A stretch of DNA of 64,000 bases. Source: Puniceicoccaceae bacterium. GTDB lineage: Bacteria; Verrucomicrobiota; Verrucomicrobiia; Opitutales; Coraliomargaritaceae. The stretch's first letter is position 1. Every line of letters starts with the position of its first letter. Location of the stretch: positions 1 to 64,000 of the forward strand of contig PBYS01000082.1 of NCBI GenBank assembly GCA_002729725.1, read 5' to 3'. Of this stretch, positions 1 to 64,000 are shown one piece after another. The notes under the pieces are model-generated. The model saw only the letters and a program-made list of their open reading frames with translations. It did no database searches and was not told the origin of the DNA. A program made the translations under genes and the position numbers.

Positions 1-40
1 CATTACATCGGTTTCTTTCCATGGCATCTCGCCAGTTAAG

Positions 41-84
41 TGTTACCGATGTCCTTGTGCTATCTGTTACCGATGTCTTTGTGC
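41..84. repeat. Tandem 20-nt repeat, possible insertion-sequence end
   Basis: Two copies of a 20-nt unit that begins TGTTACCGATGT lie at 41-60 and 65-84. They differ at one base and are separated by four bases. Short spaced repeats of this kind are typical of the outer ends of some insertion sequences, so this may be the edge of an element lying mostly outside the window. No transposase is visible here, so the assignment rests on the repeat pattern only. Confidence 0.4.
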
Positions 85-85
85 C

Positions 86-105
86 GCGCCTAGCGAAATT
101 TATTG
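86..105. repeat. Short repeat at gene 3' end, copy A (partner at 818-836)
   Basis: The 20-nt stretch here is nearly the same as 818-836, with one single-base indel and one substitution. It covers the stop codon of the minus-strand lipoprotein gene. The second copy lies two bases beyond the stop codon of another, unrelated minus-strand gene. A shared element at the 3' ends of unrelated small genes is what one expects of cassette recombination sites or another inserted element. Confidence 0.5.
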
Positions 106-528
106 TCCATCTCCCGACTGGTTCGACCCTTTAGTCTCGATCGTGATCGGGGCAAAACCTGAGATTTTTGGATACCATTCAAAATCATCCCTTTTGAGAA
201 CAATAGAATCCATTGGGGGGAGAGGTTTGATATGGAAAACCGATATGACGACATCCTCACCAATTATTTGCGTTTGCAGACCGTAGCTAAGTTTGTTTAT
301 CCACTTCAACTCTCTCAAATTCGTGACATACGCCGGGGCCTTCGGATCGATCTTCTGCTCAAGAGTTAACTCGTAATAGATCTCACCCTCTTTTTCGATT
401 ACCTCGATCTTTGTATCAACGAGCGAATTAAAGCCTCCTATTTTTACGGATTGTTCTTTTTCTGCGGATTGTTCTTTCTCGCACCCCGCAAGAAAGAAGC
501 AAGCTAGTGCTAGGATGAGGTATTTCAT
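100..528 (-). CDS. Small lipoprotein of unknown function
   Basis: Encodes 142 residues with a lipoprotein signal peptide: a Lys at position 2, a hydrophobic stretch, and a lipobox LAGC with the acceptor Cys at residue 16. A short charged repeat (EKEQSxEKEQS) follows and may be a flexible tether. The remainder is mixed alpha/beta in character, and I do not recognise the family. It is one of three small minus-strand genes for exported proteins that lie upstream of the decayed integrase. It could be a cargo gene of an old integron cassette array. A GTTAGGC box lies 36 nt before the start codon, on the gene's strand. Confidence 0.65.
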   Translation of the reverse strand: MKYLILALACFFLAGCEKEQSAEKEQSVKIGGFNSLVDTKIEVIEKEGEIYYELTLEQKIDPKAPAYVTNLRELKWINKLSYGLQTQIIGEDVVISVFHIKPLPPMDSIVLKRDDFEWYPKISGFAPITIETKGSNQSGDGQ

Positions 529-549
529 TTTATTCTGTCGAACGTGAAG

Positions 550-628
550 AGTAGTCGATGCGAGCCTAACGGGTCAATCGCGCAAATGGTTTTCAGATAA
601 TCAGGTGGGTAATCTCGCATCGCCTACT
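550..628. repeat. 15-nt inverted repeat enclosing a GTTAGGC core-like site
   Basis: The arms are AGTAGTCGATGCGAG (550-564) and CTCGCATCGCCTACT (614-628). They are complementary at 14 of 15 positions and separated by 49 nt. On the minus strand the right arm's inner flank contains GTTAGGC (complement of 564-570), which fits the GTTRRRY core of integron attC sites. The matching RYYYAAC partner is not evident, so this is only an attC-like candidate. Confidence 0.45.
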
Positions 629-693
629 GGATCAGGATTCGAATGTGCAGGATGCCCAGACCGCGCAACTGCCCCGATGCTCTGCATTTCCAG

Positions 694-710
694 TCCCGAC
701 CTTGTCGGGA
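694..710. repeat. Perfect 7-bp hairpin
   Basis: TCCCGAC, a CTT loop and GTCGGGA form a perfect stem-loop. There is no U-tract on either side, so it is not a typical intrinsic terminator. It may be part of the structured non-coding stretch. Confidence 0.4.
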
Positions 711-817
711 GACACCGCTTATTTCACGCTTACAGTGTCCTGCATAGCTCAAAGAGCGACGCACGGATGATTCCGTTTTCTGTTTCTCTTTCCCTGATCG
801 TAGAGGTGTGAAGATGA

Positions 818-836
818 GCGCCAGCGAAATCTATTG
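818..836. repeat. Short repeat at gene 3' end, copy B (partner at 86-105)
   Basis: Near-identical to 86-105 (one indel, one substitution) and placed directly after the stop codon of the next minus-strand gene. The two host genes are unrelated in sequence, so the repeat is not explained by gene duplication. Confidence 0.5.
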
Positions 837-838
837 CC

Positions 839-1369
839 TCATCGGACTGGTTCTGACCATTTTTCAACGTGTGACTTGAACTTGGAGAAGACTTCGTTGT
901 CTCCCCAGTATGCGATTAAGAAGCTCCGTGTATTGCCATCCGTCGACTCAGCCTGAATCTTGATCCAGCGATCGAATATTCTAGCGTTCTGTTCTTTCGC
1001 TTCGTGACAGGCGGATTCAGCAGAACGAATTGTCTGTCGGAAGAATTCAAAGTATTCAGACTCAGATACCTCTCTTTTATTGTGGGGATTATTATGATTT
1101 AGCTGACGGTAGTAGATGACTAAGTATCTGCCTCGATTGGGGAGTTTCTCTATTTTGACCGTTGGCTCGAGTGTGCCGAACAGATCTAGGTTTCTCCAGT
1201 TGTAACCATAGGTGATCGTGCATGAAGTAAGATTTTCTTCTTTGATTTCCTTCAAGACTTCGAGCTGTGCTTTCACTGTTTGCTCCTCGGGAACTATATT
1301 CGAATAATCGACCGCCAATACCATCTGCAGGATGCATATCGCCAGTAAGCTGATTTTGAGAGCTTTCAT
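839..1369 (-). CDS. Small exported protein of unknown function
   Basis: Encodes 176 residues. The N-terminus has two lysines and a hydrophobic core ending in MVLA, a plausible Sec signal peptide cut near residue 19. There is no lipobox. The mature part is rich in charged and aromatic residues, with several YY/Y-rich beta-like segments and a Cys in the middle and near the end of the helical section. I do not recognise the family. It belongs to the trio of small minus-strand genes next to the decayed integrase. An overlapping 100-residue frame (1092-1394) has no protein-like features and is taken as a shadow. Confidence 0.6.
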   Translation of the reverse strand: MKALKISLLAICILQMVLAVDYSNIVPEEQTVKAQLEVLKEIKEENLTSCTITYGYNWRNLDLFGTLEPTVKIEKLPNRGRYLVIYYRQLNHNNPHNKREVSESEYFEFFRQTIRSAESACHEAKEQNARIFDRWIKIQAESTDGNTRSFLIAYWGDNEVFSKFKSHVEKWSEPVR

Positions 1370-1392
1370 TTATCAGAACGATGAGGACAGGC

Positions 1393-1448
1393 AACCCGCC
1401 TGACGAGTTAGAAGTCCTAGTGGCTTTTTAGAGTTTTATGGGCGGGTT
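1393..1448. repeat. 8-nt inverted repeat between two small genes
   Basis: AACCCGCC (1393-1400) and GGCGGGTT (1441-1448) are perfect inverted copies flanking the junction between the 1436-1765 gene and the next minus-strand gene. The spacing (56 nt overall) and the AAC...GTT ends recall an attC site, but the flanking bases do not fit the full RYYYAAC/GTTRRRY consensus. Confidence 0.35.
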
Positions 1449-1765
1449 ATCGGGTTGTCCTGGTCCGACTGGTTCTCTGCGATTTTTTTCATCAGTGGGC
1501 TGTCGGCATCGGCTTCTATATAACCCATCGCGATGACGGATTCATCTTTTATTCCATACATCAGAATTCTACCCTGATTGTCTGAATCTAAATAGTAGTA
1601 GATCTCACCAAGTTCTTCCGAATCATTTTTTTCAACTAGTTGTGGATTTCCTTTTTGTTTAATAAGCTCAGGCAAAGTGAAATAACCCTCTCTTGCTTTG
1701 CTTGGATCCGAAGAGCAGGCGGTGGTAAACACGAAGGCCAGCAACAGTGAAATTGTTTTTATCAT
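1436..1765 (-). CDS. Small lipoprotein of unknown function
   Basis: Encodes 109 residues. The signal peptide ends in the lipobox TTAC with Cys17 as the lipidation site. Serines and Asp follow, so outer-membrane sorting is possible. The mature part contains a G-NPQLVE segment followed by YYYLDS and a short beta-strand pattern. This weakly resembles small lipoproteins with a BamE/SmpA-like fold, but too weakly for an assignment. Its start lies about 360 nt from the first recognisable integrase codons, with the two facing apart. That makes it the first possible cassette gene of the putative integron. Confidence 0.6.
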   Translation of the reverse strand: MIKTISLLLAFVFTTACSSDPSKAREGYFTLPELIKQKGNPQLVEKNDSEELGEIYYYLDSDNQGRILMYGIKDESVIAMGYIEADADSPLMKKIAENQSDQDNPITRP

Positions 1766-2127
1766 TTTTTTGAGAACAGTTTTATTAGTGTATTTTATAG
1801 TAGTGTAACGTTTTTATTGCTGGGCGCAATTGGAAAGTTTGAGGGGGTTAAGGTGCTTTGGGTCAGTGGCTTGTGTCGTTTTTGGTCGCGTTTATTAAGC
1901 GAGTTCCGTTAATTAGGTGTGCCAGATTGTCTCCGAACACGCGCACGCGTAAAAGACTTCGTCTCACGCGGCTAAGGCGCGGGGATAGTGTATTCTGCTA
2001 GGGAGGAGGCATCTTTTTCGAATTCCCTGCGTGTGGTTTGTATATTTATGTGCACTTTTTTTGTGGTGGTTACAGTATCTTTCCCCAGCTGGTCGGACGC
2101 ACTGGAGTAGCGGATCTTTCCGCAAAG
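1766..2127. other. AT-rich gene-free stretch upstream of integrase remnant
   Basis: No gene is supported here. In an intact integron this interval would contain attI and the cassette promoter. I see no convincing attI core. The 14-mer CGCGTAAAAGACTT occurs at 1946-1959 and again at 2162-2175 inside the integrase remnant, which suggests a small local duplication. Confidence 0.4.
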
Positions 2128-2476
2128 GAGCGCAATCGGCATCGCATCATTATTAATTGGTCGCGTAAAAGACTTAGCTTTTTTTATGTAAAAGCGAACC
2201 CGCGAAAATATTATCCGGTCGTTTATTCTCGGGGGGAGATCCAGCCTTTATTGGATGAGATGCATGGGCGAGAGCCTTTGGTGGCGCACTTCGAAGTCAT
2301 ACAAAAGGTGCAAGGCCTTACGGCACAGCTATGCCACGCACTGACTGGAGAATGGAACAAATATTCGAACAGTGCAGGAGTTTCTCGGCCACGCTTGCGT
2401 CGAGACGACGATGATTTACCTGCACGTGATGGAGGATCAGAAAGATCTTACTTTGAGTCCGTTGGACTGTCTGTAG
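2128..2476 (+). pseudogene. Decayed integron-type tyrosine recombinase (intI-like)
   Basis: Three pieces of a tyrosine recombinase are present in order. Piece 1 (about 2128-2205) has an N-terminal-domain-like pattern, INWSRKRLSFF then NPRK. Piece 2 (about 2215-2295) reads VVYSRGEIQPLLDEMHG, matching the start of the catalytic domain. Piece 3 is in the +1 frame from 2312 and reads ALRHSYATH, a TGA stop at 2342, [16 protein letters not shown], then TTMIYLHV and LSPLDCL, ending in TAG at 2474-2476. Piece 3 is the classic RHxxAT...IRxVQxLLGH...TxxYxHV box with active-site Arg, His and Tyr, and the SPLD tail is usual for integron integrases. About 110 residues are missing between pieces 2 and 3. 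The gene is dead through deletion, frameshift and a stop. Confidence 0.8.
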
Positions 2477-2559
2477 GGCTGCAAAACGAGTCATGTTATG
2501 ATCACTCATTAAGGGGATACGTGGGGCAGCTGAAGCAGCCCGTCCCAGATAGCCCAAAT

Positions 2560-2949
2560 TTAAGCCTCCTTAGCTTGAGAGGGGATCAGGTGCACATCGC
2601 GCTGTGGGAAGGGGATGTTGATCTTTGCATCTTTTAATGCATGGAAGACAGCTAGGTTGATTTGGTAACGGGTGCGGTGGTAGGTTTGGGTGGGCACCCA
2701 GACGCGGTAGCCGATGTTGATCGCGGAGTCGCCGAAGTCTTCGATCCCGACATCGGGCTCGCGCTCGGGTGCGATGCCTTCGATTTCTTTGACGGCTGTG
2801 GCGATGCAGTTGATGGCTTCTTGGGGATCGGCACTATAGTCGATGCCGACCACGGCCTCGACGACTTTGTATTCATAGGAATTGGTAAAGATCTCACCTA
2901 GAACTTTGCGGTTGGGAATGGTAATGCGCTCTTCGTCTTCGTTGATTAA
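2560..2949 (-). pseudogene. C-terminal remnant of an MscS-family mechanosensitive channel
   Basis: The minus-strand frame reads LINEDEERITIPNRKVLGE, then VVGIDYSADPQEA, and ends with the INIPFPQRDVHLI segment typical of the MscS C-terminus. This is the last part of the beta domain plus the alpha/beta cage domain of a small mechanosensitive channel. All transmembrane helices, including the pore helix, are absent. Upstream, the frame runs straight into the 3' end of gluQ in another phase. The first ATG (2851-2853) would start inside the cage domain. It is best read as a truncated gene left by a deletion or rearrangement with its breakpoint at the gluQ stop codon. A functional soluble fragment cannot be excluded but is unlikely. 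Confidence 0.75.
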
Positions 2950-2953
2950 CTGT

Positions 2954-3826
2954 TTAGATGGAGTCTTCGAGTCCCGACCACCAGTCGTCGGAGCTGCGCA
3001 GGTTTGCGGGTTGATGTCCGGCGGCTTTTAATTCGCGCAGTGTGAGGGAGCGGTTGCGTTTGGCGAGCCTATGTCCGCTGGTATCGCAAACTAGCGGTGT
3101 GTGGAAAAACTCGGGTGCGGGCAGCTCGAGGGCTTGATACAGTAGTAGCTGGCGGGCGGTGGAGATGAGTAGGTCTTCGCCGCGCACCACTTCGCTGATT
3201 TGCATGGCGGCATCGTCGACGACCACCGCGAGTTCGTAGGCGGGCATGCCGTCTTTGCGCCAAACGAGAAAGTCGCCAAAGTCGCGCAGGCAGGTGAAGG
3301 CGCAGGGGCCGAGGCGTCCATCGTCGAATTCCATGATGCGCTCATCGGGCACGCGGAAACGCCAATTGCTGGCGCCGGGGCTGTCGGCATTTTGCCCGCT
3401 GCCAAGCGGCGGGCGCCAGCTCTCGGGGAAAATGGGCTCGCTGGCCTCTTCTTCGGGATGTGGGGCTTGTGTGGCGCGTGCGACATCTTTGCGTGATTTG
3501 GCGCAGGGGTAAATGTAGCCGCGGTCTTTTAATAGCTGCCATGCTGCGAGGAACTGTGAGTGGCGTTCGCTCTGGCGATAGGGGCCGCAGGGGCCGCCGA
3601 CATCGGGACCTTCGTCCCAGTCGCAGCCAAACCAGCGTAGGTCCTCGATGGCGCCGCGAGAAAATTCCGGCTTACAGCGTTGTGGGTCGAGGTCTTCATC
3701 GCGAAAAATGAGTTGTCCGCCGGCGGCGCGTGCGCGTTCCATCGCAATCCAAAAGGTGCGCGCATGGCCTAGATGCAGATAGCCAGTCGGAGTGGGAGCG
3801 ATACGTCCTCGATAGGTCGAACTCAT
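2954..3826 (-). CDS. gluQ: Glutamyl-Q tRNA(Asp) synthetase
   Basis: Encodes 290 residues, the usual length for GluQ (YadB), which is a GluRS catalytic core without the anticodon-binding domain. It activates glutamate and attaches it to queuosine-34 of tRNA(Asp). Visible marks are RIAPTPTGYLHLGH at residues 8-21, with the class I HIGH motif as HLGH (18-21), the DEDLDPQR segment, and a KMSKS-like KRNRS at 256-260. The zinc-binding cysteines found in many GluQ are not obviously complete; only YPCAKSR is seen. Full-length GltX is excluded by size. Its last codon abuts the truncated mscS frame. Confidence 0.88.
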   Translation of the reverse strand: MSSTYRGRIAPTPTGYLHLGHARTFWIAMERARAAGGQLIFRDEDLDPQRCKPEFSRGAIEDLRWFGCDWDEGPDVGGPCGPYRQSERHSQFLAAWQLLKDRGYIYPCAKSRKDVARATQAPHPEEEASEPIFPESWRPPLGSGQNADSPGASNWRFRVPDERIMEFDDGRLGPCAFTCLRDFGDFLVWRKDGMPAYELAVVVDDAAMQISEVVRGEDLLISTARQLLLYQALELPAPEFFHTPLVCDTSGHRLAKRNRSLTLRELKAAGHQPANLRSSDDWWSGLEDSI

Positions 3827-3921
3827 GGGGCGGATTATCGACTAGGCTGTGTTTTTGCACAAGCTTAGTATGTGGGCTGGCTTGAATAATTCGGGGGAAA
3901 CCGGTTGAGCTATTCGCTTCT

Positions 3922-6900
3922 GTGTTTAGGCTTGGCCAGTCTGTGAGGAATTTACGAAGTATACGCATACTGGCCCGACTGTTGGTTTATGGTTTGTTGG
4001 CCGGCAGTGCTTTATTGGTTACCAGTAGTTGGTGGCTTCCTTGGACGCTGCCCAGTTTGCTGCGAGTGGTCGGGCTGGAAGTGCGTGCGGTGGAGCGTTT
4101 GGAAACGGGCCGATTGTTATTGTCGGATTTGAGCTATGCCTCGGATGCTGTGCGCGGATCACTGAGTTCGCTGGAGGTGCCTGCACCGCAGCAATATTTG
4201 TGGGAGCGCTGGCGTGGTGATTTTACCAGGGCATCTTTGCTTCAGGTGAAGGGGCTGTCTGTGCAGATGCTCGGTGGTGAAGCTGAGCCGGAGGCTTTGG
4301 AGCCGGCGGAGCGGTCTGAACCGTTCGAGGTGGCGCGTCAGGTGCGGGAAGCACTTGAGGCTTATGGTGCGTGGGTGCCGGCTTTACTATTGGAGGATTG
4401 CTCGCTGCGTTCGGCTCGGGGGGACTTGCTGTTGCAGTTGCCGATGCTGAGGCTGCGAGACTGGCAATTGTCCGTGCTGCTGGAGCCGGCCGGGCTGCCG
4501 GAGGCGCTGGATACACTTAAGCTGGAGGCGGTGTTGGAGCCTTCCGAGGCATGGACGGCACAGGTGTTGGCACCCGCTGCAGGGCTGGATTTACAGCTTT
4601 TACTACAGTCTCGCGAGGCGGGGTTGGAGCTGAATTTTGAATTGAGCCGAGCGACGGAGCGCGTTGTGGGGCAGCTGTCTTTTTCGGCGGGAACTTGGTT
4701 GCCACTGCGGGCGAGTCTTCAGTCCGAGCGCCTTTCGATCGATCCGGCATGGTTACCTACGGAGCTTGGTCAGTATCTAGAGGAAGCTGCTCTTTCGCAG
4801 CTCAATATTGATTGGGAGCAAGGGGCGTATACGGGCGCGCTTAAGCTGCAGGGCGCTGTGGTGCCGCCTGAGCGGGCCTCGCTTCCCGTGTCCGGAGCAT
4901 TGAAGTTTTCAGGAGATCTGGAACGCTTGCGGGTGGATGTGTTGCGATTTTTTGCGGACTCGGGACAGCTGCATTTGAATCAGCCACTAGAGATTGACCT
5001 TCGAGACGGGAGTGTGAGTGAGCGGGCTGCATTTCAGGCGAATTTTGATTTGTCGCAGCAAGCCTTCGTGCCGGCCACTGGACAAGTCGATATGCGTCTG
5101 AGTGTGGTGCCCTCTTTGACGGGCGGCCCGAATGTACGTTTCGATTTGAGCGCTGTTGATTTGAGCTATGAGACTTATGCGCTGGCACGAGTAGATTTGG
5201 AGGGACGCTTGGAAGGTTCGTTGCTGACCTTGGATACGGCGGCGCTTCAGCCGGCGAGTGCGGACGCTGGAGTGGTGGAGCTGAGTGGGCAGACTGACTT
5301 GTCGACAGAAGTGTTGGATTTTAAATACAAACTCGCACTTGCTCCGGATTCGTTGAATGCGATGTTGGAGCCGCTGGTTTTATCGGGGGCGCTCAACGGG
5401 CAGGGGGTGATTGTGGGGGATTGGGATCGTCCGCGTCTTGAGGGAGACTTCGATTCGTTGACCCTGCAGTATCCTAATCTGAAGCCGATCACTGTTTCTG
5501 CAAACTATCAGAGTGAGGGTTGGCAGCAATGGAGCGTCGACGCTTCCGCTGCGGCTGGAGGTGCAAGGATTGAGGCCTCTTTGTTGACTCGTGCGGAGCA
5601 GGATCGTGTCTTGCTGGAGCTGAGTCGTTTGCGTTGGTCGGACCCCGTACGGCCGACTTTGGAATTGCCGGCACCGGCCCAGTTTAGCTATCGATTCGGC
5701 GGGGAGGCGGAGTTTCCCGAATCTCGCTTCGTGCTCGAAGACTTTCGTTTACTGGGGGTGGATTCAGCGATTGAATTGGCCTGGAGTTCGGCTTCCGGCC
5801 TAGACTTACAAGTGCAGAATGTGAGTTCGCAGCGTTTAGAGTCGTGGGTCGCCGCTGAGTTCGCTGAGCTGAGCATTGACTCGGTGGCGCTGGCTTTGCC
5901 GGCTTTGCGACCTCATTTGCAAGGAGACTTGGAGCTGCACTTGGAAATGCGTGCAGCGGCTACAGATAGTCCTGTTAACTTGCGCGTGGATGCCAAGTCG
6001 CAATGGGCCTCGGAGGGTTTGGTGGCGGATCTTGTGCAGTTACAATTTGATAATGCTCCGCTTTTGCAGGGCACTGCTCGTGCGCCCTTACGCTTGCGAA
6101 TACCAGAGGCGGGCGGTGCCTTCTGGGAGTTGTTGGCGGCCGGGCCCTTAGCGGTGCATCTGAATGGGACGGTGACGCCGAGCTTTGCGGATTGGCTCTC
6201 CGATGCCACGGGTGTACAGTTGGCTGAGGCGAGCTTGGCGATGAGTGTCGCGGGCACTATCGAGCAGCCGAGCGGGCGTCTTGAACTTGCAGTGGGCTCC
6301 TTGGAAACGGGGCTGATGGGGGTGCCCGCGATGGATCAGATTCAGCTATTGGCGACGGCGGAGTCGGATCGAGTGGAATTGGAGCAGTTCAAATTTGTCG
6401 TGAATCAGAGCGAAGTTTCAGGGCGCTTGAGTCTGCCGACGGAAGGTATGATCGATGCCTTGCGAGGAACGCGGCAGGCGCGCTTAGCATGGTTGTCGAT
6501 GGGCAGCGGTCGCATTGAATTACTTGATTGGCAGGCTGAGAATTGGGTGGAGTATTTGCCCGCTCTAATGCGGCGCAGTGGGCGGGTGAGTGGCTCATTG
6601 GAGTTACAGCCCGAGTTGGATTTGACGGGGCGTTTATCATTTCAGGACTTTGCCTTGCGGCCGACCGAATCCTTGCCGTCAATTGACTTGATCCAAGGCG
6701 AGCTGCAACTGGCACAGCGTCGTTTGACCGCGCGGGGGGCCTCTGCGCAGGTGGGCGGGAGTCGGGTCGAATTTTCCGGTTGGTTGGATGCGGGTGATTG
6801 GCGGCATCCGCTTTGGGACTTTAGTATTTCCGGGGAGAATGTGCCCTTGGTGCGGACTACGGATATGATTTTGCGCAGTGATTTGGATCTGCAGGCGATT

Positions 6901-7668
6901 CATACGGAGGCGGGCGCAGTGCCGATTGTGCAGGGAGACTTGAACTTGCGCTCCAGCACCATGCTGGTGGAGTTTGACCCACTGGCGTCGAAGGTCGAAA
7001 CGGGCCCTCAGTCACAGCCGCCGTATTTTTCAATTAGCGAACCAGCCATCGCAGATTGGCGCTTCGACCTAAAGATTGCGGGGAATTCTTTTATGCGTGT
7101 GCGCAGTCCGTATTTTCGCACCCAGTTGAGTGCAAATTTCGATTTGGGTGGAACGTTTGCGGAGCCTTTTTTGATCGGATCGGTTCGCACTGTGGATGGC
7201 GAGTTAAGCTTCCCGGGGGCTAAGTTGCGCATTACTGGCGGGGAGGCCTATATCGAGCCCGGGCAGCCGCATGCGGTGCAGTTGAACTTTAACGGGATCG
7301 CACAAAAGGCGTCTTATGTGATTACTATGGATGTGACGCAGACCCTGCAGAATCCACATATACATTTCCAATCCACGCCCACGCTTTCGAATGCTTCCAT
7401 TGTGCGCTTGTTGACTACTGGAAGCGCCTCGGGCGGGGGTGTCGGCTCAGTGGGGCTTTATCTGGGGCAAGGATTATTGGGAGCCGGTGGCATGGATGAT
7501 CAGTTGGCTGATCGCTTGACCGTGGATGTGGGCGAGGAAACCAGCCGCAGTGGGCGCAACACCGTAGGCGTGCGCTACGAGCTTTCGGATGATGTCTTTC
7601 TAGAGGGCGGCTATGATGTGTATGATGCGTATAACTTAGATTTAATTTGGAGTTTATTTAGGCGATGA
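3922..7668 (+). CDS. tamB: TamB-like translocation and assembly module protein
   Basis: A protein of 1248 residues. An N-terminal membrane anchor (about residues 20-42) is followed by a very long stretch of repeating amphipathic beta-strands and a C-terminal TamB/DUF490 domain of about 350 residues. The C-terminal domain includes FRTQLSANFDLGGT and a final strand ending VRYELSDDVFLEGGYDVYD. Proteins of this family span the periplasm as a hydrophobic beta-groove and work with a BamA-family barrel in outer-membrane protein assembly or lipid transport. The next gene, a BamA/TamA-type barrel, overlaps its stop codon by ATGA, so the two form one operon. An earlier in-frame start is not possible without invading the divergent gluQ region. 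Confidence 0.88.
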   Translation: MFRLGQSVRNLRSIRILARLLVYGLLAGSALLVTSSWWLPWTLPSLLRVVGLEVRAVERLETGRLLLSDLSYASDAVRGSLSSLEVPAPQQYLWERWRGDFTRASLLQVKGLSVQMLGGEAEPEALEPAERSEPFEVARQVREALEAYGAWVPALLLEDCSLRSARGDLLLQLPMLRLRDWQLSVLLEPAGLPEALDTLKLEAVLEPSEAWTAQVLAPAAGLDLQLLLQSREAGLELNFELSRATERVVGQLSFSAGTWLPLRASLQSERLSIDPAWLPTELGQYLEEAALSQLNIDWEQGAYTGALKLQGAVVPPERASLPVSGALKFSGDLERLRVDVLRFFADSGQLHLNQPLEIDLRDGSVSERAAFQANFDLSQQAFVPATGQVDMRLSVVPSLTGGPNVRFDLSAVDLSYETYALARVDLEGRLEGSLLTLDTAALQPASADAGVVELSGQTDLSTEVLDFKYKLALAPDSLNAMLEPLVLSGALNGQGVIVGDWDRPRLEGDFDSLTLQYPNLKPITVSANYQSEGWQQWSVDASAAAGGARIEASLLTRAEQDRVLLELSRLRWSDPVRPTLELPAPAQFSYRFGGEAEFPESRFVLEDFRLLGVDSAIELAWSSASGLDLQVQNVSSQRLESWVAAEFAELSIDSVALALPALRPHLQGDLELHLEMRAAATDSPVNLRVDAKSQWASEGLVADLVQLQFDNAPLLQGTARAPLRLRIPEAGGAFWELLAAGPLAVHLNGTVTPSFADWLSDATGVQLAEASLAMSVAGTIEQPSGRLELAVGSLETGLMGVPAMDQIQLLATAESDRVELEQFKFVVNQSEVSGRLSLPTEGMIDALRGTRQARLAWLSMGSGRIELLDWQAENWVEYLPALMRRSGRVSGSLELQPELDLTGRLSFQDFALRPTESLPSIDLIQGELQLAQRRLTARGASAQVGGSRVEFSGWLDAGDWRHPLWDFSISGENVPLVRTTDMILRSDLDLQAIHTEAGAVPIVQGDLNLRSSTMLVEFDPLASKVETGPQSQPPYFSISEPAIADWRFDLKIAGNSFMRVRSPYFRTQLSANFDLGGTFAEPFLIGSVRTVDGELSFPGAKLRITGGEAYIEPGQPHAVQLNFNGIAQKASYVITMDVTQTLQNPHIHFQSTPTLSNASIVRLLTTGSASGGGVGSVGLYLGQGLLGAGGMDDQLADRLTVDVGEETSRSGRNTVGVRYELSDDVFLEGGYDVYDAYNLDLIWSLFRR

Positions 7669-9740
7669 GACGTTTAATTTGGATCACAGGTATTGCCATC
7701 GTATGGGCGAGTGCACTTTGGGGGCAGAGTAACCTTACGGTCTCGGGTTTGGGCTTTTTTAAGGACCGGGGCATGGATGCACGTTTGTCTTTTTTAAACA
7801 ATGTCGAGCCCGATCAAGAGGCTGAGCTCGATGCCGCGCTGTTGGAAGATTGTGCCTTCCTTTTGCTGGAGCAAATGAAGCGGCAGGGCTATTTGGAGCC
7901 ACGCGTCGAAGGGCACTTACGAGTGGGAGATACGCTGCGCTCGGTCGTTTGGGAGGGCGATTATTCGATTCAGCTGGCGGTGGACTTTGTTGCGGATGAG
8001 GCTGAGTTTGAGATTAGTCCCGGGGTCTTGTCTTATTATGATTCAGTGAGTGTCGATGGGGTGCTCGCCATCGATGCAGAACAGGTGGAACGCTTCTTTG
8101 TTCCTGGCGGGGTCCTGTTTGCCGGCAAGCACGCGCGTGTATTTACTGATGCGAATTGGGAGCGGCGCCAGGGGCGCCTGCTGGGAGCATTGGAAGATTT
8201 GGGCTATCGTGCCGCACGTATTATGAGTGAATCAGTTGATGTGGATCGAGTGACGGGTGCCGTTCAGCTGAAAATGACGCTTGATCAGGGGCCTTTGTAT
8301 CAAATCGGTGAGTTAGCGGTGGAGATTATTCGCGAAGACGCTGAACAGCAGCTTCGCTACGAGGCCGCAGCCGGTGTGGTGTTGACGAATGAATGGGAGC
8401 AAGCGAAGTCTGCGGCCCTGCGCAGCGAAGCATTTCGAGCCGGTTATCCTGACGCCAAGGTGCGCAGTGAAATTCTTGCCGAGTTTGAGTTGGACGGAGT
8501 CGTGCGACGTGATCTTCGGTATACCGTGAGCTACGGCCCAGCAGTGACGCTGGATCAAATTAAGTTTGTGGGTGATGAGGCAACGGATCGCTCCGTTCTG
8601 CGAGCTCAGGCTGAGCTGCAGGCCGGTGAGCCCCTCGATCTAATCGCAGTGAGTGAGGCGCGGCGAAGACTCATGGGGCTGGGCATGTATCAAGAGGTCG
8701 GCTTAAGCTTAGAGCCCCCGACTGGAGAGGTGCGTTCGGTGGTGTATCGGTTGAATCCGAGTCAACGCAAAGAATTACAATTGCGAGCAGGTTGGGGTAG
8801 CTATGAGCAGGCGCGAGTTGGTTTTCAATGGCAGCATCGTAGCCCCTGGGGACGAGCGCACCTCTATGAGCTGGAGGTCAAGCAGAGCTTTAAAGCGACA
8901 TCCGCAGAGGCGACTTATTCTGTGCCGCAGTTTTTCGGCACCGAGCTTACTGGGTATTTGAATGCTGAATACGATGAGCGCGAGGAGCTTTCCTTTGATC
9001 GTCGTGGACAAGGTGTGGCTATGGGGACTTCGATGCAGTTGGCTGAGTCGGGCATACGTTTGGCTGTGGAGTATGGCTATTCGCAGGAGAATGCAGATCG
9101 AGTCGATTTGCTCAGCTTTGATTCGGAGGAAGATGCGATTGTGGCGAGCGTGAGCTTTCGAGCATCATTGGATCGCCGCGATGATTTTCTGGCTCCGAGT
9201 TCGGGCTATAGTTTGTTTGCGAGTATAGAAACGGCCGGCCAATGGCTTGGGGGAACAGTGAACTTTCAAAAGTTGGAAATGGGTGGCAGCTATCATTTCG
9301 CTTTGAGTGACAGTGTGCTAGTACATGTAGGCTTGCGTGGTGGGGCGCTCTTTACGACTGGAGCGGCGGCAGATAATATACCCTTTAATGAGCGTTTTTT
9401 TGCTGGTGGTGAGAACTCCGTGAGAGGCTATCGTCAGGGGGGCGCCTCGCCGCTGGATACGGGGGGGGGCGAGGTCGGCTCGGAGAGCTATGCCTTGCTC
9501 AATCTGGAATTTGAGCAGCGGGTTTACTCGAAGCTATCGACGGTGCTGTTTTTGGACTCCGTTATGAATGCGCGCGATGGATTCTTCGCGGGTGAACGGG
9601 AGCTGTTGAGTTCGATCGGGCTGGGTCTGCGCTATCAGACGGTAGTTGGGCCTTTGCGTGTCGAGTATGGACATAATCTGAATCCCCGGAATTCAGACTC
9701 TGACGGGGCAGTTCACTTCTCAATCGGATTCCCCTTTTAG
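7665..9740 (+). CDS. tamA: TamA/BamA-family outer-membrane barrel protein
   Basis: Encodes 691 residues with a signal peptide (hydrophobic core IAIVWASALWG). POTRA-like repeats occupy roughly residues 110-360, and a C-terminal surface-antigen (Omp85) barrel of about 330 residues follows. The barrel carries the family motif FFAGGENSVRGYRQGG (VRGY/F loop) and ends in VHFSIGFPF with a terminal Phe, the outer-membrane signal. It probably partners the TamB-like protein encoded directly upstream (ATGA overlap) in assembling outer-membrane components. It could instead be an additional BamA paralogue, but the pairing with tamB favours TamA. Confidence 0.87.
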   Translation: MRRLIWITGIAIVWASALWGQSNLTVSGLGFFKDRGMDARLSFLNNVEPDQEAELDAALLEDCAFLLLEQMKRQGYLEPRVEGHLRVGDTLRSVVWEGDYSIQLAVDFVADEAEFEISPGVLSYYDSVSVDGVLAIDAEQVERFFVPGGVLFAGKHARVFTDANWERRQGRLLGALEDLGYRAARIMSESVDVDRVTGAVQLKMTLDQGPLYQIGELAVEIIREDAEQQLRYEAAAGVVLTNEWEQAKSAALRSEAFRAGYPDAKVRSEILAEFELDGVVRRDLRYTVSYGPAVTLDQIKFVGDEATDRSVLRAQAELQAGEPLDLIAVSEARRRLMGLGMYQEVGLSLEPPTGEVRSVVYRLNPSQRKELQLRAGWGSYEQARVGFQWQHRSPWGRAHLYELEVKQSFKATSAEATYSVPQFFGTELTGYLNAEYDEREELSFDRRGQGVAMGTSMQLAESGIRLAVEYGYSQENADRVDLLSFDSEEDAIVASVSFRASLDRRDDFLAPSSGYSLFASIETAGQWLGGTVNFQKLEMGGSYHFALSDSVLVHVGLRGGALFTTGAAADNIPFNERFFAGGENSVRGYRQGGASPLDTGGGEVGSESYALLNLEFEQRVYSKLSTVLFLDSVMNARDGFFAGERELLSSIGLGLRYQTVVGPLRVEYGHNLNPRNSDSDGAVHFSIGFPF

Positions 9741-9895
9741 CGTGCGCGCTTTCTCCTTGATCTTCAATGAAATGCAGGCAGTATCGCGCACTTCCTTTCT
9801 GAGCGATGCATTTTATGCCTTTCGCGGCTCAGAGTTTAATCGGACCCGGATGCGTTATTATGTTGGCCGGGCACATCACCCACAGCTAAATAATT

Positions 9896-11110
9896 ATGAC
9901 GTTTCACGAACTTGGACTCGATGAGTCTATCCTTAAATCTATCGATGAATTCGGCTTCACTGAGCCGACTCCTATTCAAGCGGGCGCGATCCCACATATT
10001 CTCGAGGGCCGCGATGTAATTGGCTCCGCTCAGACAGGCACAGGTAAGACTGCTGCCTATGCGCTACCGATCTTGCATCGACTCGGCGGTCACCGCGAGG
10101 GCGCGGCTCCGCGCTGCTTAGTGCTAGGCCCCACACGTGAGTTGGCCGCTCAGGTAGAGGATCAGTTCGATTCGTATGGTAAATACTGTGCGCCCAAGTG
10201 CTGCTTGATTCACGGTGGTGTTGGCTACGGTAAGCAAATTGACGAGATTAAAGCAGGTGCCGACGTCGTGATCGCTACGCCAGGGCGTTTGCTGGACCAC
10301 ATTCAGCAAAAGAACTTTGACCTCAAGTCCATCGAAGTCTTGGTGCTGGATGAGGTTGATCGTATGCTCGATATGGGCTTTATCGACGATGTGCAGCGCA
10401 TCATGAAGCTGTGCAATAAGAACCGGCAAACATTACTCTTTTCGGCAACTGTATCGGAGGACATTAAGCGCTTAGTCGCTAAGGGCTTAAAAGATCCCGT
10501 TGACGTGACCATTGGTATTAAGCTCACACCTGCAGAGACGGTGAAGCATGTCATTTATCCGGTGGGAGCCATGCAGAAATTTGACCTGCTGATCGCACTG
10601 ATCGATCAAATGGAAATCGATAGCATGATCATTTTCTGTCGTATGAAGGTGGGCGCCGACCGCATCACGCGCTGGTTGCAAGAGCGTGGCTTGAGTTGTG
10701 CGGCGATGCACTCGAATCTGCCGCAAAAGGCGCGCACTAAAGCACTACAGCAGTTTAAGGACGGGAAGATTAAGATTCTGATTGCGACCGATATTGCGTC
10801 GCGCGGTCTGGATATAGCTAACGTCACCCACGTTATTAATTACGATGTGCCGGAGCATGCCGAAGATTATGTGCACCGCATCGGCCGCACCGGCCGTGCG
10901 CAGCGTGAAGGCGATGCAGCGACGATCGTTGCGCCTGATGAGCAAGCCAAGTTGGACGCAATCGAGAAGTTTATTGATATGCAGATTCCGCAGTTGAAGT
11001 TGGAAGGCTTTAACTACTTTCATGAGCCAATCATCCGCACTTCAACGGCTGAAAAGCCACGTCGCCGCAAGCGTAATTCAGGCAGCAGCCGTTTTGGTCG
11101 TCGTCGGTAG
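9896..11110 (+). CDS. DEAD-box RNA helicase, RhlE-like
   Basis: Encodes 404 residues with both RecA-like domains. A Q-motif (FTEPTPIQ) is followed by Walker A AQTGTGKT (45-52), PTRELA, TPGR, motif II, the SAT motif, and in domain 2 IATDIASRGLD and HRIGRTGR. Motif II reads DEVD (152-155) instead of DEAD, an unusual conservative change. The short basic tail (KPRRRKR...RRR) likely binds RNA. This arrangement fits RhlE-type helicases in ribosome assembly or mRNA decay. rsmE follows only six bases downstream, which suggests an RNA/ribosome-related operon. The start at 9896 gives the canonical N-terminus. Confidence 0.92.
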   Translation: MTFHELGLDESILKSIDEFGFTEPTPIQAGAIPHILEGRDVIGSAQTGTGKTAAYALPILHRLGGHREGAAPRCLVLGPTRELAAQVEDQFDSYGKYCAPKCCLIHGGVGYGKQIDEIKAGADVVIATPGRLLDHIQQKNFDLKSIEVLVLDEVDRMLDMGFIDDVQRIMKLCNKNRQTLLFSATVSEDIKRLVAKGLKDPVDVTIGIKLTPAETVKHVIYPVGAMQKFDLLIALIDQMEIDSMIIFCRMKVGADRITRWLQERGLSCAAMHSNLPQKARTKALQQFKDGKIKILIATDIASRGLDIANVTHVINYDVPEHAEDYVHRIGRTGRAQREGDAATIVAPDEQAKLDAIEKFIDMQIPQLKLEGFNYFHEPIIRTSTAEKPRRRKRNSGSSRFGRRR

Positions 11111-11116
11111 CCATTA

Positions 11117-11863
11117 ATGAATCTCATCCTCTTTGATACTCCCTTCGAAACCAGGCGGCTGGAGGCTGGTGATACTCGCGGGCAGCACATCTTTAAAGTC
11201 CTGCGTGCCCGTGTGGGCACTAAGGTCTTTGTAGGCTTTATCAATGGTCTGCGTGCTCGAGCCGAGGTGACCTTGGTGGAGGCCGATGGTGCGATCAGTT
11301 TGCGTGTGATTGGCACGGAAGCCGCGCCGAAGCCCTTGCCGATTCGTCTCTTACTCGGTTTGCCGCGCCCGCATACCGCCAAGCGTATACTCTTTGAGGC
11401 CGCGAGTATGGGGGTGCAGGATTTGCACTTCTTTGAGGCCGAACGTGGTGAGCCTTCATACGCGCAAAGCAGTTTATGGACGAGCGGTGAATGGAAAGAG
11501 CGCTTGCGCCTCGGCACGGAGCAATCTTTCGGCACGCATGTGCCTGAGGTCGGCATGCACACCGATTTGCAGTCCGCGATTTCTTTTTTACAAGGTGAGG
11601 GCGCGCACATCGCATTGGATAATTACGAAGCGGCTGGGCCTTTGCCGCAGCAATTATCCCCGGGCTTGCGCAGCGCCGTCATTGCCTTGGGTCCCGAGCG
11701 CGGTTGGTCGCCCAATGAGCGTGATACCTTTCGTAAGAACGGTTGGAAGTTAGCTCATTTAGGGGCACATGTGCTGCGCCTGGAGACGGCTTGCTCTGTC
11801 GCGGTGGGTGCTGTTTCCGCTTGCTTGGATTTTTACGATACGCAGACCCGCACAATTCTTTAA
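11117..11863 (+). CDS. rsmE: 16S rRNA (uracil-1498 N3)-methyltransferase
   Basis: Encodes 248 residues, normal for RsmE. The N-terminal PUA-like part contains GQHIFKVLRAR. The C-terminal SPOUT knot carries the SAM-binding signature ALGPERGWSPNE and the end motif LGAHVLRLETA. The enzyme methylates N3 of U1498 in helix 44 of 16S rRNA. It is six bases downstream of the helicase gene and probably cotranscribed. A weak hairpin overlaps the stop codon. Confidence 0.93.
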   Translation: MNLILFDTPFETRRLEAGDTRGQHIFKVLRARVGTKVFVGFINGLRARAEVTLVEADGAISLRVIGTEAAPKPLPIRLLLGLPRPHTAKRILFEAASMGVQDLHFFEAERGEPSYAQSSLWTSGEWKERLRLGTEQSFGTHVPEVGMHTDLQSAISFLQGEGAHIALDNYEAAGPLPQQLSPGLRSAVIALGPERGWSPNERDTFRKNGWKLAHLGAHVLRLETACSVAVGAVSACLDFYDTQTRTIL

Positions 11864-11887
11864 GTGCATCTGTTCGAATGCTTAAAG
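11858..11887 (+). terminator. Weak stem-loop after rsmE
   Basis: CTTTAAG(T)GCAT pairs with ATGCTTAAAG around an 8-nt loop, with one bulged T. It overlaps the rsmE stop and sits between convergent genes. Only a short TTT follows, so termination activity is uncertain. Confidence 0.35.
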
Positions 11888-11894
11888 GTAGTAT

Positions 11895-12761
11895 TTAGTC
11901 CGCATTTAGCTGCGTGACGGTATAACTCTTGGCTGTTAAGAGTTTAATCAGGCCATCGCTGCCGGCCATGTGGGCGAGGCCGACTAGAACTAATTCGGTG
12001 GGCTCGGTTTCTAACATGGCTTCAATTTGTGGTAACCAGCGGGCGTTGCGGTCCTTGAGCATGGTGTTATAGATTTCTGGATACTGTAGCATGTCATCGA
12101 CAAAGAGTTGTTCAATTGTATCCATATTTCCTATGCGCCAAGCTTCGATCATTTGCTCGAAGAGTTCGTTGATGCGTTCTAAGTCCTTTAGACTGTAGAG
12201 CACCATTTCGCTTTCGATGCCCTCGCCCAGACTAGTGATGAGTTGGAGTTGGAACTCCGTCGTTTCAAGCGATGCGATCGGCTTCTGATCCACTTTGGCT
12301 TGCTGGGCGTAGTGTAGGTCGACACCCGCTTGTGACACGCCCGCTTGCATGAGTTTCTGCACTGTTAGCATCATGACGGCCATGCCCGGCTTCATGCTTT
12401 GGATCATTTCAATCGGCATGTTCGCTTGGCGGCATTCTGCGGCTAGGGCGGTGTAGGCTTCATCGCTAAGCACGCTCTTTAGCGTGCGGCCGTCTTTATA
12501 GACGCTTTCTGCCATTAGTCGCATGGCAAAGGCTGGATCGTTTAAATTGTCGGGGGAGACTTCGAAGACCAAGCTGTCGGCGGCTTGGTAGGCGATGTCG
12601 AATTCATTGGGTAAGGGGTAGTCACTGCTTCGCAAAATATGAGAAGTGCCTCCCAGATAAAGCCTATGCGCGCCTTGGGATACTTTCCAAACAGAGCTTT
12701 GGGCAGAGAGGCTGCTACTGACTAGGAGGCAAGCGGCGGCGATGTATGTCAGGGTTTTCAT
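11895..12761 (-). CDS. TraB/GumN-family exported protein
   Basis: The chosen start at 12761 (MKTLTYIAAACLLV) gives 288 residues with a clear signal peptide cut near SLSAQ. A longer frame adds 33 charged residues and hides the signal. The TraB/GumN fold marks are YLGGTSHI near the N-terminus, an FEVSP segment in the middle, and VGLAHMAGSDGLI near the C-terminus with the second conserved His. The fold is related to EreA/Tiki-type metal-dependent hydrolases; the substrate in bacteria is unknown. The gene lies 55 bp downstream of the degenerate NtrC-like gene on the same strand and may be cotranscribed with it. Confidence 0.85.
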   Translation of the reverse strand: MKTLTYIAAACLLVSSSLSAQSSVWKVSQGAHRLYLGGTSHILRSSDYPLPNEFDIAYQAADSLVFEVSPDNLNDPAFAMRLMAESVYKDGRTLKSVLSDEAYTALAAECRQANMPIEMIQSMKPGMAVMMLTVQKLMQAGVSQAGVDLHYAQQAKVDQKPIASLETTEFQLQLITSLGEGIESEMVLYSLKDLERINELFEQMIEAWRIGNMDTIEQLFVDDMLQYPEIYNTMLKDRNARWLPQIEAMLETEPTELVLVGLAHMAGSDGLIKLLTAKSYTVTQLNAD

Positions 12762-12816
12762 GTAGTTGTGCGAACTTCCGTTTTTTTTGGAGCTCGCGAT
12801 GCGCCACTCTCGTAGG

Positions 12817-14037
12817 CTAAGCAGCGCCCGTTTGGTTCTTGAAATATTTTTCGTCGGCAAGGCTTTCGATTAGGTGCGAGGTGGTGGGGCTGTCGTCACC
12901 GAAGCTCTTGAGCTCGTTTTCGGTTAGCGTGTCACGTTCTGTGAGCGACATAGAGTTGCGTATGATGCGGACTAAGCCGGAGTAGCTCATTTCTGCACAT
13001 TGTGCTTCTAGATAATCGATGGCGCTTTGGCTAAGCATGCGTGTGACTAGGAAGGGGTGGGCACTGCGTAGGGTGGTGAAGATGGATTGGGCAATTAGGC
13101 TGACATCTTCTTTGCGTTCTGCCATGAATGGGATTTCGACAGTCTCGCCCAGTTCTCTAAACTTATTCAGTAGGGCTTTAACTTCTTTTTCTAAATAGCC
13201 TTCGGAGTCATCCACGTGGCCTAGAATGAAGCATGGTCTAGGTGCTTGTATCTCGGCTTCGCTCAATTGCTGGAGGTAGTTGTTTAAGCGTTCGATAGTG
13301 AGCGCGCCTAATTCGTAGGATAGGCCCAGATAGCAGTAGCCTGTTTGGGCATGGGGGGTAATTTTGCGTTTGATCTCGTTGATTTCAACACGCATGGGGT
13401 CGGCAATGTGGAGGGGGCATTGATCGCCATTGGTACGGAAGTTGAGTTCGTGTGCGGTGAGTTCAAAGTCGGCACCATCCTCGCCGCAGAGGAGGATGAA
13501 TTGGGGGCGCTTGGCCAGTCCCGCGATGGTGACCAGTAGCTCCTGCATCACGTCGCTCTTTGCGGTGAGGTAGCGTGCGAGGGTGATCGGTGTGTTTGCT
13601 TGTTGTTTGCCGCTAGACTTGACTTGTGGGCTCTTGGGCGTGTGGGCCTTCTTGCGCGCGCGCTTCTTTTTGGCGTTTAAGCTGTCGACTTCGTGGAGCA
13701 CTTGTTTGAGGCGCACGCTTGATTTACGGATATCATTGGAAAGTGCGAAGTAGTGCTTTGCGGTCTTAGGGCAGTTGGAGTGAGTTGAGCCTTCAAGGAG
13801 TAGTTCGAAGGCGACTAGATTCGTCTTCTTGCTTCCGAAGCGAAGCGCATCGAAAGCCATCAACTGGGGTTCTAATTGCAGGTCATAGAAGACTTTGTCG
13901 GCCTTCTTTAGTTTAGGTAGCACCGTGATGAGTGCCTCTAAGTCGCGGTAGAAATGAAATGCTTGCTGTCCGCCTTCGAGTAATTGGGTGAATTGCTGAC
14001 AGAGCTTGGGTGCTGTGGTTAGGATGTGGATACTCAT
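12817..14037 (-). CDS. Degenerate NtrC-like protein, REC and AAA motifs lost
   Basis: A 406-residue protein with the outline of a sigma-54 activator but without its chemistry. The N-terminal 100 residues resemble a receiver domain, yet the acidic pocket and phosphoacceptor Asp are not seen. A basic linker (KKKRARKKAH) follows. The AAA region aligns with bacterial enhancer-binding proteins: LLCGEDGADFELTAHELN stands where Walker A should be, GYCYLGLSYELG replaces the Walker B GGTLFLDEIGE, and VEIPFMAERKEDVSLIA equals LPPLRERxEDI. SGLVRIIRNSMSL corresponds to GNVRELRN. No GAFTGA loop and no DNA-binding helix-turn-helix were found. It is a paralogue of the pair at 37.7-40.3 kb and probably a non-catalytic scaffold or regulator. 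Confidence 0.7.
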   Translation of the reverse strand: MSIHILTTAPKLCQQFTQLLEGGQQAFHFYRDLEALITVLPKLKKADKVFYDLQLEPQLMAFDALRFGSKKTNLVAFELLLEGSTHSNCPKTAKHYFALSNDIRKSSVRLKQVLHEVDSLNAKKKRARKKAHTPKSPQVKSSGKQQANTPITLARYLTAKSDVMQELLVTIAGLAKRPQFILLCGEDGADFELTAHELNFRTNGDQCPLHIADPMRVEINEIKRKITPHAQTGYCYLGLSYELGALTIERLNNYLQQLSEAEIQAPRPCFILGHVDDSEGYLEKEVKALLNKFRELGETVEIPFMAERKEDVSLIAQSIFTTLRSAHPFLVTRMLSQSAIDYLEAQCAEMSYSGLVRIIRNSMSLTERDTLTENELKSFGDDSPTTSHLIESLADEKYFKNQTGAA

Positions 14038-14269
14038 CTTTAATGGGGAACAGGATGGAGCGTTTATATTAAATCCCTCTTTGTCTAACTTGCAATAGGG
14101 ATCGAGCAGTTCGTTTTTTTTTTACGGTAATTTATTAGTTAGTCATCTATACGTTTGTAGCGCGAGTTATTTTCTGTGAGTTGGCATGCTGACAGTTTTT
14201 GAGGCAAACTCGCTGCAATAAGGTTATTTTTCAATTGAAGGAGGATGTGCTGTAGGCAGGCTTCATTTT

Positions 14270-15439
14270 ATGGCATATGGCTCTAACAATCGCGCTAGAC
14301 GAGTGCAGACACGATCTTCGGAATTTACGGTGACTTGCACCGAGCTATTAGTTGTCGATCAGGCTCCCTTTTTGAAGAAAGCACTGTCGACCTGTCGGCG
14401 CTTGCGTAAGGAGCTGGACAAAAAGCAGGGCTTATTGGCGCATTTTGAAGATGAGGATCGTGCTGCGTTTCAGCGTTGGTTAAACAGTACACATGGTGCG
14501 ACTTTGACACAGGTGCGTGAATTGCGGGATGAGGTGTCGGCGTATCAGTTCATCTTGTACCACTTGTCGCACTGCGCATATCACTCCTTTGAGGACGTGC
14601 CCAAGCTCTATCAGGAGCTCTTTCAACTCAAAAAGAAAGGCATGCTCTATAGTTATGTGCCGCCGGAGGTGGAAGATTCGGTGGAGAGCGATGATGCTAA
14701 GGATGAGGGCGATGATGCATGGGGGGGCGTATTTGAGGACGAGGAGGATGAAGATTGGACGGATGCGGATCGCATGCGTGATTTCTTTGACCGTGCCTTT
14801 GGCGATGGGCGCGCGGGTAGTGGATATGGTGAGGAGGAATTGCGTGCGGCGAGTGCCCGTAAAGCCGCTAATGATGCGCGTTTGAAATCCTGCTATCGGC
14901 AACTGGCGAAACGCTTGCACCCTGATCATTCGGAACTAGAGGAGTCGGTGCGTGAGAAACGCTGGCACGAGATTCAGGAGGCTTACCACAATAGCGATTT
15001 GGAGGGCTTGCTGCGAGTGGAAGCCGTGTGTGATATGGACGAGGAGGGGCTCAGTGTGAAGCTTGGCTTGGCACGTTTGCGTGATCTGGCCGCGTATCAG
15101 AAGGCGCATCTATTACCGATCCGGGAAGCTTTGCGAGCGGCGAAGAAGGACATCGCCTTTGGGTTCTCGCAGCGGGGGCCTTCGCCTCAGGTGGAATACG
15201 AGATTGCTGGTGGCTTGAAATTTGAACGGATTGACTTGAAAGCTGCCGTGGCTGATTTGGCGCGTGCGGCTAAATCGATTCGTAATGAAGTGGAAGCCGA
15301 ATTGAAGGCTTCCGAGATTCGGACAGCTAAAGCGGCTTTGCGCCGAGGGCACAGGCAGGCGCCGCAGGTGAAGACGCCTGCGACATCTGGCAAGAATGCT
15401 GAGCGGGCCAAGGATACTGAGCAGATGACCTTCTTTTGA
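14270..15439 (+). CDS. Large protein with an internal J-domain
   Basis: Encodes 389 residues. A helical N-terminal half (about 1-135) is followed by a very acidic linker (roughly 140-180, many Asp/Glu). A J-domain-like segment comes next, with CYRQLAKRLHPDHSELE containing His-Pro-Asp at 217-219, then the helix REKRWHEIQEAYHNSDLEGL. The C-terminal part is helical and basic. J-domains stimulate Hsp70 (DnaK) ATPase, so a co-chaperone role is likely. There is no Gly/Phe region or zinc finger, so this is not DnaJ itself. It is transcribed towards glnII and shares the intergenic hairpin with it. Confidence 0.75.
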   Translation: MAYGSNNRARRVQTRSSEFTVTCTELLVVDQAPFLKKALSTCRRLRKELDKKQGLLAHFEDEDRAAFQRWLNSTHGATLTQVRELRDEVSAYQFILYHLSHCAYHSFEDVPKLYQELFQLKKKGMLYSYVPPEVEDSVESDDAKDEGDDAWGGVFEDEEDEDWTDADRMRDFFDRAFGDGRAGSGYGEEELRAASARKAANDARLKSCYRQLAKRLHPDHSELEESVREKRWHEIQEAYHNSDLEGLLRVEAVCDMDEEGLSVKLGLARLRDLAAYQKAHLLPIREALRAAKKDIAFGFSQRGPSPQVEYEIAGGLKFERIDLKAAVADLARAAKSIRNEVEAELKASEIRTAKAALRRGHRQAPQVKTPATSGKNAERAKDTEQMTFF

Positions 15440-15455
15440 CTCTGTGCTCTCGAAA

Positions 15456-15487
15456 TAAAAAAACGCCACTCCTTGCGGAGTGGCGTT
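15456..15487 (-). terminator. Intrinsic terminator of glnII
   Basis: On the minus strand an 11-bp perfect stem (AACGCCACTCC / GGAGTGGCGTT, 15462-15487) with a 4-nt loop is followed by a run of seven T residues. It sits downstream of the glutamine synthetase stop codon and fits a strong rho-independent terminator for that gene. It may also limit read-through from the plus-strand J-domain gene. Confidence 0.85.
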
Positions 15488-15579
15488 GATGAAGTGTTTG
15501 CCTCGCGCGCGTTTGTTTCGCTTTGCAACTCTTTAGGCCTAGGCCCTAGGCAGCGCGGCGCACGCTGGGGCGGTTCGCC

Positions 15580-16605
<1,026 letters not shown>

Positions 16606-16654
16606 AGCTATTTTCTGTGTTTTGTCAGGTTGTTGATTGACTGTTGAGTTTCAG

Positions 16655-16680
16655 CGGGTGGCTGAAAATTGTGTCACCCG
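16655..16680 (-). repeat. Hairpin in the glnII leader
   Basis: CGGGTG (16655-16660) and CACCCG (16675-16680) can pair in the predicted 5' leader of glnII. The stem is only six base pairs, so a regulatory role is possible but unproven. Confidence 0.3.
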
Positions 16681-16695
16681 AGGAAATTATATTTT

Positions 16696-16712
16696 AGCAG
16701 CTTGCGTGCCAA
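16696..16712 (-). promoter_or_regulatory. Sigma-54 (-24/-12) promoter candidate for glnII
   Basis: The minus strand reads TTGGCACGCAAGCTGCT. It has a perfect TGGCACG -24 element and CTGCT at -12 (consensus TTGCW, one mismatch). The invariant GG and GC are exactly 10 nt apart. Transcription would start near 16686, giving a leader of about 80 nt before the glnII ATG. Nitrogen-regulated sigma-54 control of glutamine synthetase is well established in other phyla. Confidence 0.6.
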
Positions 16713-16737
16713 CATTTATTTTTGTTAATCTTTTCAC

Positions 16738-16777
16738 GTTCTAGAAATAGAACCTTGCTAGATTTCTGTTGAAATCT
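16738..16777 (+). promoter_or_regulatory. Two adjacent inverted repeats upstream of the kinase-like gene
   Basis: GTTCTA-GAAA-TAGAAC (16738-16753) and AGATTTC-TGTT-GAAATCT (16760-16777) are two perfect small inverted repeats in the divergent region between glnII and the kinase-like gene. They could be operators or leader hairpins; there is no direct evidence for either. Confidence 0.35.
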
Positions 16778-16818
16778 TGCCATTGCACAAGAGAAACCCT
16801 GAAATTTATTTAAAAATA

Positions 16819-17268
16819 ATGGAAGAAGCAAAAAATACAGCCAGAGCCGTGGTGCATATCGGATATGATGGACGTGTGCACAAAACCTTCAAAGGGCCCC
16901 AAGCTCGCGAGCGCTATGAGAACGAGGTGCGTGTGCTTCAGTTTCTTGAAGAGCAGGGCTGTAACTTCGTGCCTAAGATCGTCGAGAAGGAGGATTCGAA
17001 GCTTTATTTAGTGACTTCTAATTGCGGCGCACGGGTGGATCGAATGAGTGACAAGAAGAAGGCACATGTCTTTCACGAATTGGAGCAATACGGGGTCCGG
17101 CATGACGACGCAGAAGTGCGTAACATTACTTATAGTGCGCAACTTGGGCGATTTTGCGTGATCGATTTCGAGTTTGCTTCGATCTTGGTGCCTGGTTATC
17201 CGCCATCGCCTAAGATGGAGTCGGTCGCAGATCGTAGCCAGTGGAATTTGGGGCAGGAGGAGGCTTAA
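16819..17268 (+). CDS. Miniature protein-kinase-like protein
   Basis: The ATG at 16819 gives 149 residues; a TTG 14 codons earlier is possible but less likely. The protein keeps the key residues of the kinase fold in order. These are a beta-3-type Lys (VHKTF, Lys22), an alpha-C-type Glu (Glu36 in YENEV), a catalytic loop HDDAEVRN (95-102) that fits HxDxxxxN with Asp97 and Asn102, and DFE (116-118) in place of DFG. No substrate lobe or large C-lobe follows, so it resembles minimal Bud32/RIO/KdkA-like kinases. One base separates its stop from the PP2C phosphatase start, which strongly suggests a functional pair. Real kinase activity is unproven. Confidence 0.65.
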   Translation: MEEAKNTARAVVHIGYDGRVHKTFKGPQARERYENEVRVLQFLEEQGCNFVPKIVEKEDSKLYLVTSNCGARVDRMSDKKKAHVFHELEQYGVRHDDAEVRNITYSAQLGRFCVIDFEFASILVPGYPPSPKMESVADRSQWNLGQEEA

Positions 17269-17269
17269 G

Positions 17270-18112
17270 ATGAGCGAAGAGCAACAAGGGGAACAGAAGG
17301 AAGCCAGTGAGATCTGCTGGTCGGGATTGACCGATGTGGGGCGCTTTCGTAAGAACAACGAAGATGCTTTTTTAGCATTGGCACTGAATGGTGAGGGAGT
17401 GCGTCGTCTCGGAAAATACGGGGATGCTGGCTTACAGGAGAATGATTACATATTTGCCGTTAGTGATGGCATGGGCGGCGCCAACGCCGGTGAGTTTGCC
17501 AGTAAAATCGCTGTAGACAAAATTACTAATCTGTTACCACAGAGTTTTCGTGCGGCGGCGGGGGGGATCTCCGTTGGTTTTCAGGATTTATTGGGGGAAT
17601 TATTTGATCAAATTCACCATGAATTAACGCATATGGGCTTTTGTTATGAAGAGCTGCGTGGCATGGGCGCGACTCTTAGCCTCTGCTGGGTGCGCCCTGG
17701 TTGGGTGTATTTCGCGCATGTGGGTGATAGTCGCATTTATCACCTGCCTGCTGCGGGCGGAATCAAGCAAGTCAGCCATGATCATACTCACGTGGGTTGG
17801 CTGCAGCGTGAGGGCAAGTTGCGGGAGATTCAGGCGCGGAGCCATCCGGGGCGCAATGCCTTGCAGCAGGTGCTCGGTGGTAAGAATCAAAACCTGAGCC
17901 CTCAATTTGGTGCAGTCGGCTATGAGCCAGGCGATGCTTTTTTGATCTGTTCGGATGGATTGGTCGAAGGCCTCTGGGACAGTGGTATGAAGCGCTTGAT
18001 TCGCAATCCGCCGAAAAATGCCGCTGCGGATGTCGCGCAGCGCTTGGTGAGGGAGGCTGTGCAGACCGATGGTAAGGATAATACCACGGCGCTGGTTTTT
18101 GAGATGTCTTAA
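17270..18112 (+). CDS. PP2C-family serine/threonine phosphatase
   Basis: The ATG at 17270 immediately follows the kinase-like gene and gives 280 residues. Canonical PP2C motifs are all present: RKNNEDAFLAL, VSDGMGGANAGEFAS (metal-binding Asp), GATLSLCWV, AHVGDSRIYHL, SDGLVEGLWD and KDNTTALVF. It is a soluble Mn/Mg-dependent phosphatase of the Stp1/PrpC type without membrane segments. Its substrate is likely the target of the adjoining kinase-like protein or another cytoplasmic kinase. A longer frame from 17174 would overlap the upstream gene and is rejected. Confidence 0.92.
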   Translation: MSEEQQGEQKEASEICWSGLTDVGRFRKNNEDAFLALALNGEGVRRLGKYGDAGLQENDYIFAVSDGMGGANAGEFASKIAVDKITNLLPQSFRAAAGGISVGFQDLLGELFDQIHHELTHMGFCYEELRGMGATLSLCWVRPGWVYFAHVGDSRIYHLPAAGGIKQVSHDHTHVGWLQREGKLREIQARSHPGRNALQQVLGGKNQNLSPQFGAVGYEPGDAFLICSDGLVEGLWDSGMKRLIRNPPKNAAADVAQRLVREAVQTDGKDNTTALVFEMS

Positions 18113-18142
18113 TTGCTGAGGGGTGTTTCGCCCCCAGCAATT
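18111..18142. terminator. Stem-loop between convergent phosphatase and argS genes
   Basis: AATTGCTGAGGGG pairs with CCCCCAGCAATT around a short loop and starts at the phosphatase stop codon. Neither side has a long T-run, so it may be a weak bidirectional terminator or an RNA-stabilising hairpin. Confidence 0.5.
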
Positions 18143-18180
18143 AATGCATCGTCTGCCATGCCTAGCGCGGCAATGGCTGC

Positions 18181-19959
18181 TTACATCCGTTCCAATGGCT
18201 GAATGCCGAGCAGTTCTAGGCCAGTCTTGAGCACGGTGCGGGTGCGTGCGCACAGGATTAGGCGGCGGGCCTTGACGGCTGCATCGTCGACCATGACCTT
18301 GTCGGCGTTGTAGAAGGTGCTGTAGGCGCTGGTCAGCTCATACAAATAGGTGCAGAGGAAGTGCGGGCGCAGGTCGTTGATGGTTAGTTCCAGTGCGGTG
18401 ACAAAGCCCATCAGCTTGAGGGCAAGGCCCATTTCGGCTTCGGTTTCCAGTTGGCTGGCACCTTCGATTGTGGCTTCTGGATCGACGCCGACCTTGCGGA
18501 AGATGCTGTTGATGCGTGCCACTGCGTAGAGTAGGTAGGGCGCGGTGTTGCCCTCAAAACTGAGTAGGCGGTCCCAACTAAAGACGTAGTCTTGTGTGCG
18601 GTTGCTGGAGAGGTCGGCGTATTTCATCGCGCCCACTCCGACGGATTCCGCGATCACGCGGCGCTCATCTTCGGGCAGGTCGGGATTCTTCTCGCTGACC
18701 ACGTCGTAGGCGCGGCTGCGTGCTTCGTCCAAGAGCTCTTGCAATTTGATGGACTCGCCGGACTTGGTTTTGAAGGGCTTTTTGTCGGAGCCCAGAATGG
18801 TGCCCCAGAATACGTGGCTCATTTCCGGCAGCGGATAGTCCTTGGCCTTGAACCATTTTTCGGTGGTCAGGAAGAGTTGCTGGAAGTGGTCCTGCTGGCG
18901 CGCGTCGGTCAGGTAGATGATCTCCTCGGCCTTAAACTCTTCCACCCGGTAGAGCACGGTGGCGAGGTCGGTGGAGGCGTAGTTGGAGGCGCCATCGCTT
19001 TTGCGGATGTTGAAGGGGTAGGGGCGCTCGTTGTCGCGGGCGAATTTTTTGACCTCATCGTGCCAGACCACCAGGGCACCGTCGCTTTCCTCAGCGAGGC
19101 CGATTTCGGTTAATTCATCGTAAATGCGCTCCACTTTGTCGCGGTAGAAGGATTCTCCGAGAGTGATATCCACTTCGACTCCCATTTGCGCGAACAACTT
19201 GTCAAAAGCGACTTTGGAGATCTCTACAATCTGCTCCCAGATCGCAGTGTTCTCGGCGTCGCCGTTTTGCAGTAGCACCAATTCATTGCGAGAGACGTCG
19301 CGCAGTTCGGGTTGCTCGGTTTCCAGCGCAGAGCCGTCTTTATACAGCTGGTCCAGTGTGACCAGCGCGTTGTCGCCCAGATTGCTGAGGTCGATGCCGT
19401 CACGTTTGATCTTCATGATCAGTGTGCCAAAATTAGTGCCCCAGTCGCCGATGTGGTTGTCGCGCACAAGGTCCGCGCCGCAGAAATCAAGCAAGCGGCT
19501 GATGGCTTGGCCGATGACCATCGGGCGCAGGTGGCCGATGTGGGCCTGCTTGGCTGTGTTGGCGCTGGGATAGTCGATGATGACTTTGCGTCCGTTTTTC
19601 AGTTCCTTGGCGCCGCTCTGGTAGTCGGCCTTGGTGGAAAAGGCCAGTTGCCAGTCCCAGATGAACTTGGGGCTGAGTTTGAAATTGATAAAGCCAGGGC
19701 CCGCCAGCGAGAGTTCGACCAGTTCCGGATCAAATTGACCCGAGGCCTGGGCGGCTTCGATCAGTTGTTGTCCCAGTTCGCGTGGGTTGGCTTTGTTGCG
19801 CTTGGCAAAGCCGAGCACCCCATTGGCCTGATAGTCGCCAAATTTCGGGTCGGCAGGGCGCACGCCCGGTTCGAAGTCGGCATTGAAACCCTCGGTTTCA
19901 GACGCGACTTGGCGTAAGATTTGATCGATAGCGTGAGATGGATTGAACCAGACAGACAT
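18181..19959 (-). CDS. argS: Arginyl-tRNA synthetase
   Basis: With the start at 19959 (MSVWFNPSH) the product is 592 residues, normal for ArgS. It charges tRNA(Arg) with arginine. Visible marks are the N-terminal Arg-tRNA synthetase additional domain, the class I signature SANTAKQAHIGHLRP with HIGH, GDWGTNFG, and the alpha-helical DALR anticodon-binding domain at the end (TAPYLLYAVARINSIFRK onward). A canonical KMSKS is replaced by a degenerate FKTKSGESIKL segment, as is common in this enzyme. A 12-residue extension to the upstream in-frame start is rejected because it adds a Cys-rich non-conserved stretch. Confidence 0.95.
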   Translation of the reverse strand: MSVWFNPSHAIDQILRQVASETEGFNADFEPGVRPADPKFGDYQANGVLGFAKRNKANPRELGQQLIEAAQASGQFDPELVELSLAGPGFINFKLSPKFIWDWQLAFSTKADYQSGAKELKNGRKVIIDYPSANTAKQAHIGHLRPMVIGQAISRLLDFCGADLVRDNHIGDWGTNFGTLIMKIKRDGIDLSNLGDNALVTLDQLYKDGSALETEQPELRDVSRNELVLLQNGDAENTAIWEQIVEISKVAFDKLFAQMGVEVDITLGESFYRDKVERIYDELTEIGLAEESDGALVVWHDEVKKFARDNERPYPFNIRKSDGASNYASTDLATVLYRVEEFKAEEIIYLTDARQQDHFQQLFLTTEKWFKAKDYPLPEMSHVFWGTILGSDKKPFKTKSGESIKLQELLDEARSRAYDVVSEKNPDLPEDERRVIAESVGVGAMKYADLSSNRTQDYVFSWDRLLSFEGNTAPYLLYAVARINSIFRKVGVDPEATIEGASQLETEAEMGLALKLMGFVTALELTINDLRPHFLCTYLYELTSAYSTFYNADKVMVDDAAVKARRLILCARTRTVLKTGLELLGIQPLERM

Positions 19960-20206
19960 GGCGTCACAGAAAAGCCGCCCGCAAGGCTGGGGCAAGCCTA
20001 TCCTTGTCGATTGCTTTTAAACTTAGTGGGAATCGGATCGAGCATGCCGCGACACCGGCGATTGCCTGTGTTCTATAATACGTGGCATAGCTTAGTCCTA
20101 CGACGGTGAGAGCCGTTGTGAGATTGTTAGATTTGCCGCCGAATCGTCACAAAGACTGGATCGACTTTTTGCAGGAACGACACATCGTGCCGTGTTTTTA
20201 CCGACT

Positions 20207-20611
20207 ATGGACAGCGAACCAATCGATCCTAATATCCATAAAAACTCTGGCTTTACCCGGGTTTTGAAGGCGTTTTCTTATTCTTTGCAGGGCCTGGCTT
20301 CCTCGATGAAGCATGAAGCTGCCTTTCGGCAGGAGGTCTTCCTCGCTGTGGTTCTGATCCCAGCCTCCTTTTTGTTGCAGGTGCCACTGGTACAGCAACT
20401 GATCTTAGTCGCCAGCGTGATTCTAGTCTTGATTGTGGAATTACTTAATTCGGCGGTCGAAGCCGTGGTCGACGACATTTCTTTGCGCAATCGTCCTCTG
20501 GCTAAGCGAGCTAAGGACATGGGCAGCGCGGCCGTTTTACTGAGTCTGCTAAATTGTCTCATTTGCTGGGCTTCGATCATTGCTTTGAACTGGGAACAGT
20601 ATTTCAGTTAA
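20207..20611 (+). CDS. dgkA: Diacylglycerol kinase (DgkA family)
   Basis: About 134 residues from the ATG at 20207; a GTG at 20192 is an alternative. It has three transmembrane helices and the family signature ELLNSAVEAVVDDIS with RPLAKRAKDMGSAAV. DgkA-type enzymes phosphorylate diacylglycerol or undecaprenol in the inner membrane, recycling lipids left by polymer-modifying reactions. Four genes downstream lie in membrane and polysaccharide functions. In particular, the LtaS-like phosphotransferase two genes on would produce diacylglycerol if it uses phospholipid donors. trmL begins four bases after the stop. Confidence 0.9.
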   Translation: MDSEPIDPNIHKNSGFTRVLKAFSYSLQGLASSMKHEAAFRQEVFLAVVLIPASFLLQVPLVQQLILVASVILVLIVELLNSAVEAVVDDISLRNRPLAKRAKDMGSAAVLLSLLNCLICWASIIALNWEQYFS

Positions 20612-20614
20612 GCA

Positions 20615-21067
<453 letters not shown>

Positions 21068-21125
21068 TTAAGCGAGTGTCTTGTTTATGCATTCAGAGCT
21101 TTCTGGGGGGCTTAACGGCGATTAA

Positions 21126-23273
21126 ATGGAGAAACTTATCAAATCTACCAGAACCAAGTTGATTGAAGGATTGGTCGACCTCTTGATGTGGTTCGCGGTC
21201 TTTCTGCTCGGTTACGGATGCGTCTACCTGGTCATGCTATATTGCTTTGGCTTGCCGCCGGTGAGTGATGCCAACTTCGGGGGCATGTTTTGGAAGCAAT
21301 TATGGGTGTTGGAAGTTTCTTATGCGGGTGTTTGGTTGCTCTTGTTGACAATCGTAGCTTGGGCCGCCTATGGGGCGGGAGGCGACTCGACTTGCTGGTG
21401 GCGGATCCTGTGCCGTTGGAGCTTTCGAGGCTTGTGCCTGCTCTTTTTCTTCGTGGTGGCATTTGCTTGGGCACACTATGTTTATGCGGGGCGCTTTCCC
21501 AGTAGCGATAGTGCATTGTTTTATTTACGTTCCCCTTGGCATTTGATGCAGCAAGCGCTGCATTTCTCACCCTGGGGCACCAGCTTTGCATTGCTTGCGC
21601 TGCTTCTTTTCTGGCTCTCTTTTTGTTGGGGGCTGCCCTGCTTGTTGCGACGAGTCTGCTTTCGTTGGCGTGCACTATTCGGGGGAGTGGGGCTCTTGTG
21701 TCTGCTGTGGGGGCATCTCCAGCATTCGCCGAGCGTTGTCTTAGGCATTAAAGATTCGGAAGTGGGACGCTTGCGGCTCTCTGGCGACGACTTAAGCGCA
21801 CGCAGTGCCACGATTGGGGATTACCTAGAAGGTATTTTGCTGGATCAGTCCGGCCCTTTCATTTCTTTGGCGCTTCCGTGGCTGCGTGAATCTAATAATT
21901 TACCGCAAGTAAATTCGGCGCTGGAGCTGACTTGGTCGGAACGAGTGGATCTGGCGGGATATGCGGAGCTGGCCACCGATCCGAACGTAGGCCTGCCAGC
22001 GACTCAGAAAAACGTGATTCTAATTTTAGTGGAATCGTTGCGGGCGGATGTGATTGGATCGCCAGGAGCGCCGAAAGGTATCATGCCGCATGTGGAGGCG
22101 CTGATGGAAACAGGCTGGCTCTTTGGGAATCATTACAGTAGTTCCAGTCATTCCAGCTATGCGGATATTACTGCCATCTCAGGCATCTATCCATTTTGGG
22201 GAGAGCGGATCCATTTATACCCTACATCCGTCCCATACCCACGGCCTCGTATCTACGATCTGCTAAGCACGGTGGGATATCGAACCGGAATCTTTTCCTC
22301 GCAGAATGAAGATTGGGGCGGAATGCGTCGTTACTTAGAATCCGAGCATTTAGATGTACTTTATCATGCGGACGACCGCTCTTACGGGCGCGAAGCCTTA
22401 GGGCGGAAGATCTCGCTGAATGCCGGCAAGGGCTTTGATCTGGATACGGTGGATGCTGCATTGCATTGGATGAGCGAGGAGTCGACGCCTTTCTTTGCGT
22501 ATATGAATCTACAAGGCAGTCATTATCCCTATTATTTTCCAACGGGGTTGTCACGGCCATTTGGTGAAGAGATGGACGTGACTGACTTGAATTTTTTGAA
22601 TCTTCCATCCGAATTGATTCCAGCAATGCGTTTACGCTACCACGATAGTTTGCACTATTTGGATGCGCAGATTGCGCGCTTGGTGTTAGGGCTTAAAAGG
22701 GCAGGGAAGTGGGACGACACCTTGCTGATTATCACAGGTGATACTGGGCAAGCCTTCGGAGAGCACGGAGTGACGGGCCACGCGAGGGATTTGTATGATG
22801 AGGTCGTCAGGACACCGCTAATCATCACAGGGGTGGATCGTGCGAAGCAGGCGAACACAGATGTTTTATCGCAGCATGCTGATATTGCACCAACTGTATT
22901 AGATTTACTCGGCTTGCCTCAATATGCTGGCTTCCAGGGCACGAGCCTGCTGCAAGAGCCGCGCAGCTGGTTGCCCTTGGTGTGCCAATCACCCGCGCTG
23001 AAGCAAATCGCTGTCGTGACCGAGCATCATAAATTGCTCTACAACTGGGACACGAAGCAGGCTCGCTTTTACAATATAAAGTCGTGCTCGGGCGAAGTGA
23101 ATGAGACTTTAGCCGACGCCGAATCAGATTGTGCTCAGATGCTTTTAGCTGTTTTACAGGACTGGGCCTTTCAGCAAACGAATTATTATCGTAATCCTGC
23201 ACGAGTGGTACAATTTTTTGCACCACGCTATACTAATTTGATCACATGTCCGAAACAGCCACATCATCCGTAA
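21126..23273 (+). CDS. LtaS-like membrane phosphotransferase/sulfatase-fold protein
   Basis: Encodes 715 residues. Four or five transmembrane helices span about residues 15-200, followed by a large extracytoplasmic sulfatase-fold domain. Markers are ILVESLRADVIGS (metal-binding Glu), a Ser-rich nucleophile region with Ser343/Ser344 in HSSYADITAISGIYP, ESLHW-type loops, and DTGQAFGEHG near the C-terminus. This architecture belongs to lipoteichoic-acid synthase and related phosphoglycerol or phosphoethanolamine transferases. In a Gram-negative cell it more likely adds phosphoglycerol or a similar group to a glycan or lipid. It opens a run of overlapping polysaccharide genes; the next gene overlaps its 3' end by 28 nt. 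Confidence 0.82.
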   Translation: MEKLIKSTRTKLIEGLVDLLMWFAVFLLGYGCVYLVMLYCFGLPPVSDANFGGMFWKQLWVLEVSYAGVWLLLLTIVAWAAYGAGGDSTCWWRILCRWSFRGLCLLFFFVVAFAWAHYVYAGRFPSSDSALFYLRSPWHLMQQALHFSPWGTSFALLALLLFWLSFCWGLPCLLRRVCFRWRALFGGVGLLCLLWGHLQHSPSVVLGIKDSEVGRLRLSGDDLSARSATIGDYLEGILLDQSGPFISLALPWLRESNNLPQVNSALELTWSERVDLAGYAELATDPNVGLPATQKNVILILVESLRADVIGSPGAPKGIMPHVEALMETGWLFGNHYSSSSHSSYADITAISGIYPFWGERIHLYPTSVPYPRPRIYDLLSTVGYRTGIFSSQNEDWGGMRRYLESEHLDVLYHADDRSYGREALGRKISLNAGKGFDLDTVDAALHWMSEESTPFFAYMNLQGSHYPYYFPTGLSRPFGEEMDVTDLNFLNLPSELIPAMRLRYHDSLHYLDAQIARLVLGLKRAGKWDDTLLIITGDTGQAFGEHGVTGHARDLYDEVVRTPLIITGVDRAKQANTDVLSQHADIAPTVLDLLGLPQYAGFQGTSLLQEPRSWLPLVCQSPALKQIAVVTEHHKLLYNWDTKQARFYNIKSCSGEVNETLADAESDCAQMLLAVLQDWAFQQTNYYRNPARVVQFFAPRYTNLITCPKQPHHP

Positions 23274-24877
23274 ACCAATCGATTTGGCGGCGATGTTCCC
23301 TCATACTGTGGGCTCTGCTGCTGTTGATCTCGATTAGCACAGTGGGGGACTACGGTTTGTCCTGGGACGAGACTTTTCGATTTGGAGATGCAGATTCAAA
23401 ACTTCATTATTATCAAGAGCTTTTAGCGGGTAATACGCCGAAGCCCTCGTCTAGTAGTTATCCGGGTTTCTTTGATCTTCCTTTGGCGATCGTGCATGAG
23501 GCGCTGCCGGACTGGGGCACACGCAGTCAAAAAGGGCATGTCTGGAGTTTGTGTTTTGGGCTGCTCGGTTTGCTCTCCGCGTGGCGATTGACGGCGCGTA
23601 TTGGCGGGGAACGGGCCGGCTTTTTTGCGCTACTGTTCTTGTCGACTTTGCCCCGTTATTATGGGCATATGTTTTTTAACCCCAAAGACATTCCATTGGC
23701 AGGCACCTATGTGTTTGGAGTTTGGGCTTTGGTGGCGCTCTTCTCCAGGCTGCCGCAGCCTGCTTGGCGCTGGGTCCTGTGGATCGGTGTGGCGGCGGGC
23801 TTGGCTATGTCCACGCGGATTGCCGGTTTTTTGGTCCTTTGTTATTTTGGCTTGTTTGTAGGCTTGTTTTTGCTTTGCCAGCTTTTCACGCATCAGCGGA
23901 AAGGGAGCGACTTGCCGCAAGTTATTGTTGCTTGGGCGCTGCGTGGAGCTGTCTCCGGTGCGATCGGTTTCGTCATTCTGTATTTCTTTTGGCCGACTTT
24001 GCATCAAAATCCATGGCAGGGTGCCAGTGCTTCCGTGGCCACTGTGCAAAGCTATGGCTGGGATGGCATGGTTTTGATGGATGGTCATTTCTGGGAAGCA
24101 CAAAATCTTCCAGTATATTACATTCCCTATTGGTTGCTCTATACCTTGCCAGAGCATATCATTGTGTTGCTGGCCTTGGGGTTTGCTTTAGGCGCTCAAA
24201 AGACGCTTGCCTTTGTGAAAGCCAAGCGTGCCGAAGAGGTTCCCTCTCTTATAACGCGTGGCGTGCTTCTATTTAGTGCTATTTTCCCTTTGCTTTATCT
24301 GTTGTGGAAAGATCCGGTGCTTTACGACGGGATGCGCCATTTTCTTTTTGTCCTCCCGTCCATGGCATGTGTGGCTGCGCTCAGCCTCGAATGGGGCACG
24401 CGCAAAATGAGTCGTTTTGGGCGAAAGACTTATCAATTCTTACTGCCTCTTGCTGCGGGGCTCGCAGCTCTGATTGTCGCGATCGAAATGATTTCGCTGC
24501 ATCCATACCAGTATGTATATTTCAATCGAATCTCCGGTGGTTTGCACGCTGCCTACAGCCGTGATGAAACCGATTATTGGGGGCTTTCACATAAAGAAGC
24601 GGGCGAGTGGTTGAATCAGTATATCGACGATATGGATCCCGATAGCGGCCGTGTTTATCGAGTCCACTTACGCTATACACGTTGGATGCTAAAAGAAGCG
24701 CTCGATCCCCAGCGTTTTGAGATGTGGCAACCACGCGAGGGTGCGGATTTCTTTGTGTCGGTCACACGATTCAATTTGCACAAGAGCTACCCCGAAGCCA
24801 CTCTGCTTCATACGATCGAACGCGAAGGCGTACCGCTCTGTTTTATTTACGCATTCCCTGAAAGGAGCGCTGAATGA
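23246..24877 (+). CDS. Polytopic GT39/PMT-like glycosyltransferase
   Basis: Encodes 543 residues with about ten or more transmembrane segments. The first extracytoplasmic loop starts LSWDETF with Asp41-Glu42, the acidic pair used by GT-C enzymes (PMT/ArnT/RgtA types) for metal or donor lipid-phosphate binding. A second loop has MFFNPKDIPLAGTYVFG. Such enzymes transfer sugars from polyprenyl-phosphate donors on the outer face of the inner membrane. It overlaps the LtaS-like gene by 28 nt, and the DUF354 gene starts on its stop codon (ATGA). The acceptor is presumably the surface polymer made by this locus. Confidence 0.75.
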   Translation: MSETATSSVNQSIWRRCSLILWALLLLISISTVGDYGLSWDETFRFGDADSKLHYYQELLAGNTPKPSSSSYPGFFDLPLAIVHEALPDWGTRSQKGHVWSLCFGLLGLLSAWRLTARIGGERAGFFALLFLSTLPRYYGHMFFNPKDIPLAGTYVFGVWALVALFSRLPQPAWRWVLWIGVAAGLAMSTRIAGFLVLCYFGLFVGLFLLCQLFTHQRKGSDLPQVIVAWALRGAVSGAIGFVILYFFWPTLHQNPWQGASASVATVQSYGWDGMVLMDGHFWEAQNLPVYYIPYWLLYTLPEHIIVLLALGFALGAQKTLAFVKAKRAEEVPSLITRGVLLFSAIFPLLYLLWKDPVLYDGMRHFLFVLPSMACVAALSLEWGTRKMSRFGRKTYQFLLPLAAGLAALIVAIEMISLHPYQYVYFNRISGGLHAAYSRDETDYWGLSHKEAGEWLNQYIDDMDPDSGRVYRVHLRYTRWMLKEALDPQRFEMWQPREGADFFVSVTRFNLHKSYPEATLLHTIEREGVPLCFIYAFPERSAE

Positions 24878-25911
24878 GAATTTTGCTCGAAGCCCATCAC
24901 CCCGCGCATATTCACTTTTGGAAGTTTCCGATTCGTGAGCTGCAGGCGCGTGGGCATACCGTCCGTCTGATCGGTCGCAAGCGCGATGTGATGGAGCAAT
25001 TGATTCAAGCCTACCCTTGGATTGATGCGATCGTCCCGGAACAGGCAGCCAATTCCAATCGCTTCCCACTGGTCAGCATGTTTCGCCGCCAAGCTTTTGT
25101 GGCCAGCACTATCCGGAAGTTTCAACCCGATGTCGTCGCCAGTCTGATGGGGAGTTATACGCAGTCGGCAAAATTATTCGGTGTTCGAAACGTGATCTTT
25201 ACGGATTCGGAGTTTCAGCATTTTAACCACCGGATCGCGCACCCCTTCGCGGACGAGATCCACACCCCAAAGTGCTTCTACAAAGATCTCGGAGCCAAGC
25301 AACGGCGCTACCGTGGAATTCATGAGCTGGCCTTTCTCGATCCGAAGTATGCCAGCTTCAACGATACAATGAAGGCGCGCTACGCAGACTTATTGGAGCG
25401 CCCCTATGCGCTGGTTCGAGTCTCTGCGTGGAATACATTTCATGACATTCATCACGAAGGAATCGGTGAGCGCCTCGAGGGTTTTGTCCGGTTCTTGAGC
25501 GAACGCTACCGAGTTTTGATTTCTGCGGAAGAGTCAGCGCTTTCAAATTCGCTGAAAAAGTATGCGAGCCCCTTTTCGCCTGAGGATTTTCATGCGATTG
25601 TATCCGAGGCGTCCTTCGTCTTGACGGAGGGGGCCTCCACCGCGAGTGAAGCTGCCTGCTTAGGCGTGCCGACTGTCTATATCAATAACACAGAACCCAG
25701 AGGCTACCTTCAGATGCTGGAGGAACGCTATGGCTTAGTTCGTGGGTTCTCAGATGCCGACGCAGGCTTGGCGGCAGCGGAGGCACTCGTGGAATCTCTC
25801 GACGAAGACATGCGGGCGCTGTGGCATCAACGAAGCCTGGAACATCTACATGATTCGGTCGACGTGGTCGACTATGTTGTGGATATTCTGCTCAGCAATC
25901 ATTCCAGATGA
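24874..25911 (+). CDS. DUF354 family glycosyltransferase-like protein
   Basis: Encodes 345 residues matching the DUF354 outline. MRILLEAHHPAHIHFWKF at the start is a GT-B-type Rossmann entry. The middle carries LMGSYTQSAKLFG. The C-terminal domain holds VLTEGASTASEAACLGVPTVYI, a donor-binding pattern like that of MurG/UDP-GlcNAc 2-epimerase folds. Members occur in exopolysaccharide loci and are thought to act as glycosyltransferases or epimerase-like enzymes. It is translationally coupled on both sides through ATGA overlaps. Confidence 0.75.
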   Translation: MRILLEAHHPAHIHFWKFPIRELQARGHTVRLIGRKRDVMEQLIQAYPWIDAIVPEQAANSNRFPLVSMFRRQAFVASTIRKFQPDVVASLMGSYTQSAKLFGVRNVIFTDSEFQHFNHRIAHPFADEIHTPKCFYKDLGAKQRRYRGIHELAFLDPKYASFNDTMKARYADLLERPYALVRVSAWNTFHDIHHEGIGERLEGFVRFLSERYRVLISAEESALSNSLKKYASPFSPEDFHAIVSEASFVLTEGASTASEAACLGVPTVYINNTEPRGYLQMLEERYGLVRGFSDADAGLAAAEALVESLDEDMRALWHQRSLEHLHDSVDVVDYVVDILLSNHSR

Positions 25912-26942
25912 TAGAAGATACAGATAGCGCAGTAGTTGGAGATACAGTCGAGCGACCTGTCATTTGCTTTTTAAGTAGAAAAGCACCAGCTCGTTATAAA
26001 GACTTGGATGCGGAGATCTTGGGGCGTCATTTTAAGGTCTTGAGAGTCGATTACTCCTATACCCTTCAAAGTCTTTTGCAGTTTCGCGGTGCGGTGAAGC
26101 GCTGTGATGTAATAGTTTCTTGGTTTGCGAATCCTTGGCTCGGCTTTTTGTTATCTTTGGTGCCGAAGCGAGTCCGTATCGTGGTGATTGCGGGCGGTTA
26201 CGATGTCGCAGATTGCCCTGCCTTGGATTATGGAGCGCGTCGCCGGCCTTTCTTGGGCATGTTAACTCGAAGGCTTTTGAAGCGTGCTAACTTAGTCTTG
26301 TCTGTGTCCAAATTTAATGAAGCCGAAATGCTGACATGGGTGCAACCCGCGCAAACTAGACTTGTTTACAACGCAGTCGATTTTCCTGCATTCAGTCTTG
26401 TTCCTAACAGGTCAAGGCAGCAGAAGGTGGTCACTGTTGGTGCCATCGAAAGTTTCATTTCCAAGAGAAAGGGGCATTTTGTATTCATTGACGTGGCTCG
26501 CCAGTTGCCTGAGATTGAGTTTGTTTTAATTGGTAAGCCGATGGACGACACGATCGAACATTTAAAAGAACAGGCGCCGTCCAATGTGCGATTCACTGGC
26601 TATGTGACTCGGCAAGAGATGATTCAAGAAATGCTATCGGCTAGCGTTTACTTGCAGATGTCTGCACATGAAGCCTTTGGGGTATCCGTTGCAGAGGCTG
26701 TGGCCTGCGGTTGCTACCCGATTGTTTCAGTGGATACGGCACTACCTGAAGTTATTGGAACATGCGGTCGGGCGCTTCCAGTGAATCCGATCGGCGACGT
26801 TGTGGATGCGGTTTCGAATGCACTGTCTCAAGCAAGTCATACGTTAGTGGATCCTGTTCGCATCAGGCAAAAGTTTGGTGTGGCTCAAAGAGAACAACAG
26901 CTGGTCGCAGCCATCAAGGAGCTCATCAATGAAAATGGATAA
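25908..26942 (+). CDS. GT4 family glycosyltransferase
   Basis: Encodes 344 residues with the GT-B fold typical of CAZy family GT4. The C-terminal nucleotide-sugar binding domain includes VVTVGAIESFISKRKG, VRFTGYVTRQEM, and the EX7E motif in HEAFGVSVAEAVACG. It is a retaining glycosyltransferase of the cytoplasm, likely adding one sugar to a polyprenyl-linked repeat unit. The start codon overlaps the DUF354 stop (ATGA) and the next GT4 gene overlaps its end by 14 nt. Confidence 0.85.
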   Translation: MIEDTDSAVVGDTVERPVICFLSRKAPARYKDLDAEILGRHFKVLRVDYSYTLQSLLQFRGAVKRCDVIVSWFANPWLGFLLSLVPKRVRIVVIAGGYDVADCPALDYGARRRPFLGMLTRRLLKRANLVLSVSKFNEAEMLTWVQPAQTRLVYNAVDFPAFSLVPNRSRQQKVVTVGAIESFISKRKGHFVFIDVARQLPEIEFVLIGKPMDDTIEHLKEQAPSNVRFTGYVTRQEMIQEMLSASVYLQMSAHEAFGVSVAEAVACGCYPIVSVDTALPEVIGTCGRALPVNPIGDVVDAVSNALSQASHTLVDPVRIRQKFGVAQREQQLVAAIKELINENG

Positions 26943-28089
26943 ACCGACATGGTGTATTTTTTTGAGAAGTCTGCCCACTGGCGGGGTGGAACGGCAGTTT
27001 ATTCGTTTAGCAAATCTGCTTTCGCGACACCGTCGTGTTGTATTTGTGACATTGTTTGCTCCTGATGAACGTGTCCGGTCGACCTTGGATAGTCGTGTGC
27101 CCCTTCATGTCTTGTTCGATAAGGATGTCGGTAACAGATCTCCCATTCTCGATCTTTTGAGAGCGCCTATACGTTTAAGAAAAATTATAGACCGTGAGCA
27201 GGTAGATGTTATTTATAGCGCTCGTGAATTGGCAAATCTAGTATCGGCGCTCGCCGCGAAGAAACGACCCGCGGCTCGATTACTCTGGGGGCATCGTGTG
27301 TCTCAACATCATTTTAGTAGGCGTATACGCCTTTTACTGCCAATACTGCGTTGGGCGCAGGGGAGGGTTCATTGCCAAATTGCAAATAGCCAAGATGGCT
27401 TATCCTTTTACCGAAGCATTGAACTGTGCCGAGGTTACTGCGATTACTTGCCTAATTTTATCGATTTCGAGAAATTTAAATTTTCCGAAGAACTGCGTTT
27501 GAAGCAGAGAGAACGCTGGGCACTAGGTGGATCTACCATTGCCATTGGAATCGTCGGTAGGATTGCGCCGATGAAAAATCACAAAAGTTTCTTGGCGATG
27601 GCTTCCCGGATTCTTACTGAGATGGGGAATGTGCGCTTTTATATTATTGGTTCTGGGGAAAGCGATTTAGTGGATCAAATTAAATCAGAGATCGATCGCC
27701 GTGGGATGTCGGATCAACTGATGATGGAGAGCTCGTTGCCCATGGATGCGTTGCCATCAGTCTATTGTGGCTTAGACTTGCTGTGCTCGACTTCTCTATA
27801 CGGCGAAGGCTTTCCTAATGTAGTCGCTGAGGCGATGGCCTGTGATTGTCCAGTCGTTGCTACCGATGTCGGTGAAGCGCGTGGCATTCTTGGATCAGTT
27901 GGATGCCTCGTGGCGCCTGGGGACGACGATGCTTTGTTTGAAGCAGTGCGCTCTTTTCTACAATCCACGGCATTCGAGCGTGATGGTACACGGCGTAGGC
28001 ATGTTGAATCATTATGTGACGAGTCGACTATCTCAGATCGAGTAATTTTTTGGGGTGAGTCGAATCTCCGTCCTAGCATGGGGAATTAA
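26929..28089 (+). CDS. GT4 family glycosyltransferase
   Basis: The ATG at 26929 gives 386 residues beginning MKMDKPTWCIFLRSLPTGGVERQ, where the GG near the N-terminus is a typical GT4 acceptor-side loop. The C-terminal domain has GIVGRIAPMKNH and the EX7E segment YGEGFPNVVAEAMACDCPVV. The function is transfer of a sugar to the lipid-linked polymer. It is the last gene of the plus-strand overlapping run and is followed at once by an intrinsic terminator. Base composition is more AT-rich than in the flanking housekeeping genes. Confidence 0.85.
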   Translation: MKMDKPTWCIFLRSLPTGGVERQFIRLANLLSRHRRVVFVTLFAPDERVRSTLDSRVPLHVLFDKDVGNRSPILDLLRAPIRLRKIIDREQVDVIYSARELANLVSALAAKKRPAARLLWGHRVSQHHFSRRIRLLLPILRWAQGRVHCQIANSQDGLSFYRSIELCRGYCDYLPNFIDFEKFKFSEELRLKQRERWALGGSTIAIGIVGRIAPMKNHKSFLAMASRILTEMGNVRFYIIGSGESDLVDQIKSEIDRRGMSDQLMMESSLPMDALPSVYCGLDLLCSTSLYGEGFPNVVAEAMACDCPVVATDVGEARGILGSVGCLVAPGDDDALFEAVRSFLQSTAFERDGTRRRHVESLCDESTISDRVIFWGESNLRPSMGN

Positions 28090-28100
28090 CAGTTAGTTCC

Positions 28101-28122
28101 CTTTTATCGTAAAAGTTTTTTT
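28101..28122 (+). terminator. Intrinsic terminator of the plus-strand polysaccharide operon
   Basis: CTTTTA-TCG-TAAAAG forms a short hairpin directly followed by seven T residues on the plus strand. It lies 12 bases after the last GT4 stop and overlaps the end of the convergent gene. Confidence 0.65.
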
Positions 28123-28982
28123 AATTTTCTGACGAATTGAATCGGTTTCAATAGTAAGTATTTATACATTAGGATATGGCGAGTGAGTCGATAGTAATAA
28201 ATGAGGCCTTCCCACTTTAGAGCATACGTTTGTTTTAGGTAGATGTGATCGACTTTTGAGATTTCATCAGCTGCTTTTGAGGTGAGGTGACTCTTCTCTT
28301 TGAGGCACTTCGTGCCGTTGGAAAAGGCTGCTTCTGCGCCGTGTATAACTGCCACACGTCGAGGGTCGGAGTCTGTTTTATTAATGTTGTAGATTCGTTT
28401 TAGCAGCTTAAAGTGGTTTTCTGCGGAGCCTACTTGTTTTTTCCACCGATCTCGTTGGACGACTTTTAAAGCACGGTGTAAACCAAATGTCCATGCGAAT
28501 TCTAAAGTTGGGTTTGGGTTATGGATGGCGACTGGTGCTGGTGTTTGCTCGAAGACCTTCCTGTCTCCTGGGCAATTTGGGTGATGATCTACAAAGATAT
28601 GATCTTTACTTTCAGACCATTTTGCTCGATTCGAGAACATGTGCAGTCCGAATACATTCATTTGAGCATACCAATCGCGAATAGAGAAAATCGCGTGATC
28701 CAAGTCTGGCGCTTGGGTGAAGACGGATAGCATTTTCTCAACCATCTTCGGGTCATCGAATACCATATCCGCATCCAACTTGATGAAGTAATCATATGTG
28801 TCGCTCAATTCCATGAAACGCCGATAGAGCGTATCATGGGCTTCTTTGTTTGGGAGGTTCTCTATTACTTCGTGGTGAATCGCGATGTGTGTTTGTGCTC
28901 TAACAGATTCAATGCACTGACCTATTTCATTTTCGCCGCAATAAAGCGTTCCAATAAAAACTCGTTTAGGGGGCTTAGTCAC
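28104..28982 (-). CDS. Glycosyltransferase, GT2-like
   Basis: Encodes 292 residues from a GTG start that overlaps the upstream deacetylase stop (GTGA). The GT-A style start IGTLYCGENEIGQCIESV is followed by IKLDADMVFDD, whose DAD fits the metal-binding DXD motif. The C-terminal end is basic and hydrophobic, with YYYRLTRHILMYKYLLLKP, and may sit at the membrane. The donor and acceptor are unknown. It is the last gene of a minus-strand run with a deacetylase, a sulfotransferase and a flippase, so a polysaccharide role is likely. Confidence 0.7.
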   Translation of the reverse strand: MTKPPKRVFIGTLYCGENEIGQCIESVRAQTHIAIHHEVIENLPNKEAHDTLYRRFMELSDTYDYFIKLDADMVFDDPKMVEKMLSVFTQAPDLDHAIFSIRDWYAQMNVFGLHMFSNRAKWSESKDHIFVDHHPNCPGDRKVFEQTPAPVAIHNPNPTLEFAWTFGLHRALKVVQRDRWKKQVGSAENHFKLLKRIYNINKTDSDPRRVAVIHGAEAAFSNGTKCLKEKSHLTSKAADEISKVDHIYLKQTYALKWEGLIYYYRLTRHILMYKYLLLKPIQFVRKLKKLLR

Positions 28983-29707
28983 AGTTTATTTTTGAGGCTG
29001 ATACGGCGTTGATTCATACGAGATCCGTTTTCCCCTGTTTCGGTTCCGTAGCCGTAAAGGTAGCCGCACAGGCGGGCAGCTGTTCGTACGAGACGATCGC
29101 TTGAGCCGTATGGGTAAGAAATGTGAGTTATTTTACCGCCGATCTTTTCTTCTAGTAGTTTTTTTGAGCGCCTAAGTTCGCTGAAAATGGTCAGTGGCGA
29201 TTGTCGTTTGAGGTCGAGGTGGGCGTCCGTGTGGGAGCCGATGCTAATTAAGGGGTGATCATTTAATTTGCGTAACATTGCCCAACTTAGAAAGCTACGT
29301 TTACGTTGTGTGTCTCTTCTATACCTCCCCGCTTTAGCCATCTCGTTCATCACTCGTTCTCGGTGTTTTTTCGATGCGCCCCGGAGTTGGCGATGGATCG
29401 AGTCGAAATCTACATCTTTTACTAAGCCTGCGACAAGGGCATCGCAAAACTCGGCTTCGTAGGGATAGACTCTACCTTCGACAAAACCTGTCGTTACAAA
29501 AACAATTAATGGAATATTCTCCTTTTCCAAGAGCGGCAACAGGTTGATAGTCGAAGTGTAGCCATCGTCTGCGGTCAGTAGGATTTCATTATTAGCAGAG
29601 TGTTTTCGGATGAAGCTCGCTACGGTTTCAATGTCGACCTTGTTGTTTGCATTGGCCCCAAGATCGTCTGCTTCGTGTGGGCCAATGTCATGTAAGTATA
29701 AAATCAT
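28979..29707 (-). CDS. Polysaccharide deacetylase family protein
   Basis: The ATG at 29707 overlaps the sulfotransferase stop (ATGA) and gives 242 residues. The NodB-type deacetylase marks are LLTADDGYTST (catalytic/metal Asp pair, where TFDDG is usual), SIGSHTDAHLDL (the metal-binding HxxxH), and ISYPYGSSDRLV. It would remove N- or O-acetyl groups from the polymer or a precursor. No signal peptide is visible, so it may act in the cytoplasm or at the membrane face. It lies between the sulfotransferase and a glycosyltransferase with coupled translation. Confidence 0.82.
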   Translation of the reverse strand: MILYLHDIGPHEADDLGANANNKVDIETVASFIRKHSANNEILLTADDGYTSTINLLPLLEKENIPLIVFVTTGFVEGRVYPYEAEFCDALVAGLVKDVDFDSIHRQLRGASKKHRERVMNEMAKAGRYRRDTQRKRSFLSWAMLRKLNDHPLISIGSHTDAHLDLKRQSPLTIFSELRRSKKLLEEKIGGKITHISYPYGSSDRLVRTAARLCGYLYGYGTETGENGSRMNQRRISLKNKL

Positions 29708-30531
29708 TCGCTGCCGTGACGCTTCCATGATTTAAGTTCGCGATTTGTTAACTTTTCGAGGGCCTCGATGTCAGGTAAAAAGATGCGGGTTAGCTCACGA
29801 ACAAAATCGTTCGATTGTGCAGATAGCTTCTCGGGGGGGGGGACTAATCGAAGGCGAATCAGAGCATCACGGAAGCATGGAGCCAAAGTCGGTTTTCCTA
29901 GAGCTTTTCGGATGAATTTTGCAGTTCGCGGAGCACTGATGCCGGCAGCGTTGATTTTTCTTTCTAGGACTTCTGGCTGGAATTTCGAATCAACACCAAT
30001 GAATTCCAGAATCTCTTTTAGGAAATGCTGTGGATCAGACCGTAGATCGTCGAAGAAGGCGATGTGAACTTGCTCCCTTGGGAAATATTCGAGAAATCGT
30101 TCAGCAGTGTGCGCGTATAACCCTGGCTCAATCCAATTGGCGAAAAGATCGTAGTTTTTTAATGCCTCGTCGAAAGTATAATTAAAACGTAGTTTCTTTT
30201 TTTCATGCCAATAATGAGAAAAGGCGCGTTCTACGGGGTCGCGGGCAGTTATGAGGATTTTTGCTTTGGGGTTGTATTGGGCGATACGATTGGGTGCCAG
30301 CGGGGAGCGACCATAAGAGGGCGTTGAATCGAAAGGTATACCTTTAGCTGATGTCGGGAATTGGCGATGATACCAGTCCACACCATGGCTGGTATGCATA
30401 TCGAAAAAGTGGATCGCGTCTCGCTCACAGGTGCATATTTCTGGGTGCTCAGTGAGTGCGACATGGAGCCAAGTCGTTGCTGTCTTTTGCGGGCCGACGT
30501 GCACCACTTGAACTTTAAAGAGGGAGGACAT
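29704..30531 (-). CDS. PAPS-dependent sulfotransferase
   Basis: Encodes 275 residues. The 5'-phosphosulfate binding loop VHVGPQKTATTWLHVAL is at the N-terminus, and the 3'-phosphate binding segment ITARDPVERAFSHYWHEKK follows about 90 residues on. Both are characteristic of the Sulfotransfer family that uses PAPS to sulfate carbohydrates. Together with the neighbouring flippase, deacetylase and glycosyltransferase it points to a sulfated surface polysaccharide, as expected for a marine bacterium. Confidence 0.88.
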   Translation of the reverse strand: MSSLFKVQVVHVGPQKTATTWLHVALTEHPEICTCERDAIHFFDMHTSHGVDWYHRQFPTSAKGIPFDSTPSYGRSPLAPNRIAQYNPKAKILITARDPVERAFSHYWHEKKKLRFNYTFDEALKNYDLFANWIEPGLYAHTAERFLEYFPREQVHIAFFDDLRSDPQHFLKEILEFIGVDSKFQPEVLERKINAAGISAPRTAKFIRKALGKPTLAPCFRDALIRLRLVPPPEKLSAQSNDFVRELTRIFLPDIEALEKLTNRELKSWKRHGSE

Positions 30532-30544
30532 ATTTAACTATTTA

Positions 30545-31867
30545 CTAGAGGGAAACGAGGACCATGCAATTCACGATTAGGATAAATAAGATTCTTCTGA
30601 TGCCAAGGAGTGAATACTTCATCTTAAAGAAAAAGAAAACATGGTCTGTTAGATTTTGAACGAATATACATACGAAAGTGCCTATTGCAGCGCCAATGAC
30701 TCCATAGATTCTTATGAAAAGAATATTGCTGGCGATAATTGCCAAGAGGAGGATGAGATTACTGATTAGAGAATATCCTGGATGCCCCATCAAATAGAGG
30801 GCACGTCCTATTGGGCCAGCGGCTACGCGGTTGAAGAAAGCAAGTGAAAGTAACGAGAGGAGCGTTGCATTATGGCCATAGTCTCCAAAGAAATTTAGAA
30901 GGTAAGGGCTTGAAGCAAAGTAGATGCTGAGAATGCCCAGTCCGATGCCGGTTGCTACATTCATATTTAGAGTGAATTCCTCTCGTACTGAGTCTGCAGT
31001 TTTGTTGGCGATGGCATATCGAAGGCGAGGTCCGAAGAGAGGTTCCATTAACATGTTGCCAAGCGGGACAATTAGGGCGAGTCGAGCAGCCAAGGCGTAA
31101 TCGGCTGCTGCAAGAGTACCTAACATAGCTCCTACCATCACCAAGTCGACTTTCTCTAATCCAGAGTGTGTCAGTCGGAGTAGCATTAATTTTATCGAAT
31201 AAATTATATCCCTCCTGTTGAGCGAGACAGGTTCTGATGTCGGGCTTCGTCGGCGTAAAAATCCCTCAAAGGTAAAAACGGACAATAGGTTTGGTAATAG
31301 GAGGTAAGAGATGATCGCGTAAGAGCACTTTGGGCCGAGAAAATATATGGAAGCGAGGCAGAGTAGACGTAAAAGGTTGGAAAGGATGCCTATGGACAGG
31401 GCGGTTGAGGCCTCCTTATTCGCTTGGAACAGGGCAGTGTAGAGCGCTCCCAGAGCATTGAGAGCCGTGTTTATTGAAAAAATGCAGATCCAAAAAAACG
31501 AATTATTAACAGAGGTTGGTGGTATGAGCAGAAGCAGAGCTACCAAAGGTAAGTCGAGGCAGATAAAAACAAAAAGGCTGATCTTCTTCAGTTCCCCGAC
31601 AAGATCCATTCCGTGAATGGTTCCGTCAGGGGCAGATTTTTGGCCCGCTACCCTGTAGATAATGAGTTTATCAAAGCCCATCAAGGTCGGGATCAGTAGG
31701 TATGCAAAGATGGCTTGATAAAGTGCAAAGTTGCCGAATGTTTCTTTTCCGTAGAGTCCGGTCAGCGCTCTAATAAGAATGAAGCCGCTTAATAGAGTTG
31801 TGCCTTGACGAATGGCAGACAGGCCTACGGTTCCAGCATAGGGTTTTATGGAATCGATGAATGCCAT
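30545..31867 (-). CDS. Wzx-type oligosaccharide flippase
   Basis: Encodes 440 residues with about twelve hydrophobic segments and almost no soluble domain, the pattern of MATE/MOP-superfamily polysaccharide flippases. It probably carries lipid-linked repeat units across the inner membrane. The N-terminal IRQGTTLLSGFILIRALTGLYG is typical of this family. It is the first gene of the minus-strand run, thirteen bases before the sulfotransferase gene. The composition is AT-rich relative to the flanks. Confidence 0.82.
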   Translation of the reverse strand: MAFIDSIKPYAGTVGLSAIRQGTTLLSGFILIRALTGLYGKETFGNFALYQAIFAYLLIPTLMGFDKLIIYRVAGQKSAPDGTIHGMDLVGELKKISLFVFICLDLPLVALLLLIPPTSVNNSFFWICIFSINTALNALGALYTALFQANKEASTALSIGILSNLLRLLCLASIYFLGPKCSYAIISYLLLPNLLSVFTFEGFLRRRSPTSEPVSLNRRDIIYSIKLMLLRLTHSGLEKVDLVMVGAMLGTLAAADYALAARLALIVPLGNMLMEPLFGPRLRYAIANKTADSVREEFTLNMNVATGIGLGILSIYFASSPYLLNFFGDYGHNATLLSLLSLAFFNRVAAGPIGRALYLMGHPGYSLISNLILLLAIIASNILFIRIYGVIGAAIGTFVCIFVQNLTDHVFFFFKMKYSLLGIRRILFILIVNCMVLVSL

Positions 31868-32123
31868 GATTGTGTTTACAGAGTGGAGTCGCCACTATCA
31901 GGATGGATTCGGATCTGATTTGTTTTATTGAACATGTGTAAGTGCTTTAGCTAGGCACCGTAAACTTTGGGGGACTCGCTATTTGGCCGGATAGTGGCTT
32001 CGACATTACATTGAGTTTGTATTGATGGCTAAATCGGTCAGTGTTCGTGCGTTCTCTTAGAATCGTTAACAGATTGCTTATCACTACTGAATAGTTTGGA
32101 GATAACCCTTTAGGATCGCTTCT
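31868..32123. other. 256-nt spacer between DegT-type and flippase genes
   Basis: No gene is seen. The stretch probably holds the promoter of the flippase-sulfotransferase-deacetylase run, but I cannot point to a clear -35/-10 pair. Confidence 0.3.
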
Positions 32124-33248
32124 TTACAACTTTGCCTTTGGTGAAAGAATTTCTTTTTGGATCACCGCTTCAACAATACGATCTTGATCGGATTCGCTCA
32201 AGTAAGGATGAAATGGCAGGCTGATGACTTCCTTGGCGGCTTTCTCGGTATTAGGGAAGCTCTTTTTTGCGCAGGGCAGATGGCTGAACACTGCCTGCTG
32301 GTGGAGTGGCTTGCGGTAATACACGGCGCTGGGAATGTCGGCTGCTTTGAGGACTTCGCCTAGGCTGTCTCGGTTTTGGGGGCGGATGGTGTATTGCGCG
32401 TAAATGTGCGTGTTGCCGGGCTGGATGGTGGGCACGGTCACATACTCCTTGAGTGCCTCGGAGTAACGGGCACCGACTTGCTGACGTAGGGCGATTTCTT
32501 CGTCGCGGAAGTTGGCAAACTTAGCTTGGATGACGGCGGCTTGCAGGCTGTCGCAGCGACCGTTGGTGCCGAGGATGTAGTGCGACTCACGCTCTTTGCA
32601 GCCGTGGTTGGTGACGGCGCGTAGGTCTTCGGCCAGTTGCTCGTCTGCGGTGAAGACGGCGCCGCCGTCGCCATAGCCGCCGAGCGGCTTGGCGGGAAAG
32701 AAGCTGGTGGTGGCCACATTGCCAAAGGTGCCGGCTTTGCGCCCGTTTTGCTCGGCGCCAAAACTTTGCGCGGCGTCTTCGATGATCTTAAGACCGTGCT
32801 TCTCGGCAATGGCTTCGAGGGCGGTGTAGTCGGGTAATTGCCCGAAGAGGTCGACGGGGATGATCGCCTTGGTTTTTGGGGTGATGGCTTTTTCGACTTC
32901 GACCGGATCGATGTTATAAGTGTCGGGCGCGATGTCGACAAAGACGGGGGTGGCGCCAACCAGAGCGATGGTCTCGGCGGTACTGATCCAAGTGAAGGGC
33001 GTGGTAATCACTTCATCACCGGGGCCGATGCCGAGTGCGCGTAGTGCGACCTCCAAGGCCATCGTGCCGCTTGCGACGGCGATGCAGTGAAGCGGTTGGG
33101 AGTCGCCGAGGAATTCACCCAGTGTGGCCTCAAGTTCGTAAACTTCGGGGCCGTTGATGTAGCGGCCGTGTTCAAATACCTTGGCGACGGCGGCGTCGAT
33201 TTGAGCCGCGCTATGGGCGTGGATGGCTTTGATGTCGATGAATTGCAT
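32124..33248 (-). CDS. DegT/DnrJ/EryC1/StrS-type sugar aminotransferase
   Basis: Encodes 374 residues, standard for this PLP enzyme family. EDAAQSFGAEQNGRK is the PLP-contact segment, and SFFPAKPLGGYGDGGAV carries the Schiff-base Lys. It would transfer an amino group from glutamate to a nucleotide-linked keto-sugar to give an amino-sugar precursor of the surface polysaccharide. The exact sugar cannot be told from sequence alone. It lies five bases downstream of an ArnC-like GT2 gene and is probably cotranscribed with it. Confidence 0.9.
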   Translation of the reverse strand: MQFIDIKAIHAHSAAQIDAAVAKVFEHGRYINGPEVYELEATLGEFLGDSQPLHCIAVASGTMALEVALRALGIGPGDEVITTPFTWISTAETIALVGATPVFVDIAPDTYNIDPVEVEKAITPKTKAIIPVDLFGQLPDYTALEAIAEKHGLKIIEDAAQSFGAEQNGRKAGTFGNVATTSFFPAKPLGGYGDGGAVFTADEQLAEDLRAVTNHGCKERESHYILGTNGRCDSLQAAVIQAKFANFRDEEIALRQQVGARYSEALKEYVTVPTIQPGNTHIYAQYTIRPQNRDSLGEVLKAADIPSAVYYRKPLHQQAVFSHLPCAKKSFPNTEKAAKEVISLPFHPYLSESDQDRIVEAVIQKEILSPKAKL

Positions 33249-33253
33249 AGTGC

Positions 33254-34201
33254 TTATAAAGTTTCCGTGATTCGGGGTGTCTTCTGACTTTGGGATTTAC
33301 TGTTGAAATTAATTAGCTCGCCGATGAGGCCAGTGGAGATCAATTGCACGCCAAGAATGACGAGCAATATTCCGAGTTGAAGTAGCGGGCGCTGTCCAAT
33401 GCTGTGGCCAAAGATGAGCTTTTCGATGGTTAAACTGGCTAGGATCAAAAAGCCTAGCATGCCGCTGATCATACCGAAGCCACCGAAAAAATGCCCTGGC
33501 CGTTTTAGATAGCGAGTGATTACGACCACAGTGATAAGATCGAGCCCGCCTTTGAATAGACGTTTCCAGCCGTATTTAGAAACGCCATGGGTGCGACGGT
33601 GGTGCTCGACGGGTATCTCGGCGGTGGTGAAGCCCTCGGCTGCCAATAGCACGGGGATGTAGCGGTGCAGCTCGCCATAAAGCTCGACGCTGTGGATGGC
33701 TTCGGCGCGGTAGGCTTTGAAGCCGCAGTTGAAGTCGTGAATTTTTACGCCCGAGGTGGCTCGAGTGGCGGCATTGAAGAAGCGAGAGGGCAAGGTCTTG
33801 CCGAGTGGATCTTTGCGGAGTTGTTTCCAGCCGGAGACACAGTCGTAGCCCTCGTCGAGCTTGGCTAGGAAGCTGGGGATCTCGGCTGGCTCGTCTTGCA
33901 GATCGGCATCCATGGTGAAGATGATGTCGCCGCGAGCTTGCTCAATTCCGGCGGAGAGGGCGGCGGCCTTGCCGTGGTTGCGGCGAAAGCGCAGTGCGAC
34001 TACCTGCTCGGGGTGGGCTTGTTTGAGCGCTTCTATTTTTTTCCAAGACCCGTCGGTGCTGCCATCATCTACGAAGATCACCTCAAAGCTGCCCAGAGCG
34101 TTTGTTTCCACGGTGGCGGCTATCTGCTCGAACAGGGATGACAGCGTAGCTTCCTCGTTACAGAGGGGGATGACGATGGAAAGTGCGGGCTCGGTGGGCA
34201 T
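33254..34201 (-). CDS. DPM1/ArnC-type GT2 glycosyltransferase with membrane tail
   Basis: Encodes 315 residues. The GT2 domain starts LSIVIPLCNEEATL and carries IFVDDGSTDGSW and MDADLQDEP (DXD motif). The C-terminus has two transmembrane helices (about 230-295). This is the layout of enzymes that charge polyprenyl phosphate with a sugar, such as ArnC, GtrB or DPM1-like proteins. The product could feed the GT39-like enzyme encoded upstream, which needs a polyprenyl-phosphate sugar donor. It forms a two-gene unit with the aminotransferase. Confidence 0.85.
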   Translation of the reverse strand: MPTEPALSIVIPLCNEEATLSSLFEQIAATVETNALGSFEVIFVDDGSTDGSWKKIEALKQAHPEQVVALRFRRNHGKAAALSAGIEQARGDIIFTMDADLQDEPAEIPSFLAKLDEGYDCVSGWKQLRKDPLGKTLPSRFFNAATRATSGVKIHDFNCGFKAYRAEAIHSVELYGELHRYIPVLLAAEGFTTAEIPVEHHRRTHGVSKYGWKRLFKGGLDLITVVVITRYLKRPGHFFGGFGMISGMLGFLILASLTIEKLIFGHSIGQRPLLQLGILLVILGVQLISTGLIGELINFNSKSQSQKTPRITETL

Positions 34202-34302
34202 AAATATTCTGGCAGTAGCTTGCTTGTGGCAGGCTCTTAGGCAAGCAGAGTTTGAATTGATAAATATTGCCCTTTGCCGGCAGCTTACATTACTTGAGGC
34301 GC

Positions 34303-34995
34303 ATGCAAGTATCCATTGTCATTCCCATCTATAATGAGTGTGAGACCCTGAACGAGATTGTAAATCGTGTGCGGGCGGTTGAGGGAATGTCGGTTAAGGA
34401 GATTATTTTAGTCGATGATTGCTCGACCGATGGCACGCGTGCCTTGTTGGAATCTGAGTTTCTGGACCCGATTTTCAAAAAGGCCTATCATCAGGTAAAT
34501 CAAGGCAAGGGGGCGGCCTTGCGAACAGGTTTTGAGCTCGCCACGGGCGATATTGTCGCGATTCAGGATGCGGATTTGGAATATGATCCCGAAGAACTGC
34601 CAGGGCTCTTACGGCCGATTTTACGTAATCAGGCGGATGTGGTCTTCGGCTCTCGTTTTATGGGCGGCGGTGCGCACCGCGTGGTCTTTTATTGGCACAT
34701 GTTGGGCAACAAGTTTTTGACTATGTTGAGCAATATGATGACGAATTTGAACCTGACCGACATGGAGTGCTGCTATAAGATTTTCCGCCGCGAGGTGCTT
34801 GAGCAAATAACTGTGGAGGAGAACCGTTTTGGGGTCGAGCCGGAGCTGACTGCTAAAATTTCAAAGCTTAATGTGCGCATCTACGAGGTCGGCATTTCGT
34901 ATTACGGGCGCACATATGAAGAAGGTAAAAAAATCGGCTGGCGCGATGGGGTTCGCGCGATCTATGCGATCTTGAAATACGGCTTTTTTCGCTAG
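34303..34995 (+). CDS. DPM1-type GT2 glycosyltransferase
   Basis: The ATG at 34303 gives 230 residues starting [19 protein letters not shown]. It has VDDCSTDGT and the DXD-type [12 protein letters not shown], with the family end block [36 protein letters not shown]. There is no C-terminal membrane domain. Close relatives are dolichyl/polyprenyl-phosphate mannose or glucose synthases. It is divergent from the ArnC-like gene across a 100-nt spacer, so both may share regulatory DNA. Confidence 0.87.
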
Positions 34996-35136
34996 CTTAG
35001 TAAAGCTTCCGATATATTGTGAATATTGAGATCGTTGCCTAGTGTGGACGGCGATGGGGCTGTATCCTTTACGGAAGGCTCTTGCAAAAATGGCAAGTAT
35101 CTGCCTAGTTAAATTTTTGTTCACCGATCAAATACT

Positions 35137-35457
35137 ATGAACTTACTTGCTTTTATTGAGAACATCAATGGTCCGGAGCTAATCCTGATCTTTCTCGTGG
35201 TCTTGCTCCTTTTCGGAGCGGAACGCTTGCCTGGGCTGTTTAAATCTTTAGGGCAGTCTGTACGCGAGTTTAAGAAAGCGACTCGTGGCATTGAGGAGGA
35301 TATTCGCAGTGCGATGGACGTCGAGTCGACGCCCGTGACGCCTCGTGCCGCGCCGCAGACGGTCGCACAGCAAAATGCAGCGACTATACCGCCTACGGAG
35401 ACGGCTGTTGCTGCATCGGAGGCTGACAAGGCTGACTATACTGTGGCGCGTAAATGA
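35137..35457 (+). CDS. tatA: Twin-arginine translocase subunit TatA/TatE family
   Basis: Encodes 106 residues. A short N-terminal segment precedes one transmembrane helix (LILIFLVVLLLFGAERLPGL) with the family FGxxxLP hinge. An amphipathic helix follows (FKSLGQSVREFKKATRGI), then a flexible acidic tail rich in Ala, Thr and Pro. It forms the pore-lining oligomer of the Tat system that exports folded proteins. tatC is not in the window. The HtrA-like protease gene follows 23 bases after the stop. Confidence 0.92.
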   Translation: MNLLAFIENINGPELILIFLVVLLLFGAERLPGLFKSLGQSVREFKKATRGIEEDIRSAMDVESTPVTPRAAPQTVAQQNAATIPPTETAVAASEADKADYTVARK

Positions 35458-35480
35458 ACTGCTAGAGTCCGCGGGTAGCC

Positions 35481-36959
35481 ATGCTCTCTTTATCTCAAAT
35501 GCGTGCCTTGCTGAAGCTTATACATTTTTTTCGCGTTCCCTGCCTTGTTTGCTGGAGCGCGCTTTGTGTGCAAGCTGCCGATTTAGAACTGCCGCTTGAT
35601 TCGAGTGGCATCAAGCGGGATGACCCCAATTATCTCACGAGTTATGCACCAATCCTGAAACCTGCAAAAGAAGCGGTCGTGGCGGTGCACTCGGCGAGTA
35701 TTTTACGCTATATCCGGCAGAGGGGAATGGACCCGCGGATGGAAATGCTGCGTCGCTATTACGGCTTGCCGACTCCGCAACGTGCGGAGCCAGAAGAGGT
35801 CGAGCGTCGTATCAATGAAGGTGTGGGTTCAGGTGTGGTGATTTCTGCAGATGGCTATATTTTGACAAATAGCCATGTCATTACTGCGCGCGATGGAGAG
35901 CCCGCCGATGAGCTTCTCGTGGAGCTCAATGATGGCCGCGAGTTGGCTGCCCGTCTGGTGGGGCGTGACCCGAGCAGCGACCTCGCGGTGCTTAAGGTCG
36001 AGGCGGATGGGCTGCCTCATTTGCCGATTGCAGATAGTGATCAGCTTGAGGTGGGCGACGTGGTATTTGCGATTGGCAATCCTATGGGAGTTGGGCTTAC
36101 GATTACGCAGGGGATTGTGTCGGCGACCAAGCGCAGTAATTTGTCGATCTTGGGCGAGTCTGGCTATGAGAGTTTTATCCAGACCGATGCCCCCATCAAT
36201 CCTGGTAATTCGGGGGGCGCCTTAGTCGATGCCTATGGGCGTTTAGTGGGGATCAATACCGCCATTCTTTCGCGCAGTGGCGGGAGTATTGGCCTGGGCT
36301 TTGCGATTCCATCGACCTTCGCGCGTTCGATTGCTTTGGCATTGGTGCGCGATGGCGAGGTGCGGCGTGGCATGTTGGGCGTGAGTTTGAAAGATGTCGA
36401 TGCGACTTATGCGGAAGCCTTCCAGGTGCCTGAAAGGGCGGGGGTCTTGATTCAGTCGGTGACCGAGGGCTTGCCCGCCGCACTGGCGGGGCTATTACGG
36501 GGAGACGTGATTGTAGGCATCAATGGCGTCGCTGTGAAAACGATCAAAGATATGCGTATTCAGGTAGCGGCCAGTCCGCCGGGAGAGTCGGTCAGTGTGC
36601 GCTTTCGTCGCGAGGGGGCGCTTCATGAGTTAGATGTGGTGCTGGCAGATCCCGAGAATCCATACGGCGAGGATGCGTATGAGAGAGAGTTATTACAAGG
36701 GGTTCATTGCGCATGGGTGGACGATGCTTTACGTAAAAAATATGGGCTCGATCGGCGAGTTCAAGGACTGGTTGTGGTGAAAGTAGAGGCAGATTCGGGC
36801 TTCAGGGAGGCGATTGCACCTGGGCTTGTCTTTCTTGAAATTAATGGAGTGGTGCCTGAATCGTTTTCGCATGCGCGCTCTTTGTTAGACTCGAGACCTG
36901 TGAGTCGAGTTTACGTATATTATCGAGGGAGTGTTAGTTATCTGGCACTGCGCCCCTAG
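35481..36959 (+). CDS. HtrA/DegP-like serine protease with two PDZ domains
   Basis: Encodes 492 residues with a hydrophobic N-terminal export signal ending near VQAAD. The trypsin-like domain carries the triad in order: His132 (LTNSHVI), Asp167 (SSDLAVLKV) and Ser244 (NPGNSGGALVD). PDZ1 (about 293-385) contains RRGMLGVSLKD. A second, less typical PDZ-like region lies at about 400-490. It would act in the periplasm as protease and chaperone. It may be cotranscribed with tatA. Confidence 0.92.
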   Translation: MLSLSQMRALLKLIHFFRVPCLVCWSALCVQAADLELPLDSSGIKRDDPNYLTSYAPILKPAKEAVVAVHSASILRYIRQRGMDPRMEMLRRYYGLPTPQRAEPEEVERRINEGVGSGVVISADGYILTNSHVITARDGEPADELLVELNDGRELAARLVGRDPSSDLAVLKVEADGLPHLPIADSDQLEVGDVVFAIGNPMGVGLTITQGIVSATKRSNLSILGESGYESFIQTDAPINPGNSGGALVDAYGRLVGINTAILSRSGGSIGLGFAIPSTFARSIALALVRDGEVRRGMLGVSLKDVDATYAEAFQVPERAGVLIQSVTEGLPAALAGLLRGDVIVGINGVAVKTIKDMRIQVAASPPGESVSVRFRREGALHELDVVLADPENPYGEDAYERELLQGVHCAWVDDALRKKYGLDRRVQGLVVVKVEADSGFREAIAPGLVFLEINGVVPESFSHARSLLDSRPVSRVYVYYRGSVSYLALRP

Positions 36960-37120
36960 CCTGTGCCTGAGCCTGCGGCTTGATTCCTTTGAGGTCTCAT
37001 CGTGTCGCTTTTACGATTTGTTGACTAATTTTTCGTAAAGTGAAAACGATGACGGATTCGAGCTTCTGATGTCTTGACCTTAGGGGCGCTTCAGCCGAAT
37101 CTTTGTGAAGAAAATTCACC

Positions 37121-37633
37121 ATGCAGCAGCATCGCGCTTTAATACTCCGTAGTAATCGTTTTTTAGGTTCAGCTCTCGTCGACAAGGGGTTGGTTTCTTC
37201 GGGGGACCTAGAGGAAGCGAACGGCAAGTTCATGGAGGCGATTCAGGCCGCTGACTTGAAGCGTGCATCGATCCTATCAACTTTGCTGTTCGATCTGAAG
37301 AAGCTGGAAGAGTCGAAACTATTAGATCACTTAGTGGAAGAGGAGAAGTTGGGCTTGATTGATTTGAATCATATCGAGCTACAGTCCTTGCGCCCGATGA
37401 AGGTCGACTTACCGTTATGTTGGGCCTCGTCGACGGTTCCATTTGACCATGTCGAAGGCACTTACATGTTGGCTTCATGCTACTATATGAGTGCGCCCGT
37501 AGTTAAATATTGGGAAGAGGCGCTCGACGGGCGAGTGCTTTGGTACGGCACGTCAATGTCGTCACTGAGTCGTGCCTTGGAGCGCATAGAGGAAGTTCAC
37601 GAAGCCGAAGATGCTGCCGAAGAGGAATCGTAA
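37121..37633 (+). CDS. Stand-alone MshEN/T2SSE N-terminal-domain-like protein
   Basis: Encodes 170 residues. The pattern FLGSALVDKGLVSSGDLEEA, then LFDLKKLEESKLLDHL and a later LPLCWASSTVPF block, follows the N-terminal domain of GspE/PilB ATPases (T2SSE_N/MshEN). No ATPase domain follows. The Arg of the c-di-GMP-binding RLG motifs is not clearly kept (FLG and ILS here), so nucleotide binding is doubtful. The C-terminus is acidic. The gene starts a codirectional series with two dead NtrC-like genes and a complete PilB gene, so it may regulate or dock to the pilus/secretion ATPase. Confidence 0.65.
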   Translation: MQQHRALILRSNRFLGSALVDKGLVSSGDLEEANGKFMEAIQAADLKRASILSTLLFDLKKLEESKLLDHLVEEEKLGLIDLNHIELQSLRPMKVDLPLCWASSTVPFDHVEGTYMLASCYYMSAPVVKYWEEALDGRVLWYGTSMSSLSRALERIEEVHEAEDAAEEES

Positions 37634-37666
37634 TAAAGATGAACAAGAATTTAATTTAAACTTTAT

Positions 37667-38965
37667 ATGGCATACAGCGTTTTAATTCTAGATGACGATG
37701 TAGACTTTAACAGTCTGCTCACAGATATTTTCGAACAAGCCGATTACATCGTGACTTCTATCACCGATCCCATCGAGGCGGTTGAAGTCTTTCGTGAAAC
37801 GGAGTACGATCTTGTGGTGACCGACCATAAAATGCCAGATATGACGGGGGCCGAGTTCATGAAGGTGATCAAGGAGGTGAAGCCTGAAGTGCCTGTCATT
37901 ATGGTATCAGGCTATTTAGAAAATGATACGATTCGTGAGTTGATCAGTGAAGGTGTCGGCGGCGTGTTTTTGAAGCCGCTCAATATTTTTTCTTTAATGG
38001 AGCGAACTGCCGAGTTAATTGAAGAGGCGAAGAAAATCGAGAAGGCCCCCGCGCATGCGGACGTCGTTGACGATGCGGGGGATGCTGGAGCTAAGTTTGG
38101 CTTCTCGTTTCGTTCATACCCCTGCAAATCAGGTGCGTCAGCCTCTTTTGCTGAGCGTTTGTATAGCTTGCGTAATTTTAAATCTACCCTGTCTCTGATT
38201 GGGGAGCCTGGTATGCACTACCGCAGTATTTGTGAAGATATTCGTGGTTTTTACGAAAGTCATGAAGAACATTTCATCTACCTCAGTGCCGGCTCCTTTG
38301 ATGAGCAGCAAGCGTTGTCGTTGATCGAAGCTGCCAAGGAGCAGGGTGCCGAGCGCGTGACATGTGTGCTGCTGGAGCTGGAGACTATGGATGTGGCGCA
38401 AAAAAAGCTGGCGACTGCACTGGCTAAGCATGAAGGCCCCTTTGATGTGTTTGACGTGGTTCTACGAACGATTTTTTGCGTGAGTGGGGATTTGGATTCT
38501 CTTTTCGACGAAGGTCTGATCGATGAAAATTTATACATTTTGATGGGAACTGCTGAGGTGCAGGTGCCGCCTTTGCGCGAGTGTAATGTCGATGTCGGGG
38601 TGATGGCACAACAACTGGTTGTTGAAGTCGCTCGCGAGGCTTCCTTGGCGGCGGTTCCTCGGTTTGAACGTTCGGCGCGCGATTTGTTTCGTCAGCATTC
38701 CTGGGAACGTAACTATGAGGAGTTACGCGTGACTGTGCGTAAGATTGTTGAAGATAATCCGGGTGATGTGATTACACACGCTGCGGTAAAATCGGCCCTT
38801 CGGGTGAGTTCAGGAGCTTCGCCACGCACGCTCTATGAGTCGCACCTTTCCAGTCAACAGGTCGACTATTTACGTGCGGCAGCTGTCTTGTTTGGTGGAG
38901 ATCAGAGTCGGGCGGCTAGCTTTTGGGGGACCGACGTGACCACTATCGAGGCAAAGATGAAATAG
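37667..38965 (+). CDS. REC-AAA-Fis protein with erased ATPase motifs (pseudo-NtrC 1)
   Basis: A 432-residue protein with NtrC domain order. The receiver (1-122) looks intact: acidic pocket Asp9-11, phosphoacceptor Asp53 in VVTDHKMP, VSG and the LKPL Lys. The AAA region keeps its frame, with LSLIGEPGMHYRSICEDI at Walker A and the block DLDSLFDEGLIDENLYILMG...VPPLRECNVDV matching FREDLYYRL...LPPLRERxEDI. It has no GKE/GKS, no Walker B DE and no GAFTGA. The C-terminus (SSQQVDYLRAAAVLFGG...) resembles a Fis-type helix-turn-helix. It probably transmits a phosphorylation signal without ATP hydrolysis. The next gene, 43 bases downstream, is a paralogue. Confidence 0.75.
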   Translation: MAYSVLILDDDVDFNSLLTDIFEQADYIVTSITDPIEAVEVFRETEYDLVVTDHKMPDMTGAEFMKVIKEVKPEVPVIMVSGYLENDTIRELISEGVGGVFLKPLNIFSLMERTAELIEEAKKIEKAPAHADVVDDAGDAGAKFGFSFRSYPCKSGASASFAERLYSLRNFKSTLSLIGEPGMHYRSICEDIRGFYESHEEHFIYLSAGSFDEQQALSLIEAAKEQGAERVTCVLLELETMDVAQKKLATALAKHEGPFDVFDVVLRTIFCVSGDLDSLFDEGLIDENLYILMGTAEVQVPPLRECNVDVGVMAQQLVVEVAREASLAAVPRFERSARDLFRQHSWERNYEELRVTVRKIVEDNPGDVITHAAVKSALRVSSGASPRTLYESHLSSQQVDYLRAAAVLFGGDQSRAASFWGTDVTTIEAKMK

Positions 38966-39008
38966 TTAAATGCTGCTTTTTTAGGGGAATATAGAAAAGA
39001 TATATTAT

Positions 39009-40325
39009 ATGGCCGGACGAATATTAGTTTTAGACGACGAAGAGAACTACGCAGAGATGCTCCAGGATTTACTTCGGGAGAATAATTATCGCGTGGATAT
39101 GGCTACTCGTCCAGAGCGGGCGATTACACAGTTGGAAGAGATACCCTACGATCTCGTGATTTCCGATTATAAGATGCCTGTTATGGATGGTGCCGACTTC
39201 TTGAAAAAAGCTCGGGAGTTGTATCCGAACCTGCCATTCATCCTGGTCTCTGGGCTGATGAATACACCCGAGCTGGTCAAGGTGGCGAATATGAGTGTGA
39301 CGCTCGTGATGGAGAAGCCACTAGATACGGGAGCATTTCTACAGCATGTCGCGCGTTTCTCGGATCCAATGACAGATCTGGAAAAGGAGCAATGTGCGCA
39401 AGAGGGGCAAGCTGCTGCCGCAGAAGCGATTGCACTGAGTTTTCCTGAGGAACCGCGCTTTTTTAGTGCAAGTAATTTCTTGGCAAATCGCTTCTTACAA
39501 AGCGCATGGGGCATTGCCAAGGAAGGGGCCGAGCTCTATATATTAGAGCCACGCGGCGGTGATGCGGAGCTTGCGATTAAGGATTTATCGCGCTGGCGCG
39601 GAAATGGTGATATGCCAGTTGATCTCTTTGATTTACCTCTATTGGTCTCGGAGGCTGTTTCGAAGTTGCGAACTGTGCTTTCTGATTTTGAAAAGAGTCG
39701 GGTGGTGGGAGTACGCTTGAATTCGGTCGATGATATGCCGCGAGCGCATAAATTGACTGAAGCTGCGCAGCGAGAAGTCGAAGGCTCAGAGTCCTTATTG
39801 ATCATTTATATCGTTAGCGAAGATACGACTGAGACAATACGCACAGCCTTTGAAGACGCGACTGGTGAGGCGGGGGTTGTGCTGCCTAGCATTAGTTTGC
39901 GTCCAAGTGATTTAGCGGTTTATGCACGGCGAGTCGCTCGTATCGCTGCGGAGCGCGCGGGGCGTAGTTTATGCGGTGAATTTACACCCGAGGCAGTGTA
40001 TGGTTTACTCTCCTATGAGTGGCCTGGTAATTATAAACAAATTCAGGAAGTAGTGAATGGTGCGGTTCATACGAGTGCCGATGAGTCGATCACGCTTGAC
40101 GTGTTGAACGAGGTAATTGGAGCGCCTATTACTCTAGTTCCTGCGGAGGCTCGCATGCACACTTTGATGAAAGCAGAACAACAGCGCTACCTGCAAGAGC
40201 AGTTGCTGCAAGGCGGATTGACCGCCGCTGAACTCGCAAAAAAGCTAGAGCTCGACCCTTCAGTTCAAACTAAAGCCGACTTAAAGAACATGCCGCTGCT
40301 CCGGGAAGAGCTCGGCCGGATTTGA
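39009..40325 (+). CDS. REC-AAA-Fis protein with erased ATPase motifs (pseudo-NtrC 2)
   Basis: A 438-residue paralogue of the preceding protein. The receiver is intact (Asp9/Asp10/Glu11 pocket, Asp53 in VISDYKMP, LVSG, EKPLD). The AAA-like part has GAELYILEPRGGDAELAI at the Walker A position, no Walker B and no GAFTGA. Its lid region is well kept: FTPEAVYGLLSYEWPGNYKQIQEVVNGAV, where enhancer-binding proteins have WPGNVRELxN. The Fis-like C-terminus (EQQRYLQEQLLQGGLTAAELAKKL) is present. The pilB-type gene starts 43 bases downstream, so the set is likely one transcription unit. Confidence 0.75.
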   Translation: MAGRILVLDDEENYAEMLQDLLRENNYRVDMATRPERAITQLEEIPYDLVISDYKMPVMDGADFLKKARELYPNLPFILVSGLMNTPELVKVANMSVTLVMEKPLDTGAFLQHVARFSDPMTDLEKEQCAQEGQAAAAEAIALSFPEEPRFFSASNFLANRFLQSAWGIAKEGAELYILEPRGGDAELAIKDLSRWRGNGDMPVDLFDLPLLVSEAVSKLRTVLSDFEKSRVVGVRLNSVDDMPRAHKLTEAAQREVEGSESLLIIYIVSEDTTETIRTAFEDATGEAGVVLPSISLRPSDLAVYARRVARIAAERAGRSLCGEFTPEAVYGLLSYEWPGNYKQIQEVVNGAVHTSADESITLDVLNEVIGAPITLVPAEARMHTLMKAEQQRYLQEQLLQGGLTAAELAKKLELDPSVQTKADLKNMPLLREELGRI

Positions 40326-40368
40326 TCTTTACGCCTGACTTCCCTCCCCCTTGACTCACTCTTAGATT

Positions 40369-42108
40369 ATGGCTCTTGCTCGTATCCAAACTGCTATTCT
40401 GGACAATTTACTCCAGATGGGTCATTTGACCGAGGCGCAATTTAAGAATATCATCGAGACAGATGAGGAGATGTCAGGCGATGCGGTCGAGGCCTTACTG
40501 GCAACCGAGTATAGAATTACGCAGCATCAATTGTTATTCGCGAAAAGCCGCGCTTTTGATCTGACGCCAATTAATATCAAGCGTTGCATGGTCACGGAGA
40601 CCACTTACTCCAAGCTGGATAAGGATTTTTGCCAGACGCATAAAGTTCTGCCGCTAGGCTTTGCGGGCGACTATATTATCATCGCACTGAGTAACCCATT
40701 TGATCTGCATGTGACTAGTAAGGTGCATGAGATTTCGGGCATGAAAGTGTCTGTTTTGTTGGGGCTGCAGTCCGAGATCGAGAAACTTGTTGATGATAAA
40801 GATGATCAGCGTCAGGCAGTTGGCTTTGGTGATGTGGTTGAGGCACTTGGTGCGGACTATGAGAGCGAGGAAGAGATCGACGAGGATGATTTTTCTGATG
40901 AAGAGTCGGCGCCGATTATCAAGCTGGCAAACCGGATTGTAGAGGAGGCGTATTTCGCGGGTGCCAGTGATATTCACATCGAGCCATTTGAAAAAGAAAC
41001 TCGCGTGCGCGTGCGCGTTGATGGCGTCTTGCAAAATCGTTTGACGATACCAACTGCGGCCTCGGGAGCATTGTTGGCACGCCTAAAAGTGATGGCACAA
41101 TTGGATATTGCGGAGAAGCGCATGCCCCAGGATGGACGTATTATTTTTAAGCAATACAATAAGCGTGGGGTCGATATCGACTTGCGTGTGTCGACCGCAC
41201 CGTTGAATCACGGCGAGGGGATGGTCATGCGTATCTTAGATAAGCAGAAGAGTACCTTGCCTCTCCCAGCGCTTGGCTTTTCTGAGCGCAACCTCGGGCT
41301 CTATCGTGAGCTGATTCAGCGGCCTTATGGCATGATCTTGCACTGTGGACCGACTGGTTCGGGTAAATCGATGACGCTCTATTCCGCGCTCAACGAGATC
41401 AATACAGCTGATATTTGTATTCGCACGGCGGAGGACCCGATCGAGTATACCTTGCCTGGACTCTTGCAAATGCAGATGCAGCGCAAAATCGGGCTCACAT
41501 TTGCGTCTGCCCTGCGCGCCTTTTTGCGTCAGGATCCGGATGTGATTCTGGTGGGGGAAATTCGTGACCGCGAAACTGCTGGCATCGCCGTGGAAGCTGC
41601 GCTTACGGGGCACTTACTCTTTAGCACGCTTCACACTAATGATGCACCCACGACTGTCTCGCGACTCACTGAGATGGGGATCGAGCCTTTTATGATTTCG
41701 GCTTCGTTGATTTGTGTGTGTGCCCAGCGTCTGATGCGCCGCGTCTGTAAATCATGTAAAAAGAACTACATGCCAGAAGGAAACGAGGCCGAGATTATTC
41801 AGCGCGCGTTGAGTTGGACGGGGAAGGTGCCTGGCTTGAGCGAAGACGGTTGCCCCAGTTGCGGTGGTAATGGCTACAAAGGCCGGGTGGGTATTCATGA
41901 ATTGATGGCGACCAGCGAAGACTTGATTAAAGCGATTAATGCGGGGGAGGAGGCGGCCGTGATTAAGCGTATCGCCATGCGCACCGGCATGATGACCTTG
42001 CACCAAGACAGTATGCTCAAGGTCAAAGAGGGCCTCACGACTATGGAAGAATCGCTTGGCACCGTGCCGCCGGATATGGAGGAATATGAGGTCGATCACA
42101 ACCTATAG
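40369..42108 (+). CDS. PilB/GspE-family assembly ATPase
   Basis: Encodes 579 residues with the complete type IV pilus/type II secretion ATPase layout. An N-terminal MshEN-like domain (1-145) and an acidic linker precede the NTPase, which has Walker A GPTGSGKS at 327-334, an Asp box ([16 protein letters not shown]), [15 protein letters not shown] (Walker B and catalytic Glu) and [12 protein letters not shown]. The C4 zinc site is present: CKSCKKN plus [12 protein letters not shown]. It powers pilin or pseudopilin assembly at the inner membrane. No pilC, pilT or pilM lies nearby; instead its neighbours are the stand-alone MshEN protein and the dead NtrC-like proteins. Confidence 0.92.
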
Positions 42109-42200
42109 TCGCGCTTCGCTTGCGATCCATTTGAAAGCTATAACTTGATTGCAAGATCGCACAGATTGGGTAGGCTACCGAGCTTATCTTTTCTGCATCT

Positions 42201-42698
42201 ATGGAATGGCAATTTAAAACTATCGCGCGCAAATCGACTCTGAGTGCTGAGGCCTTCAATCCGGGCGATCAAGTGGTCTGTTTGATTTATAAGGACGACG
42301 TCGCCGGCGAGTTGGGGCGTGCGGATCTACGCCCAGACGAAGTAGAGCTCTTTGAGTTGCCCGGTGAGGTGCTGGGGCGCTGGGTTCGGGTGGTTAAAGA
42401 GCCCGACGAAGAGAGCAGCACTGCCCGCGAGACCATGGCCTCGGCTGAGGACTTTTTTTTCTCACTCTTTGAGCATGAGCAGCCTGAGGCACGGGAGGAG
42501 TCGGACATGTTAAAGCATTTACTCTCGCTTATGTTGGAGCGTAAGCGTGTGCTACGTGCTCTCGGTACGCGCCGGACTGCGGGCGAGCAGACTTATCTGC
42601 ACGTGAAATCCAAGCGTCAGATGCAGGTGCCGATTGTCGATATTTCTACGAAACTAATGCTCAAAATTGAAGACACCATTGGTGATATTATTCTTTAA
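42201..42698 (+). CDS. Conserved-looking protein of unknown function
   Basis: Encodes 165 residues with no signal peptide or membrane segment. The N-terminal half reads like a small beta domain (ARKSTLSAEAFNPGDQVVCLIY), which may bind a nucleotide or ligand. The middle is strongly acidic, and the C-terminal half is a helix with many charged residues (LLSLMLERKRVLRALG). I do not recognise the family. It is codirectional with pilB (93 bases upstream) and 14 bases ahead of a lipoprotein gene. Confidence 0.6.
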   Translation: MEWQFKTIARKSTLSAEAFNPGDQVVCLIYKDDVAGELGRADLRPDEVELFELPGEVLGRWVRVVKEPDEESSTARETMASAEDFFFSLFEHEQPEAREESDMLKHLLSLMLERKRVLRALGTRRTAGEQTYLHVKSKRQMQVPIVDISTKLMLKIEDTIGDIIL

Positions 42699-42712
42699 CT
42701 CATACACAACAC

Positions 42713-43210
42713 ATGCGCCCAATTGCCCTCTCATTCCTTCTTGTATTCACTAGTCTCGCTTTTTTCGTTGGCTGTAAAAAAGATAAGCTCGAAAATTTAT
42801 ACATTCCACGCCTGATGGTTGAGAGCCGCGGGGTGAATTTTAATTCGATGGGCGGGGATACTGCGGTGCTACCCAAGAGTGGCACCACGATCAATATTCA
42901 GGCGGATCCCATCGTGACTGAGTTTGACATTCGCAATGTCGAACTGGTCAAAGTCGACCGCGGCATGGCGCTGCTGTTACAGGTCGATGGGAAAGGTGCA
43001 CGTGATCTGTATCGAGCTTCTGTGACGAATATGGGTGGACGTATTGTGTTGATGGTGAACGGAAACGCCATCGGAGCACGTCGTATCGATGGCGCAATCC
43101 CGGATGGCAATTTGTACACTTTTGTCGAGGTGGACGACGCTGAGTTGGAACAGCTGGTACTGGATTTGAGACGGAGCCTTAGCGAATTGCAGGCAAAGAA
43201 GAGCTGGTAG
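42713..43210 (+). CDS. Lipoprotein with a SecDF P1-head-like region
   Basis: Encodes 165 residues. The signal peptide ends in a lipobox-like FVGC (Cys21), followed by Lys-Lys-Asp. The mature part from about residue 85 (GMALLLQVDGKGARDLY...NMGGRIVLMVNGNAIGARRIDGAI) resembles the P1 head subdomain of SecD, which has a similar order of strands and the VxGxxI..A turn. The resemblance is by eye only. It would be anchored on the periplasmic side of a membrane. It lies between an unknown gene and an M23 peptidase gene, all in one direction. Confidence 0.6.
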   Translation: MRPIALSFLLVFTSLAFFVGCKKDKLENLYIPRLMVESRGVNFNSMGGDTAVLPKSGTTINIQADPIVTEFDIRNVELVKVDRGMALLLQVDGKGARDLYRASVTNMGGRIVLMVNGNAIGARRIDGAIPDGNLYTFVEVDDAELEQLVLDLRRSLSELQAKKSW

Positions 43211-43240
43211 GCATTCCAATCCCTTCGACGATCGTATTTT

Positions 43241-44245
43241 ATGAGGAGACAACAGATTTTTCTGCTGCTAGCTTTACTCGTGCCTCTGTGCGTGCAGGCC
43301 AATTTGATTTGGCCGACACCGAACCCTGCTTTTCAGAACGGTGAGTCCATCGAAGCCTTCATTCAGCCGACCGTGTCGGGCATCGTCGAGTCGGGGCTAT
43401 TTGGCTGCGTGCGTAACAGCGGGCACCGCTTTCACGAGGGGCTCGACCTCTATCCTGTCAAACGAGACCGTAGCGGGGAGCCGCTCGACCCTGTTTACGC
43501 GGTGCTGCCGGGGAAGGTCGTGCATGCGAGCCGCGTGCCGGGCCATAGCAGTTATGGGCGCTATGTCGTGATCCAGCACGATCGAGAGGTGCCCAGCTAC
43601 CACACCCTCTATGCGCACCTCGCTAGTGTCGCGGATGGCGTCGTGCCGGGCGCCCGTGTTGAGGCCGGCTCTGTGCTCGGTATTATGGGGCGCTCCGCGA
43701 CTTATAGCATTCCCACTTCACGCGCTCATGTGCACTTCGAAGTTGGATTCCGGCTCACGGACGATTTTCAAACCTGGTATGATCGTAAGAAATTCGGTAA
43801 CAAGAACCAACATGGCAGCTGGAATGGCATGAACTTGGTCAGTGTCGACCCGCTTGCATTTTATCAAGCCATTCGAAATGGCAGTGTGAAGAACCTGTAT
43901 GAACATCTGCAACACCTGCCCGCGGCCGCACGCATTCGTGTCTATAGCGCGCGTGTTCCGAGTTTTGTGAAGGACTACCCTGCGCTGCTTACGAAGCCGT
44001 TTGAGGGGCAGTCTGTGGTCGCCTGGGACATTGCATTTACCAAATATGGCGTGCCCAAGGAGTGGACGCCCCGTTTTGCATCCGACAACTTGGCGGGCAA
44101 GCCAGGCGACGTGAAGGTGATCGCCTATAACCCCAGCCTGCTCGACGATCAAACTTGTCGGCGCGTGCTTAATGTCAGCGGATCTCGCCCCGCAATTGCA
44201 TCTGGGACGATTTCCACCATCAAGAAACTATTTGGCTTCAAGTAA
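43241..44245 (+). CDS. M23 (LytM-type) metallopeptidase
   Basis: Encodes 334 residues with a signal peptide (LLLALLVPLCVQA). The M23 zinc site is complete: His and Asp in RFHEGLDLYPV, the Tyr-x-x-Leu-Tyr-Ala-His stretch YHTLYAHLASV, and HVHFEVGF with the HxH metal ligands. It likely cuts peptidoglycan cross-bridges or is an exported activator-type endopeptidase. The C-terminal third (200-334) has no recognised domain. Its stop is only three bases from the end of the convergent topB gene. Confidence 0.88.
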   Translation: MRRQQIFLLLALLVPLCVQANLIWPTPNPAFQNGESIEAFIQPTVSGIVESGLFGCVRNSGHRFHEGLDLYPVKRDRSGEPLDPVYAVLPGKVVHASRVPGHSSYGRYVVIQHDREVPSYHTLYAHLASVADGVVPGARVEAGSVLGIMGRSATYSIPTSRAHVHFEVGFRLTDDFQTWYDRKKFGNKNQHGSWNGMNLVSVDPLAFYQAIRNGSVKNLYEHLQHLPAAARIRVYSARVPSFVKDYPALLTKPFEGQSVVAWDIAFTKYGVPKEWTPRFASDNLAGKPGDVKVIAYNPSLLDDQTCRRVLNVSGSRPAIASGTISTIKKLFGFK

Positions 44246-44248
44246 CGC

Positions 44249-46801
<2,553 letters not shown>

Positions 46802-46941
46802 AAACAATAGATACGTTGAAGTCTTTGCAGATCACAGAGACTTGCTGTTTTTTCGAGAGAAAGCGGTGATTAAATCTGGCGTCAACCTTCTTTCTGGTTT
46901 TTGAGATTCGCTTTATTTACAATAATCACCTTTTTTGACCT

Positions 46942-48186
46942 ATGCCCTCACTCCGTAGAATCCGTTATAAGCTCGCTCGAGCAGCGGATGACTTTGCCCA
47001 ATTTACCGCTGATGTGATCTATGATCGCCGGCACGGGCGTGCCGCAGAGGTGATGGGCATTTTCCTACATCTGCTGTCTTATTTGTTCAGTGGGATCGTG
47101 CAATTACGCTGGTATTTGTACGAACATCGCATTTTGCGTAATAAGCCACTGGGCTGTATGGTCGTGGTGGTGGGAAACTTGACGGTTGGCGGCACCGGGA
47201 AGACGCCAGTGGTTGAGAAATTTGCCCGCACTCTAAATGAGCGAGGCCGCAAAGTGGCCATCCTGAGCCGAGGTTATAAGAGTAAGAAAGAGCCCTTGCC
47301 CAAAAAGCTCTGGCGCAAGTTGACCCATGGCGAAGAAGCACCGCCGAAGATTGTGAGCGATGGTAAAAACGTGCTGCTCGATTCCGAAGTGGCGGGCGAT
47401 GAGCCCTATATGCTAGCGCAAAATCTGCCCGGAGTGGTGGTGCTCTGTGATAAGAATCGTGTCAAAGCGGGCTCCTTCGCGATTCGTAAATTTGGTTGCG
47501 ACACACTGATCCTAGACGATGGCTTTCAATATCTGCCGTTAAAAGGTCGGCTAAACCTCTTGCTGGTCGATAAGACCAACCCCTTTGGAAACCAACATTT
47601 ATTGCCACGTGGGATCTTGCGCGAACCGATCAAGCACCTGTCTCGCGCCAGCTATATCTTCCTGACCAAGTCCGACGGGGTGCGCGATGAGGCCCTGCTC
47701 GAACTCATCCGTGAACACAATCCGAAGGCCGAGATCATTGAGTGCGCCCACAAGCCACAATACCTGCAAGCGGTTGGCAGCGATGAAAAACTCCCGCTCG
47801 ATTCCTTGCAAAACGCTAAAATTGGCGCTTTCAGTGGGATTGCTTCACCGGAGAGTTTCGAGAGCATGTTGCGCGCATTTGGTGCAGAGATCCGTTATAA
47901 CCAGCGCTTTCTCGACCACCACCGCTTCACGCGCTATGAAATTGAGCGGCTGTACCGTAAGGCCGGCATGGCCGACCTCGACATGATCGTCACCACCGAG
48001 AAAGACGCCGTGCGCCTATTCGACGATATCACAGCTCCGGTGCCAGTTTATTATCTGCGGCTCGAAATCGACATCCTTTCGGGGGAAGAGGATTTCGAAG
48101 GCGCGACCGAACGAATTTGCCGCCCGCGCACGCAACAGCCATCCATTACGCGTGCTCCTTGGCCAGAATCCATGAATGAGGCTTGA
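46942..48186 (+). CDS. lpxK: Tetraacyldisaccharide 4'-kinase
   Basis: Encodes 414 residues. After an N-terminal hydrophobic helix ([17 protein letters not shown]) comes the LpxK P-loop [15 protein letters not shown]. The later blocks [17 protein letters not shown] and LPRGILREP are all typical. It phosphorylates the 4' position of the lipid A disaccharide at the inner membrane, so the cell has a lipopolysaccharide-type outer membrane. About 80 residues lie before the P-loop, longer than in the E. coli enzyme, and a 30-residue basic insert follows the GYKSKKE segment. The adenylate-kinase-like gene starts 60 bases after the stop. Confidence 0.93.
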
Positions 48187-48245
48187 TCTCATTAGTGGAT
48201 TTCGCCACTGCTAAGAGTTTTCTTCACTTACCAACTTATACTGAT

Positions 48246-49463
<1,218 letters not shown>

Positions 49464-49682
49464 GAGCTCCTCTGATACCTGTGCTCTTTAGGTTGCTGGG
49501 GTGGGGCTTAAGTATGTGCATGTCTGCATTTTGTACTTTATGTGACGGGCGTTGACTGTCCAGGATTGCTGTTGTGGAAACGTCTTCTTGGTAAGTTAAT
49601 GGGTCGCCAAAGTTTGGTAAATGCATGCATCGGGTGTGATTCGGTGTCGACCTCATTAAATAATTATCTAAACAAGAGTGCC

Positions 49683-50369
49683 ATGGATTCCGAAAATGTT
49701 GTTTATCGCTTTGAACTGAAAGATCGCGAGATCGAGTTTGATGTGGCGACGCGTCCTGGTCAGGTGAATGCAGACGAAGCGCACCCTGAGTGGGCGCGCC
49801 TTGGTTATAAACAATGTAAATGCTGCCCGCTCAAGGAGGCCGACTGTGCCTATTGTCCGGCCGCCACCCGTATCAATGAAGTGATTGAGGCCTTTGCCGA
49901 CAGTCAGTCCATTGAGCGTGTGAAAGTGACTGTGACCACTGCGGAGCGCAGTTACTTCGATGATTGCGATTTGCAGGTCGGCATCAACTCTCTGCTCGGG
50001 CTGATGATGGCGACCAGTGGCTGCCCCGTGTTGAAAGAGCTTGGGGCGATGGCCAGCTTTCACATCCCTTTTTGCACGACTCGCCAAACATTGCATCGCA
50101 CAGTAGGCTCTTATCTTGTGAAGCAGTATTTCAAACAGCGCCGCGGCGAAGAGGCCGATTGGGAGTTTAAGGAACTTAAAGAGCTTTACGGCGTGCTAGA
50201 GGGTTTGAACCAAGATTTCTCTAAGCGTATTCAAGCTTCAGCGACCAGCGATGCTTTGACGAATGCAATCATCATGTTCCTCGCCACATCGGTGGTGGTG
50301 GCGAGCTCCTTAGATGATCAACTCGCCCGCCATGAAGCCTATTTGACCAACTCGCCGAACTTGTTGTAG
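49683..50369 (+). CDS. Conserved-looking protein with a clustered-cysteine motif
   Basis: The ATG at 49683 gives 228 residues. A cysteine cluster CKCCPLKEADCAYC lies at about 50-63 and could bind a metal or an iron-sulfur centre. Around it are acidic helices and a later TTAERSYFDDCDLQVG, then GLMMATSGCPVLKELGAMA and a predominantly helical C-terminus. I do not recognise the family. The flanking genes (an adenylate-kinase-like gene and a UbiA-like gene) do not suggest a pathway. Confidence 0.6.
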   Translation: MDSENVVYRFELKDREIEFDVATRPGQVNADEAHPEWARLGYKQCKCCPLKEADCAYCPAATRINEVIEAFADSQSIERVKVTVTTAERSYFDDCDLQVGINSLLGLMMATSGCPVLKELGAMASFHIPFCTTRQTLHRTVGSYLVKQYFKQRRGEEADWEFKELKELYGVLEGLNQDFSKRIQASATSDALTNAIIMFLATSVVVASSLDDQLARHEAYLTNSPNLL

Positions 50370-50434
50370 GCTGAGGGCCAATCGCGTTAATTCGGCCTTC
50401 TTCGGGCTCGGTGCGAACGCAGGTGCCGCCTCTA

Positions 50435-51223
50435 CTAGCTCAATAGGATCAAGTGAAATGCGCCACCGATGAGGAGTGCCGCATCCACCAGCACTCGGAA
50501 GCTCTCGATCGTGATGTGCGCTCGGTAGCGATGCAGCAGTGCCAGCAGCACAAAGCTCAATGCCAGTCCCTGCCACAGATCGCCACGGTTCCATAGCACC
50601 AGCGCCGCCCCCGTCCAAGCGAGTGGGCTCAGCCAACGCTCTGCGACCAAGGTCGCCAGCGAGTGCACCCGCATCTTTGCATCGATGTGCTTCTCCTTCG
50701 CTCCGATGATGAGACAGTTTAGCAGGCACAAAAATGCGAAAGCTTGGTAAAAGTTCGTCGACACCGTGTCTGGCAGAAAGATTTGCACGCCGCCTGCGTA
50801 GATCAATGCCACGCAGATTTCTTTCGGGAAGAATCGGCGCGAGAGTTTCTGGTTTAAGAGCGTGTAGATTAAGCAAATGATTAAGAGGTGCACACCCTTT
50901 GCTAGTTGTTGCGGGCTCAATTGAGTCGCCAATAAAAGATCGGCTCCCAAAGCGGCAAACCATAGGCGCCAAAGTGATCGCGCGTAGCGCTTCGAAAAGT
51001 TGTGTCGCGTCGAAAGGAGGGCCGATCGTGCGCGCGAGCGCACATCGTAGAGTCGGTCGGCCACGTAGCTCAGCCAGACTGAGAGGGCCAGCACCGCATG
51101 CGCCACCCAAGTGATTTCCAGTGAATGCGCCCGCTCCAAGGCCAGTAACCACAGTGCTGCAATCAGTGCTGCATCGATCGCTAGCACATTCGGCCATTGC
51201 CAGATTTTAGGAGAGGAGCGCAT
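50435..51223 (-). CDS. UbiA-like polytopic membrane protein
   Basis: Encodes 262 residues with seven to eight hydrophobic segments. Two polar loops sit where UbiA prenyltransferases carry their Asp-rich motifs: WLSYVADRLYDVRSRAR and KEKHIDAKMRVHSLATLVAER. The first aligns roughly with NDxxDxxxD but lacks a full set of Asp residues, so catalytic competence is uncertain. A competing frame on the same strand (50310-51197) encodes a low-complexity Arg/Ala-rich product and is rejected. The gene ends 65 bases from the convergent cysteine-cluster gene. Confidence 0.6.
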   Translation of the reverse strand: MRSSPKIWQWPNVLAIDAALIAALWLLALERAHSLEITWVAHAVLALSVWLSYVADRLYDVRSRARSALLSTRHNFSKRYARSLWRLWFAALGADLLLATQLSPQQLAKGVHLLIICLIYTLLNQKLSRRFFPKEICVALIYAGGVQIFLPDTVSTNFYQAFAFLCLLNCLIIGAKEKHIDAKMRVHSLATLVAERWLSPLAWTGAALVLWNRGDLWQGLALSFVLLALLHRYRAHITIESFRVLVDAALLIGGAFHLILLS

Positions 51224-51378
51224 ATGGATGAGTCGCGGGAGTATGCCTGCGATTTCCCTAATAGCTAGAATTTTGAGCTCTAGTTTTCGAAACTAGAGCC
51301 CCATATCCTCAGTTCTTTGAACCGGAGCGAGGTATTCAACATTTGCAATGCGTGAAGCAGCGCACACACTGGTGCATC

Positions 51379-52374
51379 ATGCCGTCCGCTCCTGCGCATA
51401 GTTCTGCCGAATCTGCACCGAAACGCTCCAAGCTCGGGCCCTTGGCATTGGCGCTCTTGATTCAGGTGGGGCTGCTCTTCTTGGCCGTATTCGTCGTGGT
51501 GCTGGTGCCTGAGTTTAAGTCTGATCCCGAATTCGTCGCGCGTAAGAAGATTTATCTCCCGCAAAAAGAATTGGAACACAAAGTCGCGCTGGCCGAATTT
51601 CAAAACGCAGCCAGCTCGCCCATGCAGCTCGAGCGTATCAGCACCCAAGCTTTGTTGCCTGATTCTATGCCGGCGCTGCCACAGATGCCAAAAAGCGACT
51701 TTAACCCGATCGAGCGCAATCCCGCGGCCCTCCAGTCTGACTCGCTGCTCGGACAGTCTGGCGTGCTGGGTGCTTTGCAAGGTCTGCAAACCGGTAGCTC
51801 CTCCGCTTCACTATTCGGGATCGAAGACGCGGGGCAGCGTATTCTGATTCTTTTTGATAACAGTTCCAGTGTCTGGAACAAGGCCAGCAAGGCGGGTGTG
51901 AGCACCGAGCGCTTTATACGAGAGCTTTCTTCATTGATCGATGGACTCAGTGCCAATACCCAATTCGCCATGGTGCCCTTTTCGCGCAGCGTTGGCAGCT
52001 TTCGCGATTACATGATCGCCGGCGGCATTCGTAACAAGCGCGCCGCCAAAGCATGGATCACTGGGAAGGTGCGGACCCAGTCGCTGATGACTCAGCTGCC
52101 CCATGCCGCGGATGGTGTGCAGGGCGCTTTCATGGTGGCTTTTCAAATGGAGCCCGACGTGATCTTTCTCGTCTCCGATGCTGATTTCCAGCGTAACATT
52201 CCGAAGCAGGGCGATGTTCCATGGAACGAGCTCGAACGCACGCTACGTGATCTCACCCGTGAATATGGCATCGAGCCCCGAATCCACTTTATCGGCTTCC
52301 AGGTCGAACCCGAAGCCGCCGGATACATGGAAAAAATTATTCGGCGTTACAAAGGTAAGTTTCGCACGCTGTGA
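51379..52374 (+). CDS. Membrane-anchored VWA-domain protein
   Basis: From the ATG at 51379 the product has 331 residues. A basic N-terminus (APKRSKLG) precedes one transmembrane helix (ALLIQVGLLFLAVFVVVLV), then a Pro/Leu-rich linker. The VWA-type domain (about 150-331) has the MIDAS DxSxS as LFDNSSSV, followed by VSDADF at the position of the later acidic motif. VWA proteins bind partner proteins through a metal site; the partner here is unknown. The convergent GT4 gene ends 15 bases away. Confidence 0.72.
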   Translation: MPSAPAHSSAESAPKRSKLGPLALALLIQVGLLFLAVFVVVLVPEFKSDPEFVARKKIYLPQKELEHKVALAEFQNAASSPMQLERISTQALLPDSMPALPQMPKSDFNPIERNPAALQSDSLLGQSGVLGALQGLQTGSSSASLFGIEDAGQRILILFDNSSSVWNKASKAGVSTERFIRELSSLIDGLSANTQFAMVPFSRSVGSFRDYMIAGGIRNKRAAKAWITGKVRTQSLMTQLPHAADGVQGAFMVAFQMEPDVIFLVSDADFQRNIPKQGDVPWNELERTLRDLTREYGIEPRIHFIGFQVEPEAAGYMEKIIRRYKGKFRTL

Positions 52375-52389
52375 TCGGAGGCGTCTTTG

Positions 52390-53517
52390 CTATAACTCGC
52401 TCCGAGCCTCTTCCAAGTCTGTCACGAATTGTTTGACGATGCCGGTCCAGCCTAAGCTTTCGGCAGTGCTACGTGCTGCGGCTCGGATTTGGGACCAATC
52501 GTTTTGCGCTGCGAGTGCGCGGTCGGTGGCTTTTAGGAACGCTGTGTTGTCGTCGAAGGGGGCGAGGTAGCCGTTACTGCCGTCTTCAATATAACGGCCG
52601 GGGGCGGCGTAATCGTAGGCGAGTGTGACGAGGCCGGATGCCATCGCCTCGGTCACGACATTGCCGAAGGTTTCGGTCACGCTGGGGAATACAAAGAGGT
52701 CGGCAGATGCGTAGTGGCGGGCGAGGTCCTCGCCTTTTTGCATGCCAGCAAAGATGAAGTCGGGATGTGCCTTTTCCAGTTTTGCGCGCTCGGGGCCGTC
52801 GCCTACGAAGACGCAGGCGGCTTCGGGGTGGCCTTGCTTGATTTGCTGAAAGGCTTTGGCGGCGAGAGGAATGTTTTTCTCGGCGGCCAGACGACTGACG
52901 AAGAGTGCGACGATGCCGTCGTCATCCACACCCCAGCGTTGGCGCAGGCTGGCGTCGCGTTTTGCGGGGGCAAAGAGGGTGGTGTCCACTCCGCGGCCGA
53001 GTAGGCGGGTGCCTTCGATGCCCATGCCTTTTAGTCGCTCGATGACATCTTGCGAGGGGGCGAAGGTGCGGCGAGTCTTATTATGTGTTTTCCGTAGGAA
53101 GCCTTGCACCATCTTTTCTAGGATGGGCAGTTTGTAGTGCTTCATATATTCGTGAAAGTTGGTGTGAAAGCCCGACACGATGGGGATGCCGAGGTCGGCG
53201 GCGGCTTTGATCGAGGACTGTCCCAGCGGGCCTTCGGTGCCGGCGTAGATGATGTCGGGCGCATCTTGAGCCCAAAGCGTGCGTAACTTGCGTCGGCAGG
53301 GCAGGCCGAAGCGCAGACCGTCGTAGCCAGGCAAGGGTAGGCCGCTCACGATTGTTTCGTCAGTGTATTGCGCATTTTGGGCTTCCGAACTCTGGCGGGG
53401 ACGCACGATGCTGACGCTGTGGCCTTGTTTGCGTAGTTCGCCGCTGATGCGGTGCAAGGTCATGGCGACGCCGTTGACTTCGGGCGGATAGGTTTCGGTG
53501 ACGATACAGATTTTCAT
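52390..53517 (-). CDS. GT4 family glycosyltransferase
   Basis: The start at 53517 (MKICIVTETYPPEVNGVAMTL) gives 375 residues; the ORF extends 36 residues further but without typical GT4 sequence. The N-terminus with its PPEVNG loop and the C-terminal EX7E segment TETFGNVVTEAMASGL place it in GT4. The middle has FVSRLAAEKNIPLAAKAFQ and VFVGDGPERAKLE. Closest outlines are mannosyltransferases and sulfoquinovosyl/glucuronosyl diacylglycerol synthases acting on membrane lipids. It stands alone, 15 bases from a convergent gene. Confidence 0.85.
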   Translation of the reverse strand: MKICIVTETYPPEVNGVAMTLHRISGELRKQGHSVSIVRPRQSSEAQNAQYTDETIVSGLPLPGYDGLRFGLPCRRKLRTLWAQDAPDIIYAGTEGPLGQSSIKAAADLGIPIVSGFHTNFHEYMKHYKLPILEKMVQGFLRKTHNKTRRTFAPSQDVIERLKGMGIEGTRLLGRGVDTTLFAPAKRDASLRQRWGVDDDGIVALFVSRLAAEKNIPLAAKAFQQIKQGHPEAACVFVGDGPERAKLEKAHPDFIFAGMQKGEDLARHYASADLFVFPSVTETFGNVVTEAMASGLVTLAYDYAAPGRYIEDGSNGYLAPFDDNTAFLKATDRALAAQNDWSQIRAAARSTAESLGWTGIVKQFVTDLEEARSEL

Positions 53518-53665
53518 TGTTTTGTATGTAAAATTGTCAGCAGTAGTCACACTGCTGGGAGATGAGGAGCCGATGCAGTTGCTACATGGTTGCCATGCTT
53601 GGATTGTGGTACAAGTGTTCGCCAACGACGTAGATTAGACAAGCCGAGAACCGCGCGTTACAGCA

Positions 53666-54550
53666 ATGGAACAATTATTACACATCATTACAGGGCCCAC
53701 CGCGGTGGGCAAAACGGAATATGCGCTTGCTTACGCAGCAGCGCATAATGCGGAGATTGTCTCTTGCGATGCCTCTTTGATTTATCGCGGCATGGATATT
53801 GGCACGGCCAAGCCAAGCCCTGCTGAGTTGGCGCGAGTGCCGCATCATTTGATCGATCTGAACCCCGTCAATGTGCCCTACGACATCGTGGCTTATGTAC
53901 GCGATGCGCAGGCGGCGGTGGCTGATATTTTTAGTCGTGGACGCTCCGTTTTGGTGTCTGGGGGCAGCGGGTTTTATTTAAAGAGCTTTTTTGCGCCAGT
54001 GATTGATGTTGTGAAAGTGAGTGATGCGGTGCGAGCTCAAGTTGCTGCGCTCTATGAAGCTGAGGGCTTGTCCGCTTTATTGGCTGAGCTGGGCATGCGT
54101 AGTCCGCAAGGCTTGGGGAATTTGGATATTAAAAACCCCCGTCGCGTCTTGCGGGCGCTGGAACGCTGTATCGCCTCTGGCAAGGATTTACCGACTTTGC
54201 AAGCGGAGTTTGCCGCTCGCCCCGAGCCCTACGCTGATTGCACGAAACACTACATCTTACTCAGTCGCGACAAGGAGAATCTGCAACAACGCGTGGCGCA
54301 TCGCGCCCAGCAGATGTTGGCCGCGGGACTGATCGAAGAAGTTGAGGGCCTCTTAGCACTTGGAATTAAGGAAAACCCGAGCGCCGCATCGGCGATCGGT
54401 TATCGAGAAACCATTGCTTTTCTAGAGGGGCAATTGTCACGAGAGGAGCTGCTACCAAGTATTGTGCAAAACACGCTGCACCTCGTCAAAAAACAGCGCA
54501 CTTGGTTTCGTACCCAAATCCCGAGCCCTGATGAGACGGTTCAGTTCTGA
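53666..54550 (+). CDS. miaA: tRNA dimethylallyltransferase
   Basis: Encodes 294 residues, normal for MiaA. It adds the dimethylallyl group to A37 of tRNAs reading UNN codons. Motifs are GPTAVGKTEYALAYA (P-loop), SCDASLIYRGMDIGTAKP, and SGGSGFYLKSFF. The later SAIGYRETIAFLEG segment is also typical. Its last base directly abuts the first base of the convergent regulator's stop codon, so the two 3' ends have no spacer. Confidence 0.94.
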   Translation: MEQLLHIITGPTAVGKTEYALAYAAAHNAEIVSCDASLIYRGMDIGTAKPSPAELARVPHHLIDLNPVNVPYDIVAYVRDAQAAVADIFSRGRSVLVSGGSGFYLKSFFAPVIDVVKVSDAVRAQVAALYEAEGLSALLAELGMRSPQGLGNLDIKNPRRVLRALERCIASGKDLPTLQAEFAARPEPYADCTKHYILLSRDKENLQQRVAHRAQQMLAAGLIEEVEGLLALGIKENPSAASAIGYRETIAFLEGQLSREELLPSIVQNTLHLVKKQRTWFRTQIPSPDETVQF

Positions 54551-55678
54551 TTAACGCTCTCGATAGACTTTAGGCGCGCTACCGCATTGCTTTTTAAACC
54601 AAGCAGAGAAGTGGTGTGCACTGGGGTAGCCACAGCGTAAGCCCACCTCCATGATGGGGAGCGGGCTTGTGCGTAGTAAATGTTGAGCCAATTGTAAGCG
54701 TGCTTGAGCCAGCATTTTGTAGGGGCTACTGTTGAATTGCTCGTGCACTGCAAGTTCCAGAGAGCGGCGCGATACGCCGATGTGTTGCGCTAAGGAGGCG
54801 GCGTCGAGCTCCGGTTTTGCGAGGTTTTCTCGTATATAGTTAGCGGCTTGCTGTCCGATACGGGCTCGGTTGGAGGCGAGTGAGGATTCGCGGGGAATCA
54901 GTTGGCTCGGCATTTGTAATTGCAGGTCCACGGATGGCTGGCCTTGCTGGATTGTCTCATGCAGTGCGCGTGTAGAGAGGTAGCCTGTCTCGCGAATGGC
55001 TTGCTTGAAGCTGCTGATGCCAATGCCAGCAAAGATGGATTCTGAGGGATCGTTGTCCACGCCAACGACTAATATGTCTTTGCCACAGCGAATGCCTTGC
55101 TGGCGGGCGAGTGTGATTAGTTCGCGTGCGCTCAAGTCGTTGGAACAGAATATGCCGATTAGCTCGGAGGCACTCTTCAATCCCTTCAGTTGTTCGGCTA
55201 GGTTCGGGCCGGGGCGTAGCAGTTCGAGTTCACTTTCTAATTGGTAGCTGCGCAGTCCTGCGCGAAAGCCTGCTTCGCGCAAACGTGTGTAGTGCACCCC
55301 ATCTGCGCCGAAGAAGGCGAAGCGCTGTGCCCCTTGCGTGCGTAGGTGCTCGGCGGCCGCGTAGCCCGTCGCGTGATCGTCGGGGCTGACGGTGGGCACC
55401 ACGCTTATTTTCGAGAAGTTAAACATGTTAATTGCCGGCACACCAGTATCGAGCAGCCCCTGCACCCAACCGTCGCTCACGAAAGTGCCGAGTGCGCCAG
55501 CTAGCCGCCCCGAGTGCGCCAGTTCCATGAGCCGAGTCTCAAAACCGAAGTTGAGCGGCATTAATTGCCAGTCCAACTGCGCCTCCGATAGATAATCCGA
55601 GGCTCCACTGAAAATCTCTGCGGCATGCCGGAAATTTAAATCAAAGGCGATCGCGACGGTTTTTTCGTCCATTTTCAT
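54551..55678 (-). CDS. XylR-type AraC-family transcriptional regulator
   Basis: Encodes 375 residues in two parts. The N-terminal 260 residues are a periplasmic-binding-like (LacI-type) effector domain (VAIAFDLNFRHAAEIFSGASDYL; DILVVGVDNDPSE). The C-terminal 100 residues are an AraC DNA-binding domain with LAQHIGVSRRSLELAVHEQF and a second helix-turn-helix at CGYPSAHHFSAWFKKQ. This is the XylR layout, where a sugar binds the first domain. It is divergent from gmd-fcl across an 81-nt spacer with two palindromes, so it may respond to a sugar and control itself and the GDP-fucose genes. Confidence 0.88.
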   Translation of the reverse strand: MKMDEKTVAIAFDLNFRHAAEIFSGASDYLSEAQLDWQLMPLNFGFETRLMELAHSGRLAGALGTFVSDGWVQGLLDTGVPAINMFNFSKISVVPTVSPDDHATGYAAAEHLRTQGAQRFAFFGADGVHYTRLREAGFRAGLRSYQLESELELLRPGPNLAEQLKGLKSASELIGIFCSNDLSARELITLARQQGIRCGKDILVVGVDNDPSESIFAGIGISSFKQAIRETGYLSTRALHETIQQGQPSVDLQLQMPSQLIPRESSLASNRARIGQQAANYIRENLAKPELDAASLAQHIGVSRRSLELAVHEQFNSSPYKMLAQARLQLAQHLLRTSPLPIMEVGLRCGYPSAHHFSAWFKKQCGSAPKVYRER

Positions 55679-55683
55679 TAATA

Positions 55684-55714
55684 TTACGCATATATGTAAA
55701 TAACTTTACGTAAA
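55684..55714. promoter_or_regulatory. Palindromic operator candidates in the regulator-gmd spacer
   Basis: Two palindromes sit just upstream of the regulator start: TTACGCATATATGTAA (55684-55699, TTAC-N8-GTAA) and the perfect TTTACGTAAA (55705-55714). Their position between divergent genes and the shared TTACGTAA-type half-sites make them good candidate binding sites for the neighbouring regulator. Confidence 0.5.
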
Positions 55715-55720
55715 TACGAA

Positions 55721-55748
55721 AAGACAGCGCAGGGAAATCTGCTATAAT
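55721..55748 (+). promoter_or_regulatory. Sigma-70-type promoter of gmd-fcl
   Basis: A perfect TATAAT (55743-55748) is preceded 16 nt upstream by AAGACA, four of six matches to TTGACA. It lies between the palindromes and the gmd ATG (55760). The leader would be very short. Confidence 0.5.
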
Positions 55749-55759
55749 CTGGCGTAATT

Positions 55760-56776
55760 ATGAAAAAAGCACTCATCACAGGAATCACGGGGCAGGATGG
55801 ATCTTATCTTGCGGAACTATTGCTCGAAAAAGGCTACGAAGTGCACGGCATCATCCGCCGCTGCTCGACTTTTAATACGCAGCGCATCGACCATTTGTAT
55901 ACGGATCCACACATCAATGGCACTAAGATGTTTCTACACTATGGGGATCTAGCAGATGGCGTAATGTTAATGAAGCTGCTGTATCAAATCCAGCCTGATG
56001 AAATCTATCACCTCGGCGCGCAGAGTCACGTGCGGGTATCCTTTGACGTTCCGGAATACACTGGCGATGTCACCGGTCTGGGCACACTTCGTTTGCTGGA
56101 GGCGATTCGTGAAGTGGGGCTCGATGGAAAATGCCGTTTCTACCAAGCATCCTCCTCTGAAATGTTTGGTATGGTTCAACAGGTGCCACAAACTGAGAAA
56201 ACACCTTTCTACCCACGCTCCCCTTACGGTTGCGCCAAAGTATATGCCTATTGGCTGACAGTGAACTACCGTGAGTCCTATGGCATGCATGCGACCAATG
56301 GTATTTTGTTTAACCACGAATCACCACGCCGCGGAGAAACTTTTGTCACGCGTAAGATCACGCGTGCGGCCACCCGCATTAAGTTGGGGCTGCAGGACAA
56401 GCTCTACCTAGGCAATCTTGATGCGCAGCGCGACTGGGGCTATGCCAAGGAATACGTTGAAGCGATGTGGTTGATGCTGCAGCAAGACGAGGGCGACGAT
56501 TATGTGATGGCGACCAACGAGACCAATTCGGTCAAAGACTTCGTCATCGAAACCTTCAATCTACTCGATTTGGACTGGGAGAAGTATGTGGATTACGACA
56601 AGCGCTATGAGCGCCCCACAGAAGTGGACCTCTTGATCGGCGACCCTGCTAAGGCAAAGAAACAGCTCGGCTGGGGGCCCAAGGTCAAATTCAAGGATCT
56701 GGTAAAAATCATGGTCGATTCGGATCTAGTGCTCGCCAAGCAAGAGCTCGCCTATAAGCAAGCGACCAATGGATAA
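55760..56776 (+). CDS. gmd: GDP-mannose 4,6-dehydratase
   Basis: Encodes 338 residues, a short-chain dehydrogenase/reductase. [24 protein letters not shown] is the NAD(P)-binding Rossmann start. SSSEMFG and the catalytic YGCAK (YxxxK) follow, with [17 protein letters not shown] and the family block [19 protein letters not shown]. It makes GDP-4-keto-6-deoxymannose, the first committed step to GDP-L-fucose. The fcl start lies inside its last codons (8-nt overlap), so the two steps are coupled. Confidence 0.96.
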
Positions 56777-57716
56777 GCAGGATAAAATTTACATCGCGGG
56801 CCACCGCGGCATGGTGGGGGGCGCGGTTGTGCGCGCCCTCAAGAGCGCGGGTTACGACTCGGTGCTCACGCGCACCCGTAGCGAGTTAAACTTACTCGAT
56901 CAATCGGCGGTGCAGGCCTTCTTTGAGGCTGAGCGCCCCGATGTTGCCGTGATAGCGGCTGCACGGGTGGGAGGCATTCACGCCAATAATACCTATCCGG
57001 CCGAGTTTATGTATGAGAACTTGGCAATCGCGCAAAACGCCATTCATGCCGCCTATCAAGCGGGCGTGAAGCGTTTGCTCTTTCTCGGCAGCACCTGTAT
57101 TTATCCGAAACTTGCGGAGCAACCGATTCGTGAAGAGTCGCTTTTGACTGCCGCTTTGGAGCCCACCAATGAAGCCTATGCGATCGCTAAGATTGCAGGC
57201 CTAAAAATGTGTGAGTTCTATCGTCGCCAGTATGGGGTCTGCTACCACTCCGCAATGCCGACCAATCTATACGGTCAAGGAGATAACTATCATCCGCAAA
57301 ATTCACATGTATTGCCTGCGTTGATACGTCGCTTTCATGAAGCGAAGTTGAATGAGGCGCCTGAAGTTGCGATCTGGGGCACTGGCACGCCGCTGCGTGA
57401 GTTTTTGCACGCAGACGATGCGGCGGCTGGCATCCTGCATTTATTGCAATTGGAGAACCCGCCTGATTGGGTGAATCTCGGCTGCGGCACGGACATTTCG
57501 ATTGGCGATCTCGCCCGACTCGTCATGCAAGTGGTGGGCTACCAAGGCGAGCTCCGTTTTGATACCAGCAAGCCAGACGGCACGCCGCGCAAGTTGACTG
57601 ATATTTCTAAGATCAAAGCAACTGGGTGGTCGCCCAAAATCGATATCGAGCAAGGTGTGGCCATGGCGTATCAGTCATTTCTAGCCGAGCAGTCGGATGG
57701 AACAATGCGCGAATAG
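56769..57716 (+). CDS. fcl: GDP-L-fucose synthase
   Basis: Encodes 315 residues. [14 protein letters not shown] is the NADP-binding loop, [17 protein letters not shown] carries the catalytic Ser/Cys region, and [15 protein letters not shown] the YxxxK pair. [12 protein letters not shown] is the family signature. It epimerises and reduces GDP-4-keto-6-deoxymannose to GDP-L-fucose. With gmd it provides fucose for a surface glycan; the polysaccharide locus at 21-35 kb is the likely consumer. Confidence 0.96.
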
Positions 57717-57719
57717 TGG

Positions 57720-57743
57720 CGGGGTTCTTTAGACCCCGTTTGT
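57720..57743 (+). terminator. Intrinsic terminator after fcl
   Basis: CGGGGT-N7-ACCCCG is a six-bp GC-rich stem that begins four bases past the fcl stop. It is followed by TTTGTG rather than a clean T-run, so strength is moderate. Confidence 0.5.
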
Positions 57744-57856
57744 GTCAGACTTGTCTCAGACAAAAGTTGCCTTGAGCAAATTTCATGTCAGCTTGCTTGG
57801 CAGCGGCTTTGGCTATGCGAGGTCGTGCTTGTTGATCTACGTACTTCAAATCGATT

Positions 57857-58654
57857 ATGAAACTGCCGCAATTGCCCAATGAACTCACTGATTTTCAACC
57901 TGAACTGGGTCTGATTTTAGGCTCCGGCCTCGGCTTCTTTGCGGATGACCGCATAGAAGTCGTCGGCCGCCTAGCTTATGGTGAGATTGAGGGCTTTCCC
58001 GTTTCCACCGTCCCTGGCCATGCGGGGCAATTTGTTTACGGCACTTTGGAGGGCAAGCGGGTGATTTGCATGCAAGGGCGTTTTCACTTTTACGAGGGCT
58101 ATCAAATGTCCGAACTCACTTTGCCGATCCGTCTGATGCATCACATGGGTGTGCACACGCTCTTCGTGACCAATGCGGCCGGTGGCATCAATCGTGACTA
58201 TGTGCCGGGCGATTTCATGATGCTGAGTGATCATATCAATTTTCTCGGTACCAATCCGCTGATTGGCTGGGAGGGCGATGGAGGGGTGCGCTTTCCTGAC
58301 ATGAGCGAAGTTTACAATGGCGCGCTTCGCAGTAAAATCCGCGCCTGGGCGCAGGCGCATGGTGTGGATCTAAAGGAAGGTGTATATTTGGCCACAACGG
58401 GCCCAAGCTTTGAGACTCCGGCTGAAATTCGAGCCTTTGCCTCGCTGGGGGCCGATGCGGTCGGCATGTCGACTGTGCCAGAGGCGATCGTTGCGCGTAA
58501 ATTCGGCATGCGGGTCTTAGGTATTTCGTGTATCACTAATGCGGCCGCCGGAATTTCCAAAACCGAACTTAGCCATGAGGAAGTTTCTGAAACGGCTGAT
58601 CGTGTGCGTCCCCAGTTTGCGGACTTGTTAGCTGCTGGGGTGAAACTCGCTTAA
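57857..58654 (+). CDS. punA: Purine-nucleoside phosphorylase, trimeric type
   Basis: Encodes 265 residues in the PNP/MTAP-phosphorylase family of trimeric enzymes. The phosphate-binding LGSGLGFF start is followed by TVPGHAGQFVYG and MQGRFHFYEGY, and the base-binding block TNAAGGINRDYVPGDFMMLSDHIN. TGPSFETPAEIRAF and DAVGMSTVPEAIVARKFGM complete the set. It splits purine nucleosides with phosphate for salvage. The pyrimidine salvage gene upp follows nine bases later, so the two form a small salvage operon. Confidence 0.93.
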   Translation: MKLPQLPNELTDFQPELGLILGSGLGFFADDRIEVVGRLAYGEIEGFPVSTVPGHAGQFVYGTLEGKRVICMQGRFHFYEGYQMSELTLPIRLMHHMGVHTLFVTNAAGGINRDYVPGDFMMLSDHINFLGTNPLIGWEGDGGVRFPDMSEVYNGALRSKIRAWAQAHGVDLKEGVYLATTGPSFETPAEIRAFASLGADAVGMSTVPEAIVARKFGMRVLGISCITNAAAGISKTELSHEEVSETADRVRPQFADLLAAGVKLA

Positions 58655-58662
58655 AGAATATT

Positions 58663-59283
58663 ATGACCACAGACCTATCCAGTCATCCGCTCGTACAACA
58701 TTATTTAACGATCTTGCGTGATCGTTCGACCTCGGCCTCTGAGTTTCGACGCTGCTGCAAGGGGATGACGGAAGTCATCATGGTGGAGGCGGCCAAGTTG
58801 CTCAGTCTCGATTCTGTAAAAGTGCAAACTCCGCTGGAAATGGCGGATGGTGCGCACCTGAGCCCCGGGGTTGTCTTTGTGCCGATTTTGCGAGCAGGCT
58901 TGGGCATGCTGGACCCTGCGATGGATATCATTCCCGGCTCCAGCGTTGGTTACATTGGTATGGAGCGGGACGAAAATACCGCCGAGGCGAGCTGTTATTA
59001 TGCAAAAATGCCGGATTTGACTGCGAGCTCGCAGGTTTTCGTGCTCGACCCGATGTTAGCTACAGGAGGCTCGGCTGCACAATGCGTGGAGCAGATTAAG
59101 GCTCATGGTGCCAAGCGTGTGAATATGGTTTGCATCATTGCTGCGCCCGAAGGTATTGCTGCGTTTGAGGCGGCGCATCCCGATGTGCCGATTGTGGCCG
59201 GTAAGATTGATCGTGAGCTGAACGAAGATCGATACATTCTGCCCGGACTGGGAGATTTCGGAGACCGCTTGTTCAACACCTGA
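58663..59283 (+). CDS. upp: Uracil phosphoribosyltransferase
   Basis: Encodes 206 residues, normal for Upp. It makes UMP from uracil and PRPP. The PRPP loop reads VFVLDPMLATGGSA, the uracil-binding end YILPGLGDFGDRLF, and VPILRAGLGMLD lies in between. It follows the nucleoside phosphorylase gene by nine bases. The shared operon suggests joint use in base salvage, for instance from nucleic acids taken up in the environment. Confidence 0.95.
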   Translation: MTTDLSSHPLVQHYLTILRDRSTSASEFRRCCKGMTEVIMVEAAKLLSLDSVKVQTPLEMADGAHLSPGVVFVPILRAGLGMLDPAMDIIPGSSVGYIGMERDENTAEASCYYAKMPDLTASSQVFVLDPMLATGGSAAQCVEQIKAHGAKRVNMVCIIAAPEGIAAFEAAHPDVPIVAGKIDRELNEDRYILPGLGDFGDRLFNT

Positions 59284-59323
59284 GTGCTTCGCTAGGTCCG
59301 GCAAGTTGTTGCTCTATACGCAT

Positions 59324-59360
59324 AAAAAAAAGGCAGAGATCGCCTGTGCGATCTCTGCCT
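59324..59360 (-). terminator. Intrinsic terminator of the pyk-region operon
   Basis: On the minus strand a perfect 13-bp stem (AGGCAGAGATCGC / GCGATCTCTGCCT, 59331-59360) with a 4-nt loop is followed by a T-run of at least seven. It lies 19 bases after the stop of the minus-strand gene at 59379-59858. It also faces the upp 3' end. Confidence 0.88.
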
Positions 59361-59378
59361 GTATGCATGAATAATTGT

Positions 59379-59858
59379 TTAGAGTGATTCCTGCTGCTCT
59401 GGAGTGGAATTTGCAGGGCTGGCTGTGTGGTCGACCAGTTCAAGCCTTGCAATATCGACTGCCTCGCAGATTTCCGTCAGCTTGTTCTTGTTGTATGTGG
59501 GTAGATCTTCGCTTGCCTGCATGGAGGCGAAGCGTTCGCATACAGCTTCGCCACGTGTGGAAAGCGCACGTGCTAAGACTGTATCCAGTTTGGAACGTGC
59601 GTCCTTTTTCAGATACCACACCTTGCGATGTAGGGCCCCGACTGCGATTCCGTTGTCGATCATGGCTGCGAAGGTCTCTTTGGAGCCAGCGTCCATGCTC
59701 GATACTGCTTGTTCATAGATGTTTAGTGGGAACTGCAACTCACTTGCGATGGCGTAAGCTCGCATATTAGTGGCACCGTAGCGCGCACCAAATTCGAAGA
59801 TCGCAATGCCCGCAAATACGAGTGCAAGCGGGAGGAGGAGTGATTTTATCTTATCCAT
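59379..59858 (-). CDS. Membrane-anchored protein of unknown function
   Basis: Encodes 159 residues. One hydrophobic segment near the N-terminus (LLLPLALVFAGIAIFEFGA) is either an anchor or an uncleaved signal. The rest is a soluble helical domain with the segment SMDAGSKETFAAMIDNGIAVGALHRKVWYL and an acidic tail. The family is not recognised. It lies 41 bases downstream of pyruvate kinase on the same strand, separated from it by a hairpin, and precedes a strong terminator. Confidence 0.65.
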   Translation of the reverse strand: MDKIKSLLLPLALVFAGIAIFEFGARYGATNMRAYAIASELQFPLNIYEQAVSSMDAGSKETFAAMIDNGIAVGALHRKVWYLKKDARSKLDTVLARALSTRGEAVCERFASMQASEDLPTYNKNKLTEICEAVDIARLELVDHTASPANSTPEQQESL

Positions 59859-59876
59859 GAGCAGGGGAATGCTTGT

Positions 59877-59900
59877 AGGTCTATCCTGAAGGATAGACCT
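59877..59900. repeat. Perfect 10-bp hairpin after pyk
   Basis: AGGTCTATCC-TGAA-GGATAGACCT forms a perfect stem-loop immediately at the pyruvate kinase stop codon. No T-run follows on the minus strand, so it may act as an attenuator or RNA-stabilising hairpin between pyk and the small downstream gene rather than as a full terminator. Confidence 0.5.
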
Positions 59901-61321
59901 TAATCTATAGCGCGAATCTGGGTGCTGTCGATCAACTTTTCACCTGCATACATCTTTGTGATCACGACGATGGGGTCGCCTTCTTTGCGCCAGCCTTGGC
60001 GCTTGAGGCGTCCAAATGCGCGTTGGATCGTGGTTTCATGGTCGTGGTCGAACTCCATGAAAAACGGCTCAACGCCACGCATGATCAGCAATTGCTTGAA
60101 TAGCACTGGGTTATCGGTGAAGGCGTAAATCGGCACATTCGGGCGTAGCGAGGAGAGCTTTTGTGCGAAAATACCGCGACGTGTGAAGACTACAAGCGAG
60201 CCATCCAGATCCGATGCCAGATAGGCAGCGGAACGCAGCATTTTAGAGCGTGGCAGGCGCAGCGACAGGTCTTTACGTAGCACTTGTGTTTCTTCCTCCT
60301 CGATACGAGTGGCGATACGCTGGATGGTTTCCACACATTCGACCGGGTATTTACCCACAGTGGTCTCACCGGAGAGCATGACACAGTCGGCTTGCTCGCG
60401 GATCGCGTTTGCGATGTCGGTGACTTCCGCACGTGTTGGGATCGGTGATTCAATCATCGATTCCAACATGTGAGTGGCCACGATGACGGGCTTGGTGCCT
60501 TGCACGCAGGTGTTGATCGCACGCGTCTGAATGATCGGTAGATCCTCAAACGGGCATTCGATACCGAGGTCACCACGAGCGACCATCAGACCGTCGGATG
60601 CCTTGATGATGCCATCTAGGTTGGCAATGGCTTGCTGATCCTCGATTTTTGCGATGATCTTGGCCTTGGAGCCATGATCTTCCAGATAGGTGTGGAATTC
60701 TTCGAGATCCTTAGGTTCACGCACGAAGGAGAGTGCGAAAAACTCGATTTCTTGCTCGATACCGACATCCACGTCGCCCTGATCTTTTTTAGTCAAGGCT
60801 GGCAGGTTGACACGCACACCTGGCAGATTGATGTGGCGGCGGTTGCCCATGGGGCCAGGGATCAGCACTTGGCAGCGCACGCGAGAGCCCTCAATGCGTA
60901 GCACGCGTAGGCGGATCAGGCCACTGTCGACGAGAATGGTGTCGCCCTCATTAATGTCTTTGGAAAAGCCCGGATAGTTCACATCGACGCGGCGCAGACC
61001 TTCCTCCGTGGTGCTGCCAATACCTTCACCATAGGTGAATTCAAAGATTTCGTCTTTTTCTAGCTCATAGGTTTCGGGCACGTCGCAGGTGCGGATTTCG
61101 GGACCTTTCACGTCCATCATGATCGCGATGTGGCGACCCACTTTGTCACAGACTTTGCGCACGCGTTGGATGATTTCTCGTGTCCATGTGTGATCGGCGT
61201 GTGCCATATTAATGCGGCAGATATCAACGCCAGCTTTGATCAATTTCTCGAGTGTGGCCTCGTCCTGGGTGGCAGGGCCAATCGTGAAAATGATTTTGGT
61301 TTTATGTACGGTTCGTTTCAT
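59900..61321 (-). CDS. pyk: Pyruvate kinase
   Basis: Encodes 473 residues, normal for bacterial pyruvate kinase. It makes pyruvate and ATP from phosphoenolpyruvate and ADP, the last step of glycolysis. The active-site blocks are present: [53 protein letters not shown] and [14 protein letters not shown]. The segment RINMAHAD replaces the usual RxNFSHG, so the Ser normally binding K+ is Ala here, while the KGPE Glu of K+-dependent enzymes is kept. The gene lies 49 bases after the MBL hydrolase gene and is probably cotranscribed with it. Confidence 0.94.
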
Positions 61322-61370
61322 AGTAAAATTCGTGGGGAGAATTTTTGAGGAAATGTGCGATTGCGAGTAG

Positions 61371-62171
61371 CTAGATTGCTTTGGAAGCAGGAGCGATGCC
61401 GCTTTGTGGGTCGACGACCTTTATGGATAGCTTCTTTAGCAAGGGTGCAAACTTTTCGTGCACCAGCCGGGCATTGTTACAATCCTTACTTAAGTGGGCG
61501 AGATAGACCTGCTGCAAGGTGCTCTGTTGAGAAAGTTCTTCGACTAGCTCGAAGCTGGCGTGATTGGACAGGTGCCCATGCCGCCCGCGAATACGCTGTT
61601 TGGTGGACCATGGGCGGCGCTCGTCTTGCTCCAGCAGCGCTTCATCGTAGTTAGCTTCTAGCACCAAAGTTTGCACATCGCGGATATGAGCTTTGACATG
61701 CTCGGGCACGTAGCCGAGGTCGGTCACCCAGGCGAGACTGCGAGGGGGTGAAAAGAGATCGCCCTCTTGCCCCCAGTTGAATTTGAAGCCGACGGGATCG
61801 TAGGCATCGTGGGGCAGGGCGAAGGAGCGCACCTTTAGATCGCGAAAATTAAAGTCGGTGCCAGTCTGAAAGACTTGCCAATTTACAGGCTTGGTGGCCT
61901 TCGCTTGCACCGCATCGGCCGTGTCGCGGTTGGCAAATACGGGTAAGTCGGCGCGTTTGGCCAGACCGCGAATGCCTTGGGCATGGTCGCTGTGTTCGTG
62001 AGTCAGGAAGACCGCGTCGATCGCGTCGAGTGATTCGCCGACGGCTTCCAGCATGCAGCCAATGCGCTTGGCCGAGAAGCCCACATCGACGAGCACCTTA
62101 GTATGCCCGGTGTGGAGCAGGGCGCAGTTACCACCGCTGCTGGAGCCTAATATTTGGAATTCGATGGACAT
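61371..62171 (-). CDS. MBL-fold metallohydrolase, YycJ-like
   Basis: The ATG at 62171 ([20 protein letters not shown]) gives 266 residues; an upstream start adds 21 residues without similarity. The metallo-beta-lactamase signature is [15 protein letters not shown] (HxHxDH), with a later [12 protein letters not shown] and VTDLGYVPE. The C-terminal [12 protein letters not shown] and [13 protein letters not shown] are typical of YycJ/WalJ-type exonuclease-like enzymes of the cytoplasm. A role in DNA repair or cell-wall control has been proposed for relatives; the exact substrate is unknown. Confidence 0.88.
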
Positions 62172-62349
62172 TGCCGCGCAGTTGTATGCCAGAGTGGTCA
62201 TGGGTAAAGCCTTTTTACGCGCTTGCGTATCCATGGATTCATACTTTAGCTGCCCGCTCGTTTGAATTGAGTCTGGCGCTTGCGCTTTAGCCCTTCTGCG
62301 ACATTTTGAAACAAAGTATAGTTAACATCGTTGTTACGATCTTAGTCAC

Positions 62350-63330
62350 ATGAAATCCGAAACTAGTTCTACATCGCCGAATCAATTGAATGCGTCCGCG
62401 CCGAAATTGAGCAAGGTCTACGACCGCGACTTCGTCCTGACCGACGAGTATCGCGCAGCACTGCCCGATATGCAAAATGCAGATTCGCAGCATATCTTCG
62501 GGGCGAATGTGCCCATCCTCAAAGTCGGGATTTCTAACTTTCGCCTGCCGCTACGCTATATCACATTAAGTTCGGATACGCTCACCCTGGAGACTTCAGT
62601 CACGGGCACAGTTTCACTGGAAGCCAACCAAAAGGGCATCAATATGTCGCGCATCATGCGTGTGTTTTACACCTTTCAGGACCGCATCTTTACGCCCGAC
62701 CTGTTAAACGAAATTCTGCTTCAGTACAAGGAGGAGATTCACGCGCACCGTGCGCAACTGAAGCTTTCGTTTGAATATCCCATCATGAAGCCAAGCCTGC
62801 GTAGTGGGCTTGAGGGCTGGCAGTATTACCGCGCTGCCTTCGAAGGACGCGTCGATGAGCTGAACCGTTTCCGCAAATACATCCATTTCGATTTCGTCTA
62901 TTCCTCGGCCTGTCCTTGCTCTTCGGAGTTGTCAGAGCATGCCCGCTCTAGTCGCGATGTTTACAGCATCCCGCACTCGCAACGCAGCACCGCACGCGTG
63001 AGTGTAGAAGTGGCTGAAGGGGAGCACCTCAGTATTGAGCGCTTGCAAGAGCTGTGCTTAGAAGCCCTGCAGACTGAGACTCAGGTGATGGTTAAGCGCG
63101 AGGATGAGCAAGCCTTCGCTGAGATGAATGGCGCATACACCAAATTTATCGAGGACGCCGCACGTCTGTTGCACGAGCAGCTGGATGCCGAGGTCAAAAT
63201 TGCTGACTTCCAAGTGGCCTGTGCGCACCTTGAGTCTCTGCATTCACACGATGCAGTTGCTGTGATTAATAAAGGAGTGCCCGGTGGCTTTACCGGACAT
63301 TTCGAAGATTTTAAATCGCTGATTCGCTAA
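62350..63330 (+). CDS. folE2: GTP cyclohydrolase FolE2
   Basis: Encodes 326 residues, the FolE2 (GCYH-IB) family rather than classical FolE. It opens GTP to 7,8-dihydroneopterin triphosphate, the entry to folate and to queuosine-type modification. Visible marks are the [17 protein letters not shown] block, the active-site Cys segment [15 protein letters not shown], and [13 protein letters not shown]. FolE2 can use metals other than zinc. The riboflavin synthase gene follows 31 bases downstream, so two pathways that both start from GTP are neighbours. Confidence 0.94.
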
Positions 63331-63361
63331 GTTCGCGAAGGAGCACATCGTTTTTCGACTT

Positions 63362-63952
63362 ATGTTTACAGGAATCGTTGAAGAAACTGGCAAGGTCATC
63401 TCTTTTGAGGAGACCGAAAATGCTTGGCGCCTGATCTTGGAGGCGCATGCAGTCACCAAAGATCTACAATTAGGCGATAGCGTGGCGGTGAATGGCTGCT
63501 GCTTGACGGCAGTCGCATTTTCCGAGAATCGGATCGAGTTTGATCTCTTAGAAGAGAGCAAGCGCTTGACTTCGATCGGTGGCGTCGGTCCCGGGGCCAA
63601 GGTTAACCTCGAACGCGCTCTGTTGCCGAGCACACGCATGGGCGGGCACTTCGTGTCGGGCCATGTGGATGGCACCGGCGTGATCGAAGCGATCGAGCCG
63701 CGGGGCAAGGACTTCTTTTTCCGCATTCAGTGTGAGCCCGACAAATTACGCTATATTGTGCACAAGGGCAGCATAACTGTGGATGGCATTTCACTGACTG
63801 TAGCCGAAGTCGACGACAGCGGTTTTGCGATTTGGTTAATCCCGCACACGATGGAGGTGACCAATCTGCATACCAAAAAGGTCGGCGATCGCGTGAACTT
63901 GGAAAACGACCTGATCGCAAAATACGTCGAGAAGCTCTTCGCGAAGTCGTAG
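63362..63952 (+). CDS. ribE: Riboflavin synthase, alpha chain
   Basis: Encodes 196 residues, the normal length. It joins two lumazine molecules to make riboflavin. The protein is two similar beta-barrel halves: [12 protein letters not shown] with [14 protein letters not shown] and [13 protein letters not shown] in the first, and [15 protein letters not shown] with [10 protein letters not shown] in the second. The remaining riboflavin genes are not in the window. I see no FMN riboswitch upstream; the 31-nt spacer from folE2 is too short for one. Confidence 0.95.
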
Positions 63953-64000
63953 TAACTCGCTTTGTGCTCTTGTATTTCTGATAGGACTGGAGTATCTTTG

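Follow-up and report, generated by a model that had tools for sequence, protein, structure and literature searches.

Several activators that lack the GAFTGA motif, namely TyrR, HupR, VpsR and the NtrC proteins of R. capsulatus and Caulobacter, are still transcription factors (PMC3162934, PMC10274813). Type IV pilus assembly, for its part, is controlled by signalling proteins of several kinds. In Xanthomonas, PilB is bound by the receiver-only protein EmvR, which cuts the ATPase activity of PilB by about 40% in a non-competitive manner, and the substitution D59A abolishes this effect (PMC11973254). Pilus extension is under the antagonistic control of PilG and PilH (PMC10519157), and a degenerate signalling enzyme, FimX, acts as a regulator of PilB (PMC11656802). 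The c-di-GMP motif of the MshEN domain has been defined as RLGxxL (PMC5013675).

In the present study, we analysed two adjacent genes, RA1 and RA2, that lie ahead of a pilB-type gene in the window (the whole 64,000-nucleotide stretch of DNA analysed), which belongs to a source genome of 4.7 Mb. We think it fairly probable that their products are response regulators descended from sigma-54 activators that act post-translationally, as phosphorylation-controlled adaptors on the type IV pilus machine, with PilB as a putative binding partner. The first-pass annotation, made from the letters of the window, knew of no described system with this architecture, and the open-access papers searched likewise yielded no description, though absence is not thereby proven.

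Gene order and features of the locus

On the + strand, the genes for a 170-aa protein, RA1, RA2 and the pilB-type ATPase follow one another with intergenic gaps of 33, 43 and 43 bp. The first-pass annotation had the coordinates, the frames and the motifs of RA1 and RA2 right, with VPPLREC in RA1, WPGN in RA2 and Asp53 in both. The features of the cluster are as follows.

37121..37633, + strand: 170-aa stand-alone protein of the GSPII/MshEN type, a homologue of the PilB N-terminal domain (orthologue profile against the PDB)
37667..38965, + strand: RA1, 432 aa, receiver, pseudo-AAA, lid and decayed HTH (Pfam, alignment, AlphaFold)
37667..38020, + strand: RA1 receiver domain, phospho-Asp53 codon 37823-37825 (PF00072, 3.4e-23)
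38102..38575, + strand: RA1 pseudo-AAA core (alignment with activators)
38201-38224, + strand: RA1 P-loop remnant GEPGMHYR, Tyr in place of Lys (alignment)
38576..38812, + strand: RA1 AAA lid, AAA_lid_14 (Pfam)
38822..38962, + strand: RA1 decayed Fis-type HTH (HTH_8 match absent in 14 members; helix charge)
39009..40325, + strand: RA2, 438 aa, receiver, pseudo-AAA, lid and decayed HTH (Pfam, alignment, AlphaFold)
39009..39362, + strand: RA2 receiver domain, phospho-Asp53 codon 39165-39167 (D10, D53, S81 and K103 in 33/33; dN/dS 0.01-0.07)
39441..39899, + strand: RA2 pseudo-AAA core, decayed beyond that of RA1 (Walker A/B and GAFTGA absent in 33/33; dN/dS 0.31-0.50)
39900..40118, + strand: RA2 AAA lid, in which R298 and D301 (left over from the LRERxxD block) and the W338 of WPGN are invariant (Pfam, alignment)
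40143..40322, + strand: RA2 C-terminal helices, decayed HTH (alignment, AlphaFold, helix charge)
40369..42108, + strand: pilB-type assembly ATPase, Walker A intact, MshEN-like N-terminus, starting 43 bp past RA2 (TIGR02538, PF00437, MshEN)

The pilB-type ATPase matched TIGR02538 at 1e-169 with 565.7 bits, under the model's equivalog cut-off of 675.65, and matched PF00437 at 6.5e-123 and MshEN at 1e-10. Five open frames of 580-618 aa in the source genome encode full-length ATPases of the PilB/GspE type, and several PilT-like ones are present as well. On the 3' side of pilB (42201-43210) lie two small genes of 165 aa each without a clear family, the second of which resembles a lipoprotein. Promoter and terminator scans across the cluster gave nothing decisive.

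A profile of 18 orthologues of the 170-aa protein, searched against the PDB, gave PilB, PilF or MshE in 7/7 matches up to E = 1, the best at 3.5e-4, and Pfam MshEN gave weak matches in two relatives. The hhalign comparison with the local PilB N-termini (probability 4.5%, E 0.009) was not usable, and the MshEN/GSPII homology thus rests on the search against solved structures. The protein belongs to the same fold family as the MshEN/GSPII domain, the c-di-GMP receptor of MshE and PilF, but, unlike that domain in MshE and PilF, it is not fused to an ATPase and lacks the canonical c-di-GMP motif: RLGxxL..G..L, which occurs in two copies, was absent from the 170-aa protein, and canonical RLGxxL was absent from the PilB N-terminus too. 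The 170-aa gene preceded RA1 in 34/50 RA1 loci. It also lay directly 5' of pilB at loci without an adjacent RA gene (L206, L207, L208, L210, L211, L212, L219 and L223), suggesting that the N-domain gene and pilB are the core pair, which the regulators joined.

Conserved receivers and degenerate bodies of RA1 and RA2

The two proteins were compared in an alignment of 46 RA1 and 33 RA2 proteins from Opitutales-type Verrucomicrobiota, together with the intact activators of the source genome. Pfam recognised a receiver domain in both (E = 3e-23 in RA1 and 2e-18 in RA2), and both possess the acidic pair, phospho-Asp, Ser/Thr and Lys of a phospho-receiver. These residues (DD, D53, S81 and K103) were essentially invariant: in RA1, D53 was found in 45/46 proteins, with Glu in L072 as the exception, and S81 and K103 each in 46/46, while in RA2 D10, D53, S81 and K103 were each present in 33/33. 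The intact receivers noted in the first-pass annotation are thereby supported. In one family (L074, L075, L078 and L088), an extra gene of about 122 aa for a single receiver domain lies 5' of RA1; its product shows 42-47% identity to the RA1 receiver, resembling a duplication of the receiver alone.

Pfam Sigma54_activ_2 scored 27.8 bits in RA1, above the cut-off of 25, and did not match the RA2 of the window; AAA_lid_14, with a cut-off of 27, scored 31.9 bits in RA2 and 25.0, just under that value, in RA1. At E<=0.01 across the family, Sigma54_activ_2 was detected in 14/14 RA1 and in none of the 14 RA2 members tested, and AAA_lid_14 in 14/14 of each. The AlphaFold models, of good confidence with mean pLDDT of 82 (RA1) and 83 (RA2), matched full-length NtrC1, NtrC4 and NtrX over approximately 350 residues in RA1 and 320 in RA2, the greater part of each protein, which indicates that the adaptor fold has been preserved; the large rmsd of these full-length matches probably reflects a different orientation of receiver and AAA. 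VpsR was a further structural match of both proteins, and FleQ of RA1. The structure matches and Pfam thus place RA1 and RA2 in the NtrC-class AAA+ fold, and the NtrC-type frame and the descent from sigma-54 activators that had been read from surviving sequence blocks are both supported.

The catalytic motifs of this fold were missing throughout. The Walker A column held Lys in 0/46 RA1 and 0/33 RA2 proteins, the column of the Walker B Asp was mostly Leu in RA1 and Arg in RA2, and GAFTGA was absent from all aligned members, so that the losses seen in the window recur across the family and no aligned RA1 or RA2 relative has intact Walker motifs. In nearly all intact activators, 71 residues separate Walker A and Walker B, whereas RA1 and many RA2 proteins have about 57, approximately 14 fewer. 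The REDLYYRL block reads DENLYILM in the RA1 of the window, with both arginines replaced, and is unrecognisable in most RA2 proteins; the arginine finger is absent from RA1 and RA2. Judged from these positions, both ATPase function and sigma-54 contact are gone.

In close pairs, dN/dS was 0.01-0.12 for the receivers, indicating strong purifying selection, 0.09-0.34 for the pseudo-AAA body of RA1 and 0.31-0.50 for that of RA2, all below 1, compared with 0.02-0.07 for PilB. The values below 1 suggest that the body is still selected. Outside the receiver, E297 and P301 are invariant and G182 and D191 nearly invariant in RA1, and W196, R298, D301, W338 and Q391 are invariant in RA2. RA1 and RA2 are thus selected proteins rather than pseudogenes, and an assembly error or a pseudogene is ruled out by the 46 and 33 homologues across the order and by dN/dS below 1. 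It is likewise highly improbable that the proteins are remnants in decay or serve as phosphate sinks with no specific output, since the fast evolution of the RA2 body, with dN/dS up to 0.50, which would suit such a fate, is opposed by the invariant residues of RA2, by retention in many families and by the recurrent gene order described below.

The first-pass annotation also described a Fis-like C-terminus. A remnant is indeed present, and AlphaFold predicts a helical fold there, but it no longer has the marks of a DNA-binding domain: at E<=0.01, Pfam HTH_8 was found in 0/14 RA1 and 0/14 RA2 proteins, though in 5/5 intact activators used as a positive control, and the mean net charge of the recognition helix was -1.1 in RA1 and -1.8 in RA2 against +2.8 in the intact activators. 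DNA binding has thus most likely been lost, as far as helix charge and profile matches indicate. Many distant RA2 homologues share a conserved C-terminal tail resembling LL(F/Y)PELL, possibly a short docking motif. The decay of the HTH is the main argument that sets RA1 and RA2 apart from the known GAFTGA-less transcription factors. If RA1 and RA2 were ATP-independent sigma-70-type factors like VpsR, R. capsulatus NtrC, HupR or TyrR, regulating the pil cluster, they would work as known GAFTGA-less activators do (PMC3162934; PMC10274813), and the presence of VpsR and FleQ among the structural matches of RA1 is in keeping with this. However, an HTH that is undetectable in 14 members of each group, with a recognition helix that is on average acidic to neutral, makes such a role rather unlikely.

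The same structural matches could indicate second-messenger receptors, in which the pseudo-AAA pocket binds c-di-GMP in the style of FleQ or VpsR and is coupled to pilus assembly with the MshEN-type protein. Some RA1 proteins carry FRS at the site of the FleQ LFRS motif, the RA1 of the window has an FRS similarly spaced before the P-loop, and the cluster encodes two GSPII/MshEN relatives. However, the arginine of FRS was present in only 13/46 RA1 proteins, by which a FleQ-type c-di-GMP pocket with the LFRS contact was rejected for RA1, and RLGxxL is missing from both the stand-alone protein and the PilB N-terminus, leaving c-di-GMP reception an improbable function.

Linkage to pilus genes and a third lineage

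RA1 and RA2 are kept in many families of the order, and the arrangement of N-domain protein, RA1, RA2 and pilB recurs with differing outer flanks. A pilB gene lay within 1.5 kb on the 3' side of RA2 in 35/45 loci, with a gap of no more than 64 bp in 29 of these, and the position ahead of a pilB-type gene noticed in the window is thus a real link; RA2 did not adjoin pilB in 10/45 loci, in one of which the contig is not long enough for a decision. In four genomes (L186, L187, L188 and L191), RA1 is located at a separate genomic place and RA2 is still beside pilB, and the separation of the two genes in L193 is probably a contig break only. Among the 177 genomes of the order, RA1 and a full-length PilB orthologue occurred together in 39, RA1 only in 5, PilB only in 22 and neither in 111, in raw counts that ignore kinship and include the PilB of G138, which is cut by the contig end and was added by hand. 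In the sampled genomes of the phylum's other orders, no true RA1 or RA2 was evident among the matches listed, where the best profile scores sank to the level of intact activators.

Two departures from this arrangement were seen. In one family, a gene of about 224 aa without a Pfam match is inserted between RA1 and RA2 (L060:10149-10823, also L062, L063, L064, L067 and L068). In two genomes of one family (L076:7453-8817 and L079:7534-8898), the usual place of RA2 behind RA1 is taken by a complete sigma-54 activator, Walker A and GAFTGA included, which is a separate gene and not RA2, the RA2 of these genomes being located elsewhere, still beside pilB.

The first-pass annotation suggested a phosphorylation-controlled scaffold or an anti-activator. 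As anti-activators, RA1 and RA2 would join the subunits of an intact sigma-54 activator and, once phosphorylated, poison the mixed hexamer. The source genome has RpoN and at least five intact sigma-54 activators, so that the cell does possess the ancestral function, and an intact activator adjoins RA1 in L076 and L079. However, the surfaces of the arginine finger and GAFTGA, which provide the ring interface and the output, have been lost along with the HTH, the divergence from activators is extreme, and the recurrent neighbour is a pilus gene, pilB or pilC, and not an activator. An anti-activator function is thus improbable and the weaker half of that suggestion, and a phosphorylation-controlled scaffold is the better supported half.

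Profile searches of the phylum revealed a third, less decayed receiver-AAA lineage, which belongs to other families of the order and lacks both GAFTGA and Walker B; some members retain the Walker A lysine and some have a truncated HTH. It lay directly 3' of pilC in 13/17 loci (including L091, L092, L093, L174-L180, L183, L200 and L201). Many of its proteins end at or just past the turn preceding the HTH recognition helix, a further point against regulation of the pil cluster by sigma-70-type factors. A large gene beside this lineage was considered as a kinase and proved to be carbamoyl-phosphate synthase. In the tree, the activators formed one group (support 100), as did RA1 (SH-aLRT 93) and RA2 (SH-aLRT 99), with the third lineage between these groups in up to three places. 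A recent tandem duplication as the origin of RA1 and RA2 was not supported, since they form two separate clades, though long branches blur how exactly these join. Taken from sequence comparison, the whole reads as a series of graded loss tied to pilus assembly genes, the exact order of which is not proven given the long branches.

Proposed function and comparison with described systems

Considering the conserved receivers, the degenerate bodies and the pilus gene linkage together, we propose the following mechanism for RA1 and RA2 as adaptors. A histidine kinase encoded elsewhere in the genome would phosphorylate Asp53, as the intact receivers imply, and the phosphorylated receiver may alter how the pseudo-AAA/lid body is shaped or oligomerised; this body would act as a protein-binding adaptor that neither hydrolyses ATP nor binds DNA. 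Its most likely target is the machinery of type IV pilus assembly, that is, PilB, with the N-domain protein of the cluster as a probable partner, because RA1 and RA2 usually sit directly 5' of a pilus-motor gene across the order; the pilC linkage of the third lineage provides a second link to pilus assembly. Phosphorylated RA1 and RA2 may thus dock on PilB, the N-domain protein or both through the pseudo-AAA/lid body and set extension activity, and with two different receivers, pilus extension could be controlled in opposing directions or by degrees, as with EmvR or PilG/PilH. No CheW was found in the source genome, which gives no sign of a Chp array of the PilG/PilH type, so that a chemotaxis route is unlikely and the kinase is probably encoded elsewhere. 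Against this proposal, ten RA2 loci are not beside pilB, five genomes have RA1 without an orthologous full-length PilB, and gene linkage would also fit transcriptional control of the cluster.

At a broader level, an undescribed regulator family may have arisen in which whole sigma-54 activators became phosphorylation-controlled type IV pilus adaptors by graded loss, from activator through the pilC-linked form to RA1 and then to RA2, the latter two acting as a paired PilB switch, with the stages still to be seen in living relatives; the arguments for and against this wider scheme are, in our judgement, evenly balanced. If true, a family of transcription activators has come to regulate a motor directly at the protein level, the pair is a candidate for the control of pilus extension in bacteria without a chemotaxis-type Chp array, and the lineages provide a graded series from an AAA+ machine to a pseudo-enzyme adaptor.

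RA1 and RA2 share the order of receiver, AAA+ core, lid and Fis-type C-terminus, and the fold, with the NtrC-family activators NtrC1, NtrC4, NtrX, ZraR and PilR, but differ from them in lacking Walker A, Walker B, GAFTGA, the arginine finger and a basic recognition helix and in being linked to a pilus motor. The deletion of loop 1 with GAFTGA is shared with VpsR, HupR, R. capsulatus NtrC and TyrR; these stay DNA-binding factors, whereas in RA1 and RA2 the HTH has decayed too. EmvR and the PilG/PilH pair of Pseudomonas are receiver proteins with a non-transcriptional type IV pilus output, as proposed for RA1 and RA2. EmvR, however, is a single-domain regulator, whereas RA1 and RA2 are multi-domain proteins with a pseudo-AAA body, which, to our knowledge, none of EmvR, PilG and PilH carries, and PilG/PilH require ChpA, a kinase of the chemotaxis type, unlike the situation expected in the source genome, where CheW was not found. 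The FimX/PilZ system, in which a degenerate, non-catalytic signalling protein controls PilB, resembles the role proposed for RA1 and RA2, but FimX is built of GGDEF/EAL domains with a receiver that lacks the Asp, whereas the receivers of RA1 and RA2 are intact.
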